From Glycomyces sambucus (lineage in GTDB: Bacteria; Actinomycetota; Actinomycetes; Mycobacteriales; Micromonosporaceae), in the NCBI RefSeq assembly GCF_900102815.1, contig NZ_FNGF01000002.1, positions 682,001 through 746,000 on the forward strand: DNA of 64,000 nt. The letters run 5' to 3'. This document shows, one piece after another, positions 1-64,000 of this stretch. Numbering within the stretch: the first letter of the stretch is position 1; every line of letters begins with the position of its first letter. The notes under the pieces are model-generated. The model did no database searches, was not told the DNA's origin, and saw nothing but the letters and a program-made list of their open reading frames with translations. Both the position numbers and the translations under genes were made by a program.

Positions 1-237
1 GCGACCGCGCTCATCTGCTTCATCTTCGCGTGGAACGAGTTCTTCTTCGCCGTCAGCCTCACCTCGACCCGGGCGGCCACCGTGCCGGTGTTCCTGACCG
101 GGTTCATCACCAGCGAGGGCCTGTTCCTCGCCCGCCTGTCCGCCGCCGCCACGATGGCCGCGCTCCCGGTGGTGCTCGCCGGGTGGCTCGCGCAGAAGTG
201 GCTGGTCCGCGGCCTGACCATGGGAGCCGTGAAGTGA
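1..237 (+). CDS. Carbohydrate ABC transporter permease, C-terminal end (partial)
   Basis: The reading frame is open from the first base, so the N-terminal part lies outside the window. The 78 visible residues are hydrophobic and include the segment WNEFFFAVSLT, common in MalG-type inner-membrane permeases of sugar ABC importers, followed by a last membrane helix and a short basic tail ending GLTMGAVK. The stop codon overlaps the ATG of the following dehydrogenase by one base (TGATG), so the two are translationally coupled and probably belong to one sugar or polyol catabolic operon. The substrate cannot be read from this fragment. Confidence 0.8.
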   Translation, partial: ATALICFIFAWNEFFFAVSLTSTRAATVPVFLTGFITSEGLFLARLSAAATMAALPVVLAGWLAQKWLVRGLTMGAVK

Positions 238-1232
238 TGCGAGCCGTCGTCATAGAAGCACCGCGGAAGATCACCACCACCACATTGGACGATCCGGAGC
301 CGGGTCCGCGGGAGGTGGTCGTGGCGGTGTCGGGAGTCGGCATCTGCGGCACCGACCTCCACGTCCTCGACGGGCACCTTGAGGGCTCGGAGTACCCGAT
401 CGTGCCCGGCCACGAGTTCGCCGGCACGGTCGCGGCGGTCGGCTCGGCCGTCACCGAGCTGGCCGTCGGCGACCGCGTCGCGGTGGACCCCAACCTGTAC
501 TGCGGGGAGTGCCACTACTGCCGCATCGGGCGCGGGAACCTCTGCGAGCGCTACAACGCCATGGGGGTCATCCGGACCCCCGGCGCCACCGCCGAGTACT
601 GCGCGGTGCCCGTGGGCAACTGCTACCCGGTGCCCGAGAGCGTGCCGCTGGAGCACGCCCCGCTCATCGAGCCGCTGTCGTGCGCCGTGCACGGCTTCGA
701 CCTGCTGCCCGGGCGCCTCGGCGAGCACTACCTCGTCTACGGGGCCGGGACGATGGGCCTCATGATGGCCCAGCTCGCGCGGTTCGCCGGGGCCGCGAGC
801 GTGTCGGTGGTCGACGTCAACGCCGCCCGCCTCCCCACCGCCGCGGCGCTGGCCGCCGACCGGACCGCCACGTCGGCCGACGAGCTGGACCGGCCCGAGG
901 GCTGGGAGGTGGTCGTCGACTGCACCGGGGCGGTCCCCGCGATCGAGGACGGCCTCACGCGGGTCCGCAAGGGCGGGACGTTCCAGGTGTTCGGGGTCGC
1001 CCCCGAGCAGGCGGCGGCCTCGTTCTCGCCGTTCCGGGTCTACAAGGACGAGATCACCGTCGTCGGCTCGATGGCCGTCCTGCACAGCTTCGGGCGGGCC
1101 GTGGAGCTGATGGCGCGCAACGTGATCGACGCCGAGGTGATGATCAGCCACACGTTCGGCCTCGACGAGTACGCCGGCGCGGTCGACCGCTTCCGCCGCG
1201 GCGACGGCCGCAAGCTCCAGATCCGGCCGTAG
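237..1232 (+). CDS. Zinc-dependent alcohol/polyol dehydrogenase (MDR family)
   Basis: This 331-residue protein is a medium-chain zinc dehydrogenase of the sorbitol/threonine dehydrogenase type, oxidising an alcohol or polyol with NAD(P). The catalytic zinc ligands are visible as C37 in GICGTD and H59-E60 in PGHEF. The structural zinc is bound by C89, C92, C95 and C103. The nucleotide fold carries YGAGTMGLMM near residue 170. The ATG at 237 is chosen over an earlier in-frame ATG at 30, because the earlier one lies inside the permease gene and the family starts with this residue pattern. Coupling to a sugar ABC permease suggests that the transported compound is its substrate or precursor. The substrate is inferred, not shown. 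Confidence 0.9.
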   Translation: MRAVVIEAPRKITTTTLDDPEPGPREVVVAVSGVGICGTDLHVLDGHLEGSEYPIVPGHEFAGTVAAVGSAVTELAVGDRVAVDPNLYCGECHYCRIGRGNLCERYNAMGVIRTPGATAEYCAVPVGNCYPVPESVPLEHAPLIEPLSCAVHGFDLLPGRLGEHYLVYGAGTMGLMMAQLARFAGAASVSVVDVNAARLPTAAALAADRTATSADELDRPEGWEVVVDCTGAVPAIEDGLTRVRKGGTFQVFGVAPEQAAASFSPFRVYKDEITVVGSMAVLHSFGRAVELMARNVIDAEVMISHTFGLDEYAGAVDRFRRGDGRKLQIRP

Positions 1233-1239
1233 GGGCTCC

Positions 1240-1268
1240 GGGGCGGGACGGCGAGGCCGTCCCGCCCC
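1240..1268. terminator. Convergent hairpin terminator after the dehydrogenase
   Basis: A perfect 13-bp stem (GGGGCGGGACGGC, positions 1240-1252, with its complement at 1256-1268) closes a 3-base loop seven bases after the dehydrogenase stop. There is no T-run, as is usual for terminators in very GC-rich actinomycetes. It lies between convergent genes and may serve both. Confidence 0.7.
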
Positions 1269-1296
1269 TGCCGTCCCGCCCCAGCCGTCCCGCCCC
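1256..1296. repeat. Three 13-bp tandem copies of the terminator 3' arm
   Basis: The sequence GCCGTCCCGCCCC occurs three times, at 1256-1268, 1270-1282 and 1284-1296, with one base between copies. The first copy is the 3' arm of the hairpin at 1240, and each of the others could pair with the same 5' arm. The last copy ends three bases before the stop codon of the LysR gene on the other strand. Confidence 0.85.
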
Positions 1297-1298
1297 GG

Positions 1299-2174
1299 TC
1301 AGCGGGCCTCCCGCGCCGCCATGTCCACGAGGAGGTCGAGCATCGCCGCCGTCGCGGGCGGGTCCGGCGGGTCGCCGTACGTGGCGGCGTAGACGCGGCG
1401 CGGGCCGAAGTCGAGCGGCACGGCGTGGACGCCCGGCTCCCGGTGGGCCCGGAGCGCGAGGCCGTTGTGGACGGCCACGCCCATGCCCGCGGCCACGAGC
1501 GCGTGCGTGACCACCATGTCGTCGCTGGAGAACACGATGCGCGGGGTGAACCCGGCCGCCTCGCACACGGCCACCGTCGCGGCCCGGCAGCGTTCGCACC
1601 CGCCGATCCAGGCCGCGTCCGCGTGGTCCTCGAGGCGCTGCCCCGGGCGGTCGCTGAGGAAGTACAGGCGGTCGTCGAGGAGGTGCACGAGCCGGACCCC
1701 GTCGGGCTCGAAGGGCGCGTCCCCGTCGCGGAAGACCAGGGCGATGTCGGCGCGGCCCGAGCGCAGGAGCGCCAGGGAGGCGACCGGGTCGGCGTCGGCG
1801 AGGTGCAGTTCGACGCCCGGGTGGGCGCTCGCCAGCGCGGCGGCGGCGCGCGGGACGAGGGTGCTCAGGACGGTGGCGAAACCGGCGATGCGCACGCGGC
1901 CGGAGCGCAGGCCGACGCGGGCGGCGAGTTCGACGGCGGCGGCGTCCATGCGGCCGAGGATCTCGGTGGCGCGCCCGGCGAGGAGTTCGCCTTCGGGGGT
2001 GAGGCGGATGCCGCGTCCGGCGCGCTGGACGAGGGTGGCGCCGGTGGCGGCTTCGAGGCGGCGCAGGTGGTGGCTGATGGAGGGCTGGGAGTAGTGGAGC
2101 TCCTTGGCGGCGTCGGTGACCGAGCCGTGGCGGGCCACGGCCTCAAGGACACGGAGGTGAATGGGGTTCAGCAT
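1299..2174 (-). CDS. LysR-family transcriptional regulator
   Basis: The 291-residue product has the standard LysR layout. A winged helix-turn-helix occupies residues 1-60 (VTDAAKELHYSQPSISHHLR is the recognition region), followed by a linker helix and a two-lobed effector domain with the family's usual length. The start at 2174 places MLNPIHLRVLEAV at the N-terminus, as expected. A T-N11-A box lies directly upstream of the start. The gene is divergent from the RibD/DHFR-like gene at 2294, which makes that gene its likeliest target besides itself. The effector is unknown. Confidence 0.92.
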   Translation of the reverse strand: MLNPIHLRVLEAVARHGSVTDAAKELHYSQPSISHHLRRLEAATGATLVQRAGRGIRLTPEGELLAGRATEILGRMDAAAVELAARVGLRSGRVRIAGFATVLSTLVPRAAAALASAHPGVELHLADADPVASLALLRSGRADIALVFRDGDAPFEPDGVRLVHLLDDRLYFLSDRPGQRLEDHADAAWIGGCERCRAATVAVCEAAGFTPRIVFSSDDMVVTHALVAAGMGVAVHNGLALRAHREPGVHAVPLDFGPRRVYAATYGDPPDPPATAAMLDLLVDMAAREAR

Positions 2175-2176
2175 CC

Positions 2177-2191
2177 ATCAAGTTCCTTAAT
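2177..2191. promoter_or_regulatory. Candidate LysR binding box (T-N11-A) in the divergent region
   Basis: ATCAAGTTCCTTAAT is an imperfect dyad with arms ATCAAG and CTTAAT, and it contains T (2178)-N11-A (2190), the generic LysR-type box. It sits in the divergent region, immediately before the LysR start codon, consistent with autoregulation. Confidence 0.45.
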
Positions 2192-2293
2192 GGGTCGCGA
2201 GTGGTTTTGGCATTGGACATCATGACACCGGGCGGCGATGATCGCACCAGGACCGGGCCGCGCCGTGCGGCCCGGGGAGCGAAGGAGCACCTG

Positions 2294-2926
2294 ATGTCAC
2301 TGGTCCGAGTCCACAACTTCTCGGTCTCGCTGGACGGCTTCGGCACCGGGGAGGGGACGAGCCGCGAGGCGTACTTCGGCCACGCCGGGGAGCGCCTGCA
2401 CGAGTGGATGTTCGCCACCCGCTGGTGGGAGGCGGGCGGGAGCGCCGGGGTCGACGACTCGTTCGTGCGCCAGCACGACCCCGACATCGGCGCCGAGATC
2501 ATGGGCGCCGGGAAGTTCGGCTTCCCCGGCTGGCACGAGGACCCGGACTGGAAGGGCGCGTGGGGGCCGAACCCGCCGTTCCACAGCCCGGTCTTCGTAC
2601 TGACGCACCACAAGCGCGCGTCGGTGGAGATGGAGGGCGGGACGACCTACCACTTCCTGGACGCGTCCCCGGCGGAGGCGCTGGAGGCCGCCCGCGAGGC
2701 CGCGGGCGGCAAGGACGTGCGCATCGGCGGCGGCGCCACCGTGATCCGGGACTTCTTCAAGGCCGGGCTCATCGACTACATGCACGTGGCGGTGGTGCCG
2801 ATCCTGCTCGGCCGGGGCGTGCGCCTGTGGGACGGGCTGGAGGCGGCCGAGGAGGGCTATGACGTCGAGGCGGTCTCGGCGCCCAGCGGCGTCACGCACC
2901 TGACGTTCAGCAGGAGCGGTTCCTGA
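2294..2926 (+). CDS. RibD C-terminal/dihydrofolate reductase-like protein
   Basis: The 210-residue protein belongs to the RibD_C/DHFR-like superfamily of NADPH-binding reductases. It starts with VRVHNFSVSLDGFGTG, the usual first strand and SLDG turn, and has the late motif IGGGATVIRDFFKAGLID followed by VVPILLGRG. ATG 2294 is preferred over an upstream in-frame start at 2201 because a GAAGGAG ribosome-binding site lies seven bases before it and homologues begin here. It is the first of three members of this superfamily in the window. The substrate is unknown; most relatives are annotated only as dihydrofolate reductase family. It ends 20 bases inside the 3' end of the convergent hydrolase remnant. 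Confidence 0.85.
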   Translation: MSLVRVHNFSVSLDGFGTGEGTSREAYFGHAGERLHEWMFATRWWEAGGSAGVDDSFVRQHDPDIGAEIMGAGKFGFPGWHEDPDWKGAWGPNPPFHSPVFVLTHHKRASVEMEGGTTYHFLDASPAEALEAAREAAGGKDVRIGGGATVIRDFFKAGLIDYMHVAVVPILLGRGVRLWDGLEAAEEGYDVEAVSAPSGVTHLTFSRSGS

Positions 2927-3176
2927 CGGCGGTCGCCTCGGCGGCGAACACCTCGACCGCGTTCACGACGGCGGTGAAGCGGGGCGAGTCGAAGAGGTCG
3001 AAGCCGTGGTGGGCGCCGGGCGGTTCGGCGTAGGCCGCGGTCGATTCGGAGACGACGCCCGGCCGCTCGGCGAAGCGGCGGGCGTCGTCACGGTGCACGA
3101 GGGTGTCGTGGTCGCCGTGGACGACGAGGAACGGCAGGACGGCGACGGAGGCCAGGTAGCCCCAGGGGGTGCTCAT
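2907..3176 (-). pseudogene. Alpha/beta hydrolase C-terminal remnant
   Basis: Only 89 residues are encoded, but they match the end of an esterase/lipase-type alpha/beta hydrolase: LPFLVVHGDHDTLV carries the acid residue (Asp) and GAHHGFDLF carries the catalytic His. The N-terminal two thirds, including the oxyanion-hole HGG and nucleophile GxSxG motifs, are absent, so it cannot be a working hydrolase on its own. The remnant's ATG overlaps the stop of the DUF6069 gene (ATGA at 3173-3176), so it may still be translated by coupling. The likely origin is a deletion that joined the hydrolase tail to an unrelated gene. A novel small protein is the alternative. Confidence 0.7.
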
Positions 3177-3544
3177 CGGCGCGCCAGCCCGGCGATGAGG
3201 ACGCCGCCGACGACGGCGTGCATCGCGAGGAGGACGAGGACGGCCGCGGTGCCCGCGGCGCCGAGCGGGCCGAGGAGCGAGAGGGCGAGGACGGTCGCGG
3301 CGGTGATCGTCCAGATGCGCCGGCCGCGGGCGGTGGCGCGTTCGAGGATTGCGAGGAGGCCCCAGGCGGCGAGGCCGGCGGCGAGCGCGGCGGCGGCGAC
3401 GAGGCCGGGTCCGACCGTGAGTGCCGTGTCCCCCTGGGGGACGGTGAGGTCGACGCCGGCGAGGGGGACGGCGAGGGCCCAGACGAGGAGTGCGGCAGCG
3501 GCGGCGGCGAGGACGACGAGGAGTCGGCGTGCGGTTCGGTTCAT
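3173..3544 (-). CDS. DUF6069-like small membrane protein
   Basis: The 123-residue protein has four predicted membrane helices: residues 8-30, 45-67, 78-98 and 103-122. The sequence between helices 1 and 2 (PLAGVDLTVPQG) and the motif LLGPLGAAG resemble the actinobacterial DUF6069 family, whose function is unknown. The gene runs convergent to the DHFR-like gene and divergent from the sensor kinase at 3670. Its stop codon overlaps the start of the hydrolase remnant. No enzymatic residues are apparent. Confidence 0.65.
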   Translation of the reverse strand: MNRTARRLLVVLAAAAAALLVWALAVPLAGVDLTVPQGDTALTVGPGLVAAAALAAGLAAWGLLAILERATARGRRIWTITAATVLALSLLGPLGAAGTAAVLVLLAMHAVVGGVLIAGLARR

Positions 3545-3669
3545 GACGAGGAGTCTCGTCGCCGGGGCGGGTCGGGCGCATCGGCCGCGCGGTCGCGGGG
3601 GCTCCTGCCGCGGGACGGGCCGCCTCCTACTTTCGGAGGTGACGGGCCCGGCGGCGCGGTGGCTAGCAT

Positions 3670-4797
3670 GTGCCGGTGATGTTCCGCCGTGCTCCCCGTC
3701 CCGCCGAGATCGCCGGCATGGCCGCGGGCGCGGGCCTGCTGACCGCCCTGTCGCTGTGGTCGCGGCCCTCCCCCGGTCCCCTGGAGGTCGCGGTCGCGGT
3801 GCTCGCGTTCGCGGCCGCGATGGCGCAGCTGTGGCGGCCGGTGACCGGGGCGCTCGCGGCGACCGCGCTCGCGGTGCTGTCGCCGGTGGCGACGACGGCG
3901 GCCACGATCGGGGCGCTCCAGGTGGCGTGGCGCGGGCGCTTCCGCACGGCGGTCGCGGTGGCCGCCGCGGGGGTGGCGGCGCACCTGCTCCAGTGGGTGT
4001 GGAATCCGCTGCCGGCGTTGGGGTTCCGCTGGTGGGCGCTGCTGGTCGCGGTCGCGTACGGGGCGCTGCTGGGATGGGGGGCGCTGGCGAAGTCGCGGAT
4101 GGCGCTGGTGGTATCGCTGCGTGAACGGGCGCGGCGGGCCGAGGCCGAGCAGGGGCGGCGGGTCGCGGAGGCGCGGGCGGCCGAGCGGCGCGGGCTGGCG
4201 CGGGAGATGCACGACGTGCTCGCGAACCGCCTGTCGCTGGTCGCGACCCACGCGGGGGCGCTGGAGTTCCGGCCCGACGCGCCGCCGGAGCGGGTCGCGC
4301 TCGCCGCGGGCGTGGTCCGCGACGGCGTGCACCAGGCCCTGGAGGAGCTGCGGCAGGTCATCTCGCTGCTGCGCGAGGACGGCGACGCGGGGGTGCAGCC
4401 GACGCTCGACGACCTGGAGTCGCTGCTCGCCGACGCGCGGGCGGCGGGCCAGGTCGTGGAGGTGGCGGACGCGCGCGAGGGGACCGTGCCGCCCTCGCTG
4501 GGCCGCACCGCGTTCCGGGTGGTCCAGGAGGGGCTGACGAACGCGCGCAAGCACGCCGCCGGGCTCCCGGCCCGGGTCGCGCTGCGCGGCGGGCCCGGCG
4601 GGGAGCTGCTGGTCGAGGTCGCCAACCCGCTCCCGGCCGCGGGCACGGCGCCCGCGGTGCCCGGGAGCGGGCTGGGCCTGGTGGGACTGACCGAGCGGGT
4701 GCGGCTCGCGGGCGGGACGCTCGATCACGGCCCCTCCGAGCAGGGCGGCGAGGAGGGGCGGTTCCGGCTCGCGGCCCGGATACCATGGCCGACGTGA
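3670..4797 (+). CDS. NarL-type sensor histidine kinase
   Basis: The 375-residue kinase has about four N-terminal membrane helices (residues 12-135), a coiled linker, and a HisKA_3 dimerisation region in which H181 of LAREMHDVLANRLS is the phosphoacceptor. The HATPase domain shows the N-box VQEGLTNARKHA and the G-box GSGLGLVGL. No extracellular sensor domain is visible, so it probably senses a membrane or envelope signal. Starts at GTG 3670, GTG 3676 and ATG 3679 are all possible; the first is used. It overlaps the response regulator by 13 bases, so they form a cognate pair. The target is unknown. Confidence 0.9.
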   Translation: MPVMFRRAPRPAEIAGMAAGAGLLTALSLWSRPSPGPLEVAVAVLAFAAAMAQLWRPVTGALAATALAVLSPVATTAATIGALQVAWRGRFRTAVAVAAAGVAAHLLQWVWNPLPALGFRWWALLVAVAYGALLGWGALAKSRMALVVSLRERARRAEAEQGRRVAEARAAERRGLAREMHDVLANRLSLVATHAGALEFRPDAPPERVALAAGVVRDGVHQALEELRQVISLLREDGDAGVQPTLDDLESLLADARAAGQVVEVADAREGTVPPSLGRTAFRVVQEGLTNARKHAAGLPARVALRGGPGGELLVEVANPLPAAGTAPAVPGSGLGLVGLTERVRLAGGTLDHGPSEQGGEEGRFRLAARIPWPT

Positions 4798-5438
4798 TCC
4801 GCTTGCTCCTCGTCGACGACGACGCCCTGGTCCGGGCCGGGCTGTCCATGATGCTGGACGGGGTCGGCGGGATCGTGGTGGTCGGCGAGGCCGGGGACGG
4901 CCGGGAGGCGCTGGCGGCGGTCGACGCCCACTCCCCCGACGTGGTCCTCATGGACGTGCAGATGCCGCACGTCGACGGGCTCGCCGCGACCCGGCGGGTC
5001 CGGGCGCGGCCCGATCCTCCCGAGGTCGTCATGCTCACCACGTTCGACACCGACGAGAACATCCTCCACGCGCTCCGCGCGGGCGCGAGCGGCTACCTGC
5101 TCAAGGACACGCCCCCGGCGCGGATCGCTGAGGCGGTCGCGAAGGTCGCGGCCGGGGAGCCGATGCTGTCGCCCGGGGTCACGCGGCGGCTCATGGAGCG
5201 CACCGTGGTCCAGGCGGGCACGTACGAGCGGGCGAGGGCCGCGCTCGCGGTGCTGACGCCGCGCGAGCACGAGGTGGCGGTCGCGGTCGGCTTCGGGGAG
5301 TCGAACGCCGAGATCGCCGCGGCCCTGTCGATGAGCGTGACCACCGTGAAGTCGCACGTGTCGAGCATCCTCACCAAGCTCGGACTGGGCAACCGGACGC
5401 AGATCGCGCTGCTCGCCCACGACGCGGACCTGGTGTAG
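4785..5438 (+). CDS. NarL/FixJ-family response regulator
   Basis: This 217-residue regulator has a receiver domain (acidic cluster D11-D13, phosphoacceptor D57 in VVLMDVQMP, conserved Lys in LLKDTPP) and a C-terminal LuxR-type helix-turn-helix (LTPREHEVAVAVGFGESNAE onward, recognition helix TTVKSHVSSIL). It overlaps the kinase gene and must act as its partner, binding DNA as a dimer when phosphorylated. GTG at 4794 is an alternative start three codons later. The neighbouring exporter genes lie on the opposite strand, so its regulon cannot be deduced from position. Confidence 0.93.
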   Translation: MADVIRLLLVDDDALVRAGLSMMLDGVGGIVVVGEAGDGREALAAVDAHSPDVVLMDVQMPHVDGLAATRRVRARPDPPEVVMLTTFDTDENILHALRAGASGYLLKDTPPARIAEAVAKVAAGEPMLSPGVTRRLMERTVVQAGTYERARAALAVLTPREHEVAVAVGFGESNAEIAAALSMSVTTVKSHVSSILTKLGLGNRTQIALLAHDADLV

Positions 5439-5446
5439 CGCGGGCC

Positions 5447-6754
5447 CTAGGCGCGCCGCCGCAGGACCGCGAAGGCGAGTGCGGCCGAGGCGAGTTCGCC
5501 CGCGAGGAGCCCGATCCACACGCCCGTGGTCCCGGCCGTCGCGCCGATGAGGACCGCGGGGACCTTGACGGCGACGATCGTGCCAACAGAGACCAGATAG
5601 GACGGCCGCGGCCGTCCGACGGCCTGGAAGTACACGGCGACCAGCGGTGCGACACCGGCGACGGCGAAGCCGATCGCTATGAGCCGCAAGGCGTCCGCGG
5701 CCTCGGGCGCGGGAGTGCCGAGAAGCGCGGTGGTCAGCGGCCCGGCGGTGAGGACGACCGCGGTCGCGGCGAGGGCGCCGTAGGCGAGGGTCGCGCGCAG
5801 GGCGAGGCGGCGCACCCGCCGGACCCGGTCGGGCCGGCCGCGGCCGGTGTTCAGGCCCGCAATGGGCTGCATGCCCATGCTGATGCCCAGGTGCGGCATG
5901 GTGGCGAAGGTCTGGACGCGCGCGCAGACCGCGTACGCGGTCACGGCGGCGACGGTGCCGAGGGTGTTGTTCACGACGGCCGTGAGCAGCACCGCGCCGA
6001 GCCCGGCGAGCATCGACGGCGAGCCGACCGCGAGGAGTTCGCGGACGGTGGCCCGGTCGGGTCGCAGGTGCGCGGCGCCGATCCGGTACGGGCGGTCCTT
6101 GCGCGCGAAGAAGAACCACAGGCTCAGCGCGCTCGAGAACGCCTGCCCGCCGACCGCGCCGAGGGCCGCGCCGCGCACGCCCATGCCGAGGCCGAAGATC
6201 AGGAGCGGGTCGAGGACGATCTGGACCAGGACCGGGCCGACCCACAGCAGCATCGCGAACCGCATCCGCCCCTCGGCGCGGACCAGGGCCGAGAAGCCCG
6301 TGGCCACGAGCGTCGAAGCGAGGATGACCACGGCGTAGTCGCGGGCATGGCCGCGCATGGCGCCCTCGGCGCCCAGGGCGGTCAGGAGCGGTTCGAGCGC
6401 GGCGAGCCCGATGGCGCCGAACGCGATCGCGCCGGCCCAGAACACGACGAACGTGTTCCCCGCGGCGCGCGCGGCCCCGTCGGTGTCGCCGGCGCCGAGG
6501 CGCCGGGAGACGAGCGAGGCCCCGCCCGCGCCCACGGTGGTCGACAGCGCCCCCAGGGCGAGCATGACGGGCGCGACGAGGTTGACCGCGCCCATCGCGG
6601 TCGGGCCGACGCCGTGGGCGACGAACCAGGCGTTGGTGAGCGCGTAGACCCCGTAGACCCCGACCGACATGGTCGCCTGCGCCGAGCCCTGCCACAGCAG
6701 GCGCCCGACCGGGCGGGCCGCCAGCGCCTCGACGCCTTCGGGGTGCCCGGTCAC
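5447..6754 (-). CDS. MATE-family efflux transporter
   Basis: The 435-residue protein has about twelve membrane helices in two related halves and is a MATE (NorM-like) exporter of drugs or cationic metabolites driven by an H+ or Na+ gradient. Family features include AMGAVNLVAPVML in the first half, GQAFSSALSLWFFF near the middle and GISMGMQPIAGLNTGRGR at the start of the second half. GTG at 6754 is chosen because it overlaps the TGA of the upstream phosphotransferase (GTGA) and fits the family N-terminus; the longer open frame to 7090 lies inside that gene. Coupling to a phosphotransferase suggests a small resistance or detoxification operon. The substrate is unknown. Confidence 0.88.
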   Translation of the reverse strand: MTGHPEGVEALAARPVGRLLWQGSAQATMSVGVYGVYALTNAWFVAHGVGPTAMGAVNLVAPVMLALGALSTTVGAGGASLVSRRLGAGDTDGAARAAGNTFVVFWAGAIAFGAIGLAALEPLLTALGAEGAMRGHARDYAVVILASTLVATGFSALVRAEGRMRFAMLLWVGPVLVQIVLDPLLIFGLGMGVRGAALGAVGGQAFSSALSLWFFFARKDRPYRIGAAHLRPDRATVRELLAVGSPSMLAGLGAVLLTAVVNNTLGTVAAVTAYAVCARVQTFATMPHLGISMGMQPIAGLNTGRGRPDRVRRVRRLALRATLAYGALAATAVVLTAGPLTTALLGTPAPEAADALRLIAIGFAVAGVAPLVAVYFQAVGRPRPSYLVSVGTIVAVKVPAVLIGATAGTTGVWIGLLAGELASAALAFAVLRRRA

Positions 6755-7740
6755 GGCCGCGGGCGGTGTCCGAAGCGGGCCATGAGGTCGGCGAGCTGCG
6801 CTCGGGCCCAGTCGTACTGGCCGGGGTCGGTGTGGCCGCGGTAGACGGTCTCGATGGTCATGACCAGCAGCAGGTGGAGGCCGTAGAGGCGGCGGCGGAC
6901 CCGTTCGGTCCCGGTGAGCCCGGCGCGGCCGTAGCCGCGCAGGAACGCGTCCGAGTCGCCGAAGACGGGCACCTCCACGCCGCAGAACCCGGCCTCGAAG
7001 AGCGGGTCGCCCCAGAGGGCGCGCTCGTGGTCGATGACGCAGACGACGGCGCCGTCCTTCACCATGACGTTGCTGGGCCACAGGTCCCATTCGACGAAGC
7101 GCGGTTCGGCGACCTCGTCGAGGCTGGAGGCGTGGGCGGCGAAGACCTCGTGGACGGTGGCGTAGTCGAAGCCGATGTCGACGCTCCGGCGCTCCCCGTC
7201 GGCGAGGACGTCGGCGACGATCTCGCCGAACGCGGCCCGCCAGGTGGCGTGGCGCGGGTCGAGGAGCGGCCCGAACCCGGGGCCGGTGATCGCGTTGAGT
7301 TCGGCGTTGAGCGCGCCGATGGCCTCCCAGTACGCCGCGACCTCGGCCTCGGGCAGGTCCTCGCGGACGACGCCGAGGTTGTCGGCGTCGATGTAGGGCA
7401 TGAAGAAGTAGGGGGCGTCGCAGAGGTCGAGGGCCGTGTCGGCGAAGTCGACGGCGGGGACGGGGACGGTGGTGCGCTCGCGGACGAGCGCGAGCGCGGC
7501 GAGTTCGATCGCCATGGCGTCGCGCTCGTAGGTCATGACGGCGACCCCGGGCGGGGGCGCGACCTTGAGGACGGTGTCGCGGCCGTCGCGCAGGCGGATG
7601 CGGTAGGCGACGTTGAACCAGCCGTGGCCCAGTTCGGCGGCGAAGTCCTCGCCCGCGGGGACCAGGTCGGGCCCGTAGGCGCGGGCGATCATGGCGCGCA
7701 GGGCGTCCGGGGTCTGGCGGTTCTTGGTGATGCTCTCCAT
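6751..7740 (-). CDS. Aminoglycoside phosphotransferase-family protein
   Basis: The 329-residue protein has the APH/choline-kinase fold. It shows a glycine-rich nucleotide region GHGWFNVAYRIRL, a lysine in TVLKVAP, a Brenner-type loop EWDLWPSN and the metal-binding segment VIDHERALWGDP. In typical members the loop begins HGD; here the His is replaced by Glu (VEWD), while the catalytic Asp and the Asn are kept. Activity is plausible but the acceptor is unknown, and many such genes have nothing to do with antibiotics. The gene is first in a two-gene unit with the MATE exporter, overlapping its GTG. Confidence 0.82.
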   Translation of the reverse strand: MESITKNRQTPDALRAMIARAYGPDLVPAGEDFAAELGHGWFNVAYRIRLRDGRDTVLKVAPPPGVAVMTYERDAMAIELAALALVRERTTVPVPAVDFADTALDLCDAPYFFMPYIDADNLGVVREDLPEAEVAAYWEAIGALNAELNAITGPGFGPLLDPRHATWRAAFGEIVADVLADGERRSVDIGFDYATVHEVFAAHASSLDEVAEPRFVEWDLWPSNVMVKDGAVVCVIDHERALWGDPLFEAGFCGVEVPVFGDSDAFLRGYGRAGLTGTERVRRRLYGLHLLLVMTIETVYRGHTDPGQYDWARAQLADLMARFGHRPRP

Positions 7741-7836
7741 CGCGGACACCGTACTCCCCTGCGCGAGCCGGTGTCGTGTACGCGCATTCCGGTTCTGGCC
7801 GCGGGCGCAGTGGTGCACGTGCGGTTGAATGGCGGC

Positions 7837-8940
7837 GTGTCCGTCATCAGCACCCGCGCCCTCAACCGCACCCTGCTCGCCCGCCAGCTCCTCACCGAGC
7901 GGGTGGCGCTCGCGCCGCTCGCCGCCATCGAGCACCTGGTGGCGATGCAGGGGCAGCATCCGAACAGCCCGTACATCGGCCTGTGGACCCGGTTGGCGCC
8001 CTTCGCGCACGACGACCTCGCGGCGCTGCTGCGGGACGGGCGGGCCGTGCGGTCGCTGACGCTGCGGCGCACGGTGCATGTCTCGTCGGCCGCGGACTAC
8101 GCGTGGGTGCGCCCGGCGGTGCAGCCGGTCGTGGCGACCGCGCTCAAGTCCTCTTATTACGCGAGCGAGATCGAGGGGCTCGACCTCGACGAGCTCACCC
8201 GCGCCGGGCGGGAGATCCTGGCCGGGAGCACGTTGACGCGCAAGGAGTTCGGGCGGCTGCTCGCCGAGCGGTTCCCCGGGCGCCACGCCGGCCGGCTCGC
8301 CGACACCGTCGAGGTGACGGCGGCGCTGACGCACGCGGCGCGCAACGGCGCCTGGGGCGGCTGGCGCCACCCGAGCAACGTGGCCGTGGCGCTCGCCGAG
8401 GAGCAGACCGGGGTGCCGATGCGCGAGGACCGGGACCTGGACGGGCTGATCCGGCGCTACCTCGCGGCGTTCGGGCCCGCGAGCGTCATGGACGCGCAGG
8501 CGTGGTCGGGCCTGACGCGGCTGCGCGAGCGGTTCGACGCGATGCGGCCCTCGCTGCGGGTCCTCAAGGGCGAGAACAGCACCGAGCTGTTCGACCTCCC
8601 GGACGGCGTGCTCGCCGACGCGGACGGGGAGGTGCCGGTGCGGTTCCTGCCCGCGTTCGACAACGCGCTCCTGGGCCACCGGGACCGCACCCGCGTCATC
8701 AGCGACGAGGACCGCAAGCGCTATGCCGCAGGCGCGGCCGGGGGCGTCCCGATGGTCCTGGTCGACGGGTTCGCGGCCGCCACGTGGACCGTCGCGGGCA
8801 CCGAGGTGACGGTGACCCCGACGCGCCCGCTCGCCGACGCGGACGCCGCGGCCGTCGCCGCCGAGGGCGCGCGGCTCCTCGACTTCATCGCCCCGGACGA
8901 CCCCGACCGGCGCCTGGTCCTCGCCGACCCGGTGTCCTAG
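7837..8940 (+). CDS. Winged-helix HTH_42/AlkZ-like DNA-binding protein
   Basis: The 367-residue protein belongs to the winged-helix HTH_42 family that includes the DNA-crosslink glycosylases AlkZ and YcaQ. Near residue 40 it has LVAMQGQHPNSPYIGLWTRL, where QGQ sits at the position of the catalytic Q-x-Q motif of AlkZ-type enzymes. Downstream segments such as LTLRRTVHVSSAADY, FLPAFDNALLGHRDR and TWTVAG are typical of the family. GTG 7837 (VSVISTRALNRTLLARQ) is chosen because the open frame upstream is antisense to the phosphotransferase gene. The predicted role is repair of bulky or crosslinked bases, but many uncharacterised members exist and glycosylase activity is inferred from the family only. 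Confidence 0.75.
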   Translation: MSVISTRALNRTLLARQLLTERVALAPLAAIEHLVAMQGQHPNSPYIGLWTRLAPFAHDDLAALLRDGRAVRSLTLRRTVHVSSAADYAWVRPAVQPVVATALKSSYYASEIEGLDLDELTRAGREILAGSTLTRKEFGRLLAERFPGRHAGRLADTVEVTAALTHAARNGAWGGWRHPSNVAVALAEEQTGVPMREDRDLDGLIRRYLAAFGPASVMDAQAWSGLTRLRERFDAMRPSLRVLKGENSTELFDLPDGVLADADGEVPVRFLPAFDNALLGHRDRTRVISDEDRKRYAAGAAGGVPMVLVDGFAAATWTVAGTEVTVTPTRPLADADAAAVAAEGARLLDFIAPDDPDRRLVLADPVS

Positions 8941-8948
8941 CGTCCTGA

Positions 8949-8991
8949 ACCTGTTCGGCCGCATGGGGGATGGGCCCTCGGCCGAACAGGT
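8949..8991 (+). terminator. Hairpin after the AlkZ-like gene
   Basis: A perfect 13-bp inverted repeat (ACCTGTTCGGCCG at 8949-8961 and its complement at 8979-8991) encloses a 17-base loop, starting nine bases after the stop codon. The position fits a terminator; there is no U-tract. Confidence 0.6.
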
Positions 8992-9112
8992 GGTTTCGGT
9001 GACGGAAAGCAGCACTGCCGTCACTCGACCGGCACGGCGCCTCCCGCGCCGCTCGCGCCACCGGCGGCGGCCCGCCGCAGTCGGCGGTTTCGCCTATCGT
9101 CCATTGAGGGGC

Positions 9113-9208
9113 GTGCACGGTCGTGCCAGCGCACTGTCGTCCAGGTGCCCTGTCGACCCCGTGCCCTGTTGTCCGAGTGCACCGTCGTCCGAATGCCCTG
9201 CCGTGGAG
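9113..9208. repeat. 16-bp tandem repeat array upstream of the SUKH-like gene
   Basis: Six units of exactly 16 bp follow one another without gaps: the best conserved are GTGCCCTGTCGACCCC (9145), GTGCCCTGTTGTCCGA (9161) and GTGCACCGTCGTCCGA (9177). The last unit runs into the ribosome-binding site GGAGGA of the gene starting at 9219. The array has no spacers, so it is not CRISPR. Confidence 0.85.
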
Positions 9209-9218
9209 GAGTCGAGGG

Positions 9219-9758
9219 ATGAGCATGCGCGCCCTCCGGGAGTACGTCAAGGCGTGGGGGCCCGACAACGTGGTCCGCTTCCCGCGCAGCCGCTGGATGC
9301 GCGAGTTCGCCGCGCCCGCCCGCGCGTACCCCGACGTGGACCTCCTGCCGGTCGACATGTCCGCGGTCTACACCGGCTACCTCACCGGGCGGCACGAGCT
9401 GTTCTCCCGCATCGACCTCGAACGCGGGCCCGCCGTCACGCTCAGGCTGCTGGTGGTGGGCGCGGTGCCCGCCGACCCCGAGGCGACCCTGTTCTGCCTC
9501 GACACCGCCTCCGGCCGCGTCCTCATGCTCGGCGTCCGGGACGGCACCCTCGAACTCGTCAACGCGAGCTTCAAGGCGCTCAGCGAGTTCCTGTACCACT
9601 TCGCGGAGTTCGTCAACCAGGACACGGGCCGCGCCGGGCGCGCCCGGCGCGCCGCGGTCCTGCGCAGCACGCTCGCGAAGATCGACCCGGCCGCGTTCGC
9701 CGACCCCGAGTCGTGGTGGTCGGTGACGTTCACGCAGCTGGAGTACCGCATCCCCTGA
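9219..9758 (+). CDS. SUKH-4-like immunity family protein
   Basis: The 179-residue protein resembles the SUKH-4 (SMI1/KNR4-related) family, members of which are antidotes to polymorphic toxins or general regulators in actinomycetes. The supporting part is the central beta-rich region, with an ILxLDTASGRV-type strand (LFCLDTASGRVLML) followed by LELVNASFKALSEFL and an aromatic helix. ATG 9219 is chosen for the GGAGGA site eight bases upstream; the in-frame ATG at 9123 would translate the tandem repeat and is rejected. No toxin gene is adjacent: the neighbours are an AlkZ-like protein and an MFS exporter. It is therefore an orphan immunity-like gene, and the family assignment is moderate. Confidence 0.6.
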   Translation: MSMRALREYVKAWGPDNVVRFPRSRWMREFAAPARAYPDVDLLPVDMSAVYTGYLTGRHELFSRIDLERGPAVTLRLLVVGAVPADPEATLFCLDTASGRVLMLGVRDGTLELVNASFKALSEFLYHFAEFVNQDTGRAGRARRAAVLRSTLAKIDPAAFADPESWWSVTFTQLEYRIP

Positions 9759-9856
9759 GCGGCCCGCGGCGTGGGAATCCCGCTCGCCGACCGCCCCGAT
9801 CCGCAGTACGCTTCCGACGGCCTTCCCGGCGCCTCACGGACAGGGCCCCTGTCCCC

Positions 9857-11110
9857 ATGCCCGCCAGCGCTGCCCCCGCAGCCGACGCGAACGAGGTGCC
9901 CGTGTCCGGACCGTCCCCGGTGAAACCCTCCGACTTCGACCGCCGCTCCGTGGCCGCGCTCGTCGCGCTCGCCGTGGCGGCGTTCTGCTACGTGACCGTG
10001 GAGACCGTCCCCGTCGGGCTCCTCGGCGAGATCGCCCGGGACCTGGACGTGACGCAGTCGCAGGTGGGCCTGCTCGTCACCGCCTACAGCGTCACCGTCG
10101 CGGTGCTCACGCTGCCGCTGGTGAAGCTCGTCGCCCGGGTGCCGCGGCGCCCGCTCCTGCTGGCGCTCATGGCCGTCATGATCGTCGCGACCGCCGGTTC
10201 CGCGGCGGCCTCGGCGTACGGGATGCTGTTCGCCGCGCGGATCGCGACCGCGCTGAGCCAGGCCGTGTTCTGGGGCGTCGTCGGGCCCGTGGCGGCCGGG
10301 ATGTTCCCCGTCCGCGTGCGCGGCCGGGTCATGGCCGTGGTCTACACCGGCGGCTCGATCGGCCCGATGCTCGGCGTCCCCGGCGCCACCTGGATCGGCC
10401 AGCGCGCCGGCTGGCCGGTCACGTTCCTGGCGATCGCGGCGATGGGCCTGGTCGCGTTCGCGACCCTCCTGGCGGCGCTGCCCGCCGAGCCGACCCGCAA
10501 CGAGCACGCCGGGCGCGGCACCACGCCGGACGCGCGCCGGTTCGCGCTGGTGCTGGCGACGACGGTGCTCTCGGTGGCGGGGTTCTTCGCGGTCTACACG
10601 TACACCTCGACGATCATCACGGCCGTGGCCGGGATGTCGGCGGCGATGCTCGGGCCGCTGCTGCTCATGCGCGGGCTCGCCGACTTCGGCGGCATCGCGG
10701 CGGGCGGGGTCCTCACCGACCGGAGCCAGCGCCTGGCCGTGACGCTGCCGCTGGTCCTGCTTGCCTCGATATTCGCGGCGCTGTGGGCGTTCGGGGCCGG
10801 GCCGTGGGTGACCGGCGGTGTGATCGTGCTGACGGGCCTGTCGATGGGCATGTTCAGCCCCGCGCTCCAGAACCGGGTCATGGAGTTCGCGCCGGGGAGC
10901 ACCGACACGGCCTCGGCCGCGAACTCGGTGGCGTTCAACGTCGGGATCGCCCTGGGCTCCTCGATCGGCGGGCTCACCCTGACCCACGCGGGGGCGGGCC
11001 ACATCGCCCTCACCGGCGCCCTCTTCGCCGCGGCGGCGGTCGTGACGAGCATCCTCACCACCGATCCGGCGCGCGTGCCGCGGGAGGCGGCGGGCGCCGC
11101 CGCTCGGTAG
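9857..11110 (+). CDS. MFS transporter, sugar/drug efflux (DHA1) type
   Basis: The 417-residue protein has twelve predicted membrane helices and the DHA1 pattern of AraJ/SetA/CmlR-like exporters: ETVPVGLLGEIARDLDVTQS at helix 1, the loop between helices 2 and 3 (LVARVPRRPLLL), and the helix-5 antiporter motif around YTGGSIGPMLGVPGATWIG. It is likely a proton-driven exporter of sugars or hydrophobic compounds. ATG 9857 is used; GTG 9902 in the same frame would remove 15 residues of Ala/Pro-rich leader and is equally possible. It appears to be a single-gene unit. The substrate is unknown. Confidence 0.85.
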   Translation: MPASAAPAADANEVPVSGPSPVKPSDFDRRSVAALVALAVAAFCYVTVETVPVGLLGEIARDLDVTQSQVGLLVTAYSVTVAVLTLPLVKLVARVPRRPLLLALMAVMIVATAGSAAASAYGMLFAARIATALSQAVFWGVVGPVAAGMFPVRVRGRVMAVVYTGGSIGPMLGVPGATWIGQRAGWPVTFLAIAAMGLVAFATLLAALPAEPTRNEHAGRGTTPDARRFALVLATTVLSVAGFFAVYTYTSTIITAVAGMSAAMLGPLLLMRGLADFGGIAAGGVLTDRSQRLAVTLPLVLLASIFAALWAFGAGPWVTGGVIVLTGLSMGMFSPALQNRVMEFAPGSTDTASAANSVAFNVGIALGSSIGGLTLTHAGAGHIALTGALFAAAAVVTSILTTDPARVPREAAGAAAR

Positions 11111-11124
11111 CGGGTGGGGCTCGG

Positions 11125-11152
11125 CCACACGGGTCGGGCGAGAATTGTGTGG
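11125..11152. promoter_or_regulatory. Dyad CCACAC-N16-GTGTGG upstream of 3-hydroxybutyrate dehydrogenase
   Basis: The arms CCACAC (11125-11130) and GTGTGG (11147-11152) are separated by 16 bases and end ten bases before the predicted -35 box. A dyad with the same arm type and spacing occurs between the thiolase and acetoacetyl-CoA synthetase genes at 16549-16576, suggesting a shared regulator. Confidence 0.45.
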
Positions 11153-11162
11153 GGCGGTCACA

Positions 11163-11191
11163 TGGTCAGGCGGGGGGTGCGTCCCTAGCAT
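11163..11191 (+). promoter_or_regulatory. Predicted promoter, probably giving a leaderless mRNA
   Basis: TGGTCA (11163-11168), a 17-base spacer and TAGCAT (11186-11191) form a sigma-70-like promoter. The -10 box ends eight bases before the ATG at 11200 and no ribosome-binding site is present, so transcription probably starts at or next to the initiation codon. Confidence 0.5.
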
Positions 11192-11199
11192 TTACCTGC

Positions 11200-11979
11200 A
11201 TGAATACCGTAACACCCGCTGCGGCGGGCGCGTCCGCGGCCGACGGGGTCCTGTCCGGACGGACGGCGCTGGTGACCGGCGCCGGGTCCGGGATCGGGCG
11301 GGCGTGCGCGGTCGCGCTCGCCGCGGCCGGGGCGCACGTCCACGCCGTCGACCGCGACGCGGACTCGGTCACCGAGGTCGCGCACGCGGTCGGCGGGCGG
11401 GCCCACGTGGTCGACCTGGCGGACCTGCCGGCGATCGGCGGGCTCCCCGGCGAGATCGACGTCCTGGTCAACAACGCGGGCTTCCAGCACGTGGCGCCGC
11501 TCGGCGAGTTCCCGCCGGAGCGGTTCGAGCTCATGCACCGCGTCATGGTCACCGCGCCCCTGCTGCTCATGCAGCGGTGCCTGCCGCACATGAAGAGCGC
11601 GGGCTGGGGCCGGATCGTGAACGTCTCCAGCGTGCACGGCCTGCGCGCCAGCGCGAACAAGGCCGGGTACGTCGCGGCCAAGCACGCCCTGGAGGGCCTG
11701 AGCAAGGTCGCCGCGATCGAGGGCGCCCCGCATGGGATCACCAGCAACTGCGTCAACCCCGGCTACGTGCGCACGCCGCTGGTCGAACGCCAGCTCGACG
11801 ACCTCGCGGCCGGAGGCACCGCGGATCCGCTCGCGTCGGTGCTGCTCGACCGGACCCCGGTCAAGCGACTGCTGGAGGCCGAGGAGGTCGCCGCGGCCGT
11901 GCTGTGGCTGTGCGGCCCCGGCGGCGGCTTCGCGACCGGCTCCTCCCTCACGCTCGACGGCGGCTGGACCGCCAACTAG
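11200..11979 (+). CDS. 3-hydroxybutyrate dehydrogenase (SDR family)
   Basis: The 259-residue short-chain dehydrogenase oxidises (R)-3-hydroxybutyrate to acetoacetate with NAD. It shows the cofactor motif TGAGSGIG, NNAG, and the active site serine with YVAAKHALEG (Tyr-x3-Lys). Residues that define this substrate group are also present: FQHVAPL after NNAG, SVHGLRAS around the catalytic Ser, and NPGYVRTPLVERQ near the end. ATG 11200 is used; the first 16 residues are an Ala-rich lead-in. The gene begins the ketone-body cluster and is followed after 33 bases by an MHS transporter. A leaderless promoter and an upstream dyad are listed separately. Confidence 0.88.
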   Translation: MNTVTPAAAGASAADGVLSGRTALVTGAGSGIGRACAVALAAAGAHVHAVDRDADSVTEVAHAVGGRAHVVDLADLPAIGGLPGEIDVLVNNAGFQHVAPLGEFPPERFELMHRVMVTAPLLLMQRCLPHMKSAGWGRIVNVSSVHGLRASANKAGYVAAKHALEGLSKVAAIEGAPHGITSNCVNPGYVRTPLVERQLDDLAAGGTADPLASVLLDRTPVKRLLEAEEVAAAVLWLCGPGGGFATGSSLTLDGGWTAN

Positions 11980-12012
11980 CCCCTTCCGCCCCCTACCAGA
12001 ACAGGTACGCCC

Positions 12013-13347
12013 ATGACCGACACCGCCCTCACTCCCTCACCGGTCGACAAGCGCCGCAACGGCATCGGCCGCATCGTCACCGCCAGCCTGGTCGGCACCA
12101 CCGTGGAGTGGTACGACTTCTTCCTGTACGGCTCGGCCGCCGCGCTGGTGTTCAACACCGCGTTCTTCCCCACCGACGACCCGTTGACGGGCACGCTCAT
12201 CGCGTTCCTCAGCTACGCGATCGGCTTCCTCGCCCGCCCGCTCGGCGGCCTCGTCTTCGGGCACTTCGGCGACAGGCTCGGCCGCAAGAAGCTCCTGGTG
12301 CTCAGCCTGCTGCTCATGGGCGGCGCCACGTTCGCGATGGGCCTGCTGCCCACCTACGCGATGATCGGGGCCGCCGCACCGATCCTGTTGACGACCCTGC
12401 GCCTGGTCCAGGGCTTCGCCCTCGGCGGCGAGTGGGGCGGCGCGGTGCTCATCGTCTCCGAGCACGGCGGCGCGAGGCACCGCGGGTTCTGGGCCTCGTG
12501 GCCGCAGGCCGGGGCGCCCGGCGGGAACCTGCTCGCCACGGGCGTGCTCGCGCTGCTGGCCGTGGTCCAGTCCGAGGAGGCGTTCCTCGCCTGGGGCTGG
12601 CGCGTGCCGTTCCTGCTCTCGGGGGTCCTGGTCGTCATCGGCCTGTGGATCCGCATCTCGGTGTCGGAGTCGCCGGTGTTCCTCGCCGCGCAGGCCGCGA
12701 AGGCCGGGCGCGGGACGAAGGAGCGCCCGCCGATCGTGGAGGTGTTCCGCACCGGCTGGCGCGAGGTGCTCGGCGCGATCGGGCTCCGGTTCGGCGAGAA
12801 CGTCTCGTACTACATCCTCACGGCGTTCGTGCTCGTCTACGTGACGGTGCAGCTGGAGCTGCCGAAGAGCCTCGCCTTGAACGCGGTGCTCATCGCCTCG
12901 GCGGTCCACTTCGTGACGATCCCGCTGTGGGGCGCGCTGTCGGACCGGATCGGGCGGCGGGCGGTCACGCTCGTGGGCGCGATCGGCATGGCCGCGTGGG
13001 CGTTCGCGTTCTTCACGCTGGTGGACTCCGGGGAGTTCTGGACCGTGACGCTCTCGGTGACCGTGGGCCTCTTGTTCCACGGCGCGATGTACGGCCCGCA
13101 GGCGGCGTTCGTGTCGGAGCTGTTCGACACCCGGGTGCGCTACTCGGGCGCGGCGATCGGGTCGCAGCTCGCGTCGATCGTGGCCGGGGCGCTGGCGCCG
13201 ATCGTCGCGGTGAAGCTCCTGGCCGACTCCGGGTCCTCGACGCCGGTCTCGGTGTACCTGTGCGCCGCGGCGGTGGTCACCGCGATCACGGCGGCGGTCA
13301 TCCGCGAGACCCGGGGCCGCGACCTGACCAGCGACGTCAGGGCGTAG
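12013..13347 (+). CDS. MHS-family MFS metabolite:H+ symporter
   Basis: The 444-residue protein is a metabolite:H+ symporter of the MHS subfamily (relatives carry shikimate, proline/betaine, alpha-ketoglutarate and other organic acids). Helix 1 contains the subfamily hallmark GTTVEWYDFFLYG, and the helix 2-3 loop reads GHFGDRLGRKKLLV. Twelve membrane segments are predicted. Its place between 3-hydroxybutyrate dehydrogenase and the regulator makes uptake of 3-hydroxybutyrate or acetoacetate the natural inference. It starts 33 bases after the dehydrogenase stop and is followed after 45 bases by the regulator, consistent with one operon. Confidence 0.88.
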   Translation: MTDTALTPSPVDKRRNGIGRIVTASLVGTTVEWYDFFLYGSAAALVFNTAFFPTDDPLTGTLIAFLSYAIGFLARPLGGLVFGHFGDRLGRKKLLVLSLLLMGGATFAMGLLPTYAMIGAAAPILLTTLRLVQGFALGGEWGGAVLIVSEHGGARHRGFWASWPQAGAPGGNLLATGVLALLAVVQSEEAFLAWGWRVPFLLSGVLVVIGLWIRISVSESPVFLAAQAAKAGRGTKERPPIVEVFRTGWREVLGAIGLRFGENVSYYILTAFVLVYVTVQLELPKSLALNAVLIASAVHFVTIPLWGALSDRIGRRAVTLVGAIGMAAWAFAFFTLVDSGEFWTVTLSVTVGLLFHGAMYGPQAAFVSELFDTRVRYSGAAIGSQLASIVAGALAPIVAVKLLADSGSSTPVSVYLCAAAVVTAITAAVIRETRGRDLTSDVRA

Positions 13348-13392
13348 CTACACTCGGACGAGCCCGCCCCCTGTACGGAAAGAAGCCCTCCC

Positions 13393-15309
13393 GTGTCCCC
13401 TGAGCGCGACGACGACGGCGTCGGCCCCGCGGCCGAGGCGCTGCTGCGGCTCATCGGCCTCATCGCGGCGGACACCCCGGAGGACGACCTCGCCGGCCCG
13501 GCCCGGGACCTCAAGCGGTCCCGGGCCTCGGCCGCGGCGGTGGCGGCGGTCGAGGACGCGACGACCGCGGCGCTGCGGATCAGGCGGACCCTGGCGCAGC
13601 GGCGGCGCCGCGAGGCCGAGCTGGCGGCCCTGTTCGACACCGCGGGCGACCTGGCCGCGCTGCGGAACCTCGACTCGGTCCTGCGGGCCATCGTCCACCG
13701 GGCCCGGACGCTCCTGGGCGCGGACCTGTCCTACATCGCGCTCCAGGACCTCGAGGCCGGGGACACGTTCATGCGGGTCACCGACGGGTCGGTGTCCGCG
13801 AAGTTCCAGCAGCTGCGCCTGGGCATGGGCGAGGGCCTGGGCGGGCTGGTCGCGGAGACGGCGCTGCCGTACGCGAGCACCGACTACCGGGTGGACTCGC
13901 GGTTCCACCACACCGAGCGGATCGACGCGGCCGTCACCGAGGAGGGCGTCCACGGGATCGTGGGCGTCCCGATGCGCGTGGGCGAGCAGGTCATCGGGGT
14001 GCTGTTCGCCGCGGACCGGGCGCCGCGCGGCTTCGCGCCCGACGACATCGCGATGCTCGTGTCGCTCGCGAACCACGCCGCGGTCGCCATCGAGAGCGTC
14101 CGGCAGCTGGAGGAGGCCCGGCAGGCGCTGCGCGAGCGCAGCCGCGCGGCCGAGACCTCCGCGCGGCTGAACGGCGCCCTGCGGCGGGCCGCCGACGCGC
14201 ACGACCGGCTGACGGGCTTGGTGCTCTCCGGCGGCGAGGTCGCCGACCTCGCCTCGCAGACCGCCGAGCTGTTCGCCGGGACGATCGGGATCTACGACGC
14301 CGAGGGCGCCGAACTCGCCCGCGCCGGGGAGGGCGGGGTCCGGTTCGCGGCCGAGGGGGTCGACGGCTCGCAGGCGTGCCGGGGCGCGGTCCTCGCCGAG
14401 GGCCTGTGGGTGTGCGCGGTCATGGCGGGCCCTGAGCCCTTGGGCAGCATCGTGCTCGGGGGCCGGCCCGATCTCGGGGAGGCCGACCGGCAGCTGTTCG
14501 AGCGGGCCGCGCTGGTGACCGCGCTGCTGCTGCTCCTTCGCCGGTCCGTGGCCGACGCGGAGGACCGCGTGCGCGGGGAGCTGCTGGACGACCTGCTCAC
14601 CGACGCGGGGCGGCGGCGCAGCGGCGGATCGAGCCTGCGGCTGCGCGCCGGGAAGCTCGGCATCGACCTGCACCGGCCGCACGCGGTGTTCGTCCTCGAC
14701 TGCGACGCCGCCGCCGGGCCCCGGACCGCCTCGGAGGCCAAGCGGCACGCCCGGTCCGAGGGCGGGCTGGCCGGGGGCAGGGACGGCAGGCCGGTCCTGC
14801 TGCTGCCCGCGGACGAGCCCGGCGAGCGGGCCGCGAAGCTCGCCACCGCGTTCGGGCGCGTCGCCGGGCGGCCGGTCACCGTGGGCGCGTCGGCGGCCGT
14901 GGACGACCCCGAGCGCCTGCCGGAGGCGTACGCCGAGGCCGTGCGGTGCGCCGAGGCCATGCTCACGCTGGGCCGCCGGGGCGAGGGCGCGTGCATGGAG
15001 CAGCTGGGCTTCATCGGCGTCCTGCTCGGCGAGTCGGGCACGGACGCGTTCGTGCGCCGCACCATCGGGCCGCTCCTGGACTACGACGCGCGGCGCGGCA
15101 CGGACCTGACGGGGACGCTGGAGGCGTACTACGCCGCGGGCGGGCACCTCGCGAAGACCAAGGCCGCCTTGAACGTCCACATCAACACGGTCTCGCAGCG
15201 GCTCGACCGGGTCGCGGCCGTCCTGGGCCGGGACTGGAACTCCCCCGCGCGGTCGCTGGAGGTCCAGCTCGCGCTGCGGGTGCACCGGCTCTCGGGCGCC
15301 GGGCGCTGA
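13393..15309 (+). CDS. GAF-domain PucR/CdaR-type transcriptional regulator
   Basis: The 638-residue regulator starts with a helical region, followed by a GAF sensor domain (about residues 85-245; segments LLGADLSYIALQDLEAGDTF and GIVGVPMRVGEQVIGVLFAA). A central domain comes next, then a C-terminal PucR-type helix-turn-helix (residues about 570-625: YYAAGGHLAKTKAALNVHIN, then TVSQRLDRVAAVLG). Proteins of this type, next to SDR and organic-acid transport genes, usually control that catabolic set, here ketone-body use; this is inferred. The start is the GTG at 13393, 45 bases after the transporter. The stop codon lies in the loop of a terminator hairpin. Confidence 0.85.
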   Translation: MSPERDDDGVGPAAEALLRLIGLIAADTPEDDLAGPARDLKRSRASAAAVAAVEDATTAALRIRRTLAQRRRREAELAALFDTAGDLAALRNLDSVLRAIVHRARTLLGADLSYIALQDLEAGDTFMRVTDGSVSAKFQQLRLGMGEGLGGLVAETALPYASTDYRVDSRFHHTERIDAAVTEEGVHGIVGVPMRVGEQVIGVLFAADRAPRGFAPDDIAMLVSLANHAAVAIESVRQLEEARQALRERSRAAETSARLNGALRRAADAHDRLTGLVLSGGEVADLASQTAELFAGTIGIYDAEGAELARAGEGGVRFAAEGVDGSQACRGAVLAEGLWVCAVMAGPEPLGSIVLGGRPDLGEADRQLFERAALVTALLLLLRRSVADAEDRVRGELLDDLLTDAGRRRSGGSSLRLRAGKLGIDLHRPHAVFVLDCDAAAGPRTASEAKRHARSEGGLAGGRDGRPVLLLPADEPGERAAKLATAFGRVAGRPVTVGASAAVDDPERLPEAYAEAVRCAEAMLTLGRRGEGACMEQLGFIGVLLGESGTDAFVRRTIGPLLDYDARRGTDLTGTLEAYYAAGGHLAKTKAALNVHINTVSQRLDRVAAVLGRDWNSPARSLEVQLALRVHRLSGAGR

Positions 15310-15319
15310 GCCCGGCGCC
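15295..15319. terminator. Bidirectional hairpin whose loop holds the stop codon
   Basis: A perfect 10-bp stem (GGCGCCGGGC at 15295-15304, complement at 15310-15319) has a 5-base loop that contains the TGA of the PucR-type regulator. It lies between two convergent genes and probably terminates both transcripts. Confidence 0.65.
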
Positions 15320-15327
15320 GACCCGTG

Positions 15328-16500
<1,173 letters not shown>

Positions 16501-16548
16501 GGGGCAGATCCTAGTATGTGAGACGTCTTCGGTGCCATGGTCCGGAGT

Positions 16549-16576
16549 CCCACACTTTCGGCCGCCGGTATGTGGG
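16549..16576. promoter_or_regulatory. Dyad CCCACA-N16-TGTGGG between thiolase and acetoacetyl-CoA synthetase
   Basis: The arms lie at 16549-16554 and 16571-16576 with a 16-base spacer, the same geometry and nearly the same sequence as the dyad before 3-hydroxybutyrate dehydrogenase (11125-11152). It is a candidate binding site of the cluster's regulator. Confidence 0.45.
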
Positions 16577-16604
16577 CGCGGGCCACTGCGGTTCGGCCGC
16601 CGGT
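16557..16604. repeat. 13-bp direct repeat in the divergent promoter region
   Basis: TTCGGCCGCCGGT occurs identically at 16557-16569 and 16592-16604, 35 bases apart (start to start). The first copy overlaps the dyad at 16549. It may be a second regulatory element for the thiolase or synthetase gene. Confidence 0.55.
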
Positions 16605-16657
16605 TCGGGGAGACTGGTCACCGGACCGGAGGCGGTCCCCATCGAAGGAGGCAGTGC

Positions 16658-18568
16658 GTGACCGGCGAGGTGCTCTGGCGTCCGCGGCCCGACGCGGGCG
16701 AGACCACGACCATCGGCGCGTTCGGGAGGTGGCTGTCCGGGCGGACGGGCACCGACCTGAGCGCGTACCGAGACCTGTGGCGGTGCTCGGTGGACCGGCC
16801 CGGCCTGTTCTGGGGCGGGGTGTGGGAGTACTTCGGCCTCGGCGGGCCAGTCCCGGAGGACCGGGTGCTGCCCGCGGCGTCGATGCCCGGCGCGTCGTGG
16901 TTCCCCGACGAGCGCCTGAACTACGCGCAGGCGGTGCTCGCGGCGCCCGGGATGGACGCCGGAGACGTCGCGGTCCTGGGCTACTCCGACACGCGCGCAC
17001 CGGTGGAGTGGACGCTCGCCGAGCTGCGCTCGCAGGTCGCGCGCTTGCGCGCGGGCCTGCTCGCGGCCGGGGTCGGCAGCGGGGACCGGGTGGCGGCGTG
17101 GATGCCGAACGTGCCCGAGACGTACGCGCTCATGCTCGCGACGGCGTCGATCGGCGCGGTGTTCTCCTCGTGCGCGCCCGAGTTCGGCGCGCGGGCGGTC
17201 GTGGACCGGCTGCGGCAGGTCGAGCCCGCGGTGCTGTTCGTCGCCGACGGGTACCGCTACGGCGCCAAGACGATCCGCCGCGACCGCGAGATCGCGCAGG
17301 TCGTGGCCGAACTGGACCCGAAGACCGTGGTGACGTTCCCGTACCTGGACGAGGGGTTCGGGACCGGCGAGACGTGGGCGGACTTCGGGCGCGACGGGGA
17401 GCTGGCGTTCGCACCCGTCCCGTTCGACCACCCGCTGTACATCCTGTACTCCTCGGGGACGACGGGCCTGCCGAAGGCGATCGTCCACGGCCACGGCGGC
17501 ATCGCCGTCGAGCACGCGAAGATGCTCGGCCTCCACCACGACCTCGGCCCCGGCGACCGGTTCTTCTGGTACTCGACCACCGGCTGGATGATGTGGAACT
17601 ACCTCGCCTCCGCGCCGCTGGTCGGCGCGGCGGTGGTGGCCTTCGACGGCGCCCCCGACCCCGAGGGCCTGTGGCGGCTCGCGGAGGAGTCGGGCGCGAC
17701 CTACTTCGGGACGAGCGCGCCGTTCCTCATGGCCTGCCGCGACCGCGGCGTGGTGCCCAAGGAGGTCGCGGACCTCTCGCGCCTCAAGGGCATCGGGTCC
17801 ACGGGCGCGCCGCTGCCGCCCGCCGGGTTCGACTACGTGTACGAGTCGGTGAGCGCGACCGCGCAGCTCCAGTCCCTGTCCGGCGGCACCGACCTGTGCA
17901 CCGGGTTCATCGGCGGCGCGCCGACGGTGCCGGTGTGGCGCGGCGAGCTGTCGTGCCGGTGCCTGGGCGCCGACGTGCAGTCCTTCGACCCGAACGGCCG
18001 CGACGGGATCGGCCGCGAGGGCGAGCTCGTCATCGCCTCCCCCATGCCGTCGATGCCGGTGGGCCTGTGGGGCGACGCGGACCGCAAGCGCTACAAGGAC
18101 ACCTACTTCGACCGGTACCCCGGGATCTGGCGCCACGGCGACTGGATCACCGTCACCGACCGCGGGTCCGCGGTGATCTCCGGGCGCTCGGACGCGACGC
18201 TGAACCGCGGCGGCGTGCGCATGGGCACCGCCGAGTTCTACTCGGTGGTCGAGGCCGTCCCCGGCGTCGCCGACTCGCTCGTGGTGCACCTGGACGAGGA
18301 GGACCGGCTCCTGGTGTTCGTGGAGGTCACCGCGGCGTTCGACGACGAGCTGGAGGCCGCGATCCGGACGGCGATCCGCTCCGAGCTGTCCCCGCGGCAC
18401 CTGCCCGACGAAGTGGTCGCCGTCCCGAAGATCCCGCGCACCGTCACCGGCAAGAAGATCGAGGTGCCGGTCAAGCGCATCCTCCAGGGCGTCCCGGTCG
18501 ACCAGGCGGTGGCGCGCGGCTCGCTCGCGAACCCGGCCGCGCTGGAGGCGTTCCGGCCGAAGGGATGA
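16658..18568 (+). CDS. Acetoacetate-CoA ligase (acetoacetyl-CoA synthetase)
   Basis: The 636-residue adenylate-forming enzyme activates acetoacetate to acetoacetyl-CoA with ATP. The AMP-binding core YSSGTTGLPKAIVHGHGG lies near residue 264, followed by FFWYSTTGWMMWNYL. The C-terminal lid has ISGRSDATLNRGGVRMGT and ends with the catalytic-lysine motif TVTGKKIEVPVKRIL. The N-terminal region SWFPDERLNYAQ and the overall length match the acetoacetyl-CoA synthetase subgroup rather than acetyl-CoA synthetase. GTG 16658 is chosen for the GAAGGAGG site a few bases upstream. With the dehydrogenase, thiolase and importer it completes a route from 3-hydroxybutyrate to acetyl-CoA. Confidence 0.92.
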   Translation: MTGEVLWRPRPDAGETTTIGAFGRWLSGRTGTDLSAYRDLWRCSVDRPGLFWGGVWEYFGLGGPVPEDRVLPAASMPGASWFPDERLNYAQAVLAAPGMDAGDVAVLGYSDTRAPVEWTLAELRSQVARLRAGLLAAGVGSGDRVAAWMPNVPETYALMLATASIGAVFSSCAPEFGARAVVDRLRQVEPAVLFVADGYRYGAKTIRRDREIAQVVAELDPKTVVTFPYLDEGFGTGETWADFGRDGELAFAPVPFDHPLYILYSSGTTGLPKAIVHGHGGIAVEHAKMLGLHHDLGPGDRFFWYSTTGWMMWNYLASAPLVGAAVVAFDGAPDPEGLWRLAEESGATYFGTSAPFLMACRDRGVVPKEVADLSRLKGIGSTGAPLPPAGFDYVYESVSATAQLQSLSGGTDLCTGFIGGAPTVPVWRGELSCRCLGADVQSFDPNGRDGIGREGELVIASPMPSMPVGLWGDADRKRYKDTYFDRYPGIWRHGDWITVTDRGSAVISGRSDATLNRGGVRMGTAEFYSVVEAVPGVADSLVVHLDEEDRLLVFVEVTAAFDDELEAAIRTAIRSELSPRHLPDEVVAVPKIPRTVTGKKIEVPVKRILQGVPVDQAVARGSLANPAALEAFRPKG

Positions 18569-18606
18569 ATCGGGAACCGCGGACGCGCCCGCGGCGTCGA
18601 ACCCCC

Positions 18607-19242
18607 ATGAACACGACACTGCACCGGCTCCTCCCGCTCGCGGCGATCGTCGCGCTCGCCGCCTGCGGCCAGGGGACCGGCACCACCGACGCCGGCGGCG
18701 AGGGCGACGCGGACGCGGTCGCCGAGGACACGGTCTACACCGGATCGATCACGGTCTACCAGGGGGTCGAACGCGACAGCGCGGAACTGTGCGCGGTCGT
18801 CGCGGAGTCCTATCCCCCGCAGTGCGCGGGCCTGCCCGTCACCGGCTGGGACTGGGAGGCGGTCGAGCACGAGGAGGCGAGCGGCGTCCGCTGGGGCACC
18901 TTCGTGGTCACCGGGACCTTCGACGGCAAGGCGTTCACCGTCACCGGGGACCCGCTGACGATGGACGAGATCGACCTCGCCGACCACCCCGAGCTCCAGT
19001 ACACCGAGCCCGAGATCGGCGACCCCGCCGAGGACCTGGGCGCCGCCGAGCTGGAGGCGTTCGGCACCGAGCTGGCGGAGCAGTTCCCGTCGCTGGTGTT
19101 CGGGAGCTTCCCGGACGAGGCGAGCGGGGTCCTCGTGACCGACGTGCTCCTGGTCAGCCCGGAGCTCGAAGCCTATGCGGCCGAGCACTTCCCGGAGGAC
19201 GCCGTGGCGTTCGCGCCGGTGCTCCGGCCGGTCGAGGAGTAG
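18607..19242 (+). CDS. Putative lipoprotein of unknown function
   Basis: The 211-residue product has a lipoprotein signal peptide ending in the lipobox LAAC (Cys 20), so it should be anchored to the outer face of the membrane. An acidic Gly/Asp/Ala linker follows, then a globular region with two cysteines (ELCAVV and PPQCAGLP) that could form a disulfide. No known enzymatic motif is recognised. An in-frame ATG at 18565 overlaps the stop of the acetoacetyl-CoA synthetase gene (ATGA) and would add a basic 14-residue lead, so translational coupling is possible; the shorter start is listed because its signal peptide is more standard. Confidence 0.75.
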   Translation: MNTTLHRLLPLAAIVALAACGQGTGTTDAGGEGDADAVAEDTVYTGSITVYQGVERDSAELCAVVAESYPPQCAGLPVTGWDWEAVEHEEASGVRWGTFVVTGTFDGKAFTVTGDPLTMDEIDLADHPELQYTEPEIGDPAEDLGAAELEAFGTELAEQFPSLVFGSFPDEASGVLVTDVLLVSPELEAYAAEHFPEDAVAFAPVLRPVEE

Positions 19243-19246
19243 GGGA

Positions 19247-19732
19247 TCAGACCCGCGGGGGGAGGTACCCGGCCCGCCGCTCCTCTTGGAGCCGGCGGGT
19301 CTTGGCCACGTCGATGCTCACGCGCTTGATCATGTCGGGGGCGTAGCCGCCGCCCGCGACCACGCCGATGATCAGCAAGGGCAGCAGGATCGTGCGCACC
19401 AGCATCGCCCACGGGCCCTTCGCGCCGATGCGGCCGCCGTCGCTGCGGCGCACCAGGCGGGTGCCGGCCCAGACGGCGCCCAGGCCGCGCCCGTTGCGGA
19501 AGCACAGGCCGTACAGCAGGGGCACGCCGAAGAGCAGGCCGAGCAGCCCGAACACCGGGATGTTGTCGCCGAGGTCCACCACCAGGTCCATCGCCGCCAG
19601 GGTCACGAAGCCGACGACGACCCCGACCAGGTAGACGGTGAAGTCGACGATCCACGCGAAGAACACCCTCCAGCCGCCGGCCGGGATGTACGGGGTGCCG
19701 TCGCCGAACGTCTCGATCTTCCCTGTGGCCAT
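19247..19732 (-). CDS. RDD-family membrane protein
   Basis: The 161-residue protein has the RDD-family arrangement: after a short soluble start (YIPAGGWRVFFAWIVDF) come two hydrophobic segments, and later RNGRGLGAVWAGTRLVRRSDG precedes another helix. RDD proteins are integral membrane proteins of mostly unknown role, some suspected in transport. The ATG at 19732 is preferred over the longer frame to 19891, whose extra residues are low-complexity and lie in the intergenic region. It is convergent with the lipoprotein gene, only four bases apart. Confidence 0.75.
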   Translation of the reverse strand: MATGKIETFGDGTPYIPAGGWRVFFAWIVDFTVYLVGVVVGFVTLAAMDLVVDLGDNIPVFGLLGLLFGVPLLYGLCFRNGRGLGAVWAGTRLVRRSDGGRIGAKGPWAMLVRTILLPLLIIGVVAGGGYAPDMIKRVSIDVAKTRRLQEERRAGYLPPRV

Positions 19733-19968
19733 GGCGACGACCTTAGCGCCGCATCCTGTCGCATCCGCACCAGGCGTCCGCGGCGGCGCCGTCGCGACCT
19801 GCGGTTCCGTGGACGCCGCGCCGATAGGGCGGCGATCCTGCCGGTGTCCCGCCGGTCCTCCGCCGGTCGTTGCTTCGACGACTCGTCCCAACCAGTGAGG
19901 ACGGCTCCTGTTCCGTTGCGGCCCGGAGCGGTAGGGTTCGGCGTTACAGGACTCAGCATGGGGTGGGC

Positions 19969-20469
19969 ATGTCGCAGAGTGTGGAAGCGATCGTGGAGCA
20001 GTGGCGCTGCGCGCGCCCGGACGTGGATCCGTCCCCGATCGACGCGGTGGCGCGGCTGATGCGGCTCGCGCAGTACTGGGGCGCGGAGATGCGCCGGTTC
20101 ATGGCCGGGTACGACCTCCAGACCGGGGAGTTCGACGTGCTGTGCTCCCTGCGGCGGACGGCGGCGCCGCACGAGCTGACGGCCACCGAGTTCGTGCGCA
20201 CGGCCCTGGTGACCTCCGGCGCGATCACGAACCGGATCGACCGGATGGAGCGCAAGGGGCTGGTGGAGCGGGTCCGGGGCACCGAGGACCGGCGGGTGGT
20301 GCGGATCAGGCTGACGGCCAAGGGGATGCAGGTCGTCGAGGAGGTCTATCCGAAGCACGTGGCGAACCAGGCGACGTTCCTGGAGCGCCTGTCGGAGACG
20401 GAGCGCAAGCTCCTGGTAGGACACCTCTCGGCACTGCTCGAATCGTTCGAGGAGCGCTCGCCGAACTGA
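19969..20469 (+). CDS. MarR-family transcriptional regulator
   Basis: The 166-residue protein is a MarR-type winged-helix dimer. The recognition helix region TALVTSGAITNRIDRMERKG and the wing LVERVRGTEDRRVVRIRLT (Asp-Arg-Arg) are clear at residues 75-115. ATG 19969 follows a purine-rich stretch; an upstream in-frame start at 19870 is rejected as intergenic. Immediately downstream are two AACGTT-centred palindromes around a promoter for the monooxygenase-like gene at 20572, which are probable binding sites of this repressor. MarR regulators commonly respond to phenolic or electrophilic compounds; the ligand here is unknown. Confidence 0.9.
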   Translation: MSQSVEAIVEQWRCARPDVDPSPIDAVARLMRLAQYWGAEMRRFMAGYDLQTGEFDVLCSLRRTAAPHELTATEFVRTALVTSGAITNRIDRMERKGLVERVRGTEDRRVVRIRLTAKGMQVVEEVYPKHVANQATFLERLSETERKLLVGHLSALLESFEERSPN

Positions 20470-20490
20470 GACCGCTACGGCCCTCGAATA

Positions 20491-20554
20491 TTTCAACGTT
20501 CACTTGCTTTACATTGAGGCAGTCCATTGTCCATAATTTGTCTCAACGTTGAGA
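20491..20554. promoter_or_regulatory. Promoter flanked by two AACGTT palindromic operators
   Basis: TCTCAACGTTGAGA (20541-20554) is a perfect 14-bp palindrome. TTTCAACGTTCACT (20491-20504) shares its core, and the two centres are exactly 50 bp apart. Between them lie TTTACA (20508-20513) and CATAAT (20532-20537) with an 18-base spacer, so the downstream site covers the likely transcription start. This is the arrangement expected for repression of the gene at 20572 by the adjacent MarR. Confidence 0.65.
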
Positions 20555-20571
20555 GGTTCTGGAGGATGGCG

Positions 20572-20910
20572 ATGGCAGCGAGCGGGGTGCCCCAGCACGA
20601 GGGCGGGTACGCGGTCGTCCACCGGTGGCGGGTGCGCCCCGGCTACGAGGACCTCTTCGTGGAGGGGTGGTCGCGGGTCACGCACGCGATCCACCGGTCC
20701 TGCGGCGGGTACGGCTCCCGCCTGCACCGGGCCGAGGACGGGCTCTGGATGGCGTACGCCCGCTGGCCCGACCGCGAGGCACCCGACCGCTGCGAGCACG
20801 AGGACGCCGAAGGCGAGGCGATGATGTCCGTCTCGGTGGCCGAATCGCTCCCCGTCATGCACCTGGAGATCACCGCCGACCTGCTCGCCGAGCCCGGACT
20901 GGCCGGCTGA
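20572..20910 (+). CDS. Antibiotic biosynthesis monooxygenase-like (ABM/DABB) protein
   Basis: The 112-residue protein has the ferredoxin-like alpha+beta pattern of ABM-domain proteins: GGYAVVHRWRVRPGYEDLFV as first strand and helix, then a strand with LHRAEDGLWMAYARWPDR, and a late helix-strand. Members act as quinone-forming monooxygenases, haem-degrading enzymes or simply small-molecule binders, so a specific reaction is not claimed. ATG 20572 is preferred over ATG 20566 because GGAGG at 20561-20565 is then six bases away. Expression is probably repressed by the MarR protein upstream through two operators. Confidence 0.7.
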   Translation: MAASGVPQHEGGYAVVHRWRVRPGYEDLFVEGWSRVTHAIHRSCGGYGSRLHRAEDGLWMAYARWPDREAPDRCEHEDAEGEAMMSVSVAESLPVMHLEITADLLAEPGLAG

Positions 20911-20946
20911 GGCCGCACCGCTACGGGCACAAGGGGTTCGGAGCGG

Positions 20947-21555
20947 TCAGGCGTAGACGCCGGCGCGGGCGGCGGCCGAGGCCGCCACTGCGGCACGCTC
21001 GGCCACGCCGGCGTCGAGCGGGTCGCCGCTGACGAGGAAGCGGTAGTAGAGGGGGGCCGAGAGCGCCCGGACCACCTCGGCGGCGTCGGTCCCTTCGGGG
21101 ACGTCGCCGCGGGCGACGGCCTCGTTCACGCAGGGGGCCCACTCCTCGATCCGGACGCGGTAGAAGCGGTGCAGGGCCGCGGCGGTCTGGGCGTCGGAGG
21201 CGGCGGCCGCGATGATCGCCCGGAACAGCGGCCCCTGCCGCGCGTCGGCGAGGGTCTTCAGGATGAGCCCGGCGAGCGCGGCCAGGTCGGTGTCGAGCGC
21301 GCCGGTGCGGGCGCGCGGGAGCGAGGACTCGGCCATCTCGGCGAGCATGTCGGCGACCAGGCCCGGGACGGTGCCCCAGCGGCGGTAGACAGTGGTCTTG
21401 CCGACCTCTGCGCGGCGGGCCACCTCGGCGAGGTCCACTCCCCCGATGCCCTTGTCCACCAGCGCGTCTCCGGCGGCGCGGAGCACGGCCTCGCGGACCC
21501 GGGCGGTGCGCCCGCCGGGGCGGGAGGTGCCGGGGGCGCCGGTGACCTGATTCAT
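20947..21555 (-). CDS. TetR-family transcriptional regulator
   Basis: The 202-residue protein has an N-terminal TetR helix-turn-helix (residues about 18-65; VDLAEVARRAEVGKTTVYRR) and a helical ligand-binding C-terminus with TetR_C-type segments (AALHRFYRVRIEEWAPCVNE). It is divergent from the aldo-keto reductase gene at 21645, with palindromes in the 89-base gap, so it most likely represses that gene and itself. The ligand is unknown. It is convergent to the ABM-like gene. Confidence 0.92.
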   Translation of the reverse strand: MNQVTGAPGTSRPGGRTARVREAVLRAAGDALVDKGIGGVDLAEVARRAEVGKTTVYRRWGTVPGLVADMLAEMAESSLPRARTGALDTDLAALAGLILKTLADARQGPLFRAIIAAAASDAQTAAALHRFYRVRIEEWAPCVNEAVARGDVPEGTDAAEVVRALSAPLYYRFLVSGDPLDAGVAERAAVAASAAARAGVYA

Positions 21556-21606
21556 AACGGGACTCCAGTTGCGTTAGGCGTGCGTTCCGAGCTAGCTTAG
21601 ACCTCA

Positions 21607-21627
21607 CGTTAACGGAACGCTAGTTCC
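21607..21627. promoter_or_regulatory. Candidate TetR operator before the aldo-keto reductase
   Basis: Two overlapping palindromes lie just upstream of the reductase: CGTTAACG (21607-21614) and GGAAC-GCTA-GTTCC (21614-21627). The elements are in the divergent region between the TetR gene and the reductase gene and would cover the reductase promoter or early transcript. Confidence 0.5.
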
Positions 21628-21644
21628 TTTAGAAGGGATCCGCC

Positions 21645-22688
21645 ATGGAACACCGCCGCCTCGGCCGCTCCGGCCTCCACGTCCCCGCCCTGTCCTTCGG
21701 CGCCGGCACCTTCGGCGGCTCCGGCCCGCTCTTCGGCGCCTGGGGCGACACCGGGGTCGACGGGGCCCGCCGCATGGTCGACATCGCGCTGGACGCCGGG
21801 ATGTCCATGTTCGACACCGCCGACGTCTACTCCGACGGGGCCTCCGAGGAGGTCCTGGGCGCGGCCCTCAAGGGCCGCCGCGACCGGGCGCTCATCTCGA
21901 CCAAGGCCGGGCTCCCGGTCGGCGAGGACGCCAACGCGGCCGGGGCCTCGCGCCACCACCTCACCCGCGCCGTCGAGGCCGCGCTGCGGCGCCTGGGCAC
22001 CGACTACATCGACCTGTTCCAGCTGCACGCCTTCGACGCCCGCACCCCCGTGGAGGAGACCCTGTCGGTCCTCGACGACCTCGTGCGGGCCGGGAAGATC
22101 CGGTACACCGGCGCGTCGAACTACGCGGGCTGGCAGCTCCAGAAGAGCCTCGACGCCGCCGACCGGCTCGGACGCCCGCGCTTCGCCGCGCACCAGGTCT
22201 ACTACTCGCTCGTCGGCCGCGACTACGAGTGGGAGCTCATGCCCCTCGGCGTGGACCAGGGCGTGGGCGCCGTGGTGTGGAGCCCCCTCGGGTGGGGGCG
22301 GCTGACGGGGAAGATCAGGCGCGGCGGCCCGGTGCCCGAGGGCAGCCGCCTGCACGAGACCGCGCGGTTCGGGCCGCCCGTGGAGGACGAGGCGCTGTAC
22401 CGGATCGTCGACGTCCTCGACGAGGTCGCCGCCGAGACCGGGCGCACGGTGCCGCAGATCGCCCTGAACTGGCTGCTGCGCCGGCCCACCGTGAGCTCGG
22501 TGATCGTCGGCGCCCGCGACGAGCACCAGCTGCGCCAGAACCTCGGCGCGCTCGGCTGGGAGCTCGACGCCGCGCAGGTGGCGCGGCTCGACAGGGCCAG
22601 CGCGAAGACCGCCCCGTACCCGTACTACCCGTACGAGCGCCAGGAGGGCTTCGCGCGCGTCAACCCGCCCGTGGTCGCGGCGGCTTGA
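21645..22688 (+). CDS. Aldo/keto reductase (potassium channel beta-subunit-like group)
   Basis: The 347-residue NADPH-dependent reductase has a TIM-barrel aldo/keto reductase fold. The catalytic set is visible: Asp and Tyr in FDTADVYSDG, Lys in STKAGLP and His in LFQLHAFD. Cofactor-binding segments GASNYAGWQL and SVIVGARDEHQL follow. Length and motifs match the group related to YajO/YhdN and channel beta subunits, which reduce aldehydes or ketones. ATG 21645 has AGAAGGG upstream. It is probably repressed by the divergent TetR protein, consistent with an inducible carbonyl-detoxifying role; the substrate is not known. Confidence 0.9.
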   Translation: MEHRRLGRSGLHVPALSFGAGTFGGSGPLFGAWGDTGVDGARRMVDIALDAGMSMFDTADVYSDGASEEVLGAALKGRRDRALISTKAGLPVGEDANAAGASRHHLTRAVEAALRRLGTDYIDLFQLHAFDARTPVEETLSVLDDLVRAGKIRYTGASNYAGWQLQKSLDAADRLGRPRFAAHQVYYSLVGRDYEWELMPLGVDQGVGAVVWSPLGWGRLTGKIRRGGPVPEGSRLHETARFGPPVEDEALYRIVDVLDEVAAETGRTVPQIALNWLLRRPTVSSVIVGARDEHQLRQNLGALGWELDAAQVARLDRASAKTAPYPYYPYERQEGFARVNPPVVAAA

Positions 22689-22693
22689 GCGCA

Positions 22694-22715
22694 GGCGGCG
22701 GCCTAGACCGCCGCC
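22694..22715. terminator. Convergent hairpin terminator
   Basis: An 8-bp GC stem (GGCGGCGG at 22694-22701, complement at 22708-22715) has a 6-base loop containing the stop codon of the M28 peptidase gene on the minus strand. It lies between convergent genes. Confidence 0.5.
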
Positions 22716-25009
22716 GCAGCGACCGTGACGGTGTCGGAGAGGCGGTCCCGCGAGCGCATGAGGCCCTCGGGGCGGTCGGTGTAGCCGTCGAGGTCCTCGA
22801 TGCCGTGGGTCTGGTCGAAGACGGTGGCCTCGGCGACGTCCCCGTGGAGGGTGAGGGTGAAGCCCTCGGCGGGGACGTCGTAGAACCAGATCAGGGCCGG
22901 GTCGCCGGCCTCGGCGGGCGGGGCGACCGGGACCTCGGCGGCGGTGCCGTCGGCCAGGACGACCTCGGCGCGGTCGACGGTGCCGTAGACGGCGAGCCAC
23001 ATGGTGTTCGCGCCGCGGGCGGAGGCGACCTGGAGGGTCGCGGAGGTGCCGGTGCGGGCGGAGAAGACCGCGGTGGGGGCGGCGAGGTCGGCGGCCGCGG
23101 CGGGGCCGGAGCCGGTGCCGGGGCGGGCGGCGTCGGTGTAGGCGTCGGGTAGGCCCGACTCCTCCAGGCCGTCCTCGGTGACGTAGCGGGAGGTCCATTC
23201 GGAGCGGTCGAGGTCGGTGGAGACCCATGCGGCCGTGCCGGTGTCGGCGTCGAGGACGTAGGACAGGTACGCCTGGCGGGGGTGGTCGGCGTCGAAGCGG
23301 TCGAACGCGAGGCCCGCGCCGACGAGGGCGAGCGCGGTGAGCGCGGCGGCGGCCGGGACGAGGCGGAGCCGGAAGCGGCACATCGTCAGCAGCGGCAGCG
23401 CGGGGGCGGCGAACAGGACGATGAGGACGGCCGGGACGGCGGCGAGTTCGAGTCCGAACGCCTCCATGAGGTTCGCGGTCCACGAGAGCTGGACGGCGGC
23501 GGGGATGAGCGCGAGGGCGAAGCAGCCGTAGCCGACGAGGCGGGCCCAGCGGGTGCGGTCGTCGAGGAGCATGGCGACGAGGAGTCCGGCGGCGGCGAGG
23601 GCGGGGACGGCGAACACGAAGGACAGGCCGGGGATCGCGACCGCGGTGGCGGTGCCGAGGACGGCGAGCCAGGCGAGGGGCGCGAGCGCGGCGGCGGCCT
23701 CGCCGAGGCGGCGGCGCACGGCCGCGTACCAGGCGGTGAGGGCGGCGACGGCGAAGGCGAGGACCGCGAGGAAGTAGAACGTGCGGTTGAACAGGAGCCC
23801 GTACTGGTCGCCGTAGCCGGGGCGCAGGGCCTGGAGGAGGGGCCACAGCCCGACCGCGGCGGCGCCGGAGACCGCGACGGGTGCGAGGAAGGTGAGCATG
23901 GCGAGGACCAGGCGCGGCAGGCTCAGGGCGGGGCGGGCGCGGGCGATCGCGGCGGCGGCGATGACGGCGGCGAATCCGAGGAGGGCCAGCGGGAGGTTCC
24001 AGGTGTCGTCGTAGTGGACGAACAGGCCGAGGAAGCCGAAGAAGGTCTGGTCGTGGCCGGTGTCGAGGTCGGCGAGGTCCATGGCGGCGAGGGCGCGGGC
24101 GGTGCCGAGGGTGTTGGCGCCGTGGTGCTGGAGGCTGGCGGGGTCGAGGTGGTCGGTGTCGTCGTAGGGGGTGTGGTACCAGGAGGCGCCGCCGATGAAG
24201 GCGTTGTTGAGTCCGATGTAGCCGGCCTCCTGGAACCGGGTGAAGTCGGTGTCGTTGGGGAGCTGGCGGTACGCCTCGATCGCGGAGGAGTCGCCGTAGG
24301 GGTGGGGCGCGGCGCCGGCGAAGACGTCGATGAGGGCGGCGTTCTCGGTGGAGGTCTCGAACATGAGGGAGGGGCCGGAGACGCCGCGGGCCTCCAGGTT
24401 GAACACGACGGTGGGGGCGTCGCCGGCGGGGTGGGTGCGGGCGTACGCCTCGGCGCCGAACAGGCCCATCTCCTCGCCGTCGGTGATGAGGACGACGACG
24501 TCGTTGCGCTGCGGCCCTTCGAGGCTGAGGGCGCGGGCGGATTCGAGGATGGCGGCCACGCCGGAGGCGGCGTCGGCCGCGCCGGGTCCGGAGGGGACGG
24601 AGTCGTAGTGGGAGGTGAGCAGGACCGTGCCGGTCGGGTCGGTGCCGGGGAGGGTGGCGACGATGTTGTCGACGAGGCCGAAGCGGACGAGGGCGTCGCC
24701 TTCGCCGGAGTCGCGCGCGAGCTGGGTCTGGACCTCGGTGTCGAACCCGAGGGCGGCGAGTTCGCCGACGAGGTGGTCGCGGACGGCGTCGTGGGCGGGC
24801 GTGCCCATGGGGTGCGGTTCGGCGGCCATGGCCTCGACGGTGGCCCAGGCGCGGTCGGCGCTGAACTCGTCCTCGGGGGCGTCGGCGGCGACCGGGGCGG
24901 GCGGGGTCGCGTCGATCGCCCAGTTGCCGATCCCGATGAGCGCCAAGGCGGCCAGGACGGCGAGCGCGGCCCAGGGCTGCGGGGGCAGGTTGAGGATGGG
25001 GCCGCGCAT
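22703..25009 (-). CDS. Membrane-embedded M28-family metallopeptidase
   Basis: The 768-residue protein starts with one membrane helix (residues 14-32), followed by an extracytoplasmic M28 peptidase domain (residues 50-330). Di-zinc ligands and catalytic residues are visible: H134 in SHYDSV, D146 in GAADAASG, E179-E180 in DGEEMG, E206 in NLEARG and a late His in ASWYHTPYDDTDH. About eight further membrane helices (residues 350-570) and a C-terminal soluble domain follow, as in eukaryotic vacuolar membrane protease Pff1 and bacterial relatives. It is probably an aminopeptidase acting outside the membrane on peptides. It is a single gene on the minus strand, convergent to the aldo-keto reductase gene. 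Confidence 0.9.
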   Translation of the reverse strand: MRGPILNLPPQPWAALAVLAALALIGIGNWAIDATPPAPVAADAPEDEFSADRAWATVEAMAAEPHPMGTPAHDAVRDHLVGELAALGFDTEVQTQLARDSGEGDALVRFGLVDNIVATLPGTDPTGTVLLTSHYDSVPSGPGAADAASGVAAILESARALSLEGPQRNDVVVLITDGEEMGLFGAEAYARTHPAGDAPTVVFNLEARGVSGPSLMFETSTENAALIDVFAGAAPHPYGDSSAIEAYRQLPNDTDFTRFQEAGYIGLNNAFIGGASWYHTPYDDTDHLDPASLQHHGANTLGTARALAAMDLADLDTGHDQTFFGFLGLFVHYDDTWNLPLALLGFAAVIAAAAIARARPALSLPRLVLAMLTFLAPVAVSGAAAVGLWPLLQALRPGYGDQYGLLFNRTFYFLAVLAFAVAALTAWYAAVRRRLGEAAAALAPLAWLAVLGTATAVAIPGLSFVFAVPALAAAGLLVAMLLDDRTRWARLVGYGCFALALIPAAVQLSWTANLMEAFGLELAAVPAVLIVLFAAPALPLLTMCRFRLRLVPAAAALTALALVGAGLAFDRFDADHPRQAYLSYVLDADTGTAAWVSTDLDRSEWTSRYVTEDGLEESGLPDAYTDAARPGTGSGPAAAADLAAPTAVFSARTGTSATLQVASARGANTMWLAVYGTVDRAEVVLADGTAAEVPVAPPAEAGDPALIWFYDVPAEGFTLTLHGDVAEATVFDQTHGIEDLDGYTDRPEGLMRSRDRLSDTVTVAAAAV

Positions 25010-25169
25010 GCGGGACCTCCGGCGGGGATCGGGCGGGTGGGCGCCCTCACTCTACTGCCGGGTAACGGTCGTCACGTCCGACGGGTTCGGTCGACGGGTC
25101 CGGCGGCGTCGGCGGAGGTCGGACCGGAACATGAGCATTGTAGACAATTCGAGTTTCAGAGCGTCGAAC

Positions 25170-25200
25170 TTGGCACGGACCCCCGGCGAGCGGATAGGGT
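25170..25200 (+). promoter_or_regulatory. Predicted promoter of the mrp operon
   Basis: TTGGCA (25170-25175) and TAGGGT (25195-25200) are separated by 19 bases and precede the first mrp gene. The surrounding 60 bases are less GC-rich than the genes. The box sequences are common in actinomycete vegetative promoters; the long spacer lowers confidence. Confidence 0.4.
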
Positions 25201-25215
25201 CGGTGCCAAGTCGGC

Positions 25216-28059
25216 GTGGTCGTGTTCCCGGGGGGTCGTTTGCTGGTACTGCTTGCCTGCTACGCCGCCGCGGCGATGCTCGCCCCCGCCCTCGTCAGAC
25301 TGCTCGGACCCAAGGCCCTCTACGTCGTCGCCGCCGTCCCCGCGGCGACGTTCGCGTGGGCGCTCGCGCAGACCGGGACGGTGCGCGCGGGCGGCGCGGT
25401 CGCGGAGGTCCACCCGTGGGTGCCGCGGCTGGGCCTGGAGCTGGCGTTCCGGATGGACGCGTTCCCGTGGCTCATGGTGCTCCTGGTCGGCGGCGTCGGC
25501 GCGCTGGTGCTCGCCTACAGCGCCCACTACTTCTCCCCCGGCGAGGACGGGCTCGGGCGCTTCGCGGCGGTGTTCTGCGCGTTCGCGGGCGCCATGTTCG
25601 GGCTCGTGGTCGCCGACGACCTGCTGCTGCTGTACGTGTTCTGGGAGCTGACCTCGGTCTTCTCGTACCTCCTCATCGGACACGACCCGGCGAAGGGCGC
25701 GAGCCGCTGGGCCGCGATGCAGGCGCTCCTGGTGACCACGTTCGGCGGGCTCGCGATGCTCACCGGGTTCATCATGCTCGGCCAGCACGCGGGCACCTAC
25801 CGGCTCTCCGAGGTGCTGGCGGACCCGCCCGGCGGCGCGTACCTGGTGTCCGCGCTGGTGCTGGTCCTGCTGGGGGCGCTGTCGAAGTCGGCGGTGTTCC
25901 CGTTCAGCTTCTGGCTCCCCAGCGCGATGGCCGCGCCCACTCCGGTGAGCGCGTACCTGCACGCCGCCGCGATGGTCAAGGCCGGGGTGTTCCTCATCGG
26001 GATGCTCACCCCCGCGTTCGCCTCCGACCCGCCGTGGCAGCAGGCGGTCTGGGCCTGCGGGGCGGTGACGTTCCTGTTCGGCGGGTGGACCGCGCTGCGC
26101 CAGACCGACATCAAGCTCATGCTCGCGTACGGGACGGTGAGCCAGCTCGGGATGATCGCGATCGTGCTCGGCGCCGGGACGCGGACGGCGGCGCTCGCCG
26201 GGGCCGCGCTCCTGGCCGGGCACGCCATGTTCAAGGCCGCGCTGTTCCTGGTCGTGGGCATCGTCGACAAGACCACCGGCACCCGCGAGATCTACTCGCT
26301 CAGCGGCCTCGGCGCCCGCAGGCCGGTCCTGGCCGCGACCGCGGTCCTCGCGGTGGCCTCGATGATCGGGTTCCCGCCGACGCTCGGGTTCGTCGCGAAG
26401 GAGGCGATGCTGGCCGCGTTCTGGGACGGCGGGGCCTGGTCGCGGGCGATGCTCGCCGTCCTCGTGGCCGGATCGGCGCTCACCGTCGGGTACGGGCTGC
26501 GGTTCCTGTGGGGGGCGTTCGCGCGCAAGGACGACGTGGACGACCGCGAGTTCGCGCCGGTCGGCCCGGGGTTCATCGCCGCGCCGGTGGTCCTGGCGCT
26601 CACCGGACTCGGCGCGGGGCTCCTCGCCGCGGGCGCCGACGGGCTCCTGGCCCCGTACGCGGACCGGTACCCCGCGACCGCGCACGCCTACCACCTGGGG
26701 CTGTGGCACGGGTTCACGCCCGCGCTCGGCTTCTCGGGGATCGCGCTCGCGACCGGGGCGGTGCTGTACCTGGCGACGCGCCGGACCAGCGGCTGGCGGT
26801 CGCTGAAGCTCCCGTTCAAGTCCGGGACGGTCTACAAGCGGGCGCTCGAAGGGGTCGACCGGGCCGCGGTCGAGCTGACCGGGCGCACCCAGCGCGGTTC
26901 GCTGCCGTTCTACCTCGGCGTCATCCTGGTGACGCTGGTGGTGTTCGGCGGCGGGATGCTCCTGTTCGCCGGGCCCTGGCCCCTCGCGCTCAAGCCGTTC
27001 GACACCCCGCTCCAGCTCGCCTCCGGGGCGATCATCGTCGCGGCGGCGATCGCCGCCGCGACCGCGAAGCGGCGCCTGACGGCGATGGTCCTCACCGGCG
27101 TCTCGGGCTACGGGGTCGCCACCCTGTTCATCTTCCACGGCGCGCCCGACCTGGCGCTCACCCAGTTCCTGGTCGAGACCGTCACCATCGTCATGTTCGT
27201 GCTCGTGCTGCGGCGCCTGCCCGCCGGGTTCTCCGAGCGGCCGGTGAAGCGGGTGCGGCGCTTCAGGGTCGCGATCGGGATCGCCGCGGGGACCGTGGTC
27301 GCGGGCATGGCCTACGCGGCCGTGAGCGGCCGGACCGCGGCGCCGGTCTCGGACCTGTTCCCGGACCTGGCCGTGAGCTACGGCGGCGGGCACAACATCG
27401 TGAACGTCATCCTCGTCGACATCCGCGCGTGGGACACCATGGGCGAGATCGCGGTCCTCCTCGTGGCCGCCACCGGCGTCGCCAGCCTCATCTTCGGCCG
27501 CGACCGGCTCATGCACCGCCGCGGCGGGTCCAGGCCGGCGCCGCCGAAGACCGGCGAGCACGTCAAGTGGCTGGCCCGGCCCGAGTCCGACGGCAGCCAC
27601 CAGGCGATCATCCTCCAGGTGGTCACCCGGCTGCTGTTCCACACCATCGTCCTGTTCTCGATCTACCTGCTGTTCACCGGCCACAACCACCCCGGCGGCG
27701 GGTTCGCCGGGGGCCTGGTCGCCGGGATCGCGCTCGCCATCCGCTACCTCGCGGGCGGGCGGGCCGAGCTCAACGCCGCCGCGCCGGTCGACGCGGGCAA
27801 GCTCCTCGGCACCGGGCTGCTCGTCTCGGTCGGCACCGGGGCCGCCTCGATGGTCCTGGGCGGCAAGGTGCTCCAGAGCGCCGTCCTCGACTTCGAGCTG
27901 CCCCTGGTCGGGCACGTCCACTTCGTCACCTCCACGTTCTTCGACATCGGCGTGTACCTCGTGGTGGTCGGCCTGGTACTCGACATCCTGCGCAGCCTCG
28001 GCGCCGAGATCGACCGCAACCAGGAGGCCGACGCCCTGCCCGAGAAGGAGGCCGCATGA
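25216..28059 (+). CDS. mrpA: Na+/H+ antiporter subunit A with fused subunit B (MrpAB)
   Basis: The 947-residue protein is the large subunit of the multisubunit Mrp cation/proton antiporter. The N-terminal part is homologous to complex I NuoL/ND5 (FWELTSVFSYLLIGH, PFSFWLPSAMAAPTPVSAYL, MLAYGTVSQLGMI). A DUF4040-type region around GAPDLALTQFLVETVTIVMF follows, and the last 150 residues carry the MrpB signature (FHTIVLFSIYLLFTGHNHPG). The fusion of A and B is the usual state in actinomycetes. GTG 25216 is the longest start; TTG 25240, preceded by a G-rich ribosome-binding site and giving LLVLLACYAAAAM, is a credible alternative. It acts in the membrane for Na+ and alkali tolerance. Confidence 0.93.
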   Translation: MVVFPGGRLLVLLACYAAAAMLAPALVRLLGPKALYVVAAVPAATFAWALAQTGTVRAGGAVAEVHPWVPRLGLELAFRMDAFPWLMVLLVGGVGALVLAYSAHYFSPGEDGLGRFAAVFCAFAGAMFGLVVADDLLLLYVFWELTSVFSYLLIGHDPAKGASRWAAMQALLVTTFGGLAMLTGFIMLGQHAGTYRLSEVLADPPGGAYLVSALVLVLLGALSKSAVFPFSFWLPSAMAAPTPVSAYLHAAAMVKAGVFLIGMLTPAFASDPPWQQAVWACGAVTFLFGGWTALRQTDIKLMLAYGTVSQLGMIAIVLGAGTRTAALAGAALLAGHAMFKAALFLVVGIVDKTTGTREIYSLSGLGARRPVLAATAVLAVASMIGFPPTLGFVAKEAMLAAFWDGGAWSRAMLAVLVAGSALTVGYGLRFLWGAFARKDDVDDREFAPVGPGFIAAPVVLALTGLGAGLLAAGADGLLAPYADRYPATAHAYHLGLWHGFTPALGFSGIALATGAVLYLATRRTSGWRSLKLPFKSGTVYKRALEGVDRAAVELTGRTQRGSLPFYLGVILVTLVVFGGGMLLFAGPWPLALKPFDTPLQLASGAIIVAAAIAAATAKRRLTAMVLTGVSGYGVATLFIFHGAPDLALTQFLVETVTIVMFVLVLRRLPAGFSERPVKRVRRFRVAIGIAAGTVVAGMAYAAVSGRTAAPVSDLFPDLAVSYGGGHNIVNVILVDIRAWDTMGEIAVLLVAATGVASLIFGRDRLMHRRGGSRPAPPKTGEHVKWLARPESDGSHQAIILQVVTRLLFHTIVLFSIYLLFTGHNHPGGGFAGGLVAGIALAIRYLAGGRAELNAAAPVDAGKLLGTGLLVSVGTGAASMVLGGKVLQSAVLDFELPLVGHVHFVTSTFFDIGVYLVVVGLVLDILRSLGAEIDRNQEADALPEKEAA

Positions 28060-28496
28060 CCCCGAACCTGGTGTACGTCGTCGTCGTGGGGGTGCTCGTC
28101 GGCGCCGGGGTGTCGCTCCTGCTCGAACGCACGCTGACGCGGATCATCATCGGCGTGGTCCTCATCGGCAACGGCGTCAACGTGCTCATCCTCATGGGCG
28201 GCGCGTTCGGCACGCCCCCGATCGTCGGCGGCGGGCCCGACGAGGACATGAGCGACCCGCTCCCGCAGGCGATGATCCTCACCGCCATCGTCATCACCCT
28301 CGGCATCACCGCGTTCCTGCTCGCCATGGCCTACCGGAGCTGGCAGCTCCTCGGCCACGACGAGGTCCAGGACGACGACGAGGACACCCGCATCATCGGC
28401 CTCGCCGAACGCGACGAGGGCCCGCACGCCAAGGAGAGCGGCGACGACGACCTCCCGGCCCCGGTGTACACGTGCGAGCCGCAGGAGCGCCGATGA
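28056..28496 (+). CDS. mrpC: Na+/H+ antiporter subunit C (MrpC)
   Basis: The 146-residue protein has three membrane helices and is homologous to NuoK. It carries GVSLLLERTLTRIIIGVVLI and GNGVNVLIL in the second helix and DPLPQAMILTAIVITLGITA in the third, where the acidic and basic residues of the proton path sit. The tail after residue 105 is unusually acidic (DEVQDDDEDTR) and hydrophilic. Its ATG overlaps the mrpA stop (ATGA) and its stop overlaps mrpD, so expression is coupled. Confidence 0.93.
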   Translation: MTPNLVYVVVVGVLVGAGVSLLLERTLTRIIIGVVLIGNGVNVLILMGGAFGTPPIVGGGPDEDMSDPLPQAMILTAIVITLGITAFLLAMAYRSWQLLGHDEVQDDDEDTRIIGLAERDEGPHAKESGDDDLPAPVYTCEPQERR

Positions 28497-30049
28497 CCTG
28501 GCTCGTCCCGCTCCCGGTCGTCATCCCGCTGCTCGGGGCCGCGCTGACGCTCGTCATGGCCCGGCGGCCCGCCGCCCAGCGCACCGTCAGCCTCACCGCG
28601 CTCACCGCCACGCTCGCCGTCGCCTCGATGCTCCTGTGGCTCACGGTGGCCGACGGCCCGCAGGTCGTGGCGGTCGGCGGCTGGCCGCCGCCGCTGGGGA
28701 TCGTCCTCATCGCCGACAAGCTCGCCGCGCTCATGCTCGTGGTCTCCACCGCGGTGACCCTGTGCGTCCTGGTCTACTCGATCGGGCAGGGCGCGGCCGA
28801 CGGCGACGAGGAGACGCCGCTGTCGGTGTACCACCCGACGTACCTGGCGCTCACCGCCGGCGTCACCAACGCGTTCCTGTCCGGGGACCTGTTCAACCTG
28901 TACGTCGGCTTCGAGGTGCTGCTGGTCGCCAGCTACGTGCTGCTCACGTTGGGCAGCACCGAGAACCGCATCCGGGCCGGCACCACGTACGTCGTGGTGA
29001 GCCTCCTGTCCTCGGTGATCTTCCTGAGCGCGCTCGGCCTCGTCTACGCCGCCACGGGCACGCTGAACATGGCGCAGCTCGCCGGGAGGTTCGACGCGCT
29101 CCCCGACAACCTGCGGCTGCTGCTGCAGGGGATGCTGCTGCTGGCGTTCGGGATCAAGGCCGCGGTGTTCCCGCTCGGGGCGTGGCTGCCCGACAGCTAC
29201 CCGACCGCGCCCGCGCCGGTGACGGCCGTGTTCGCGGGCCTGCTCACGAAAGTGGGCGTGTACGCGGTGATCCGCACCGAGACGCTGCTGTTCCCCGACG
29301 GGCGCATCGGCGACGTGCTGCTGGTGGTCTCGCTGCTGACGATGGTCGTGGGCATCCTCGGCGCGGTGGCGCAGTCCGACCTCAAGCGGCTCCTGTCCTT
29401 CACGCTCATCAGCCACATCGGGTACATGCTGTTCGGGGTGGCCCTCGCGACCGAGGCCGGGCTCTCGGGCGCGATCTTCTACATCGCCCACCACATCACG
29501 ATCCAGACCACGCTGTTCCTCGCCGCCGGGCTCGTGGAGCGCCGCGGCGGCTCCACCGCGCTCGACCGGCTCGGGGGCCTGGGGAGGCTCGCGCCGGTGC
29601 TCGCCATCCTGTTCTTCATCCCCGCGCTCAACCTCGCGGGCATCCCGCCGTTCTCCGGGTTCCTCGGGAAGCTCGGCCTGCTCCAGGCCGGAGTGGACGC
29701 GTCCGGGCCGCTCGCGTGGGCGGTCGTCGCGGGCGGGGTCGTCACCAGCCTGCTCACGCTGTACGCGATCGGGCGCGTCTGGAACCTCGCGTTCTGGCGC
29801 ACCCCGCACCCGGACATGCCCGTCGCCGACAGCGCCGGGAACCGCAGCGGCGTCGGCACGCCCGACACCGAGGGGTCCGCGGTGCTCCTGCCGCGGATGA
29901 TGCTCGCGCCCACGGTCGCACTGGTGGCCTTCGGCATCGCGCTCACCGTGGTGGCCGGGCCGCTGTTCGAGCTCACCGCGGAGGCCGCGGGCGACCTCAT
30001 CGAGCGCACCCCGTACATCGAGGCCGTCTTCCCGGGCGGTGCGCCGTGA
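28493..30049 (+). CDS. mrpD: Na+/H+ antiporter subunit D (MrpD)
   Basis: The 518-residue subunit has about fourteen membrane helices and is homologous to NuoM/NuoN. Characteristic segments are GDLFNLYVGFEVLLVASYVL, FGIKAAVFPLGAWLPDSYPT and the helix with AQSDLKRLLSFTLISHIGYM, which includes the Lys of the proton channel. ATG 28493 overlaps the mrpC stop (ATGA); an earlier in-frame start at 28472 lies within mrpC and is rejected. It forms the antiporter core with MrpA. Confidence 0.94.
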   Translation: MTWLVPLPVVIPLLGAALTLVMARRPAAQRTVSLTALTATLAVASMLLWLTVADGPQVVAVGGWPPPLGIVLIADKLAALMLVVSTAVTLCVLVYSIGQGAADGDEETPLSVYHPTYLALTAGVTNAFLSGDLFNLYVGFEVLLVASYVLLTLGSTENRIRAGTTYVVVSLLSSVIFLSALGLVYAATGTLNMAQLAGRFDALPDNLRLLLQGMLLLAFGIKAAVFPLGAWLPDSYPTAPAPVTAVFAGLLTKVGVYAVIRTETLLFPDGRIGDVLLVVSLLTMVVGILGAVAQSDLKRLLSFTLISHIGYMLFGVALATEAGLSGAIFYIAHHITIQTTLFLAAGLVERRGGSTALDRLGGLGRLAPVLAILFFIPALNLAGIPPFSGFLGKLGLLQAGVDASGPLAWAVVAGGVVTSLLTLYAIGRVWNLAFWRTPHPDMPVADSAGNRSGVGTPDTEGSAVLLPRMMLAPTVALVAFGIALTVVAGPLFELTAEAAGDLIERTPYIEAVFPGGAP

Positions 30050-30609
30050 ACGGGCCGTCCCTGACCAAGCGCGAGCGGCTGCGCAGCCGCGTCACCGCCG
30101 TGATCGGCCTGATCCTGGTGTGGAACCTCCTGTGGGGGTCCTTCACCTGGCTCAACACGATCTCCGGCGCGGTCATCGCCGTCCTGCTCCTCGTGGTCTT
30201 CCCGCTCCCGCCGGTCAAGTTCGGCGGAAGGCTCCGGCCGCTCCACGTCGTCACGTTCTTCGCCCGCTTCTTCTTCGACCTCGTCGTGGCGAGCTTCCAG
30301 GTCGCGTTCCTGGCGTTCCGGCCCGGCGAACCCAAGAGCGCCATCGTGGCCGTGCGGCTGCGGGTCAGGAGCGACCTGAACATGACGCTGGTCGCCGAGG
30401 CGGTCTCGCTCGTGCCCGGCAGCCTCATCGCCGAGGCCGACCAGCGGACCGGGACCCTGTACATCCACATGCTCGGCGTCAAGGACGCCGCGCACCTCGA
30501 ACACCTCCGCGCCGAGGTCCTGCGCCTGGAGGCGCGGCTCGTGCGGGCCATCGGCTCCGACGCGGAGCTGCGCAAGGTCAACGACTCCCGAGAGGAGCCC
30601 GCGGCATGA
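30046..30609 (+). CDS. mrpE: Na+/H+ antiporter subunit E (MrpE)
   Basis: The 187-residue protein starts with a basic segment (LTKRERLRSR) and two to three membrane helices, then the soluble MrpE domain containing VAVRLRVRSDLNMTLVAEAV and SLVPGSLIAEADQRTGTLYI, which is diagnostic. GTG 30046 overlaps the mrpD stop (GTGA). MrpE is needed for assembly and stability of the complex. Confidence 0.93.
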   Translation: MNGPSLTKRERLRSRVTAVIGLILVWNLLWGSFTWLNTISGAVIAVLLLVVFPLPPVKFGGRLRPLHVVTFFARFFFDLVVASFQVAFLAFRPGEPKSAIVAVRLRVRSDLNMTLVAEAVSLVPGSLIAEADQRTGTLYIHMLGVKDAAHLEHLRAEVLRLEARLVRAIGSDAELRKVNDSREEPAA

Positions 30610-30866
30610 CCGTCGCCGCCGTCGCCATCGCCGTCCTGCTCACCGCCGCCTGCGCCATGACCCTCGTCAGGATCGTGCGCGGACCCACCACACTGGACCG
30701 CATCGTCGCCACCGACGTGCTCCTGGCGATCACCGTCACCGCCATCGCCGCCGAGGCCGCGTTCACCCGCGACCCCACGGCCCTGCCGGTGCTGGTCGTG
30801 GTGTCGCTCATGGGCTTCACCGGCGCGGTCAGCGTCGCCCGCTTCGTCACCAGGGAGGAGCGGTGA
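30606..30866 (+). CDS. mrpF: Na+/H+ antiporter subunit F (MrpF)
   Basis: The 86-residue protein has three membrane helices with the family segment VRIVRGPTTLDRIVATDVLL, whose Asp is conserved and essential in studied Mrp systems, and LPVLVVVSLMGFTGAVSVAR at the end. Start and stop overlap the neighbouring cistrons by four bases each (ATGA and GTGA). Confidence 0.93.
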   Translation: MTVAAVAIAVLLTAACAMTLVRIVRGPTTLDRIVATDVLLAITVTAIAAEAAFTRDPTALPVLVVVSLMGFTGAVSVARFVTREER

Positions 30867-31246
30867 CCGTCCAGGGCGTCCTCGACGCCGTCGCCGCGGT
30901 CTGCATGGTCACCGGGGCGCTCCTCAGCCTGGCCGCCGGCATCGCGCTGCTGCGCTTCCCGGACCTGCTCTCGCGCATGCACGCCGCCGCGAAGCCGCAG
31001 GTGCTCGGACTGCTGCTGGTCCTCACCGGCTGCGCCATCCGGATCGGCACCGTCCTCGACATCACCACGATGGTGCTCATCGCGGTCTTCCAGCTCGCCA
31101 CCGCGCCCGTCGCCGCCCACATGGTCGGGCGCGCGGCCTACCGCGACGGCCAGACCCGGTCCGACCTCCTCCTCACCGACGAGCTCGCGCCCCACCTCGA
31201 CGAGTACGCCGACCAGACCGCCCCGAACCCGGAGCGGCGTCCGTGA
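30863..31246 (+). CDS. mrpG: Na+/H+ antiporter subunit G (MrpG)
   Basis: The 127-residue protein has three membrane helices. The MrpG signature LLRFPDLLSRMHAAAKPQVL and the helix ATAPVAAHMVGRAAY are present, and the C-terminus is hydrophilic. GTG 30863 overlaps the mrpF stop. It is the last gene of the operon, followed by a strong hairpin terminator at 31278. Confidence 0.93.
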   Translation: MTVQGVLDAVAAVCMVTGALLSLAAGIALLRFPDLLSRMHAAAKPQVLGLLLVLTGCAIRIGTVLDITTMVLIAVFQLATAPVAAHMVGRAAYRDGQTRSDLLLTDELAPHLDEYADQTAPNPERRP

Positions 31247-31277
31247 ACGAGCGGCGGGGCAGGTCCCGGCATGAGCG

Positions 31278-31309
31278 GGCCCGCGCGCCCGGCTCCGGGC
31301 GCGCGGGCC
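31278..31309. terminator. Strong bidirectional terminator between mrp and sugar operons
   Basis: A perfect 13-bp all-GC stem (GGCCCGCGCGCCC at 31278-31290, complement at 31297-31309) closes a 6-base loop. It lies 31 bases after mrpG and 13 bases after the end of the convergent DUF6807 gene. Confidence 0.75.
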
Positions 31310-31322
31310 GTCCCTCTCCGGA

Positions 31323-32231
31323 TCAGGCTTCCTTGAGGACCGCGCGGACCGCGTCCGCGAGGTCGGGTGCGGCGCTCGCGTCGGCGTCGGCGATCCCCAC
31401 GCCGTAGCGGAAGCGGACCGTCGTCCCCTCGGGCACGGTCAGCTCCTCGCTGAAGAACGGCGCCGGGTTGAGCGCGGCGAACTCCTCGCTGCGCGCGAAC
31501 CACTGCGGCGGGTGCTGCGGGTTCTCGTGGTGGTCGACCATGAGCACCAGCGCGTTCGCGTCGTCCTCGTCGTGGCGCCCGGCGAAGGCCATCCACTCGT
31601 GGCGCCCGCCGCGCATCTCGCTGCCGGGCCCGGAGGCGTCGGCGGTGACGAGGGTGCCGTCGGTGAACGAGCGCGGGCCGCGCCAGAACAGGCCGCCGTA
31701 CCCGGCGTTCTCGCGCCCGCGCGTGGTCGGCGAGCCGATCGCGATGTCGCGCCCGGAGACGTTGGTCATCGCGGTGTCGAAGGTGAGCGCCCACGCCTCG
31801 GGGGAGAGCAGGCTCGCCGCGACGGTGCGGCGCTCGGTGAACCACCGCTCCCCCGCCTGGGTGGTCCATTCGAGGTCGTGGGAGAAGACCACGCGGTCGC
31901 CGTCGGCGTCGAGGCGCGCGATGTCCCGGTGGCGCTGGGTGCCGTTGTTGTCGAGCTGCACGTAGTGCCGCCCGTGGACGTAGGTCGGTCCGCCCCAGAA
32001 GTTCTCGTCCTCGACCACCGGCAGCGACCAGGCGATGCCCTTGTGCCACACGTGGTCCCAGGGCCGGAACAGGCTCACCTGGCGTCCCGAGCGGGCGTGG
32101 AGCGGGCTCAGGTACGGCTTCGGCGACTCCAGTCGGGGCGTGTCGGGCCGGTAGACGTAGCGCAGCAGCGGGGTCGCGCCGTCGAGGACGGTCAGGGACG
32201 ATCCGATGTCGTGCCGGGCTCGGAGACTCAT
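31323..32231 (-). CDS. DUF6807/PmoA-like family protein
   Basis: The 302-residue protein matches the family annotated as PmoA-like or DUF6807, found in sugar-utilisation operons and unrelated to methane oxidation in function. Conserved-looking segments are LLRYVYRPDTPRLESPKPYL near the start, FRPWDHVWHKGIAWSLP, and SPTTRGRENAGYGGLFWRGP. The fold is predicted to be mostly beta and may bind carbohydrate. Its ATG overlaps the stop of the upstream oxidoreductase (ATGA). It is the last gene of the LacI-controlled sugar operon. The catalytic role is not established. Confidence 0.78.
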   Translation of the reverse strand: MSLRARHDIGSSLTVLDGATPLLRYVYRPDTPRLESPKPYLSPLHARSGRQVSLFRPWDHVWHKGIAWSLPVVEDENFWGGPTYVHGRHYVQLDNNGTQRHRDIARLDADGDRVVFSHDLEWTTQAGERWFTERRTVAASLLSPEAWALTFDTAMTNVSGRDIAIGSPTTRGRENAGYGGLFWRGPRSFTDGTLVTADASGPGSEMRGGRHEWMAFAGRHDEDDANALVLMVDHHENPQHPPQWFARSEEFAALNPAPFFSEELTVPEGTTVRFRYGVGIADADASAAPDLADAVRAVLKEA

Positions 32232-33352
32232 GCGGTGACCGCTTTCCTGGTGGGGGCCCACGGGACGGCGCCGCCGTCCATGCCGCGGGCGAACGGGTCG
32301 TCGCCGGTGATCTCCCCGGCGGCGACGGGCCGGCCCCGGAAGGCCGAGGCGTAGGTGGCGGCGGCGAACTCGAGGGTCCGGCGGGCCTCCGCGAGGGAGA
32401 CGCCGGGTTCGGTCGCATCGCCTTCCGACGCGCTGTCCAAAGCGTCGAGGATCGACCGGATCTGGAGCACGTGGCCGCTCGCCGGGGCCGCGTCGTCGGG
32501 GATCCACATGTCCGCCAGGCGCTCGTGGCCGGGCGCGGGCGTGAAGCGCCAGTCGGCGTCGGTGTAGCCGTACAGGTGCTCGACCTCGACGGTGGCGTGC
32601 TCGAAGTCGAAGCGGAGCCGGGAGACCTCGCGGGGCGAGACCACTGAGTTGACCACGGTGGCGAGCGCGCCGTTCGCGAAGCGGGCCAGCGCCATCGAGA
32701 CGTCCTCGGTGTCGGTGGGCCGCGAGAGGCGCCCGGCGGCGGCGCGGACCTCGGTCCACGGGCCGAGGACCGACAGGAGCAGGTCGTACTGGTGGATGCC
32801 GTGGCCCATGGTGGGGCCGCCGCCCTCGGCGTCCCAGGTGCCGCGCCAGGGGACGGCGAAGTAGTCGTCGTCGCGGTACCAGAGGGTCTCGCAGACGGCG
32901 ACGAGCGGGCGGCCGAGGACGCCGGCCTCCAGGAGGCGGCGCAGGCGCACGGCGGCGGCGCCGTACCGGTGCTGGAAGACCGTGAGGACGGGGGTGCCGG
33001 TGGCCTCCTGGACGGCGGCGAGCTCGTCCATCTCGGCGAGGCTGAGGGCGGTGGGCTTCTCGACGAGGACCGGGACGCCCGCGCGCATCGCGGCGATGGC
33101 CAAGGGCGCGTGGGTCTTCGGCGGGGTGCAGAGGTGGACGAGGTCCAGTTCCTCGGCGGCGAGGAGTGCTTCGGCGGTGCCGTAGACGGCCGGGACGCCG
33201 TACTGCGCGGCGAAGGCGGCGGCGCGGTCGGGGTCGAGTTCGGCGACGGCGACCAGTTCGGCCCGGTCGCCGAGCGCGGCGAGCGACTGCGCGTGCCGGT
33301 GGGCGATGCCGCCGGTGCCGACGACGGCGGCGCGGTGTTTCGGGTGCTGCAT
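32228..33352 (-). CDS. Gfo/Idh/MocA-family sugar oxidoreductase
   Basis: The 374-residue protein has an N-terminal Rossmann fold (AAVVGTGGIAHRHAQSL, Gly-x-Gly-x-x-Ala) and the family motif EKPTALS with the catalytic-type Lys of EKP near residue 93. The C-terminal part is the GFO_IDH_MocA_C substrate domain; GGGPTMGHGIHQYDLLL carries the conserved His residues. It oxidises or isomerises a sugar or cyclitol with NAD(P). Genes of this kind next to an ABC importer usually act on the imported sugar. It starts at ATG 33352, 26 bases after the binding protein, and overlaps the DUF6807 gene by four bases. Confidence 0.88.
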   Translation of the reverse strand: MQHPKHRAAVVGTGGIAHRHAQSLAALGDRAELVAVAELDPDRAAAFAAQYGVPAVYGTAEALLAAEELDLVHLCTPPKTHAPLAIAAMRAGVPVLVEKPTALSLAEMDELAAVQEATGTPVLTVFQHRYGAAAVRLRRLLEAGVLGRPLVAVCETLWYRDDDYFAVPWRGTWDAEGGGPTMGHGIHQYDLLLSVLGPWTEVRAAAGRLSRPTDTEDVSMALARFANGALATVVNSVVSPREVSRLRFDFEHATVEVEHLYGYTDADWRFTPAPGHERLADMWIPDDAAPASGHVLQIRSILDALDSASEGDATEPGVSLAEARRTLEFAAATYASAFRGRPVAAGEITGDDPFARGMDGGAVPWAPTRKAVTA

Positions 33353-33378
33353 GCGGTGGTGTGCTCCTGTTCTGGGTG

Positions 33379-34692
33379 TCACTTCGTCGCGTCGATCTCG
33401 CCTTGGAGTTCGGTGATGAACGCCTCGGCTGCGTCCTCGGGCGAGGTCTGTCCGAAGTAGACCTCCTGTCCGAGGCGGGTGAGGAGCGGGTTGACGCTGC
33501 TGGCCCCGTTGGGGACCACGATCAGCGGCTCGCCCGGGACGGTGGCCGCGAGGTAGTCGACGGCGATCTGCTCGCTCTCGTCGAGCTGCGGCGCGAGGTA
33601 CGCCAGGATCTCGGTGTTGGCGGGGACGCCGCGCTCGGTGCCGAGGATGTCGGCGGCGGTCTCGGTGTTGACGAGGAAGTCGACCAGCAGGGCCGACTCG
33701 GCCGGGTGCGCGCTGCCGGCGGACACGGCCCAGTACATGCCGGGCTTGATGAAGTTCCCGGGGGTGCCGTCGTGCTGCGGGAGCTGGAGCAGGCGCATGT
33801 CGGCGCCCGAGCCCTGGCGCAGGGCGCTGATCTGGGTGTTGTGGATCTGGCCGAACGCGGTGCGGCCGGTGGCGAGGCCGCCGCCCTCGACGCCCGCGCC
33901 GGTGTCCTCGACCATCTGCTCGGGGGTGTCGGTGGCCCCGGACTCGATGAGGCCGAGGTAGTACTCCCACAGGCCGACCAGGAGGTCCGGGTCGAGCGTG
34001 ACGTCGCCGTCCGCGCCGAACAGCTCGTTGCCGCGCTGGCGGGCCCAGTAGCGGACGGAGCCGACGTCGACCCCGCCGGTGATGCCCGAGCCGGTGATGT
34101 CGCCGCCGCCGCGGGCGTCGAGCTCGGCGGCGATGGCGGCGTAGTCGTCCCAGGTCCAGGTGGTGTCGTCGGGCAGCTCCATGCCGTACTGCGCGAACAT
34201 GTCGGCGTTGACGGCGAAGGCGAGCACGCTGGAGCCGATCGGCAGGGCGAACTGCGCGCCGTCGACCTGCCCGGTGAACAGGAGGTCCGGCTCGATCTTG
34301 GAGAGGTCGAGGAACTCCCCCGCCTCGTTCAGGTCGACCAGGGCGCCGCGGGCGCTGTAGGAGTTGAAGTACTGCTCGTCCATCTGCACGACGTCCGGGG
34401 AGTCGTTGGCGGCGAACGTGGTCGCGAGGCCGTCCCAGTAGGCGCCGAACTCCTTGTACTCGCCGCGGACGGTGATGTTCGGGTACTGCTTCTCGAAGGC
34501 GGCGATGGCCTCGTTGGTCTGCTGGGCGCGCAGGTCCGAGCCCCACCAGGAGAGGCGCAGCTCCACGGGCTCGTCGCTGAGCACCATCTCGCCGCCTCCG
34601 CCGATCCCGCAGGAGGCGAGGAGCGGGGCCGGGGCGGCGGCGAGCAGCCCGGCCCTGCCGAGGGCGCGGCGCGTGAGGTTCGGTCGGGTCAC
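33379..34692 (-). CDS. Sugar ABC transporter substrate-binding lipoprotein
   Basis: This 437-residue extracellular solute-binding protein (family 1) begins MTRPNLTRRALGRAGLLAA, a twin-arginine-like signal, and has the lipobox LLASC near residue 27, so it is lipid-anchored outside the cell. The mature part shows VELRLSWWGSDLRAQQTNEA and ITVRGEYKEFGAYWDGL, usual for oligosaccharide binders. GTG 34692 is preferred because GAAAGGA precedes it by six bases; ATG 34713, overlapping the permease stop, would add seven residues. It works with the two permeases upstream. The operon has no ATPase gene, so it probably uses a shared MsiK-type ATPase. Confidence 0.88.
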   Translation of the reverse strand: MTRPNLTRRALGRAGLLAAAPAPLLASCGIGGGGEMVLSDEPVELRLSWWGSDLRAQQTNEAIAAFEKQYPNITVRGEYKEFGAYWDGLATTFAANDSPDVVQMDEQYFNSYSARGALVDLNEAGEFLDLSKIEPDLLFTGQVDGAQFALPIGSSVLAFAVNADMFAQYGMELPDDTTWTWDDYAAIAAELDARGGGDITGSGITGGVDVGSVRYWARQRGNELFGADGDVTLDPDLLVGLWEYYLGLIESGATDTPEQMVEDTGAGVEGGGLATGRTAFGQIHNTQISALRQGSGADMRLLQLPQHDGTPGNFIKPGMYWAVSAGSAHPAESALLVDFLVNTETAADILGTERGVPANTEILAYLAPQLDESEQIAVDYLAATVPGEPLIVVPNGASSVNPLLTRLGQEVYFGQTSPEDAAEAFITELQGEIDATK

Positions 34693-34712
34693 GGCGGTCC
34701 TTTCAGGTCGCA

Positions 34713-35543
34713 TCACTTGCCTCCCGTGGTGGCGATGCCGCGCAGGAGGAACCGCTGGCCGAAGAGGAAGACGAGGAACACCGGCAGGAGCGAGACGACG
34801 CTCATCGCGAAGGTCGCGCCCCAGTTGGTGCCCGCCTGCTGGTCCACGAAGGCGCGCAGGGCGAGCGGGACGGTGTGCATGTCCGGGTCGATGAGGTAGA
34901 TGAGCTGGCCGAAGAAGTCGTTCCAGGTCCAGATGAAGGTGAAGATCGCGGTCGTGGCGAGCGCGGGGACCATGAGCGGCAGCACGATCCGGGTGTAGAT
35001 GCGGGGGTGCCCGGCGCCGTCGATGCGGGCGGCCTCGTCGAGTTCGCGCGGGATGCCGCGGATGAACTGGACCATGAGGAACACGAAGAACGCGTCGGTG
35101 GCGAGGAACTTGGGGACGATGAGCGGCAGGAACGTGTTGACCCAGCCGAACTCGGAGAACAGCACGTACTGCGGGACGATGATGACGTGGACCGGCAGCA
35201 TGATCGTCAGGAGCATGACGGCGAACCACCAGCGGCGGCCCTTGAACTCCAGGCGCGCGAAGGCGTAGGCGGCCATGGAGCAGGCCACGAGGTTGCCGAT
35301 GATGGCGCCGAGGACCACGATCGCGGAGTTGACCATGAAGTACCCGAAGGGGTGCTCGAAGGCGTTCCAGCCGGCCTCGTAGTTGCCGGTCTCCAGGTCG
35401 GTGAGGATGAGGCCGGGGCTGCGGAAGATCTCGTCGTTGGGCCGCATCGAGCTGACGACCATCCACAGGACGGGGTAGAGCATCACCGCGGCGCAGGCGA
35501 TGAGGAACAGGTGCTTGAGGAGCGCGCGGAGCCTAGTCGCCAT
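34713..35543 (-). CDS. Carbohydrate ABC transporter permease (MalG type)
   Basis: The 276-residue inner-membrane permease has six helices. The EAA loop ELDEAARIDGAGHPRIYTRI contacts the ATPase, and the last third contains TFIWTWNDFFGQLIYL, typical of MalG-like proteins. It overlaps the preceding permease gene by 11 bases. With the second permease and the binding lipoprotein it forms the importer of the sugar operon. Confidence 0.9.
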   Translation of the reverse strand: MATRLRALLKHLFLIACAAVMLYPVLWMVVSSMRPNDEIFRSPGLILTDLETGNYEAGWNAFEHPFGYFMVNSAIVVLGAIIGNLVACSMAAYAFARLEFKGRRWWFAVMLLTIMLPVHVIIVPQYVLFSEFGWVNTFLPLIVPKFLATDAFFVFLMVQFIRGIPRELDEAARIDGAGHPRIYTRIVLPLMVPALATTAIFTFIWTWNDFFGQLIYLIDPDMHTVPLALRAFVDQQAGTNWGATFAMSVVSLLPVFLVFLFGQRFLLRGIATTGGK

Positions 35544-36453
35544 AGTGCACCCAGTACTTCGAGGCCCAGAAGTTGATCGCGGTGAACGCGCCGATGATGA
35601 CCAGCAGGAGCCAGGCGAGGGCGGAGGCGTAGCCCATGTCGAAGTTGCCGAAGCCGCGCTGGTAGAGGTACAGCGAGAAGAACAGGGTGGAGTCGGTGGG
35701 GCCGCCGGTGCCTCCGGAGACGATGAACGCCTGGGTGAACGACTGGAAGGCGTGGATGATCTGGAGCACGAGGTTGAAGAAGATGATCGGGGTGAGCAGC
35801 GGCAGGGTCACGCTCGTGAAGCGCCGCAGGGGGCTCGCGCCGTCGACGGCGGCGGCCTCGTAGTACATGACCGGGATCTGGCGCAGGCCGGCGAGGAAGA
35901 TGACCATCGGCGAGCCGAAGGTCCACACGTTCAGGGTGATGAGGGTCGACAGGGCGGTCTCGGGGTCGGCGATCCAGCCGCGGCCTTCGATGCCCAGCAG
36001 TGCCAGGCCCTCGTTGAACAGGCCCTCGGTGCCGAAGACGGTGCGCCACAGGACGGCGATGGCGACGCTCGCGCCCAGCAGCGAGGGCAGGTAGAAGACC
36101 GAGCGGTAGAAGCCGAGGCCGCGGATGCCGCGGTCGAGCAGGACGGCGAGGCCGAGCGCGAGCCCGAGCTGGAGCGGGACCGAGACCAGCACGTAGGTGA
36201 ACGTGACGGCCAGTGAGGAGTGGAGGCGCTCGTCGGTGAGCATCCGCTCGAAGTTGGCGGTCCCGGTGAACTCGGGCGGCTGGAGCAGGTTGTACTTCGT
36301 GAAGCTCAGGTAGAGCGAGGCGGCCATGGGGCCGAGGGTGACGGCGAAGAGGCCGAGGAACCACGGGAGCAGGAACCAGAACGCGGCCTTGTTCTCCGGT
36401 TTGGACTTGGCTGGGGTGCTGCGGAGTTCGCGCAGTTCGGCGGCGGCCGTCAT
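35533..36453 (-). CDS. Carbohydrate ABC transporter permease (MalF type)
   Basis: The 306-residue permease has six helices and a hydrophilic N-terminus (RSTPAKSKPENKAAFWF), as in UgpA/MalF-like proteins. The ATPase-contacting EAA-like region is YYEAAAVDGASPLRRFTSVT. It is the first gene of the operon, read from a promoter at 36583-36555 with a LacI operator just inside the transcript. Confidence 0.9.
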   Translation of the reverse strand: MTAAAELRELRSTPAKSKPENKAAFWFLLPWFLGLFAVTLGPMAASLYLSFTKYNLLQPPEFTGTANFERMLTDERLHSSLAVTFTYVLVSVPLQLGLALGLAVLLDRGIRGLGFYRSVFYLPSLLGASVAIAVLWRTVFGTEGLFNEGLALLGIEGRGWIADPETALSTLITLNVWTFGSPMVIFLAGLRQIPVMYYEAAAVDGASPLRRFTSVTLPLLTPIIFFNLVLQIIHAFQSFTQAFIVSGGTGGPTDSTLFFSLYLYQRGFGNFDMGYASALAWLLLVIIGAFTAINFWASKYWVHYGD

Positions 36454-36524
36454 GGGGATGGGTGGCGGGGTCGGGGCCTGCGGCCCGGTCGGGAGGGCAT
36501 CGATACTCCTTCGGATCGACGTTT

Positions 36525-36540
36525 TAGTGATCGTTCACTA
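36525..36540. promoter_or_regulatory. LacI-type operator for the sugar operon
   Basis: TAGTGATCGTTCACTA has 6-bp perfect inverted arms around a central CG, the layout of LacI/GalR operators, and only two positions break the symmetry. It lies just downstream of the -10 box on the minus strand. A second half-site (TCACTA on the minus strand) overlaps that -10 box. Confidence 0.7.
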
Positions 36541-36554
36541 TTGCGATGCCGACC

Positions 36555-36583
36555 AAACTAGTGAAACCTCCGCGAAATGTCAA
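36555..36583 (-). promoter_or_regulatory. Promoter of the sugar ABC operon
   Basis: Read on the minus strand, a perfect -35 TTGACA (36583-36578) is followed after 17 bases by TAGTTT (36560-36555). Transcription would start near 36548, with the LacI operator at about +8 to +23. Confidence 0.7.
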
Positions 36584-36606
36584 TACAGCGCTTGCCCGGG
36601 CACGGG

Positions 36607-37620
36607 TCAGACCGTGCGCGCGACCGCCGTCGACTCGCGCCAGATCACCTGGTTCAGCGGGCGCGGGGACGGCGCGAGTTCGACCCCGGAGAGGGCCTTG
36701 ACCAGGCGGATCATGGCACGGCGGCCGAGCCCTTCGAGGTCGACGTGGACGGTGGTGAGCGAGGGCGGCATGAAGCGGCCGATCTCCAGGTCGTCCCAGC
36801 CGGTGACGCTGAGGTCGCGCGGGACCTCCAGGCCCCGGTCGCGGGCGCCGCGGACGACGCCCGCCGCGATGCCGTCGCTGGCGGCGATCACGGCCGTGGG
36901 CAGGCGCCCGGCGGTCAGCGACCGCATGGCCTCGACCCCGGTCTCGGCCCGGTAGCCGCCCGCGAAGACGCCCACCGATTCGAGGCCGAGGCACTCGACG
37001 GCGTCGAGGTAGGCGGCCTTCCGCGCTCGCGCGGAGGCGAACTCGAGGTCGCCGGCGACGTGGAACAGGCGGCGGTGGCCGAGTTCGGCCAGGCCCTGCA
37101 CCAGCTCGTAGACCGGCGCGGCCTCGGAGAGTTCGCCCAGGCCGCGCATCTTGTCGTCGAAGTCGGCGGAGACGACCACGGTGGCGTCGCCGTGGAGGCG
37201 GTCCGCGGCGGCGGGCAGGATCGGGGCCAGTGCCAGGATGCCCTCGACCCGACCGGAGTCGGCGAGTTCGAGCAGGCGCGCGGTGCGCTCCTCGGCGCCG
37301 CCCTCGGGGGCGGTCACCTCGACGGTGAACCCGGCCTCGTGGGCCGCGCCCGCGGCGCCGCGGAGCATGGGCGCGGGGTTGTTCACCATGTTCGGCATGA
37401 GCACGGCGATGCGCCCGGTCCGCTTGGTGCGCATGGACCTCGCGAGCAGGTTGGGGCGGTAGTCGAGCTCGCGCACGGCCGCGTCGATGCGTTCGAGGGT
37501 GCCGGGCTTGAGGCCCTCCCTCGACCGCAGGTAGCGCGAGACGGTCTGGTGCGAGACTCCGGCGAGGTGCGCGACCTCGCGGATCGTCGGCCGCCGCCGG
37601 ACGCTGGGACCCTCGGTCAT
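36607..37620 (-). CDS. LacI-family transcriptional regulator
   Basis: The 337-residue repressor has a LacI helix-turn-helix at residues 10-60 (TIREVAHLAGVSHQTVSRYL and a hinge with RPNLLARSM), followed by a periplasmic-binding-protein-like effector domain (HRRLFHVAGDLEFASARARK, LPTAVIAASDGIAAGVVRGA, VTGWDDLEIGRF). ATG 37620 with GAAAGGAG upstream is chosen; the longer frame to 37860 has no such site. Matching operators lie before the ABC operon and before its own gene, so it probably represses both until the imported sugar binds. Confidence 0.92.
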   Translation of the reverse strand: MTEGPSVRRRPTIREVAHLAGVSHQTVSRYLRSREGLKPGTLERIDAAVRELDYRPNLLARSMRTKRTGRIAVLMPNMVNNPAPMLRGAAGAAHEAGFTVEVTAPEGGAEERTARLLELADSGRVEGILALAPILPAAADRLHGDATVVVSADFDDKMRGLGELSEAAPVYELVQGLAELGHRRLFHVAGDLEFASARARKAAYLDAVECLGLESVGVFAGGYRAETGVEAMRSLTAGRLPTAVIAASDGIAAGVVRGARDRGLEVPRDLSVTGWDDLEIGRFMPPSLTTVHVDLEGLGRRAMIRLVKALSGVELAPSPRPLNQVIWRESTAVARTV

Positions 37621-37665
37621 CGGCCCGGTCTCCTTTCTCGACTGGTGACCATCTTGACACAAGGA

Positions 37666-37675
37666 TGAACGTTCA
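37666..37675. promoter_or_regulatory. LacI-type operator upstream of the repressor gene
   Basis: TGAACGTTCA is a perfect 10-bp palindrome, 46 bases upstream of the LacI start codon. It shares the core and right arm (CGTTCACT) with the operator at 36525-36540, consistent with autoregulation. Confidence 0.6.
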
Positions 37676-37878
37676 CTCTGGGCCCGGCCGCCGGGCGGCG
37701 CCTCCCGGCCCTTCCAGGGCGCCGCGAACGGGCGCGGCCGGGGCCGCCGAAGGGGCGCACGCTGCCGTCTCGCCGCTGTCCCGCCCCTGTTCCGCCTCGC
37801 CAGGGGCCCCGGCTCCACGAAGGATGGAGGGCATGCCGACCGGACACCCCGGCCGGCCATCCCTCAGAGGAGTACCGC

Positions 37879-38400
37879 ATGACCGAACGACCGCTGCTCT
37901 CGCGGCGACGCCTGCTCCAGACCGCCGCCCTGGTCCCCGCCGCCGCGCTCCCCGTGCTCGCCGTCGCCAGCCCGGCGAGCGCGGAGTACCGGGGCATCGT
38001 CCACCGCAACGAGGTGATGGACCGGGCCCGCAACTGGTTCCTGCGCAACATCCAGTACAACGGCGCCAGCCGGGCCAGCGACATCGACGGCAACCACACC
38101 TACCGCCAGGACTGCTCGGGCTTCGTCTCGATGTGCTGGCACACCTCCACCCCGGGCCACAGCACCAGGAGCATCCCCGACATCGCGGCCAAGATCGAGT
38201 GGAGCGAGCTCAAGCCCGGCGACGTCGTCAACGCCTACGACAACCACTGCATGCTGTACCACATGCGCGGCGACGGCTCGAACATCTGGATCTACGACCT
38301 GGCGACGCCCGCGAGCGACATGCGGCACATCCAGGTGTCCCCCGCCTCGCTGCGGTCCCAGGGCTACATCCCGCGGCGGTACCGGAACATCCGCGACTGA
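37879..38400 (+). CDS. Tat-exported NlpC/P60-like hydrolase
   Basis: The 173-residue protein has a twin-arginine signal (LSRRRLLQTAALVPAAALPV) with cleavage likely after ASA (residue 35). The mature part contains the NlpC/P60 (C40) nucleophile motif DCSGFVSMCW, with C79 as the probable catalytic Cys, then ELKPGDVVNAYDNHCMLY, where H123 is the likely partner. This fold usually cleaves peptidoglycan stem peptides; related CHAP/amidase-like secreted proteins may act on other amides. The start is ATG 37879 with AGAGGA upstream. It is a lone gene ending in a GC-rich hairpin. Confidence 0.75.
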   Translation: MTERPLLSRRRLLQTAALVPAAALPVLAVASPASAEYRGIVHRNEVMDRARNWFLRNIQYNGASRASDIDGNHTYRQDCSGFVSMCWHTSTPGHSTRSIPDIAAKIEWSELKPGDVVNAYDNHCMLYHMRGDGSNIWIYDLATPASDMRHIQVSPASLRSQGYIPRRYRNIRD

Positions 38401-38405
38401 GTGCT

Positions 38406-38443
38406 CGGCGGCGGCGGCGGCGGGGCCGGGGCCCCGCCGCCGC
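38406..38443. terminator. GC-rich hairpin between convergent genes
   Basis: A long run of CGG triplets followed by GGGGCC and the complementary CCG triplets can fold into a stem of about 13 bp (for example 38412-38424 with 38427-38439; pairs at the tip must open to form a loop). It sits between the NlpC/P60-like gene and the convergent STAND gene. Confidence 0.5.
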
Positions 38444-38454
38444 CGGCGTGCCGG

Positions 38455-40944
38455 TCAGCGGTCGGCCGGGACGCGCTCGGCCTCGGATTCGGGCAGCGGA
38501 TCGGCGACCGGCTCGCGCGGTGAGAGCGCGAGGAGCCGCCGCAGTTCGGCGACCAGGAGCAGCCCGTGCCGTTCGGCCAGCGCGAGCGACTGCCGCCAGT
38601 AGCGCTCGGCGCGGGCGGGCCGGTGGGCGAGGCGGGCGCAGTGGCCGAGTCCGGCGAGGACGTGGGCCTGGCCGTGCCGGTCGCCGGTCTCGCGGTAGAT
38701 CGCCAGCGCGCGCCGGAAGGCGGGTTCGGCGGCCTCGGTGTCGCCGTCCGCCATGGCCGCCTCGGCGAGGCCACGGCGGGCGTCGGCCTCCCCCGCGATG
38801 TCGCCGATGGCGAGGTAGCGGTCGAGGGCGCGGCGGTGGAGCGAGGCGGCCCGGTCGGTGCGCCCGGCGCGCTGCGCGGCGGTCGCCATGCCGCGCAGGG
38901 CGTTCGCGGCGGCGCGCCGGTTGCCGGTGCGGCGGCAGAGGGCGAGGGAGCGGCGGTAGTGGCGGGTCGCGGTGTCGAGGTCGCCGGTCTCGACGGCGAC
39001 GTCGGCGAGGGCGCGCAGGCCGTAGGCTTCGCCGACCCGGTTGCCGATGTCGCGGCAGATGGCGGCGACGGCCGCGGCGTTCGCCCCGGCGGCGGTGTAG
39101 TGGCCCACGGACATCGCGATCTCGGCCAGGCCCCAGAGGGCTTCGGCCTCGCCGGTGCGGTTGCCGAGTTCGCGGTGGAGGGCGAGGGCGGCCCGGTACC
39201 GGCGCGCGGCGGCCGGGTAGTCGTGGTTGGAGGCGGCCTGGGCGAGGCCGCGGAGGGCGTCGGCCTCTCCGGCGCGGTCGCCGAGACGGCGGCGCAGGCG
39301 CAGTGCGGCCTCGAATCCCTCTGCGGCGGAGCGGAACCGGCCGGTGAGGCGGTCGATCTCGGCGAGGCCCGCGAGGGCGTCGGCCTGCCGGGCGGGGTCG
39401 CCGGCGCGGCGGGCGACCAGGAGCAGGCGGCGGTTGCAGAGGCGGGCGTCGCCGTAGTGGCCGAGGAGGCGGAGGCGGCGGTTGAGGAGGACGGCGAGGG
39501 CGGCGACGGCCTCGTCGTGGCCGTCGGTGTGGAGGCAGGCGAGGAGGTCGGCGCGCTCGCCGACGACCCAGGCGTTCGCGGCGTCGCCGGCCGCTTCGAG
39601 GCGTTCGCGGTAGTGGTCGAGGAGGCGGCCGACGGCGGCCCGCTGGCGGCTGGCGGGGTCCTCGCGGTGGGCGAGTCCGGTGGCGTAGGCGCGCACCGAG
39701 TCGTGGAACTCGTAGGGGCCGTCGCCGCGCCGCAGGAGCAGGCTCTCGTCGTAGAGGAGGTCGAGGGCGGCGGCGACACCGGTCCCGGCGAGGGCGCCGG
39801 CGTCGGCGGCGGTGAAGCGGCGTCCGGGGTGGACGGCGAGGAGGCGGAAGAGGCGCTGGGCGGGCTCGGGCAGGCCCGCGTAGGAGAGGGCGAGGGCGGG
39901 GCCGGAGTGCTCGTGGGGCGGGACGCGGCGGAGGCGTTCGACGTGGTCGGCGAGGTCCCAGTCGGGTTTGTTGGCGAGCTGGCGGCCGACGGCGGCGAGT
40001 TCGAGGGGGAGGCTGCGGCACAGGTCGATGAGGGCGGCCGCGTCGCGGGGGCTGGTGTCGAGGCGGCCGGTGGGGTCGTAGCGGCGGAGCAGGTCGAGGG
40101 CGTCGGGGGCGGCGACGGTGTCGAGCGGGAGGCGGGCGGCGTCGAGGTCGGTGAGGCGGCGCCTGCTGGTGACGAGGGCGACGGCGCCGGGGCCGCGGGG
40201 CAGGAGGGGCCGGAGCTGGGCGGCGTCCGCGGCGTTGTCGAGCACCAGGAGCGGGCGGCGGTCGGCGAGTTCGCGGTGGAGGAGGGCGGCGCGGGCGGCG
40301 GGGGTGAGGGCGTCGATGCGGCGGCCGGGGACGCCGAGGTGGCCGAGGAAGCCGCGGACGACGGCGTCCGGTGCGGCGGGCGGTTCGCGGGGGTCGTAGC
40401 CGCGCAGGTCGGCGTAGAGGTGGGTGCCGTCGGTGCGGCCGGCGTCGATGAGGTCGCGGGCGGCCTGGTGGACGAGTTCGGTCTTGCCGATGCCGGCCAT
40501 GCCCTCGACGGCGATGACGGCGGGGCCGTCGGCGGCGGCGAGGGCGGCGATGCGGTCGCGTTCGGCGCGGCGGCCGGTGAAGCGCGCGGTGGGGGCGGGG
40601 ACGTCGGCGCGGGTGGTGACGATGAGGGAGCGGTTGGCGCGGTCGAGGACGCGGCGGCACGCCTGTTCGAGGGCGTCGAGCCCGGCGGGGTCGAGGCCGA
40701 GGACGCGGGCGATGTCGAGCACGGTGCCGGGGTCCATGCGGACGCGGCCGTTCTGGAAGTAGCCGTGGAGGGCCGAGAGCGACGGCGGCTCCTCCGGCGC
40801 CGACCGTCGCCTGTAGAGGTCGCGGATGCCGGTGCGGATGGCGCGGAAGGACGCGCCTCCGGCGTCGGTGCGCAGTTCGCGCAGGTATCCGGCCAGGTCG
40901 TCCAGGACCTGGATCGTCCGCGGGTCGGTCCGCTCCTGTGCCAC
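38455..40944 (-). CDS. STAND (NB-ARC) ATPase regulator with TPR repeats
   Basis: The 829-residue protein has an N-terminal helical DNA-binding-like domain (residues 8-100; FQNGRVRMDPGTVLDIARVL). It is followed by an NB-ARC ATPase with a P-loop EGMAGIGKTEL (K154, T155), a Walker B LLVLDNAADA, and the winged-helix end segment FHDSVRAYATGLAHRE near residue 415. The last 380 residues are tandem TPR repeats with A-L-x-L-pattern helices. This is the architecture of actinomycete SARP-like or STAND signal-transduction proteins that oligomerise when a ligand binds. GTG 40944 is chosen for the GAGGAG site upstream; the frame open to 41916 is antisense to the next gene. The ligand and targets are unknown. 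Confidence 0.85.
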   Translation of the reverse strand: MAQERTDPRTIQVLDDLAGYLRELRTDAGGASFRAIRTGIRDLYRRRSAPEEPPSLSALHGYFQNGRVRMDPGTVLDIARVLGLDPAGLDALEQACRRVLDRANRSLIVTTRADVPAPTARFTGRRAERDRIAALAAADGPAVIAVEGMAGIGKTELVHQAARDLIDAGRTDGTHLYADLRGYDPREPPAAPDAVVRGFLGHLGVPGRRIDALTPAARAALLHRELADRRPLLVLDNAADAAQLRPLLPRGPGAVALVTSRRRLTDLDAARLPLDTVAAPDALDLLRRYDPTGRLDTSPRDAAALIDLCRSLPLELAAVGRQLANKPDWDLADHVERLRRVPPHEHSGPALALSYAGLPEPAQRLFRLLAVHPGRRFTAADAGALAGTGVAAALDLLYDESLLLRRGDGPYEFHDSVRAYATGLAHREDPASRQRAAVGRLLDHYRERLEAAGDAANAWVVGERADLLACLHTDGHDEAVAALAVLLNRRLRLLGHYGDARLCNRRLLLVARRAGDPARQADALAGLAEIDRLTGRFRSAAEGFEAALRLRRRLGDRAGEADALRGLAQAASNHDYPAAARRYRAALALHRELGNRTGEAEALWGLAEIAMSVGHYTAAGANAAAVAAICRDIGNRVGEAYGLRALADVAVETGDLDTATRHYRRSLALCRRTGNRRAAANALRGMATAAQRAGRTDRAASLHRRALDRYLAIGDIAGEADARRGLAEAAMADGDTEAAEPAFRRALAIYRETGDRHGQAHVLAGLGHCARLAHRPARAERYWRQSLALAERHGLLLVAELRRLLALSPREPVADPLPESEAERVPADR

Positions 40945-41133
40945 AGCGCCTCCTCGGGACCTCGCGCGCGCACGTCGGGAGGTGCGATCGTAGCTCGCCG
41001 CGGCGACGGGGCGGCGGGCGTGGGGCGGGCCGTTCGCTTTCGTTCGGGAACCGCCGCGGGCAGGTCGAGGCGCGCAGGATCGGGGGGCCGGGTGCGCACA
41101 GTCCCCTTGGCGCCCTGGTGGAAAGGAAGTGAC

Positions 41134-41913
41134 ATGAGGATTCGCGATTGGGCCCGCTCCGCGCGGACGCTGACGGCGGTCGCCGCGGGCGCGATGGCCT
41201 TCGTGCTGCTCGGCGCCTCCCCCGCGTCGGCGCACTACGTGTACCAGGAAGGCGAGGTCTACCGCAGCAACGACCTCTGCACCAATGTGCGCGCGGAGAT
41301 CTCGCATGGCGACGGCGGCGGTTACGCGCGCGTCGACGCCAAGTCGTACACGGTGCTGGCGACCCCGTGGGGCGCCTACCCGTGTGCGAAGACCCACGAC
41401 CGGCCCGGCGGCTACATCGCCGCGAAGATCGAGGTCTACGCGTGGAACGGCAGCGCCTGGTACCTGTGCGCCTACACCGACTGGGCGTACAACTCCGGGT
41501 CGACGAACCAGTGGATCATCGAGGCGTGGATGTCCGGCCTGCCCTACTGCGGCACCGGCTGGTACGGCACCATGGGCACCGGCTACGTGTGGAACAACAA
41601 CTGGTTCGGCGGCTCGGTCTGGTCGGGCCACCACTGGCTCCCCGACTACTCGCTGAGCGCGGCCGAGGCGCCCGCGGCGTTCCCGAGCGAGGGCAACACG
41701 GTCGGCGTCCTGGACGCGGCCGGCGAGCCGGTCCTGAACCCGGACGGCACCCCGGCGACCGCGGTGGTCGGCGGGCCCCCGCCGGCTCCCGACAACAACA
41801 TCCAGGGCGACACCCCCGACAACAGCATCCAGGGTGACACCCCGGAGAACAGCATCCAGTCCGAGGACGGCACCGTGGAACTGCGCCCGGCGTCCGACCT
41901 CACGCATTCCTGA
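41134..41913 (+). CDS. Secreted protein with C-terminal NIQGDTP repeats
   Basis: The 259-residue protein has a Sec signal peptide with cleavage likely after SPASA near residue 33. The mature region (residues 34-175) is rich in Tyr, Trp, Gly and Asn and has four to five cysteines (DLCTNVR, YPCAKTH, YLCAYTD, LPYCGTG), so it is probably disulfide-stabilised. The tail has three 9-residue repeats (DNNIQGDTP, DNSIQGDTP, ENSIQSEDG). GAAAGGAAG precedes ATG 41134. No known family is recognised with confidence. It is divergent from the STAND regulator gene, sharing a 189-base promoter region. Confidence 0.75.
   Translation: MRIRDWARSARTLTAVAAGAMAFVLLGASPASAHYVYQEGEVYRSNDLCTNVRAEISHGDGGGYARVDAKSYTVLATPWGAYPCAKTHDRPGGYIAAKIEVYAWNGSAWYLCAYTDWAYNSGSTNQWIIEAWMSGLPYCGTGWYGTMGTGYVWNNNWFGGSVWSGHHWLPDYSLSAAEAPAAFPSEGNTVGVLDAAGEPVLNPDGTPATAVVGGPPPAPDNNIQGDTPDNSIQGDTPENSIQSEDGTVELRPASDLTHS
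41791..41871 (+). repeat. Three 27-bp in-frame repeats
   Basis: Units begin at 41791, 41818 and 41845. They encode DNNIQGDTP, DNSIQGDTP and ENSIQSEDG near the end of the secreted protein. Nucleotide identity between the first two is high, indicating recent duplication. Confidence 0.8.
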
Positions 41914-41928
41914 CACCTCCCAAGGAAG

Positions 41929-41963
41929 GAGCGGCCGGCGCCCTGCGGGGGCGCCGGCCGCTC
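41929..41963. terminator. Strong convergent terminator
   Basis: A 15-bp perfect stem (41929-41943 with 41949-41963) has a 5-base loop. It lies between the secreted-protein gene and the convergent dctA-like gene. Confidence 0.8.
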
Positions 41964-41976
41964 GCTCTCCCTGCGG

Positions 41977-43347
41977 TCAAGCCGGTTCGAGCGCCTTGTC
42001 CTTGGGCTGCTCGGGGACGTCGGGGGCCGGTGCGGCCGGTTCGTGGTCGTCGACGAGGGTCGCCTCGTTGAACGGCTCGCTCCCGGCGAAGACGCGGGCG
42101 GCCTGGTCCCGGTCGAACTCCTTGGTCCAGGTGCCGATGAGGACGGTGGCGACGGCGTTCCCGGCGAAGTTGGTGAGCGCGCGGGCCTCGGACATGAAGC
42201 GGTCGATGCCGAGGATGAAGCCGACCCCGTCGACCAGTTCGGGGCGGTGGGACTGGAGGCCGCCGGCGAGGGTCGCGATGCCGGCGCCGCTGACGCCCGC
42301 CGCGCCCTTGGAGGCGATGATCATGAAGACCAGCAGCGAGACCTGCTCGGCGAGGCTGAGCGAGTCGCCCTGGGCGGTGGCGATGAACAGGGTCGCCATC
42401 GTCAGGTAGATCGCGGTGCCGTCGAGGTTGAACGAGTACCCGGTGGGCACGGTGATGCCGACGACCGGCTTGCTCACCCCGAGGTGCTCCATCTTCGCGA
42501 TGAGCCGCGGCAGCGCGGACTCCGAGGACGAGGTGGAGACGATGAGCAGGAACTCCCGGCCGAGGTAGCGCAGCAGCTGGAAGATGTTCACGCGGGCGGC
42601 GAGCCACAGGACGGCGCCGAGGACGCAGCACACGAACAGCAGGCAGGTCGCGTAGAAGCCGAGCATGATGACCGCCAGGCTCTTGAGCGCGTCCCAGCCG
42701 GTCTCGCCGACCACGGCCGCGATGGCGCCGAACGCGCCCACGGGGGCCGCCCACATGATCATGGCGAGGATGCGGAACACGAGCCGCTGGAGGTGCCCGA
42801 TGCCGGTCAGGACCGGCTCCCCCGCTGGGCCCATCTTCTGGAGCGCGAACCCGGCGAGCAGGGCCACCAGGAGCGCCTGGAGCACCGAGCCGGAGGTGAA
42901 CGCGGAGACCATGGTCTCGGGGATGATCCCGAGGAGGAAGTCGACGGTGCCGTGGCTGCCGTCCTCCGACGCCTGCTCCTGCGCGGCCGAGGCGGCCGAC
43001 GGGTCGAGGTCCATGCCCGAGCCCGGGTGCAGGACGTTCCCGACCACGAGGCCGATCGCCAGCGCGAACGTGGACATGAGCAGGAAGTAGCCGAGGGCGA
43101 TGAGCCCGACCTTGCCGACCTTCGCGGCCTTGGCCACCGACCCGATCCCCAGGACGATGGTGCAGAAGATGATCGGGACGATCATCATCTTGATGAGGGC
43201 GACGAAGCCGGTGCCGAGGGGCTTGAGCTGCTTGGCGAACTCGGGGAACGCGAAGCCCACCGCGATGCCGGCGAGGACGGCGACGATGACGGCGAGGTAG
43301 AGGTAGTGGGTGCGGTCGCGCCGCTTCGGGGGCGGAGGCGTGGACAT
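41977..43347 (-). CDS. dctA: C4-dicarboxylate:cation symporter (DctA-like)
   Basis: The 456-residue protein belongs to the DAACS symporters. Diagnostic segments are the serine-rich loop STSSSESALPRLIAKMEHLG, the helix-7 motif GYSFNLDGTAIYLTMATLF and SKGAAGVSGAGIATLA in the re-entrant loop. Eight membrane helices and two re-entrant loops are expected. It most resembles DctA, which takes up succinate, fumarate and malate with H+ or Na+. ATG 43347 has GAGGAG upstream. The divergent sensor pair of the DcuSR/CitAB type supports a C4-dicarboxylate substrate. The C-terminal tail is acidic and Pro-rich. Confidence 0.88.
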   Translation of the reverse strand: MSTPPPPKRRDRTHYLYLAVIVAVLAGIAVGFAFPEFAKQLKPLGTGFVALIKMMIVPIIFCTIVLGIGSVAKAAKVGKVGLIALGYFLLMSTFALAIGLVVGNVLHPGSGMDLDPSAASAAQEQASEDGSHGTVDFLLGIIPETMVSAFTSGSVLQALLVALLAGFALQKMGPAGEPVLTGIGHLQRLVFRILAMIMWAAPVGAFGAIAAVVGETGWDALKSLAVIMLGFYATCLLFVCCVLGAVLWLAARVNIFQLLRYLGREFLLIVSTSSSESALPRLIAKMEHLGVSKPVVGITVPTGYSFNLDGTAIYLTMATLFIATAQGDSLSLAEQVSLLVFMIIASKGAAGVSGAGIATLAGGLQSHRPELVDGVGFILGIDRFMSEARALTNFAGNAVATVLIGTWTKEFDRDQAARVFAGSEPFNEATLVDDHEPAAPAPDVPEQPKDKALEPA

Positions 43348-43379
43348 CGTTGTCTCCTCGTGCAGGGTGAGTTTCCGAA

Positions 43380-43408
43380 AGTATCCAGACACCTGTGAAG
43401 CGAGTCAC
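43380..43408 (-). promoter_or_regulatory. Predicted dctA promoter
   Basis: On the minus strand GTGACT (43408-43403), a 17-base spacer and GATACT (43385-43380) precede the dctA start by about 33 bases. The region upstream, towards the divergent kinase gene, holds GTTCA-N11-TGAAC, a possible activator site. Confidence 0.45.
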
Positions 43409-43455
43409 TATTAAGTTCATTTCGGTCGCGTGAACGGCCCGTGGTGGAATACGGC

Positions 43456-45039
43456 GTGACCAAACCGTGGCCCCTGGCCAGGCAGCTCCTGGTGCTGCAG
43501 CTCGTCCTGGTCGGCCTCATCGTCGGCTCCGGGACGGCGCTCGCGTACGCCGACGCGGGCCGGGCGGTGGACGACAAGGCACGGGACGAGGTGCTCGCGG
43601 TCGCCTCCACGGTGGCCGACTCGCCGAGCGTGACCGCGGCGCTGGGGGCGGCCGATCCGAGCGCGGCGCTCCAGCCGTTCGCCGAGCGGGTCCGCGCGGA
43701 CACGGGGGTCGACTTCATCACGATCATGAGCCCGGACGGGATCCGCTACGCGCACCCGGACCCGGCCCAGATCGGGAACGAGTTCATCGGGAACACCGCG
43801 AAGGCCCTTGCGGGCGAGGCGTTCACGGAGACGTACACCGGGACGCTGGGGCCGTCGATGCGCGCGGTGGTGCCGGTGTTCGGCGCGGGCGGCGGCGTGG
43901 TGGCGCTGGTGGCCGCGGGGATCACCATCGAGGCGATCGCCGACGAGCTGCACGAGCGGCTGGTCCCGCTCGCGGCGGTCGCGGCCGGCGTCCTCGTGGT
44001 CGGGGTGGCCGGGAGCTACCTGGTGAGCGCGCGGCTGGGGCGCCAGACGCGCGGGGTCGCGCCCGCGGAGCTGCGGGACATGTTCGAGTACTACCGGGCG
44101 ATCCTGCACTCGGTCCGCGAGGGACTGGTGCTGGTGGGGCGCGACGGGCGGGTGGCGCTGTGCAACGACGCGGCGCTCGACCTGCTGCGGCTGCCCGACG
44201 ACGTCAAGGGGGTCCCGGTCGCCGAACTGGGCCTCGCCGCGGACCTGGCGGCGGCGCTGACCGCCGCGGGGCCGCGGGTCGACGAGCTGCACCTGACGGA
44301 CACGCGGCTGCTGCTGGTGAACACGATGCCGGTGGCGTCGCGGGGCCGGGCGATGGGGAACGTGGTGACGCTGCGCGACCACACCGACCTCCAGCACCTC
44401 ACCGGGGAGCTGGACTCGGTGCGCGGGTTCGCGGAGTCGCTGCGGTCGCAGGCGCACGAGTCGGCGAACCGGCTGCACGCGGTGATCTCGCTGATCGAGC
44501 TGGGGCGCACCGACCGCGCCGTCGCGCTGGCGACGGCGGAGCTGGAGACGGCGCAGCAGCTCACCGACCGGGTGGTGGGCGCGGTGAGCGAGCCGGTGCT
44601 GGCGGCGCTGCTGCTGGGGAAGCTGAGCGAGGCGAGCGAGCGCGGAGTGGAGCTGGAGCTGACGGCGGACACGGCGATGGACGCCGCGGAGGACGTCGAC
44701 GCGCGGGACCTCATCACGATCCTGGGCAACCTCGTCGACAACGCGCTCGACGCGGCGGTGGAGGGCGCGGCGGCCCGGTCGCCGCGGGTGGAGGTGACGG
44801 TGCGGACCGAGGCCGGGGGGCTGTTCGTGCGGGTCGCGGACTCCGGTCCGGGGGTCGAGGCGGACGCGGACATCTTCCGGCGGGGCTGGTCCACCAAGCC
44901 CGGCGGCGAGGGCCGCGGGCTGGGCCTGGCGCTGGTCGGGCAGGCGGTGCGCCGCAACGGCGGGACCGTCGCGGTCGCGAACGGGGGCGGCGGCGGCGCG
45001 GTGTTCACCGTCCGGCTGCCGATATCGTCGGACCGATGA
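43456..45039 (+). CDS. CitA/DcuS-type sensor histidine kinase
   Basis: The 527-residue kinase has a first membrane helix at about residues 9-30, an extracellular PASTA/sCache-type sensor (residues 31-165; TGVDFITIMSPDGIRYAHPD), a second membrane helix, a cytoplasmic PAS domain (AILHSVREGLVLVGRDGRVA), and a kinase core. The phosphoacceptor is probably the His in LRSQAHESANRLHAV, a CitA/DcuS-type box. The ATPase boxes are ILGNLVDNALDAAV and GRGLGLALVG. GTG 43456 is preferred; GTG 43441 or 43444 would add a few residues. It is divergent from dctA and overlaps the response regulator by four bases. It probably senses C4-dicarboxylates or citrate. Confidence 0.9.
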   Translation: MTKPWPLARQLLVLQLVLVGLIVGSGTALAYADAGRAVDDKARDEVLAVASTVADSPSVTAALGAADPSAALQPFAERVRADTGVDFITIMSPDGIRYAHPDPAQIGNEFIGNTAKALAGEAFTETYTGTLGPSMRAVVPVFGAGGGVVALVAAGITIEAIADELHERLVPLAAVAAGVLVVGVAGSYLVSARLGRQTRGVAPAELRDMFEYYRAILHSVREGLVLVGRDGRVALCNDAALDLLRLPDDVKGVPVAELGLAADLAAALTAAGPRVDELHLTDTRLLLVNTMPVASRGRAMGNVVTLRDHTDLQHLTGELDSVRGFAESLRSQAHESANRLHAVISLIELGRTDRAVALATAELETAQQLTDRVVGAVSEPVLAALLLGKLSEASERGVELELTADTAMDAAEDVDARDLITILGNLVDNALDAAVEGAAARSPRVEVTVRTEAGGLFVRVADSGPGVEADADIFRRGWSTKPGGEGRGLGLALVGQAVRRNGGTVAVANGGGGGAVFTVRLPISSDR

Positions 45040-45713
45040 TCCGCGTACTGGTGGTCGAGGACGACCCGGTGGCCGCCGAGGCCCACCGGGCCTATGTCGA
45101 GCGCGTCGCCGGGTTCGCGGTGGCCGGGGTGGTGCACGCCGGGAACGACGCGATCCGCTTCTGCGCCAAGCATTCGGTGGACCTGGTGCTGCTCGACTTC
45201 TACCTGCCGGACACGCACGGCCTGGCGGTGTGCGCGGCGCTGCGCGCGGCCCGCGCGCCGGTCGACGTCATCGCGGTGACCTCGGCGCGGGACCTCTCGG
45301 AGGTGCGGGCGGCGGTGTCGTCCGGGGTGATGCAGTACCTGCTCAAGCCGTTCACGTTCGCGACCCTGCGCGGGAAGCTGGAGACGTACGCGGCGTGGCG
45401 GGCGCAGGTGGCGCGGCCCGGGGAGGTCGGAGGCCAGGGCGACGTGGACCGGATGCTCGCAGAGCTGCGCACGGCGGGCCCGGGGCCGCTCCCCAAGGGC
45501 CTCAGCGCGTCGACACTCGACTCGATCACGGCGGCGCTCGACGAGGCGACCGAAGGGCTCTCGGCCGCGTCGATCGCCACCGGCCTCGGCATCGCCCGCG
45601 TCACCGCCCGCCGCTACCTCGAATACCTGGCCGAGAACGGCCTCGCGCGGCGCACCCCGGTCTACGGCAGCGTCGGCCGCCCCGAGGTGCACTACACGCC
45701 CGTGCGCCGCTGA
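45036..45713 (+). CDS. CitB/DcuR-type response regulator
   Basis: The 225-residue regulator has a receiver domain with the acidic pair in VVEDDPVAAEAH, the phosphoacceptor Asp in LVLLDFYLPDTHG and the Lys in YLLKPFTF. The C-terminal half has a DcuR/CitB-type helix-turn-helix (LSAASIATGLGIARVTARRY and the wing YGSVGRPEVHY). The ATG overlaps the kinase stop (ATGA). It is presumed to activate the divergent dctA gene. A hairpin terminator follows the stop by a few bases. Confidence 0.92.
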   Translation: MIRVLVVEDDPVAAEAHRAYVERVAGFAVAGVVHAGNDAIRFCAKHSVDLVLLDFYLPDTHGLAVCAALRAARAPVDVIAVTSARDLSEVRAAVSSGVMQYLLKPFTFATLRGKLETYAAWRAQVARPGEVGGQGDVDRMLAELRTAGPGPLPKGLSASTLDSITAALDEATEGLSAASIATGLGIARVTARRYLEYLAENGLARRTPVYGSVGRPEVHYTPVRR

Positions 45714-45716
45714 CGG

Positions 45717-45740
45717 GGCCGGGACCCGAGGGTCCCGGCC
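45717..45740. terminator. Bidirectional hairpin between the response regulator and the mini-ORF/MFS unit
   Basis: GGCCGGGACC (45717-45726) and its complement (45731-45740) form a 10-bp stem with the loop CGAG. It ends the sensor operon on the plus strand and lies 19 bases beyond the stop of the 11-codon ORF on the minus strand. Confidence 0.7.
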
Positions 45741-45759
45741 GCCGCCGCTCGGCATGTGG

Positions 45760-45795
45760 TTACGGCCAGCTGGTGTCCTTGTGGTTGTTCGTCAT
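45760..45795 (-). CDS. 11-codon peptide ORF at the end of the MFS transcript
   Basis: An ORF too short for usual gene callers encodes MTNNHKDTSWP. Its ATG is preceded by GGGAGGAGGAGCC, an excellent ribosome-binding site, and starts 13 bases after the stop of the MFS exporter gene. A hairpin terminator begins 19 bases after its TAA, so it should lie on the same mRNA as the exporter. The peptide is hydrophilic apart from a Trp-Pro end and has no signal sequence. It could be a signalling or ribosomally made, modified peptide exported by the MFS protein, or an accidental ORF. I know of no described family that it matches. Confidence 0.45.
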   Translation of the reverse strand: MTNNHKDTSWP

Positions 45796-45808
45796 GGCTC
45801 CTCCTCCC

Positions 45809-47062
45809 TCAAGTTCGACTCGGTTCTGGACGGTCTTCGGCCGGGGTCGGATCGGTCCGCGTCGCACCGGTTCCGATGAGTCCGAACGCAAGGGCGACGA
45901 CGACGGCGCCGAGCGATCCGGCGGCGCCGCACACCGCGATGGCCGTCGAGGGCGCCAACGCCTCGGCGAGCACGCCGGCGGTCGCCATCCCGAGTCCCTG
46001 GGCGGTCTGGAGGCCCGCGGCGGCGAAGCCGACGGCGCGGGCGCGCATCCCGTCGGGCACCAGCTGCACGAACCTGACCTGCGCGAGGACGAGGTAGCTC
46101 GACGCCAGGCCCGAGAGGGCCCAGAGCAGGACCGTGACCGGGAGTGGCGGCGCGAGGAGCGTGGCGGACAGCGGGAGTCCGGCGGCGAACGCGAGCGGCA
46201 CCGTCAAGCGCCGACGCAGGTCCGCGCCGAGCCGGGCGACCAGCAGCGCGCCGATCACCATGCCCACCACGTCGGCGGCCATGAGCAGGCCGACGGCGGC
46301 CTCGCCCGCGCCGATCTCGGCCGCGTACGGCGCGGCCACCGCCTCGGGGACGACGAACAGCCCGAACGTCCACACCAGTGCGGCCAGTCCCATCAGGCGC
46401 CGGTCCCCCGCCACGAGTTTGATCCCGGCGAGCGCGAACCCCCTTGCGGCCGTAGACGTCCCGTCCGTCTCGGGCAGGTGGGGGCGCAGGCCCAGGCGCA
46501 GAAGCGCGGCCGAGGCGAGGAAGGTGAGCGCGTCGATCGCGAGCACCAGGTGCGGGCTGCCGGTAGCCGCCACGACGACCCCGCCGAGGGCGAACCCGAC
46601 GATCTGCGCGATGCCGTCGGTGGAGCTGCTGATGCTCATGCCGACCTGATAGCGGCCGTCCGGCAGCACTCTGGGGAGGGTCGCGACGCGGGCGGCGGAG
46701 AACAGCGGGTCGGGGCAGGAGGCGGCGACCACGAGGACCGCGAGCAGCGGCAGCGGCACGGCCGGGATCGCCATGAGCCCGATGAGGCCCGCCCGCAGGA
46801 CCTCGACCGTCCACATCACCGTGCGGCGCGAGTACCGGTCCGCGAGGCCGGCCAGGAGCGGGGCGGTGAGCAGCGGGGGCAGATACGTCGAGGCGTACAC
46901 GAGCGCGGTCAGGGCCGCCGACGAGGTGCCGTCGAAGACCAGCAGCGCCAGAGCGACGCGGGCGAACTGGTCGCCGATGCGCGACTGGGTCTGGGCGATC
47001 CAGAGCACCCGGAACTCGCGGACGGAGAACACGTCGCGGAACCTGGCGGCCTGCTCGTTCAT
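45809..47062 (-). CDS. MFS exporter (MFS_3/EntS-like)
   Basis: The 417-residue protein has about twelve helices and the pattern of EntS/MFS_3-type exporters: a short N-terminus FRDVFSVREFRVLWIAQTQS, then SRIGDQFARVALALLVFDGT, and GLADRYSRRTVMWTVEVLRA at the loop between helices 2 and 3. Relatives export siderophores, macrolides and other compounds. ATG 47062 has GAGGAG just upstream; the frame open to 47470 enters the divergent gene and is rejected. It is transcribed away from the STAND regulator at 47208 and is followed by the 11-codon ORF. The substrate is unknown. Confidence 0.85.
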   Translation of the reverse strand: MNEQAARFRDVFSVREFRVLWIAQTQSRIGDQFARVALALLVFDGTSSAALTALVYASTYLPPLLTAPLLAGLADRYSRRTVMWTVEVLRAGLIGLMAIPAVPLPLLAVLVVAASCPDPLFSAARVATLPRVLPDGRYQVGMSISSSTDGIAQIVGFALGGVVVAATGSPHLVLAIDALTFLASAALLRLGLRPHLPETDGTSTAARGFALAGIKLVAGDRRLMGLAALVWTFGLFVVPEAVAAPYAAEIGAGEAAVGLLMAADVVGMVIGALLVARLGADLRRRLTVPLAFAAGLPLSATLLAPPLPVTVLLWALSGLASSYLVLAQVRFVQLVPDGMRARAVGFAAAGLQTAQGLGMATAGVLAEALAPSTAIAVCGAAGSLGAVVVALAFGLIGTGATRTDPTPAEDRPEPSRT

Positions 47063-47207
47063 GCGTCTCCTCTGGATCGTCCCGGTCCGCAGGGGGGAGC
47101 GGACTGCGCCATTGAATCCGATGTGCGCGTTGAGGAGTAGAGTCCATTGAACTTCGTTGAACCCGTGCTCGGCGCACCGGCGCCCACCCTTACGGAGGCA
47201 CCGTTCC

Positions 47208-49727
47208 GTGACCGCGAGTCCGCCCCCCGGCACCGTCGCCAGACTCGCCGCCTGGCTTGCCCTGCACCTCAACGAGACCGGCCGGTCCGTGGCCGAGGTC
47301 GCCCGTGAGCTGGGCGTGGGAGAGGAGACGGTGCGGGCCTGGCTCGCCGGCCGCCGGGCCGGGGACGACGGCGAGTTCGCGCACCTCGACTCCCCAGTGC
47401 GACTCGGCCGGTGGCTGCGGGCCCGCATCGCCGACTCCGGCTGCACCGTCAGGGAAATCGCGGAGTCCACTGAGGATGTCAGCCGGGTGACGATCTACTA
47501 CTGGCTCAAGGGCGAGCACCTCCCCCGGCCTCCGGCCGGAGACGAGCCCGATCGTTTCGACCTGCTCCTGAGCAACCCCCGCCTGGGACTGGACCTGCGC
47601 CAGCGCGTCCAGCTCGACGAGGTCCGACGCCGCCTGACCGGCACCTCCCTCACCGCTCCCCCGCCCTCCGACGACTGGCCGGCCCGCACGCTGCCCGCCG
47701 ACAACCGGGCCTTCACCGGCCGGAACGAGGAGCTGCGCCGCCTCGACCGGCTGCTGCGCGAGCACCACCGCGGCCGGGCCGTCGTCATCTCGGCGCTCAC
47801 CGGCATCGGCGGAGTGGGCAAGACCGCGCTCGCGGTCCACTGGGCCCGCAGCCGGGCCGTGCGGGCGCGGTTCCCCGACGGCTGCCTGTACCTCAACCTC
47901 AACGGCTTCGCCGACGTGCCGCCCACCGACCCGGAGCAGGCGCTGACCAGGCTGCTGGAGCAGCTGGGCGTCGACCCGAAGGGCGTATCCGGCACTCCGG
48001 ACGCACTCGCCGCGCAGTACCGGGAAGCGCTCAAGGGCCGGCGGCTGCTCATCGTCCTCGACAACGCCCACGCCGAGCCGCAGGTCCGCCCGCTCCTGCC
48101 CGACGAACCGGAATGCCTGGTGGTCGTCACCAGCCGCAACCGGCTCGGCGGCCTGCGCGCCACCCATCCGGGCATCGCGGACCTGGCACTGGACACCCTC
48201 ACCGCCGCCGAGGCGGCGTCACTGGTGCGAAGCCTCCTGGGGCGCCCGGTCGCCAAGGGCGCCGGAGACGGCGAGATCGCGGCCTTCGCCGCGGCCTGCG
48301 GTCGCCTGCCCCTCGCGATCCACATCGCCGCGGCTAACTACCTCACGCACCATGTGGACTCGTCCTCGATCGGCGAGTACACCCGCCTGCTGGCAGACGA
48401 CCGGCTCGGCCGCCTGGCCGCAGGTCCGACCGACCCCTCGACCTCGGTCGCCGCGGTCATGGACGCGTCCTACCGGCGCCTCACGGCGCCGGCCCGGCGG
48501 CTGTACCGGCTGCTCGGCCTGCACCCGGGACCGGACGTGTCCGCCGCGCTCGCCGGCAGCCTCGCCGGACTCGACGCCACCGAGGTGCGGTCCGCGCTGC
48601 TGGAGCTGACCCGGGCCAACCTCCTCGCCGAGGACGCCCGGGGCCGGTTCTCCCTCCACGACCTCCTGCGCGACCACGCCGCCGGGATCACGCGGCGCAC
48701 CGACTCCGACGTCGAGCGCCGCAAGGCGATGCGACGACTGCTCGACCACTACGTCCACACCGCGTACCCCGCCGCGCTCTTGCTGCAGCAGAGCATGCAC
48801 GAGCTCGCGGTCCCGCTCGCCGAGCCGAGCCCGGGTGCCGCCCCGGAGACCTTCACCGACCGGGACGCGGCGCTGGCGTGGTTCGACGCGGAGCACCTGG
48901 GGATGACCGCCACCGCGGCCGGCCGGCCCCCCGGCGAGTTCGACGCCCTGGTCTGGCAGGCGGCATGGGCGCTCTACGGGTTCTCCCGCGTCCGCGGCCT
49001 GCTGCGCGACCAGGCCGCGCTCAAGTACGCCGCGCTGGAGGCGGCGGAGCGGATGGGCGAGCCCGCGGCGCAGGCGCATGTGCACCGCATGCTGTCGTGG
49101 AGCGACACCGGGCTCGGCCGGTTCGAGGAGAGCCGCGCGCATCTGGTGCGGGCCCTGGAGCTGTCGGGCCGGGCGGAGGACCCGGTGGGGCAGGCCTCGA
49201 CCTACAGCAGCCTGGCCGGTCTCGCCGGACTGCAGGGACGCTACGCGGAGGCACGCGACCACTCCCGGCGCTTCCTGGAGCTGTTCGAGGCCGCAGGGAG
49301 CCGGATCGGGGTGGCCCGCGGACTGCTCACGCTCGGCTTCTACGAGGCGCAGGTCGGCGAGTACACCGAAGCCCTCGGCCACTGCGAGCAGTCGCTGGAA
49401 GTGTGCCAGGAGCTGGAACCCGGCTTCCGCGACACGCTGGAGGCCGACATCTGGAGCAGTCTCGGGCTCGTCCACGGGAGGCTCGGCGACCACGGGCGGG
49501 CGCGTTCCTTCTACCTCCGCACGCTCGAACGCAACCGGGAGCTCGGCGAGCACCTGAAAGTCGGCGAGACGCTCGCGGCCCTGGGCGACCTCCACCACTC
49601 CGCGGGCGACCGCGACGCCGCCCGCACCGCCTGGCGGGAGGCCCTCGACATCCTCACCGAGCACGAGCACACCACCGCCGCCGAGGTCCGCGCCAATCTC
49701 GCGGCCCTCGACGCCGGACCGGCCTGA
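47208..49727 (+). CDS. STAND (NB-ARC) regulator with two helix-turn-helix motifs and TPR repeats
   Basis: The 839-residue protein begins with two successive helix-turn-helix-like units: VAEVARELGVGEETVRAWLA (residues 28-47) and VREIAESTEDVSRVTIYYWL (residues 81-100). The STAND ATPase follows, with P-loop LTGIGGVGKTAL (K205, T206), Walker B LLIVLDNAHAEP and sensor region CLVVVTSRNRLGG, then a winged helix (SLHDLLRDHAAGITRR). The C-terminal third is TPR repeats (LGRFEESRAHLVRALELSGR, and others). GTG 47208 has GGAGG nine bases before. TPR domains of such regulators often bind small ligands or peptides. The neighbouring exporter and peptide ORF are the likely targets. Confidence 0.87.
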   Translation: MTASPPPGTVARLAAWLALHLNETGRSVAEVARELGVGEETVRAWLAGRRAGDDGEFAHLDSPVRLGRWLRARIADSGCTVREIAESTEDVSRVTIYYWLKGEHLPRPPAGDEPDRFDLLLSNPRLGLDLRQRVQLDEVRRRLTGTSLTAPPPSDDWPARTLPADNRAFTGRNEELRRLDRLLREHHRGRAVVISALTGIGGVGKTALAVHWARSRAVRARFPDGCLYLNLNGFADVPPTDPEQALTRLLEQLGVDPKGVSGTPDALAAQYREALKGRRLLIVLDNAHAEPQVRPLLPDEPECLVVVTSRNRLGGLRATHPGIADLALDTLTAAEAASLVRSLLGRPVAKGAGDGEIAAFAAACGRLPLAIHIAAANYLTHHVDSSSIGEYTRLLADDRLGRLAAGPTDPSTSVAAVMDASYRRLTAPARRLYRLLGLHPGPDVSAALAGSLAGLDATEVRSALLELTRANLLAEDARGRFSLHDLLRDHAAGITRRTDSDVERRKAMRRLLDHYVHTAYPAALLLQQSMHELAVPLAEPSPGAAPETFTDRDAALAWFDAEHLGMTATAAGRPPGEFDALVWQAAWALYGFSRVRGLLRDQAALKYAALEAAERMGEPAAQAHVHRMLSWSDTGLGRFEESRAHLVRALELSGRAEDPVGQASTYSSLAGLAGLQGRYAEARDHSRRFLELFEAAGSRIGVARGLLTLGFYEAQVGEYTEALGHCEQSLEVCQELEPGFRDTLEADIWSSLGLVHGRLGDHGRARSFYLRTLERNRELGEHLKVGETLAALGDLHHSAGDRDAARTAWREALDILTEHEHTTAAEVRANLAALDAGPA

Positions 49728-49742
49728 CGTCCGGACCCGCTC

Positions 49743-49854
49743 GGCGGCGCATCCTTTCGACCGCGCATCCTCTCGAGTGCGCACTCTCTTGACTGCGCAT
49801 TCTCTTGACCAGGGATCCCCTCGACCGCGAATCCCCTTGACCGCGAATCCCCTT
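49743..49854. repeat. Seven 16-bp tandem units upstream of the phosphotransferase
   Basis: Units of exactly 16 bp start at 49743, 49759, 49775, 49791, 49807, 49823 and 49839. The last two are identical (GACCGCGAATCCCCTT). The array fills the gap between the STAND gene and the phosphotransferase start, ending 23 bases before the ATG. It has the same period as the array at 9113-9208 but a different unit. Confidence 0.88.
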
Positions 49855-49877
49855 GACGGTGCCGTGAGGATGGTGGG

Positions 49878-50525
49878 ATGCGACCACTGCGGCACGGGTA
49901 CACGAATCGGACGGTCGGCGACGGCACGACCGTGGTCAAGCGCTATGACGGGCCGGACGCGGCGGCGCGGCTCGATCTGGAGCGGCGCAGGCTCGCCGGG
50001 CTCCAGGGGGCGGTGCCGGTGCCGCCGCTGCTGGGATCGGACGCGGAGTCGGTGACCATGGGCTTCGTCGCGGGGGTGCACGGCCAGGAGCTGATGAAGG
50101 CCGGGCACGCCGCCGGGGTCATGCGGGCCTGCGGCGAGGTGCTGCGGCTGATGCTCGCCGCACCGGCGCCGCCCGGGACCAGCCTGGTGCACGGCGACTT
50201 CGGACCGAACAACGTGCTCGTCGACCCCGAGACGTTCACCGTCACGGCGGTCCTGGACTGGGAGTTCTCCTCTTACGGCGACGCGCTCACCGACCTCGCG
50301 TGGTGCGAGTGGATCGTGCGCACGCACCACGCCGAGGACGTCGGCGCGATCGGGGCGCTCCACGCCGCGTACGGCCTGCCGGTGCCGCCGTGGCCCGAGC
50401 GGCGGGCCGCGATGGTCGAGCGCTGCACCGTCTACCGCGAGTTCAACGAGCGCTGGTCCCCCGGCGGCAGCGGGGTGCGGCGCTGGACGGGCCTGATCGC
50501 GGCGACCTCGGCGTGGGAGGAGTGA
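49878..50525 (+). CDS. Aminoglycoside phosphotransferase-family protein
   Basis: The 215-residue protein is a short member of the APH/choline-kinase fold. The nucleotide-binding lysine is in TTVVKRYDG, the catalytic loop is LVHGDFGPNNVLVD (H105, D107, N112), and the metal-binding Asp is D127 in AVLDWEFSSYGD. All key residues are present, unlike the relative at 6751. The usual length is 260-330 residues, so the N-lobe is reduced. The acceptor substrate is unknown. The start is ATG 49878 after a tandem repeat array. Confidence 0.82.
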   Translation: MRPLRHGYTNRTVGDGTTVVKRYDGPDAAARLDLERRRLAGLQGAVPVPPLLGSDAESVTMGFVAGVHGQELMKAGHAAGVMRACGEVLRLMLAAPAPPGTSLVHGDFGPNNVLVDPETFTVTAVLDWEFSSYGDALTDLAWCEWIVRTHHAEDVGAIGALHAAYGLPVPPWPERRAAMVERCTVYREFNERWSPGGSGVRRWTGLIAATSAWEE

Positions 50526-50607
50526 GCGAGGGGTGCGGTAGGGCCCCGCCGGTCAACCGGATTGCCGCTCGGGCCCGGTTGTCGGTGTTCCGTGGCATCT
50601 TAGGGGC

Positions 50608-50874
50608 ATGTGCCGGAGTATCAAGACCCTGTTCAATTTCGAGCCGCCCGCCACCGAGGAGGAGGTCGCCGCCGCGGCCTTGCAGTACGTGCGCAAGCTC
50701 AGCGGCTCGACCCATCCGTCGAAGGCCAACGAGGAGGCGTTCGACAAGGCCGTCGCCGCGGTCGCCGCGGCCACTCAGGAGCTGCTGGACGCCCTGGTGA
50801 CCACCGCGGCCCCCAAGGACCGCGAAGAGGAGGCGGCCAAGGCGAAGGCGCGGGCCGCCGAGCGGTTCGGCTAG
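50608..50874 (+). CDS. DUF2277-family protein
   Basis: This 88-residue protein is a clear DUF2277 member: it starts MCRSIKTLFNFEPPATEEEV and contains AALQYVRKLSGSTHPSKANE and LVTTAAPKDREEEAAKAKAR. The family is small, soluble and helical, widely distributed, and of unknown function. It is a single gene ending just before a hairpin terminator. Confidence 0.93.
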   Translation: MCRSIKTLFNFEPPATEEEVAAAALQYVRKLSGSTHPSKANEEAFDKAVAAVAAATQELLDALVTTAAPKDREEEAAKAKARAAERFG

Positions 50875-50916
50875 CACCGGCTCCGAGGCGGCCGGTCGCC
50901 CTCCTTCCACTGAGGG

Positions 50917-50944
50917 GCCGGGCGATCCGTGGGGATCGCCCGGC
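50917..50944. terminator. Convergent hairpin terminator
   Basis: GCCGGGCGATCC (50917-50928) and its complement (50933-50944) form a 12-bp stem with a GTGG loop, between DUF2277 and the convergent DHFR-like gene. Confidence 0.75.
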
Positions 50945-50986
50945 TCCGCCTCCGTCCTGGGGAGGTGGGAGGCGCCAGTGGAGCGG

Positions 50987-51577
50987 TCAGCGCCGCACGG
51001 GGTAGCGCAGGTGCACTGCGCGCGTGCCCTGGACGACGACCGGGTCCTCCAGGAGGAGGTGGCCGGTGTCGAGGACCGTGAAGTAGGGGATGCCCTCGCC
51101 GAAGATCACGGGCACGAGGCTGACGCACACCTCGTCGACCAGGCCGAGCGCGAGCGCCTGCTGCGCCACGTTCGCACTGGCGATGGTGACGTCCCGGTCC
51201 CCCGCGACCTGCTCGGCGCGCTCGATGGCGGCGGCCACGCCGTCGACGAAGGAGGTGGTGGGCCAGCGCTCGGCGGCGTCCGCGGGCGGCCGGTGGGTGA
51301 CCACGACGACGGGCGCGCCCGCGGGGTGCGTGTCGTCCCAGCCGTCGGTGATGTCGAACAGGTGGCGGCCGACGACGACCGCGCCGCAGCCGTCGGTGAC
51401 CTCGCGCAGGAACGCGGCGCTGGCGGCGTCGACGTTGAAGGCGGGGACGTGCTCGTAGGGCGTCGGGATCGCGACGTCCCCGGCGTCGTACCACTCGAAG
51501 AGCTCCCCGACCTGGTCGTCGGGCTGTGCGATGAAGCCGTCGAGCGACATGGTCATGTGGCTGCGGACGGTACTCAT
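50987..51577 (-). CDS. RibD C-terminal/dihydrofolate reductase-like protein
   Basis: The 196-residue protein is the second RibD_C/DHFR-like member here. It begins VRSHMTMSLDGFIAQPDDQV, has GAVVVGRHLFDITDGWDD near the middle, VTIASANVAQQALALGLVDE (the nucleotide-binding Ala/Gly turn) and ends VPVIFGEGIPYF. ATG 51577 fits the family N-terminus; a start at 51625 would add 16 residues without a binding site. It probably reduces a small heterocycle or carbonyl compound using NADPH; the substrate is unknown. Confidence 0.87.
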   Translation of the reverse strand: MSTVRSHMTMSLDGFIAQPDDQVGELFEWYDAGDVAIPTPYEHVPAFNVDAASAAFLREVTDGCGAVVVGRHLFDITDGWDDTHPAGAPVVVVTHRPPADAAERWPTTSFVDGVAAAIERAEQVAGDRDVTIASANVAQQALALGLVDEVCVSLVPVIFGEGIPYFTVLDTGHLLLEDPVVVQGTRAVHLRYPVRR

Positions 51578-51735
51578 GTCGGTTCCGATCTGTCGGTTGC
51601 GGCGGCCGGTGCGGCCCTCTGCCAATTGGGACGAGGCGGCGGGGCGCGATTCATCGGCGGGCGGCCCGGGCGGCGGCGCGCGGCGGGCGGTGTGGTCCCA
51701 TGTCGCTGGCAGTGGAGTCGAACGAGGAGGCGCGC

Positions 51736-52740
51736 GTGGACAGGCGAGTACCGGTGGTGGTGCTGACGGGGTACCTGGGGGCGGGGAAGACGACGCTGCT
51801 CAACCACCTGCTGTGCCAGCCGGGGGCGCGGGTCGGGGTGATCGTCAACGACTTCGGCGAGGTGAACGTGGACGCCGGGCTGGTGACCGGGCAGATCGAC
51901 GAGCCGGTCTCGATCGCGGGCGGGTGCCTGTGCTGCATCGAGGACCTGAGCGGACTCGATGCGGCCCTGGACAAGCTCACCGATCCCCGGTTCGGGCTGG
52001 ACGTGGTGATCGTGGAGGCGAGCGGGATCGCCGAGCCCGGGGTCATCGCGAAGATGATCCACTTCAGCGAGGCCGAGCGCATCCGCGCGGGCGGGGTCGT
52101 GGACGTGGTCGACGCCGTCGAGTACTTCAACACCGTCGACCGCAGCGACCTGCCGCCGGTCCGGTTCAAGGCCGCGACGCTCGCGGTGGTCAACAAGTGC
52201 GACCGGCTCCCGGAGGCGGAGGCCGAGCGGGCTCTTGCGGCGATCGAGGAGCGCATCCTCGCCGTCAACCCCGGCATCCACCTGGTGCGGACCTCGAACG
52301 GGCGGGTCGACCCGGCCCTGGTCTACGACACGGCCTCGGTCACCGACCCCGAGGACGAGCTGCCGCTCGCGGCCCTGGCGCGGGGGGCGCACGCGCACGC
52401 GGGCGACCACGCGCACGCGCAGGCCGTCACGGTCCGGGCCGCCGGGCCCGTCGACCCGGGCGCCCTCATCGCGCTGCTCGAGGACCCGCCGCCGGGCGCG
52501 TACCGGATGAAGGGCACCGTGGCCGTGGCGACCGGGGGCCGGCCGCGCGGGTTCGTGGTGCACGTGGTGGGCGACCGGATCGACGTGGCCGCGCATCCGG
52601 TCGAGGGCGGCGGGGAGCTGGTCGCGATCGGCTCGCACCTCGACGCGGAGGCCGCGCGGCCCCGGTTGGAGGCCGCGCTCGCCGTCCCGGAGCGGCACGA
52701 CCCCGCGGGATTGGAACGGCTGCTCCGGTACCGACGGTAG
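51736..52740 (+). CDS. CobW/COG0523-family metallochaperone GTPase
   Basis: The 334-residue protein has the P-loop GYLGAGKTTLLNHLL, the metal-binding motif GCLCC (Cys-x-Cys-Cys) near residue 65, a conserved EASGIAEPG switch, and NKCD for guanine recognition. A His-rich loop AHAHAGDHAHAQ (near residue 220) precedes the C-terminal CobW_C domain. Members deliver Zn, Co or Ni to client enzymes. GTG 51736 follows GAGGAGG and is preferred; ATG 51700 would add 12 residues. No zinc-dependent paralogue or Zur-like gene is adjacent, so the metal cannot be assigned. Confidence 0.9.
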   Translation: MDRRVPVVVLTGYLGAGKTTLLNHLLCQPGARVGVIVNDFGEVNVDAGLVTGQIDEPVSIAGGCLCCIEDLSGLDAALDKLTDPRFGLDVVIVEASGIAEPGVIAKMIHFSEAERIRAGGVVDVVDAVEYFNTVDRSDLPPVRFKAATLAVVNKCDRLPEAEAERALAAIEERILAVNPGIHLVRTSNGRVDPALVYDTASVTDPEDELPLAALARGAHAHAGDHAHAQAVTVRAAGPVDPGALIALLEDPPPGAYRMKGTVAVATGGRPRGFVVHVVGDRIDVAAHPVEGGGELVAIGSHLDAEAARPRLEAALAVPERHDPAGLERLLRYRR

Positions 52741-52759
52741 CGACGGGCGGCCAGGCCCT

Positions 52760-52981
52760 TCACCGGTGCTTCCTCGACACGATCGCCCGCGCGACGAGGC
52801 CGACGACGCTCGCCAGCGCGATCAGGCCGAACGGGAGGGCCAGGAACCACAGCCCGACCGACTGGAGGGCGATGTTGAACAGGGACCCGCCGACGAGGCC
52901 GATCCACAGGGCGGTGGTGGTGAGCTTGTAGTGGCTGCCCGCGGTGTACTGCGACGGGTGGGCGGTGGGCTGGTCGTTCAT
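52760..52981 (-). CDS. Small two-helix membrane protein
   Basis: The 73-residue protein has a polar N-terminus (MNDQPTAHPSQYTAGSHYKL), two membrane helices (residues about 22-40 and 45-66) and a basic end (RAIVSRKHR). GAGGAG lies upstream of ATG 52981. No family is recognised. It is convergent to the CobW-type gene, 19 bases from its stop. Confidence 0.6.
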   Translation of the reverse strand: MNDQPTAHPSQYTAGSHYKLTTTALWIGLVGGSLFNIALQSVGLWFLALPFGLIALASVVGLVARAIVSRKHR

Positions 52982-53134
52982 GACGGCTCCTCGGAACGGT
53001 GGTCTGACACCGTCAACGCTATGGCCGATCGCCCTCGGGCCCAATGCAGTCACCTGGCGGATCCGGGTGGGTCCAGGGGTCCGCCGGACGGTGCAGCAGG
53101 CTGTACCGCCCGGACCCGTCCGCTCGGCCGGCGG

Positions 53135-53704
53135 TCAGCCGCGGTGCCTCCCGTAGCGGAGTTCCTGGATCCCGTTGCCGGAGGCGCTGCTGGAGAGCAG
53201 GTCGAGGCGGTAGGAGCGGGGCACCCCGTCGAAGAGGCGGGTGCCCTCCCCCGCGATGTAGGGGAACAGGCTCACGTGGAGCTCGTCGAGGAGGTCGAGC
53301 GCCATGAGGGAGCGGAAGAGGCCGACGCCGCCCATGACGACGAGGTGGCCGTCGCCGCCGCGCCGCAGCCGCTCGACCTCCTCGGCGGTGTCGCCGGAGG
53401 CGATCACGGTGTTCTCCCAGTCGGCCCGCTCCAGGGTCGTGGAGAAGACGACCTTGCGGTGCGGGTTGAGGACCCGCGCGAACGGGTGGTCGGCGTTGGA
53501 GGTGGTCATGGCGTCGGCGATGCTCTCGTACGCGTTGCGGCCGAGGAGGATCGCGTCGGCGTTGCGCAGGAAGTCGAGCTGGCCGGGGTCGTCGGGGTTG
53601 TCGTTCTCGGGCAGGCTGAAGCAGAAGTCCCAGAAATCGGTGCCCTCGTCGGCGAGGAGGCCGTCGAGCGAGTAGTTGTAGACCGTGGCGATGAGTTTCC
53701 GCAT
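53135..53704 (-). CDS. RibD C-terminal/dihydrofolate reductase-like protein
   Basis: The 189-residue third RibD_C/DHFR-like protein begins MRKLIATVYNYSLDGLLADE and has ILLGRNAYESIADAMTTSNA, VVMGGVGLFRSLMALDLLDE (nucleotide-binding turn) and SLFPYIAGEGTRLFDG. ATG 53704 matches family starts. It is divergent from the RNA-repair operon; their starts are 127 bases apart. An association with RNA repair is not implied. The substrate is unknown. Confidence 0.87.
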   Translation of the reverse strand: MRKLIATVYNYSLDGLLADEGTDFWDFCFSLPENDNPDDPGQLDFLRNADAILLGRNAYESIADAMTTSNADHPFARVLNPHRKVVFSTTLERADWENTVIASGDTAEEVERLRRGGDGHLVVMGGVGLFRSLMALDLLDELHVSLFPYIAGEGTRLFDGVPRSYRLDLLSSSASGNGIQELRYGRHRG

Positions 53705-53831
53705 GGATGGGCTCCGTCGTCTCGAATGCGAACTGGTGCGAGTGTCGCAGACCGGGCCGACACGGGCGCGCCTTTGCGCGACGGGTGAAACCAGGTCGCG
53801 ACCAGAGTGGATCGAGTGGCATGATCTGCGA

Positions 53832-55223
53832 GTGCTCCTGACCATCACGACCACCGCGAACCCGGCGACCGACCTGGGCCGGCTCCTGCGCAAGCACCCC
53901 GACCGGGTGCAGCCGTTCGAGCAGTCCTTCGGGACGGCGTGGGTGTTCTACCCCGAGGCCGGGGAGGACCGGTGCACCGCCGCGCTCCTGCTCGAAGTGG
54001 ACGCCGCGCGCCTGGCCCGCTCGCACGCGGGCGCCTCCGGCGACGCCTCCCTGAAGCAGTACGTGAACGACCGGCCGTACGCGGCCTCGTCGCTGCTCGC
54101 GGTGGCGCTGGGGAAGGTGTTCTCCACCGCCAGGTCCGGGGACGGCGGGGAGCGGCCCGAGCTGGCCGCCGCCGCGATCCCCCTGGAGATCGCGCTGCCG
54201 GCCGTCCCGTGCGAGGGCGGGCCGGACCTGGTGCGGGACCTGTTCGCGCCCTTGGGATGGGAGGTCGAGGCCGAGGCGGTGCCGCTGCCGGGCTTCGGCA
54301 CCGACTCCCGGCACGTGCGCGTGCGGCTGCGCGGCGAACTGCGCCTCGCGGACGCCCTGAGCCAGCTCTACGTGCTGCTGCCGGTCCTCGACGACGCCAA
54401 GCACTACTGGGTCGAGATCGGCGAGGTAGACAAGCTCGTGCGCTCCGGCGGCGCATGGCTCGCCGCCCACCCCCGGCGCGGCCTCATCGCCCGCCGGTAC
54501 CTCGCGCACCGCCGGTCCTACGAGCGGGCCGCGCACGCCCGGCTCGCCGAACTCGCCGAAGCCGCGGAGGCCGAGGAGGAGGCCCCGGTCGAAGAGGAGT
54601 CGGCGGTGGACGGCGAGCAGTCGCTCCCGCTGCACCGCATCAGGATCGCCGCGGTCACCGAGGCGCTCGCCGCCGCCGGGGCCGCCTCCGTGCTCGACCT
54701 CGGGTGCGGCTCGGGCAAGCTCCTGGCCGCGCTCCTGGACGATGCGCGGTTCACCCGCGTCACCGGTGCGGACGTCTCGTCCCGCGCGCTCGGCATGGCC
54801 GGGCACGCGCTCCACCTCGACCGGATGCCCGAGCGGCGGCGGCAGCGCCTCCAGCTCATTCAGGGCTCGGTCGTGTACCGCGACAAGCGATTCGGCGGGT
54901 ACGACGCGGCCGTGCTCATGGAGGTGATCGAACATCTGGACCCCGGGCGGCTGCCCGCGATGGAGCAGGTCGTCTTCGGCGCGGCCCGCCCGCGCACGGT
55001 CGTCGTGACCACCCCGAACGCCGAGTACAACGCCAGGTACGGCATGGAGGCGCACCAGATGCGCCACGCCGACCACCGCTTCGAATGGGACCGGGCCCGC
55101 TTCGGCGCGTGGGCGGAGGCCGTCGCCGCCCGGCACGGCTACCGGGTCCGGATCGAGGGGGTCGGCACCGAGGACCCCGGTGCCGGGACCCCGACCCAGA
55201 TGGGAGTGTTCGACCGTGACTGA
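53832..55223 (+). CDS. hen1: 3'-terminal RNA ribose 2'-O-methyltransferase Hen1
   Basis: This 463-residue bacterial Hen1 methylates the 2'-OH at the 3' end of cleaved RNA so that the repaired RNA resists renewed cleavage. The N-terminal half (VLLTITTTANPATDLGRLLR) is the Hen1-specific domain that partners Pnkp. The C-terminal half has the SAM motif VLDLGCGSGKLLAALL at residues 287-302 and the metal-binding set E364, E367 and H368 (EVIEHL) with H415 in HQMRHADHRFEW. GTG 53832 is used; CATGAT seven to twelve bases before it may be a -10 box of a leaderless transcript. It overlaps the pnkp start by eight bases. Confidence 0.92.
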   Translation: MLLTITTTANPATDLGRLLRKHPDRVQPFEQSFGTAWVFYPEAGEDRCTAALLLEVDAARLARSHAGASGDASLKQYVNDRPYAASSLLAVALGKVFSTARSGDGGERPELAAAAIPLEIALPAVPCEGGPDLVRDLFAPLGWEVEAEAVPLPGFGTDSRHVRVRLRGELRLADALSQLYVLLPVLDDAKHYWVEIGEVDKLVRSGGAWLAAHPRRGLIARRYLAHRRSYERAAHARLAELAEAAEAEEEAPVEEESAVDGEQSLPLHRIRIAAVTEALAAAGAASVLDLGCGSGKLLAALLDDARFTRVTGADVSSRALGMAGHALHLDRMPERRRQRLQLIQGSVVYRDKRFGGYDAAVLMEVIEHLDPGRLPAMEQVVFGAARPRTVVVTTPNAEYNARYGMEAHQMRHADHRFEWDRARFGAWAEAVAARHGYRVRIEGVGTEDPGAGTPTQMGVFDRD

Positions 55224-57756
55224 CGCACCTCCGGTGGTGAGCGTCCCCGAGCTGTCCCTCGTGCTGCTCGTCGGCGTCTCCGGCTCCGGCAAGTCCACCT
55301 TCGCCGCGAAGCACTTCCTGCCCACGCAGGTGATCTCCTCGGACCGCTGCCGGGGACTGGTCGCCGACGACGAGACCGACCAGGCCGCGACGCCCGAGGC
55401 GTTCAAGCTGCTGAACCACATCGTGGGGACGCGGCTGCGGCTCGGGCGGCTCACCGTCGTCGACGCCACGAACGTGCAGAAGGAGGCGCGCGCCCAGCTC
55501 ATCGCGCTCGCCCGCGAGCACCACGTGCTCGTGGACGCGATCGTGCTCGACGTCGAGCCGTCGGTCGCGACCGAGCGGACCCTGGCCCGGCCCGACCGGG
55601 ACTTCGGCGAGGCCGTCGTGCGCCGCCAGCACCGCGACCTCAAGCGCAGCCTGAAGTACCTGAACAAGGAGGGCTTCCGGCGCGTCCACCGCCTCACCGG
55701 CGCCGAGGCCGTGGCCGCCGCGCGGGTCGTCACCGAGAGGTCCTGGAACGACCGCAAGGACGAGACCGGCCCGTTCGACCTCATCGGCGACGTGCACGGC
55801 TGCCGCGCCGAACTCGAAGCGCTGCTCGCGGACCTGGGCTGGGCCCTCGAGCGCGACGGTCTGGGGCGGGCCGTGAACGCGGCGCACCCCGAGGGCCGCA
55901 AGGCCGTGTTCGTGGGCGACCTGGTCGACCGCGGACCCGACACGCCCGGCGTGCTGCGCCTGGTCATGGGCATGGTCGCGGCCGGGACCGCGCTGTGCGT
56001 CCAGGGCAACCACGAGCAGAAGCTGGTGCGGGCCCTCGACGGCCGCAAGGTCAGAGTCGCCCACGGCCTGGCCGAGTCGCTGGCGCAGCTCGGGGACGAG
56101 GACGAGGCGTTCCGGAAGGAGGCCCGCGCGTTCATGGACGGCCTGCGGGCCCACTACCTGCTCGACGGCGGCCGGCTCGTGGTCGCCCACGCCGGCCTCA
56201 AGGAGGAGTACCACGGCCGCGCCTCCGGAAAGGTCCGCTCGTTCGCGCTCTACGGCGACACCACCGGCGAGACCGACGAGTACGGGCTGCCCGTGCGCCT
56301 GCCGTGGGCCGAGGAGTACCGCGGCGCGGCCGCGGTCGTCTACGGCCACACGCCCACGGTCGATCCCGAGTGGGTCAACAACACGATCTGCCTCGACACC
56401 GGCTGCTGCTTCGGCGGCAGGCTGACGGCGCTGCGCTACCCCGAGCGGGAGCTCGTGTCGGTTCCGGCCGAGCGCGAGTGGTACGAGCCGGTGCGCCCGC
56501 TGCGGCCCGCGGCGGCCGCACGGGACGCGGCGACCCTCGACTTCGAGGACGTCGCCGGGGACCGGCACCTGCCCACCGCGATCGCCGGCACGGTGAAGGT
56601 GCGGGCCGAGAACGCGGCGGCGGCCCTGGAGGTCATGAGCCGCTTCGCCGACGACCCGCGGCGCCTGCTGTACCTGCCCCCGACGATGGCGCCCGTCGAC
56701 GCCTCCGGTGAGGACGGGTACCTGGAGCACCCGGCGCAGGCGTTCGCGCAGTACCGCGGGCGCGCCGAGCGGGTCGTGTGCGAGGAGAAGCACATGGGCT
56801 CGCGGGCCGTCGCGCTCGTGTGCCGCGACCCCGAAGCGGCTGAGCGGCGCTTCGGACTCGACGCGGCGCCGTGGGGCGCGCTGGTGACGCGCACCGGCCG
56901 GGCGTTCTTCCAGGACGACGCGCTCACGCAGGCCCTGCTCGACCGGGTCGGCGCCGCCGCCGCGGCGGCGGGCCTGTGGGAGCGGCTGGACACCGACTGG
57001 ATGCTCCTGGACTGCGAACTGCTCCCCTGGTCCGCGAAGGCCCGCGACCTCATCGAGGACCAGTTCGCGGGCGTGGCCGCGGCGGGCCTCGCCGCGCTCC
57101 CGGCCGCCGCGGCGGTCCTGGACGCCGCCGCCGCGCGGGGCCTCGACGTGGCCGCGCTCGCCGAGCGGACCGGGTCGCGCCGGGCGAACCTCGATGCGTT
57201 CGCCGACGTGTACCAGCGGTACTGCTGGCCGGTCGACGGGCTCGACGGCGTGCGGCTCGCGCCGTTCCAGGTCCTCGCGACCGAGGGCCGCAACCTCGCC
57301 GACCACCGGCACGAGTGGCACCTGGAGGTCGCCGACGCACTCGTGGCGGCGGATGCCTCAGGGCTGCTGCTGGAGACGCGGCGGCGGATCGTCGCGCTCG
57401 GCACCGCCGACGAGGACGAGGCCGCGCGGTGGTGGCTCGAACTGTGCGCGGCGGGCGGCGAGGGCATGGTCGTCAAGCCGCTCCTGGAGGACCGGCCGAG
57501 GCTCCAGCCGGGCCTGAAGGTCCGGGGCCGGGAGTACCTGCGGATCATCTACGGCGCCGACTACACCGACCCCGCGAACCTCGCCCGCCTGCGCGCGCGC
57601 CGCCTCCAGCACAAGCGGTCCCAGGCGCTGCGCGAGTACGCGCTCGGGATCGAGGCCCTGGACCTGGCCGCGAAGGGCGCGCCGCTGTGGCAGGTGCACC
57701 AGTACGTGTTCGCGATCCTCGCGCTCGAGTCCGAGCCCGTCGACCCGCGGCTGTGA
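55216..57756 (+). CDS. pnkp: Polynucleotide kinase-phosphatase-ligase (Pnkp)
   Basis: The 846-residue RNA-repair enzyme has three activities in order. The 5' kinase has P-loop GVSGSGKST at 20-28. The metallophosphatase shows GDVHGC (D192, H194), GDLVDRGPD and GNHEQK, and removes 2',3'-cyclic or 3' phosphates. The C-terminal adenylyltransferase/ligase has motif EEKHMGSRAV with K525 as the probable AMP-attachment lysine, and VVKPLLED later. The ligase half is active only with Hen1 in studied systems, and Hen1 is encoded immediately upstream with an 8-base overlap. GTG 55216 starts the protein. Confidence 0.95.
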   Translation: MTDAPPVVSVPELSLVLLVGVSGSGKSTFAAKHFLPTQVISSDRCRGLVADDETDQAATPEAFKLLNHIVGTRLRLGRLTVVDATNVQKEARAQLIALAREHHVLVDAIVLDVEPSVATERTLARPDRDFGEAVVRRQHRDLKRSLKYLNKEGFRRVHRLTGAEAVAAARVVTERSWNDRKDETGPFDLIGDVHGCRAELEALLADLGWALERDGLGRAVNAAHPEGRKAVFVGDLVDRGPDTPGVLRLVMGMVAAGTALCVQGNHEQKLVRALDGRKVRVAHGLAESLAQLGDEDEAFRKEARAFMDGLRAHYLLDGGRLVVAHAGLKEEYHGRASGKVRSFALYGDTTGETDEYGLPVRLPWAEEYRGAAAVVYGHTPTVDPEWVNNTICLDTGCCFGGRLTALRYPERELVSVPAEREWYEPVRPLRPAAAARDAATLDFEDVAGDRHLPTAIAGTVKVRAENAAAALEVMSRFADDPRRLLYLPPTMAPVDASGEDGYLEHPAQAFAQYRGRAERVVCEEKHMGSRAVALVCRDPEAAERRFGLDAAPWGALVTRTGRAFFQDDALTQALLDRVGAAAAAAGLWERLDTDWMLLDCELLPWSAKARDLIEDQFAGVAAAGLAALPAAAAVLDAAAARGLDVAALAERTGSRRANLDAFADVYQRYCWPVDGLDGVRLAPFQVLATEGRNLADHRHEWHLEVADALVAADASGLLLETRRRIVALGTADEDEAARWWLELCAAGGEGMVVKPLLEDRPRLQPGLKVRGREYLRIIYGADYTDPANLARLRARRLQHKRSQALREYALGIEALDLAAKGAPLWQVHQYVFAILALESEPVDPRL

Positions 57757-57766
57757 GAGGAGCCCG

Positions 57767-58555
57767 ATGAGCATCGACACCGGCGCGGTGGCCCGCGCCA
57801 ACGAGATCCTGCGGACCGAGGCCGGCTCCGGCGTCCACGGGCTCGCCATCGCGGGCGTCAGCGACCACGACGAGGCCGGCGTGTTCGTCGAGCCCGCCGA
57901 GCACGTGGTCGGCCTGGCCGGGCCGGTGGACCACCACACGTGGCGCGACCGGCCCGAAGGGGCCCGGTCCGAGGCCGGGGACCGCGAGTGCACGCTGTAC
58001 TCGCTGCGGAAGTTCCTGCGGCTCGCGGTGGCGGGCAACCCGAACCTGCTGCTGGTCATGTGCGCGCCCGAGTCCTCGGTGTACCGCACGACGGCCCTCG
58101 GGGACGAGCTGCGGGCGCTGGCCCCGGCGTTCCTCTCCCGGGACGCGGCCCGCCGGGCCGTCGGCTACCTCGACGGGCAAGTGGCGATGCTCCTGGGCCG
58201 GGGGCGCCAGAAGGACATGCCGAAGCGGCCCGAGCTGGTGGCGGCCCACGGGTACGACACCAAGTTCGCCTCGCACGCGCTCCGGCTGGGGCTCCAGGCG
58301 CTGGAGCTGACCGAGCACGCGCGGCTGACGCTGCCGATGCCCGAGGCGGACCGCGAGCGGGTGCTGCGGGTCAAGTCGGGCGGGGTGCCCGATCTCGACG
58401 CGGTGCTCGCCGAGGTCACCGCCGTGCGGGACCGCGCCGAGGCGCTGCTGGAGGCGGGCCGGACCCCGCTGCCGGAGGCGCCGGACACCGAGCGGATCTC
58501 GGCGTGGTCGGTGGACGCCCATCGGCGCCACTGGGACGCGATGCCCGCGGCCTGA
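57767..58555 (+). CDS. Pnkp-linked nucleotidyltransferase (DNA polymerase beta superfamily)
   Basis: The 262-residue protein has a nucleotidyltransferase core: GSGVHGLAI at residues 20-28, D33 and D35 in SDHDEAGV as metal ligands, and a helix with TLYSLRKFLRLAVAGNPNLL. The C-terminal part is helical (RVLRVKSGGVPDLDAVLAE). It starts ten bases after pnkp with a GAGGAG site, so it is the third gene of the RNA-repair operon. Its partners suggest action on RNA ends, such as adding or capping nucleotides. The reaction is not established in anything I can see here. Confidence 0.82.
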   Translation: MSIDTGAVARANEILRTEAGSGVHGLAIAGVSDHDEAGVFVEPAEHVVGLAGPVDHHTWRDRPEGARSEAGDRECTLYSLRKFLRLAVAGNPNLLLVMCAPESSVYRTTALGDELRALAPAFLSRDAARRAVGYLDGQVAMLLGRGRQKDMPKRPELVAAHGYDTKFASHALRLGLQALELTEHARLTLPMPEADRERVLRVKSGGVPDLDAVLAEVTAVRDRAEALLEAGRTPLPEAPDTERISAWSVDAHRRHWDAMPAA

Positions 58556-58594
58556 GCGGGGTCGGCGCGCCCGGACGGGGCGCCACGGGTCCGG

Positions 58595-59014
58595 TCAGCG
58601 CGCCGCCGCGGCCTGCGCGGCCCGTTCGCGGAGGCGGTCGCGGACGAGGCGGCCGGTCCGGAACGTCAGGAAGATGAGCGCCAGGCCGTTGAGCGCGTGG
58701 AAGAAGAACAGCGACTGGCCCCAGACCGTGCCGGGCACGCTGAGCAGGCCCATGGCGTGCTGGAGGAGCACCAGGACCGTCCCGAGGACGGTGAGCCGCA
58801 CGATCCGGGCCCCGGGGCGCGCCGCCAGCGCGAGGACCACCGCCGCCGCGTATCCGAAGAGCAGCACGTCGCCGTTGACGAAGTGGAGCCGGAACCCGGC
58901 GCCCACGCCGCCGCCGTAGCCGACCCCGAAGCCCGCCAGCGCGAACTGGACGACCAGGAGCGCGAGGAGCAGGAGCAGCCAGACCCGCAGGGTCCGTGCG
59001 AAGGCGGTGTTCAC
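58595..59014 (-). CDS. DUF6220-like four-helix membrane protein
   Basis: The 139-residue protein has four membrane helices: VWLLLLLALLVVQFALAGFG, DVLLFGYAAAVVLALAA, VLGTVLVLLQHAMGLL and FFFHALNGLALIFLTF. A His in RLHFVNGD and another in FHALNG are placed as in DUF6220 proteins and might bind haem. GTG 59014 overlaps the stop of the next gene on the minus strand (GTGA). It is paralogous to that gene. The function is unknown. Confidence 0.65.
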   Translation of the reverse strand: MNTAFARTLRVWLLLLLALLVVQFALAGFGVGYGGGVGAGFRLHFVNGDVLLFGYAAAVVLALAARPGARIVRLTVLGTVLVLLQHAMGLLSVPGTVWGQSLFFFHALNGLALIFLTFRTGRLVRDRLRERAAQAAAAR

Positions 59015-59433
59015 GCGGGGACCTCGATTCGTGCGGTGCGCTCGGCGCGCTTCGCGTCGGCCGCGCGCTTGGCGAGCCGGGCGACGATGAGCTGGAGGGT
59101 GAGGATGCCGAGGCCGTTGGCGGCGTGGAGGGCGATGCCGACGCCGCCGAGGGTGCCGGAGCCGCCGAAGCCGTGGGCGAACGCGCCCTGTGCGAAGACC
59201 ATGAACAGCGACAGGCCCGTCAGCGCGACGGCCTTCCATCCCGGCCGGGCGATGAGGGCGAAGACCAGGGAGAGCATGAGCCAGAACAGGATCATGCCGC
59301 CGTTGGCGACGTGGACGATGAAGCGCATGGTGCGCTGGTCGCCGGTCGCGACGGCGCCCCACCCGGCGAACCCGATCTGGAGGACGAGGAGCACGGCGAC
59401 GAATCGCGTCCACCCCAGGAAGAACCCTTTCAT
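59011..59433 (-). CDS. DUF6220-like four-helix membrane protein
   Basis: The 140-residue protein has the same four-helix plan as its downstream paralogue: FVAVLLVLQIGFAGWGA, FIVHVANGGMILFWLML, LTGLSLFMVFAQGAFAH and IALHAANGLGILTLQLIV. Both copies keep the helical HxxNG pattern (VHVANGG and LHAANGLG), suggesting paired histidines in the membrane. It starts at ATG 59433 and overlaps the paralogue's GTG. The pair looks like a tandem duplication that has diverged. The function is unknown. Confidence 0.65.
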   Translation of the reverse strand: MKGFFLGWTRFVAVLLVLQIGFAGWGAVATGDQRTMRFIVHVANGGMILFWLMLSLVFALIARPGWKAVALTGLSLFMVFAQGAFAHGFGGSGTLGGVGIALHAANGLGILTLQLIVARLAKRAADAKRAERTARIEVPA

Positions 59434-59496
59434 GCGGGCCAGTGTGCCGCCGGGGCCGCGCGCGGGGATCGGCCTGGAGTGGGCGATCGGTCTACT

Positions 59497-59536
59497 CCGC
59501 GGGAGGTACGGCCCGGCGGGCGCGTACCTCCCGCGG
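59497..59536 (-). terminator. Terminator after the UvrA-like gene
   Basis: A perfect 14-bp stem (CCGCGGGAGGTACG at 59497-59510, complement at 59523-59536) has a 10-base loop, five bases beyond the stop of the UvrA-like gene on the minus strand. It separates that gene from the DUF6220-like pair. Confidence 0.7.
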
Positions 59537-59540
59537 GCTG

Positions 59541-61772
59541 CTACGGCCGACCGAGGGCGGCGGCCGTGGCGGTGCCGCGCAGGCCCGCGACGGGGCCCTC
59601 GTAGAGGACGCGGCCGCCGTGGCGGCCCGCGCCGGGGCCGAGGTCCACGACCCAGTCGGCGCGGCGGATCACGTCGAGGTGGTGCTCGATGACGACGACG
59701 GTGTGGCCGGCCTCCACGAGCCGGTCGAGGACGTCCACGAGCGTGTCGACGTCGCGCAGGTGGAGGCCGGTGGTCGGCTCGTCGAGGACGTACAGGGAGG
59801 GCTCGTCGGCGTCGCGCAGTTCGCGGGCGATCTTGACGCGCTGGCACTCCCCGCCCGAGAGGGTCGAGAGCGGCTGGCCGAGGCGCAGGTAGCCGAGGCC
59901 GACGCGGTCGAGGTCGCGCAGTCCTCTGCGGATGGCGGGTTCGGCGAGCCGTTGCAGCGCATCGGTGATGGTGAGGTCGTCGACGTCGGCGACGGTGAGG
60001 CCGTCGACGCGGTGGCGCAGGGTCTCCTCGGTGAAGCGGCGCCCGCCGCAGGTCTCGCAGACGGTCTCCTGGCCGTCCATGAACGCGAGGTCGGTGTAGA
60101 CGGTGCCGAGGCCCTTGCAGTCGGGGCAGCCGCCCTCGGAGTTGGCGCTGAAGTACTTGGCGGGCAGGCCGCTCGCCTTGGCGAAGAGCTTGCGAATGGG
60201 GGCGGCGATCCCGGTGTAGGTGATCGGGGTGGAGCGGCGGCCGGCGCCGACGGGGCGCTGGTCGACCACGATGGCGCCGTGCTGGTCCACGAGTTCGGCG
60301 GCGAGGCTGGACTTGCCGGAGCCGGCGACGCCGGTGAGGACGGTGAGCACGCCGGTGGGGAGGTCGACGGTGACGTCCCGGAGGTTGTTGCGATCGGCGC
60401 CCTTGACGGTGAGCGTGTCGCGGCCCCGGCGCGGCGCGGTGGTCGCGGGGGCGCGCCTCGCGAGCGCCTGCGCGGTCGGCGTGTCCGCCTCGCGGAGTTC
60501 GCCGTAGGTGCCTTCGAAGACCACGCGGCCCCCGGCGGCGCCCGCGCCGGGGCCGATCTCCACGATCCGGTCGGCGGCGGCCATGACGGCGGGGTCGTGC
60601 TCGACCACGAGCACGGTGTTCCCCTTGTCGCGCAGGCGGCCGAGGAGCCCGGTCATGGCGTCGACGTCGTGCGGGTGGAGGCCGACGGTGGGCTCGTCGA
60701 AGATGTACAGCATCTCGATGAGGCTGGAGCCCAGGTGCTTCACGGTCTTGATCCGCTGCGACTCCCCGCCGGACAGGGTGGTGGTGCCGCGGCCCAGGTG
60801 GAGGTAGCCGAGGCCGATCGCGTCGAGGGCGTGCAACCGCTCGGCCAGCGCGGCGGCGACCGGGGCGACGGACGGGTCCTCGATGGTCTCGACGAGGACG
60901 GCGAGTTCGGCGATCTCCATGAGCGCGAGCTCGGCGATGGTGCGGCCGTGGACGGTGACGGCGCGGGCCTCGGCGTTGAGGCGGTCGCCGCCGCACTCGG
61001 CGCAGGTGCCCGAGCGGGTGAACCGGTCGATGGCCTTCTGCTTCTGGTCGGAGATGTTGTCGCCGGTGCGCAGGTAGATCCGCTCGAACCAGGACACCAG
61101 GCTCTCGTAGTCGGCGGGCGGGGGCACGGGGAGGCGGTCGGCGTGCGCGCCGCCGAACAGAAGCGCCGTCCGCTCGTCCTCGGTCCACTCGCGCAGGGGC
61201 TTGTCGGGGTCGAAGGTGCCGATGTCGGTGTACTTGGCGTTCCAGTAGCCGCCTTCCGCGAAGCCGGGCAGGAGGATCGCGTTCTGGCGCAGGGACCGGT
61301 CGGGGTCGAGGAAGCGGCCAGTGTCGATCGCGACGGCCTCGCCGAGGCCCGAGCAGGCCGGGCACATGCCGGCGGGGTCGTTGAAGGAGAACCGGTTCGA
61401 TTCACCGAGGTGCGGGGTGCCGATGCGCGAGTAGAGGAGCCGCAGGTAGGTCCACGCGTCGGTGACGGTGCCGACGGTGGAGCGGGCGTTGCCGCCGAGG
61501 CGGCGCTGGTCGATGACGACCACCGGCGACAGGCCCGACAGCTCGTCGGCCTCGGGGCGGGTCCACTTCGGGAGCCGGTTGCGCAGGAACGGCGGGTAGG
61601 TCTCGTTGACCTGGGCGCCGGCCTCGGCCGCGATCGTGTCGAACACCAGCGAGGACTTGCCGGAGCCGGAGACGCCCGCGAACACGGTCAGGGCCCCGCG
61701 CGGCACGTCGAGGTCGACCGACCGGAGGTTGTTGGACCTGGCGCCGCGGATTCGGATCATTCGCTCGTTCAT
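59541..61772 (-). CDS. Short UvrA-like excinuclease ATPase (DrrC/UvrA2 type)
   Basis: The 743-residue protein has two ABC ATPase modules, each with P-loop and signature: GVSGSGKSSLVFD and LSGGESQRIKTVK in the first, GVAGSGKSSLAAE and LSGGECQRVKIAR in the second. Cys-x2-Cys zinc pairs lie in CPACSGLG, CAECGGDRL, CPDCKGLG and CETCGGRRF. It is about 200 residues shorter than housekeeping UvrA, as in the DrrC/UvrA2 group, some of which confer resistance to DNA-intercalating drugs. It starts at ATG 61772 and is divergent from a WYL regulator 62 bases away. Confidence 0.88.
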   Translation of the reverse strand: MNERMIRIRGARSNNLRSVDLDVPRGALTVFAGVSGSGKSSLVFDTIAAEAGAQVNETYPPFLRNRLPKWTRPEADELSGLSPVVVIDQRRLGGNARSTVGTVTDAWTYLRLLYSRIGTPHLGESNRFSFNDPAGMCPACSGLGEAVAIDTGRFLDPDRSLRQNAILLPGFAEGGYWNAKYTDIGTFDPDKPLREWTEDERTALLFGGAHADRLPVPPPADYESLVSWFERIYLRTGDNISDQKQKAIDRFTRSGTCAECGGDRLNAEARAVTVHGRTIAELALMEIAELAVLVETIEDPSVAPVAAALAERLHALDAIGLGYLHLGRGTTTLSGGESQRIKTVKHLGSSLIEMLYIFDEPTVGLHPHDVDAMTGLLGRLRDKGNTVLVVEHDPAVMAAADRIVEIGPGAGAAGGRVVFEGTYGELREADTPTAQALARRAPATTAPRRGRDTLTVKGADRNNLRDVTVDLPTGVLTVLTGVAGSGKSSLAAELVDQHGAIVVDQRPVGAGRRSTPITYTGIAAPIRKLFAKASGLPAKYFSANSEGGCPDCKGLGTVYTDLAFMDGQETVCETCGGRRFTEETLRHRVDGLTVADVDDLTITDALQRLAEPAIRRGLRDLDRVGLGYLRLGQPLSTLSGGECQRVKIARELRDADEPSLYVLDEPTTGLHLRDVDTLVDVLDRLVEAGHTVVVIEHHLDVIRRADWVVDLGPGAGRHGGRVLYEGPVAGLRGTATAAALGRP

Positions 61773-61785
61773 GGAGGCGACGGTA

Positions 61786-61826
61786 TGTGCAGATGCGGTC
61801 AGGTCTTGGCCGCAATCCGGTGCACA
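61786..61826. promoter_or_regulatory. TGTGCA/TGCACA dyad between UvrA-like and WYL genes
   Basis: Arms TGTGCA (61786-61791) and TGCACA (61821-61826) flank a 29-base centre that also contains GCGG and CCGC. It fills the 62-base divergent region and may bind the WYL regulator. Confidence 0.35.
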
Positions 61827-61834
61827 CTGAGGGC

Positions 61835-62908
61835 ATGCCAGATGTCACCCGCAGGATGCTCTCGCTCCTGGCGACGCTCCAGACCGGCCGCTCGTTCGGC
61901 GGCGGCGACCTCGCCGCGCGCATCGGGGTCAGCCCCCGCACGCTGCGGCGCGACGTCGACCGGCTCCGCGAGTACGGCTACCCGGTGGAGACGCGGCCGG
62001 GACCGGGCGGGCACTACCGGCTCACCGCCGGGGCCGCGATGCCGCCGCTGATGCTGGAGGACGACGAGGCCGTGGCGGTGCTGCTGGGCCTGGCCGCCCT
62101 GGCCTCGACCGGGAGCGCGGCGGAGGGGTCGGTGGACGAGGCCGCGACCCGCGCGTACGGGAAGGTGGAGCAGTACCTGCCCAAGCGGCTGCGGCACCGG
62201 ATCGCGCGGCTGCACGCGAGCCTGGACACCGGCGACGTGGCCGCGCCGAGCACGAGCGCGGGGTACCTGAGCGAGCTGGCCGACGCCATCGCGCAGCGGC
62301 GGGTGGCCGCGTTCGACTACCGGCGGGCGAACGGGGCGGCGTCCTCGCGGCGGGTCGAGCCGCACCGGCAGGTGCACCACCTCCAGCGCTGGTACCTGCT
62401 GGCGTGGGACCTCGACAAGGGCGACTGGCGGGTGTTCCGCACCGACCGGATCGACGCGCTGCGGGTGTCCACGACCGGGTTCGCGCCGCGCTCGGCGCCG
62501 CCGGCGCTGGACTACCTGGTGGAGGGCATCCGGGGGAACCGGGAGCGGGTGGTGTTCACGATCGCGGCGCCGGCGGGGCCGGTCGCGGAGGCGTTCCGGC
62601 ACGACACGGTGGAGCTGACGCCGATCGAGGACGGCGCGCGCACCCGCGTGGTGATGCACCAGGACTCGTGGGTGTGGCCGCTGGCGACGCTCGCGTCCCT
62701 CGACGCCGGGTTCACGATCGAGGCGCCGCTGCGGTTCATGGCCGGGTACCGGGGCTTCGCGGCGCGGCTCGCGGCGGCGGCGGGCGCCGACGCACGGCCG
62801 GAGGGAGACCGGTCGGAGGCTGCACGGTCTGAAGATGCACGGTCCGAAGAGGCACGGTCCGAAGAGGCACGGTCCGAAGACGCTCAGTCGGGGGCGTCGG
62901 GGAAGTAG
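61835..62908 (+). CDS. HTH-WYL transcriptional regulator
   Basis: The 357-residue protein has an N-terminal DeoR-like winged helix (MLSLLATLQTGRSFGGGDLA, GVSPRTLRRDVDRLREYGYP) and a WYL domain around residues 150-230 (RRVEPHRQVHHLQRWYLLAW with the WYL motif, and FRTDRIDALRV). WYL domains sense ligands, often single-stranded nucleic acid or metabolites in stress responses. The C-terminus carries five-residue repeats of the ARSEE type that run into the convergent FadR gene. ATG 61835 matches family starts. Being divergent from the UvrA-like gene, it is the likely regulator of that gene. Confidence 0.85.
   Translation: MPDVTRRMLSLLATLQTGRSFGGGDLAARIGVSPRTLRRDVDRLREYGYPVETRPGPGGHYRLTAGAAMPPLMLEDDEAVAVLLGLAALASTGSAAEGSVDEAATRAYGKVEQYLPKRLRHRIARLHASLDTGDVAAPSTSAGYLSELADAIAQRRVAAFDYRRANGAASSRRVEPHRQVHHLQRWYLLAWDLDKGDWRVFRTDRIDALRVSTTGFAPRSAPPALDYLVEGIRGNRERVVFTIAAPAGPVAEAFRHDTVELTPIEDGARTRVVMHQDSWVWPLATLASLDAGFTIEAPLRFMAGYRGFAARLAAAAGADARPEGDRSEAARSEDARSEEARSEEARSEDAQSGASGK
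62792..62881 (+). repeat. 15-bp tandem repeat in the WYL gene 3' end
   Basis: The best units, GCACGGTCTGAAGAT (62822), GCACGGTCCGAAGAG (62837 and 62852, identical) and GCACGGTCCGAAGAC (62867), are consecutive. Less conserved copies precede them from 62792. They encode ARSED/ARSEE pentapeptides. The array ends directly before the end of the convergent FadR gene (62884). Confidence 0.88.
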
Positions 62909-63582
62909 CTCAGGGACTCCTCCACGCCCAGGAGGTGGTTGGCCATGCGGACGCGGGCGGCCTCGGGGTCGCGGGCGCGCAGGGCCCGCCAGATCGCCAG
63001 GTGCTCCTCGTGGGTGCGGTGGAGGACGCCCTCCTCGCGGAGGCTGCGCCACAGGCGCTCGCGCACGGTGCGGCTGGCGAGGGCCTCGATCATGCCGATG
63101 AGCACCGGGTTCCCGGTGTGGGAGGCGATGATCCGGTGGAAGGCGATGTCGATCTCCATGAGGCGCTCGTGCGCGTCCGGGCCGCCTTCGAGGAAGGGCT
63201 CGGCCCCTTCGAGGAGGGCCTTGGCGTCGGCGAGCGAGCCGTCGGTGATGCGCACGGCCGCGAGCCGCGCGGCCTCGCTCTCGAGCAGTCGCCGCAGGGC
63301 GTGGACGTTCTCGGCGTGCCCCTCGCCGTGCAGGTCGACCACGAACCCCATGGGCGCCAGGAGCTGTGCGACGTCGAGGCTGGTGACGTAGGTGCCGTCG
63401 CCCTGCCGGGTGTTGAGCACCCCGAGGATCGACAGGGCGCGGACGCCCTCGCGCAGCGACCCCCGGGAGACGCCGAGGGTCTCGGCGAGCTCCTTCTCCA
63501 CGGGCAGCCGCTCGCCGGGGCCGAGGTCCCCGTTGAGGATCATGTGCTTGATGCCGTTGACGACATCGTCGGTGCGGGACAT
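62884..63582 (-). CDS. FadR/GntR-family transcriptional regulator
   Basis: The 232-residue protein has a GntR winged helix (residues 5-70; ELAETLGVSRGSLREGVRAL) and a helical FCD effector domain with the metal-binding pattern EIDIAFHRIIASHTGN and later HRTHEEHLAIW. ATG 63582 is chosen because homologues begin near MSRTDDVVNGIKHMI. It overlaps the convergent WYL gene by 25 bases at its 3' end and is divergent from the sugar ABC ATPase at 63811. A perfect operator in front of that ATPase indicates that it represses the transport operon in response to a sugar acid or sugar. Confidence 0.9.
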   Translation of the reverse strand: MSRTDDVVNGIKHMILNGDLGPGERLPVEKELAETLGVSRGSLREGVRALSILGVLNTRQGDGTYVTSLDVAQLLAPMGFVVDLHGEGHAENVHALRRLLESEAARLAAVRITDGSLADAKALLEGAEPFLEGGPDAHERLMEIDIAFHRIIASHTGNPVLIGMIEALASRTVRERLWRSLREEGVLHRTHEEHLAIWRALRARDPEAARVRMANHLLGVEESLSYFPDAPD

Positions 63583-63742
63583 GCCGCCAAGTATCGCCGA
63601 GGGGTGCATGTCCGCGCAAGAATCATCCGACCACTGGTGTCCCCGCTCCCACTCGGAGGAGTCGGCTCGCAGAGGGATTGAAGCCGCTTCCTGTTCCCCA
63701 AGAGTCGTATCGCATCCCAATGGCATCAACGTATTTCAATGG

Positions 63743-63771
63743 TTGACAGGTCATCGCCGCCTCACTACGAT
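63743..63771 (+). promoter_or_regulatory. Promoter of the sugar ABC operon at the window end
   Basis: TTGACA (63743-63748), a 17-base spacer and TACGAT (63766-63771) are close to the sigma-70 consensus. A perfect palindrome starts two bases after the -10 box, where a repressor would block initiation. Confidence 0.75.
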
Positions 63772-63772
63772 T

Positions 63773-63791
63773 CGATACATCTGATGTATCG
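63773..63791. promoter_or_regulatory. 19-bp palindromic operator (probable FadR/GntR site)
   Basis: CGATACATC, one central T and GATGTATCG form a perfect inverted repeat of 9-bp arms. It covers the expected transcription start of the ABC ATPase gene. The divergent FadR-type regulator is the only regulator nearby. Confidence 0.75.
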
Positions 63792-63810
63792 GCCACCTGT
63801 GGGAGGACCC

Positions 63811-64000
63811 GTGCCCGACCCGCTGCCCGCTTCACCGCCGCCCGCCAGCCCCTCGCGCAGCGCCTCGGCCGCCGCCCCGCGGGACGGCGCGCCCCTGCTG
63901 GCCCTGGAGGGGATCGCCAAGGGGTTCCCGGGCGTGCAGGCCCTGTCCGGGGTGCACCTGGAGCTGCGGGCCGGCGAGGTCCACGCGGTCGTCGGGGAGA
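63811..64000 (+). CDS. Sugar ABC transporter ATP-binding protein (partial)
   Basis: The first 63 codons are visible. After a Pro/Ala/Ser-rich leader of about 30 residues comes LLALEGIAKGFPGVQALSGV and HLELRAGEVHAVVGE, the beginning of an RbsA/XylG-type double ATPase of sugar ABC importers, just before the P-loop. GTG 63811 has GGGAGGA upstream. The rest lies beyond the window. It is under the promoter and operator at 63743-63791. Confidence 0.85.
   Translation, partial: MPDPLPASPPPASPSRSASAAAPRDGAPLLALEGIAKGFPGVQALSGVHLELRAGEVHAVVGE

Follow-up and report, generated by a model that had tools for sequence, protein, structure and literature searches.

Cell-to-cell signals of actinomycetes are typically small molecules made by enzymes, and genetically encoded oligopeptides are regarded as the Firmicute way of signalling (PMC10075063). 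Among the latter, the SIP-RopB class of leaderless communication peptides (LCPs) consists of mature signals produced from ultra-small ORFs, of only 24 bp in the case of SIP (PMC10518010). Genes of similar size are known from the biarylitides, where bytA, a precursor gene of 18 bp, is paired with a P450 (PMC13417212). We describe here a locus in a 64,000-nucleotide stretch of Glycomyces sambucus DNA (the window) in which an MFS exporter gene is followed by an ORF for the peptide MTNNHKDTSWP and is divergent from a gene for a STAND regulator with TPRs (Table 1). Judged by comparison with its relatives, this ORF is a real member of a widespread family of Trp-ending peptide genes. The family is apparently undescribed so far, as searches of open-licence papers by topic and with exact peptide strings returned no description of it. 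We consider that the ORF is probably a translated, leaderless signal-peptide gene whose product would leave the cell through the MFS protein and be detected by the sensor encoded nearby.

Table 1. Features of the peptide locus (positions in the window)
Feature	Position	Strand	Basis or remark
Perfect 11-bp inverted repeat	45717..45740	.	20 bases past the peptide stop, before the convergent response-regulator gene
Ultra-short ORF MTNNHKDTSWP, core KDTSW	45760..45795, stop included	-	Sequence; SD duplex; family members in relatives
Ribosome-binding site GGGAGGAGGAGCC	45796..45808	-	Between exporter stop and peptide ATG
MFS exporter, 417 aa	45809..47062	-	MFS_1 and MFS_3 (Transmembrane secretion effector); distantly similar to EntS; tree
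Divergent promoter region	47063..47207	.	Four direct repeats [AG]TTGA at 47111, 47129, 47146 and 47157
STAND-TPR regulator, 839 aa	47208..49727	+	Start GTG 47208; alternative start TTG 47157
Two N-terminal helix-turn-helix units	47289..47507	+	Residues about 28-46 and 81-100; AlphaFold model
TPR superhelix, candidate peptide-binding domain	48660..49712	+	Residues about 485-835; AlphaFold model, VIA-align matches

The peptide ORF, its exporter and the divergent regulator

The window peptide is specified on the minus strand (45795-45760) by the codons ATG ACG AAC AAC CAC AAG GAC ACC AGC TGG CCG TAA. Between its ATG and the exporter stop (TGA, 45811-45809) lies only GGGAGGAGGAGCC, a gap of exactly 13 bases, and the computed Shine-Dalgarno (SD) duplex amounts to -13.7 kcal/mol. 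The first-pass annotation had pointed to an 11-codon ORF with a near-ideal ribosome-binding site 13 bases past the exporter stop, and both the sequence and the duplex energy bear this out. A scan of 45650-47300 for short ORFs starting with ATG or GTG and having a duplex of -8 or lower found this ORF alone. Two SD-led ORFs with an [RK][DNEGS]xxW core near the end are present in the entire window, the second being a low-scoring GTG ORF. MTNNHKDTSWP is encoded by the final ORF of the minus-strand unit, before an inverted repeat that had been read as a bidirectional terminator. This reading stands in part: the repeat is perfect and such a terminator is plausible from the sequence, but a T-run is absent and the terminator scan lists no terminator at this position. 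Left of the peptide, genes for an sCache kinase, a response regulator and a DctA-like protein resemble those of a dicarboxylate system and were left aside. On the other side of the exporter, the [AG]TTGA direct repeats of the promoter region show partial conservation at three further Glycomyces loci and form a candidate operator for the regulator.

The divergent protein is a STAND ATPase with an HTH region, an NB-ARC domain and TPRs (Pfam TPR_12 and others), and its AlphaFold model contains two HTH-like units at the N-terminus and a TPR superhelix, in agreement with the earlier description of a double-HTH STAND ATPase with TPRs across the divergent promoter. STAND folds rank first in a structure search with the regulator, and the P-loop residues G199, G202, G204 and K205 are invariant. 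The protein thus combines the DNA-binding domain, the NB-ARC with Walker A and the TPR sensor that define STAND-TPR transcription regulators. In VIA-align comparisons the modelled TPR domain matches peptide-bound receptors (Rap-pheromone, Z 24.4; RapF-PhrF, Z 23.2; NprR-NprX, Z 21.3), and the superhelix model also matches LGN-peptide complexes. These matches make the TPR domain a candidate peptide binder; short peptides are not the only ligands of TPR domains.

A family of Trp-ending peptide genes

Ultra-short ORFs with strong SD sites were found beside relatives of the exporter in Glycomyces, Nonomuraea, Jiangella, Kribbella, Pseudonocardia, Amycolatopsis, Saccharothrix and Kutzneria. Their peptides are hydrophilic (median GRAVY -1.9) with a core near [RK][DNEGS]xxW, as in MRDNTWT, MRGKDW, MQNNDW and (KDTSWG)n. 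Lengths range from 5 to 36 residues, mostly 5-19, half of the family having 5-8 residues, and the genes measure about 18-110 bp, mostly less than 60 bp. They occur as single ORFs, in tandem with up to eight separate ORFs per array (locus L108) or as in-frame repeats of the core (KDTSWG four times, QRDSAWR three times, RDNNW twice). The first-pass annotation had made its reading dependent on conservation of the ORF in relatives, and such conservation is clear: the short ORF, the ribosome-binding site and a KDTSW-like end recur beside the same exporter-regulator pair, for example in G. artemisiae (MNHMQKDTSWGKDTSWGKDTSWGKDITWGTR), and the family extends to many genera.

We compared gene ends within 68 exporter loci that were fetched after W in the last three residues had been noted as the pattern. 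An SD-led ORF of 4-20 aa with such a W-end lies by the exporter 3' end in 39/68 loci and by 13/382 other gene ends within these loci (Fisher p about 1e-26), as against about 1/68 after the exporter in dinucleotide shuffles. About a quarter of the exporter tree (19/83) has no detected W-ORF, a count that includes some Saccharothrix loci with arrays farther away. The bare pattern of an SD site and MRxxxW followed by a stop gave 39 matches class-wide and about 28 with the reversed control, which is about chance; thus the pattern itself is not diagnostic, and linkage and core are. Within 22 Glycomyces genomes, eight matches coding for MRDREY were found, seven of them at exporter/regulator loci, and the reversed pattern gave none.

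Substitutions carry a coding signal, the peptide being conserved across array copies and genera. Variable columns at codon positions 1/2/3 number 2/6/14 within arrays and 1/0/7 between orthologues, an excess at the third position that is significant, albeit from few columns. Start codons (ATG/GTG) and stop codons (TGA/TAG) interchange among copies, and the spacers mostly differ.

A very small ORF that combines a strong SD site with conserved Trp codons can function in cis, as a leader or attenuator peptide or as a minigene that titrates tRNA or ribosomes, with no useful peptide being made. The ORFs of the family lie at the 3' end of exporter operons or form separate convergent arrays, and no gene follows them on the same strand. 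Because they end transcription units in this manner they are not leader peptides, and a leader or attenuator peptide was rejected. A role in cis also sits badly with a peptide sequence kept through synonymous change, with core repeats that stay in frame, with tandem copies, and with peptides that, as compared across loci, diversify by clade in the manner of putative codes; we regard it as highly improbable. An Rfam search of five loci returned no known RNA element.

Partners of the peptide and the proposed circuit

Comparison of the loci indicates that the conserved core is the exporter with its ultra-short ORF, and that the partner changes. The partner is a STAND-TPR protein in the Glycomyces clade and a membrane GGDEF protein (diguanylate cyclase) at most other loci, including those of Pseudonocardiales, Kribbella and Jiangella; at some exporter-peptide loci neither a STAND nor a GGDEF partner was recognised. 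As the partner is not constant, linkage of exporter and peptide does not single out one receptor. In Pseudonocardia, additional GGDEF genes have their own, different peptides nearby (MRGHSWT, MRNKDWN). The tie between peptide and regulator is indicated by G. dulcitolivorans, where the exporter is absent from the locus and a peptide gene still lies divergent from the orthologous regulator. Locus L066, whose synteny with the window includes the sCache kinase, keeps peptide and regulator without the exporter, and peptide and regulator are also paired in L067 and L068. In L066 and L067 the two genes adjoin each other directly and are divergent; in the window the exporter stands between them. Four other double-HTH STAND regulators (L069-L072) have no peptide gene in reach.

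Because L066 and L067 retain peptide and regulator with no adjoining exporter, the peptide might always stay inside the cell as a co-factor of exporter or regulator, e.g. as a ligand that gates the STAND protein. We give this little credence, since no feature is as constant as the linkage to the exporter and since G. dulcitolivorans encodes a further exporter of the clade elsewhere (L025) that could act in trans. The ORFs may alternatively encode ultra-short RiPP precursors that an enzyme encoded elsewhere modifies, e.g. at Trp, and that are then exported to serve as an antibiotic or some other metabolite. This is unlikely given that neighbour-family clustering across loci yielded MFS, STAND and GGDEF as the only widely common families and no enzyme family, and that the STAND and GGDEF partners are sensors rather than peptide-tailoring enzymes, although a conserved aromatic residue and a dedicated exporter would fit and the NCBIfam models nearest to the regulator include, besides AfsR, TPR proteins of RiPP systems (HaaT, FxSxx). 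Ultra-short RiPPs are known, and multi-copy precursors have been reported (PMC13417212, PMC7680869), but the Tyr-3 required by biarylitide P450s is absent here. A RiPP with a local enzyme was rejected on the clustering result.

Under the signal-peptide reading, the ribosome would make the peptide in nearly mature form and the MFS protein would export it, so that it accumulates outside. In Glycomyces the peptide would then be re-imported and would bind the STAND regulator at its TPR domain; in the window this regulator would control the divergent exporter-peptide operon via the TTGA direct repeats between them. In Pseudonocardiales, Kribbella and Jiangella, a membrane diguanylate cyclase would sense the peptide and convert its code into c-di-GMP. 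Tandem ORFs and in-frame core repeats expand the gene dose. The ORFs, their conservation and their linkage are read directly from the genomes, and from them we infer translation, export and sensing. An export-and-sense circuit was part of the first-pass annotation and is now much better supported than when first proposed: the conserved ORF and its linkage to exporter and regulator uphold it, but the system is wider than envisaged and the regulator is not its constant partner.

Relation to known systems

Whether these genes represent an unrecognised class of actinomycete cell-to-cell signals, comprising leaderless [RK][DNEGS]xxW peptides of mostly 5-19 residues, MFS export and interchangeable STAND-TPR or diguanylate cyclase sensors, is in our judgement evenly balanced. 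If so, a peptide signal family that encodes its exporter and spans several actinomycete orders would change the picture of signalling in this group (PMC10075063). At sizes that gene callers do not report, such genes would be missed in sequenced genomes, those of antibiotic producers included. The candidate peptide-sensor pairs can be directly synthesised and tested.

Biarylitides resemble the family in having a five-residue precursor that is easily missed in annotation and is sometimes multi-copy with W-containing motifs. They differ in requiring an adjacent P450 and an MxYxH/W-type pentapeptide; our peptide catalogue contains no Tyr-3, and no P450 family is common near the exporter. Microcin C likewise combines an ultra-short ribosomal peptide gene (the mccA heptapeptide) with an export pump (MccC; PMC7680869), whereas the present loci have a different peptide end, sensor partners and, as judged by neighbour-family sharing, no conserved adenylating enzyme of the MccB type. 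With AfsR and other actinomycete STAND-TPR regulators (PMC10936776) the window regulator shares the NB-ARC and TPR architecture; unlike AfsR, it has two N-terminal HTH units in place of the SARP domain, and its gene is linked to those of an exporter and an ultra-short peptide.

In RRNPP systems (Rap, NprR, PlcR, PrgX, Rgg), too, the gene for a short linear peptide lies near that of an intracellular TPR regulator, and the TPR receptor is common to both (Pfam TPR; Rap and NprR Z above 20). Their propeptides of 10-100 aa would accommodate the 11-aa window peptide and exceed the half of the family with 5-8 aa. The actinomycete hosts, the co-encoded exporter, a regulator of 839 aa with NB-ARC rather than a receptor of 250-500 aa, and 11 hydrophilic residues in place of a propeptide with a Sec-type signal set the present system apart. 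The LCPs are encoded by an ORF devoid of secretion signal next to a TPR receptor gene (PMC10518010), an arrangement that the present ORF, putatively for a mature signal, resembles, and the family ORFs, mostly of 5-19 codons and each with its own SD, would leave no room for a leader. LCPs are known in Firmicutes, tandem arrays and the [RK][DN]xxW core are not described for them in the sections consulted, and RopB is an RRNPPA (RopB/Rgg-family) regulator rather than a STAND ATPase or GGDEF protein (PMC10518010). The mechanisms of LCP export and import were listed as unknown at publication; here an MFS exporter is co-encoded and, if our reading is correct, would suggest an exit route for leaderless peptides.

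The window ORF and its Glycomyces counterparts

The first-pass annotation had proposed that the transcript of the MFS exporter ends with an ORF encoding MTNNHKDTSWP, and reading of the sequence bears this out, with the ORF on the minus strand at the proposed site and 13 bases, GGGAGGAGGAGCC, between the exporter stop and its start. The strong ribosome-binding site was likewise recovered, with a Shine–Dalgarno (SD) duplex energy of -13.7, and between 45650 and 47300 this is the sole ATG- or GTG-led short ORF with a duplex of -8 or below. Beyond its stop codon lies an 11-bp perfect inverted repeat that contains no T-run.

Close relatives carry similar ORFs. A short ORF by the same exporter had been named as something to look for in related genomes and was found in G. 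artemisiae (MNHMQKDTSWGKDTSWGKDTSWGKDITWGTR, strong SD), while G. tenuis has three such ORFs with strong SD sites (MLRDRDLRARRDCDWN, MSRDRDLRAQRDCSWQ and MGRDRDMRCPNEW); MRDNEPRRDRIWN and further ORFs accompany the nearest exporter relatives, all with strong SD sites. Within the genome of the window itself, an exporter paralogue at 67% is preceded by MRDREYRREDDWQ and followed by MRDREYRGNKDWRQAPSEW and then by a paralogous regulator on the same strand. Apart from the exporter and the STAND regulator, no protein family is widely common to the nearest-relative loci. The G. dulcitolivorans locus that shares synteny with the window, including the sCache kinase, has no exporter and retains MTNNVNGQRDSAWRQRDSAWKQRDSAWR, divergent from the regulator. 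A genus-wide search for DNA encoding MRDREY gave eight matches, seven at loci of the exporter and/or the double-HTH STAND regulator and one orphan, and the reversed control pattern gave none in the same search. At L194 an orphan ORF (MRDREYRHPDARRDSPWD) is led by a strong SD, and no homologue of the exporter or of a STAND protein lies within 14 kb. Past the exporter of another locus, L024, an ORF beginning MRGTVRERGPTGPRSTSW resembles a decayed or frame-shifted family member.

Positions of the features discussed, in window coordinates or local to each relative's locus
Feature	Locus	Position	Strand
Peptide ORF	window	45795-45760	-
MFS exporter	window	45809-47062	-
STAND-TPR regulator	window	47208-49727	+
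Degenerate tandem repeats	window	49740-49870	
Orphan ORF	L194	6924-6980	-
Decayed or frame-shifted ORF	L024	6425-6562	-
Pseudonocardia extra ORFs	L102	8255-8339	
Pseudonocardia extra ORF	L119	9686-9709	
Pseudonocardia extra ORF	L148	9660-9683	

Peptide-level conservation and linkage to the exporter

From copy to copy within an array the peptide is preserved, and the differences fall at third positions, in the start codon (ATG/GTG) or in the stop (TGA/TAG); the spacers between copies have diverged. Variable columns at codon positions 1, 2 and 3 number 2, 6 and 14 within arrays (binomial p 0.0035) and 1, 0 and 7 between orthologues. Ahead of the final W the residues are usually R, D/N, N/K/S and D/N/T, and the core [RK][DNEGS]xxW, which KDTSW of the window peptide matches, is present in 47 of 68 distinct peptides; in-frame repeats of the core have a period of 5 to 7 residues.

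Linkage was assessed in 80 named loci fetched via exporter alignment after the W-end pattern had been noted, the test set being the 68 non-Glycomyces loci, one of them a repeat of an earlier locus (L032/L090). Jiangella ureilytica has MRDNTWT in eight separate tandem copies by the exporter, and other ultra-short ORFs by exporters in this set encode MSKDWN (five copies), MQNNDW, MRGKDW, MRGQNW, MRENTWRENTWK and five copies of MNNWSW type. By the plain criterion of a W in the last three residues, which was set before the regular expression was finalized, 98 of 153 ORFs near exporters qualified vs 36 of 197 elsewhere (p 2e-18). The final expression, adjusted after a first look at the 68 loci, matched at 39/68 exporter loci vs 13/382 other gene ends, with about 1/68 in shuffles. 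Several 'elsewhere' matches turned out to be further family members, namely Saccharothrix MRDKIW arrays after a second MFS gene and Pseudonocardia extra peptides beside extra GGDEF genes, so these enrichment figures are conservative.

Partner genes and the predicted sensor

The exporter was correctly assigned to the MFS (MFS_1/MFS_3), and the product of the divergent gene has the HTH, NB-ARC and TPR domains ascribed to it; its AlphaFold model (pLDDT 87.5) agrees with the proposed pair of HTH units, showing two HTH-like units, a STAND core and a TPR superhelix. STAND structures head the Foldseek list for this model. In a second look at the TPR part with VIA-align, Z reached 24.4 for Rap with pheromone, 23.2 for RapF-PhrF, 21.3 for NprR-NprX and about 22 for LGN with bound linear peptides. 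The modelled TPR sensor belongs to a kind that binds linear peptides, a fold likeness that alone proves no function. The nearest NCBIfam models to the regulator are TPR proteins of RiPP systems (HaaT, FxSxx) and AfsR, far below cut-offs. Directly past its stop lie degenerate short tandem repeats with CTTGACCGCGAATCCC-like units. The divergent promoter contains TTGA direct repeats, conserved in part at related loci, which could possibly serve as an operator.

The partner is a STAND-TPR regulator in the Glycomyces/Nonomuraea clade. In most other clades a membrane GGDEF-domain protein follows, and the ORF array lies between its gene and the exporter, on the opposite strand. At four Saccharothrix loci (L122, L123, L124 and L135) the MRDKIW arrays lie about 1.35-1.75 kb past the exporter, after a second tandem MFS_3 gene and before a GGDEF gene (second MFS and GGDEF genes confirmed in L122 and L135); the exporter may have been duplicated in this group. 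Three Pseudonocardia loci have extra ultra-short ORFs near extra GGDEF genes, and these carry different codes (MRGHSWT twice, MRNRDWT and MRNKDWN), as if peptide-sensor cassettes had been duplicated and had then diverged. At two Jiangella loci (L083 and L086) MRDRDLNRSWDWEH-type peptides accompany the exporter, and a response regulator of the NarL type, confirmed by Pfam in L083, takes the place of a STAND or GGDEF partner.

A possible signalling role and known systems

The ORFs, their ribosome-binding sites, the conservation of the peptides and the linkage are present in the DNA itself, and we regard the family as very probably real and translated. We lean towards a signalling role, in which the translated peptide would be exported by the MFS protein, accumulate and be sensed by the STAND-TPR or GGDEF protein, and the divergent operon would come under the control of this circuit. 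No tailoring enzyme local to the peptide/exporter loci was found.

We found no description of these peptides in the open literature searched. Biarylitides (PMC13417212) and microcin C (PMC7680869) have an ultra-short gene in common with these loci but not their enzymes, and the window system resembles RRNPP systems only in part. The closest known counterparts are the leaderless communication peptides of Firmicutes, a class whose export route was reported as unknown (PMC10518010).
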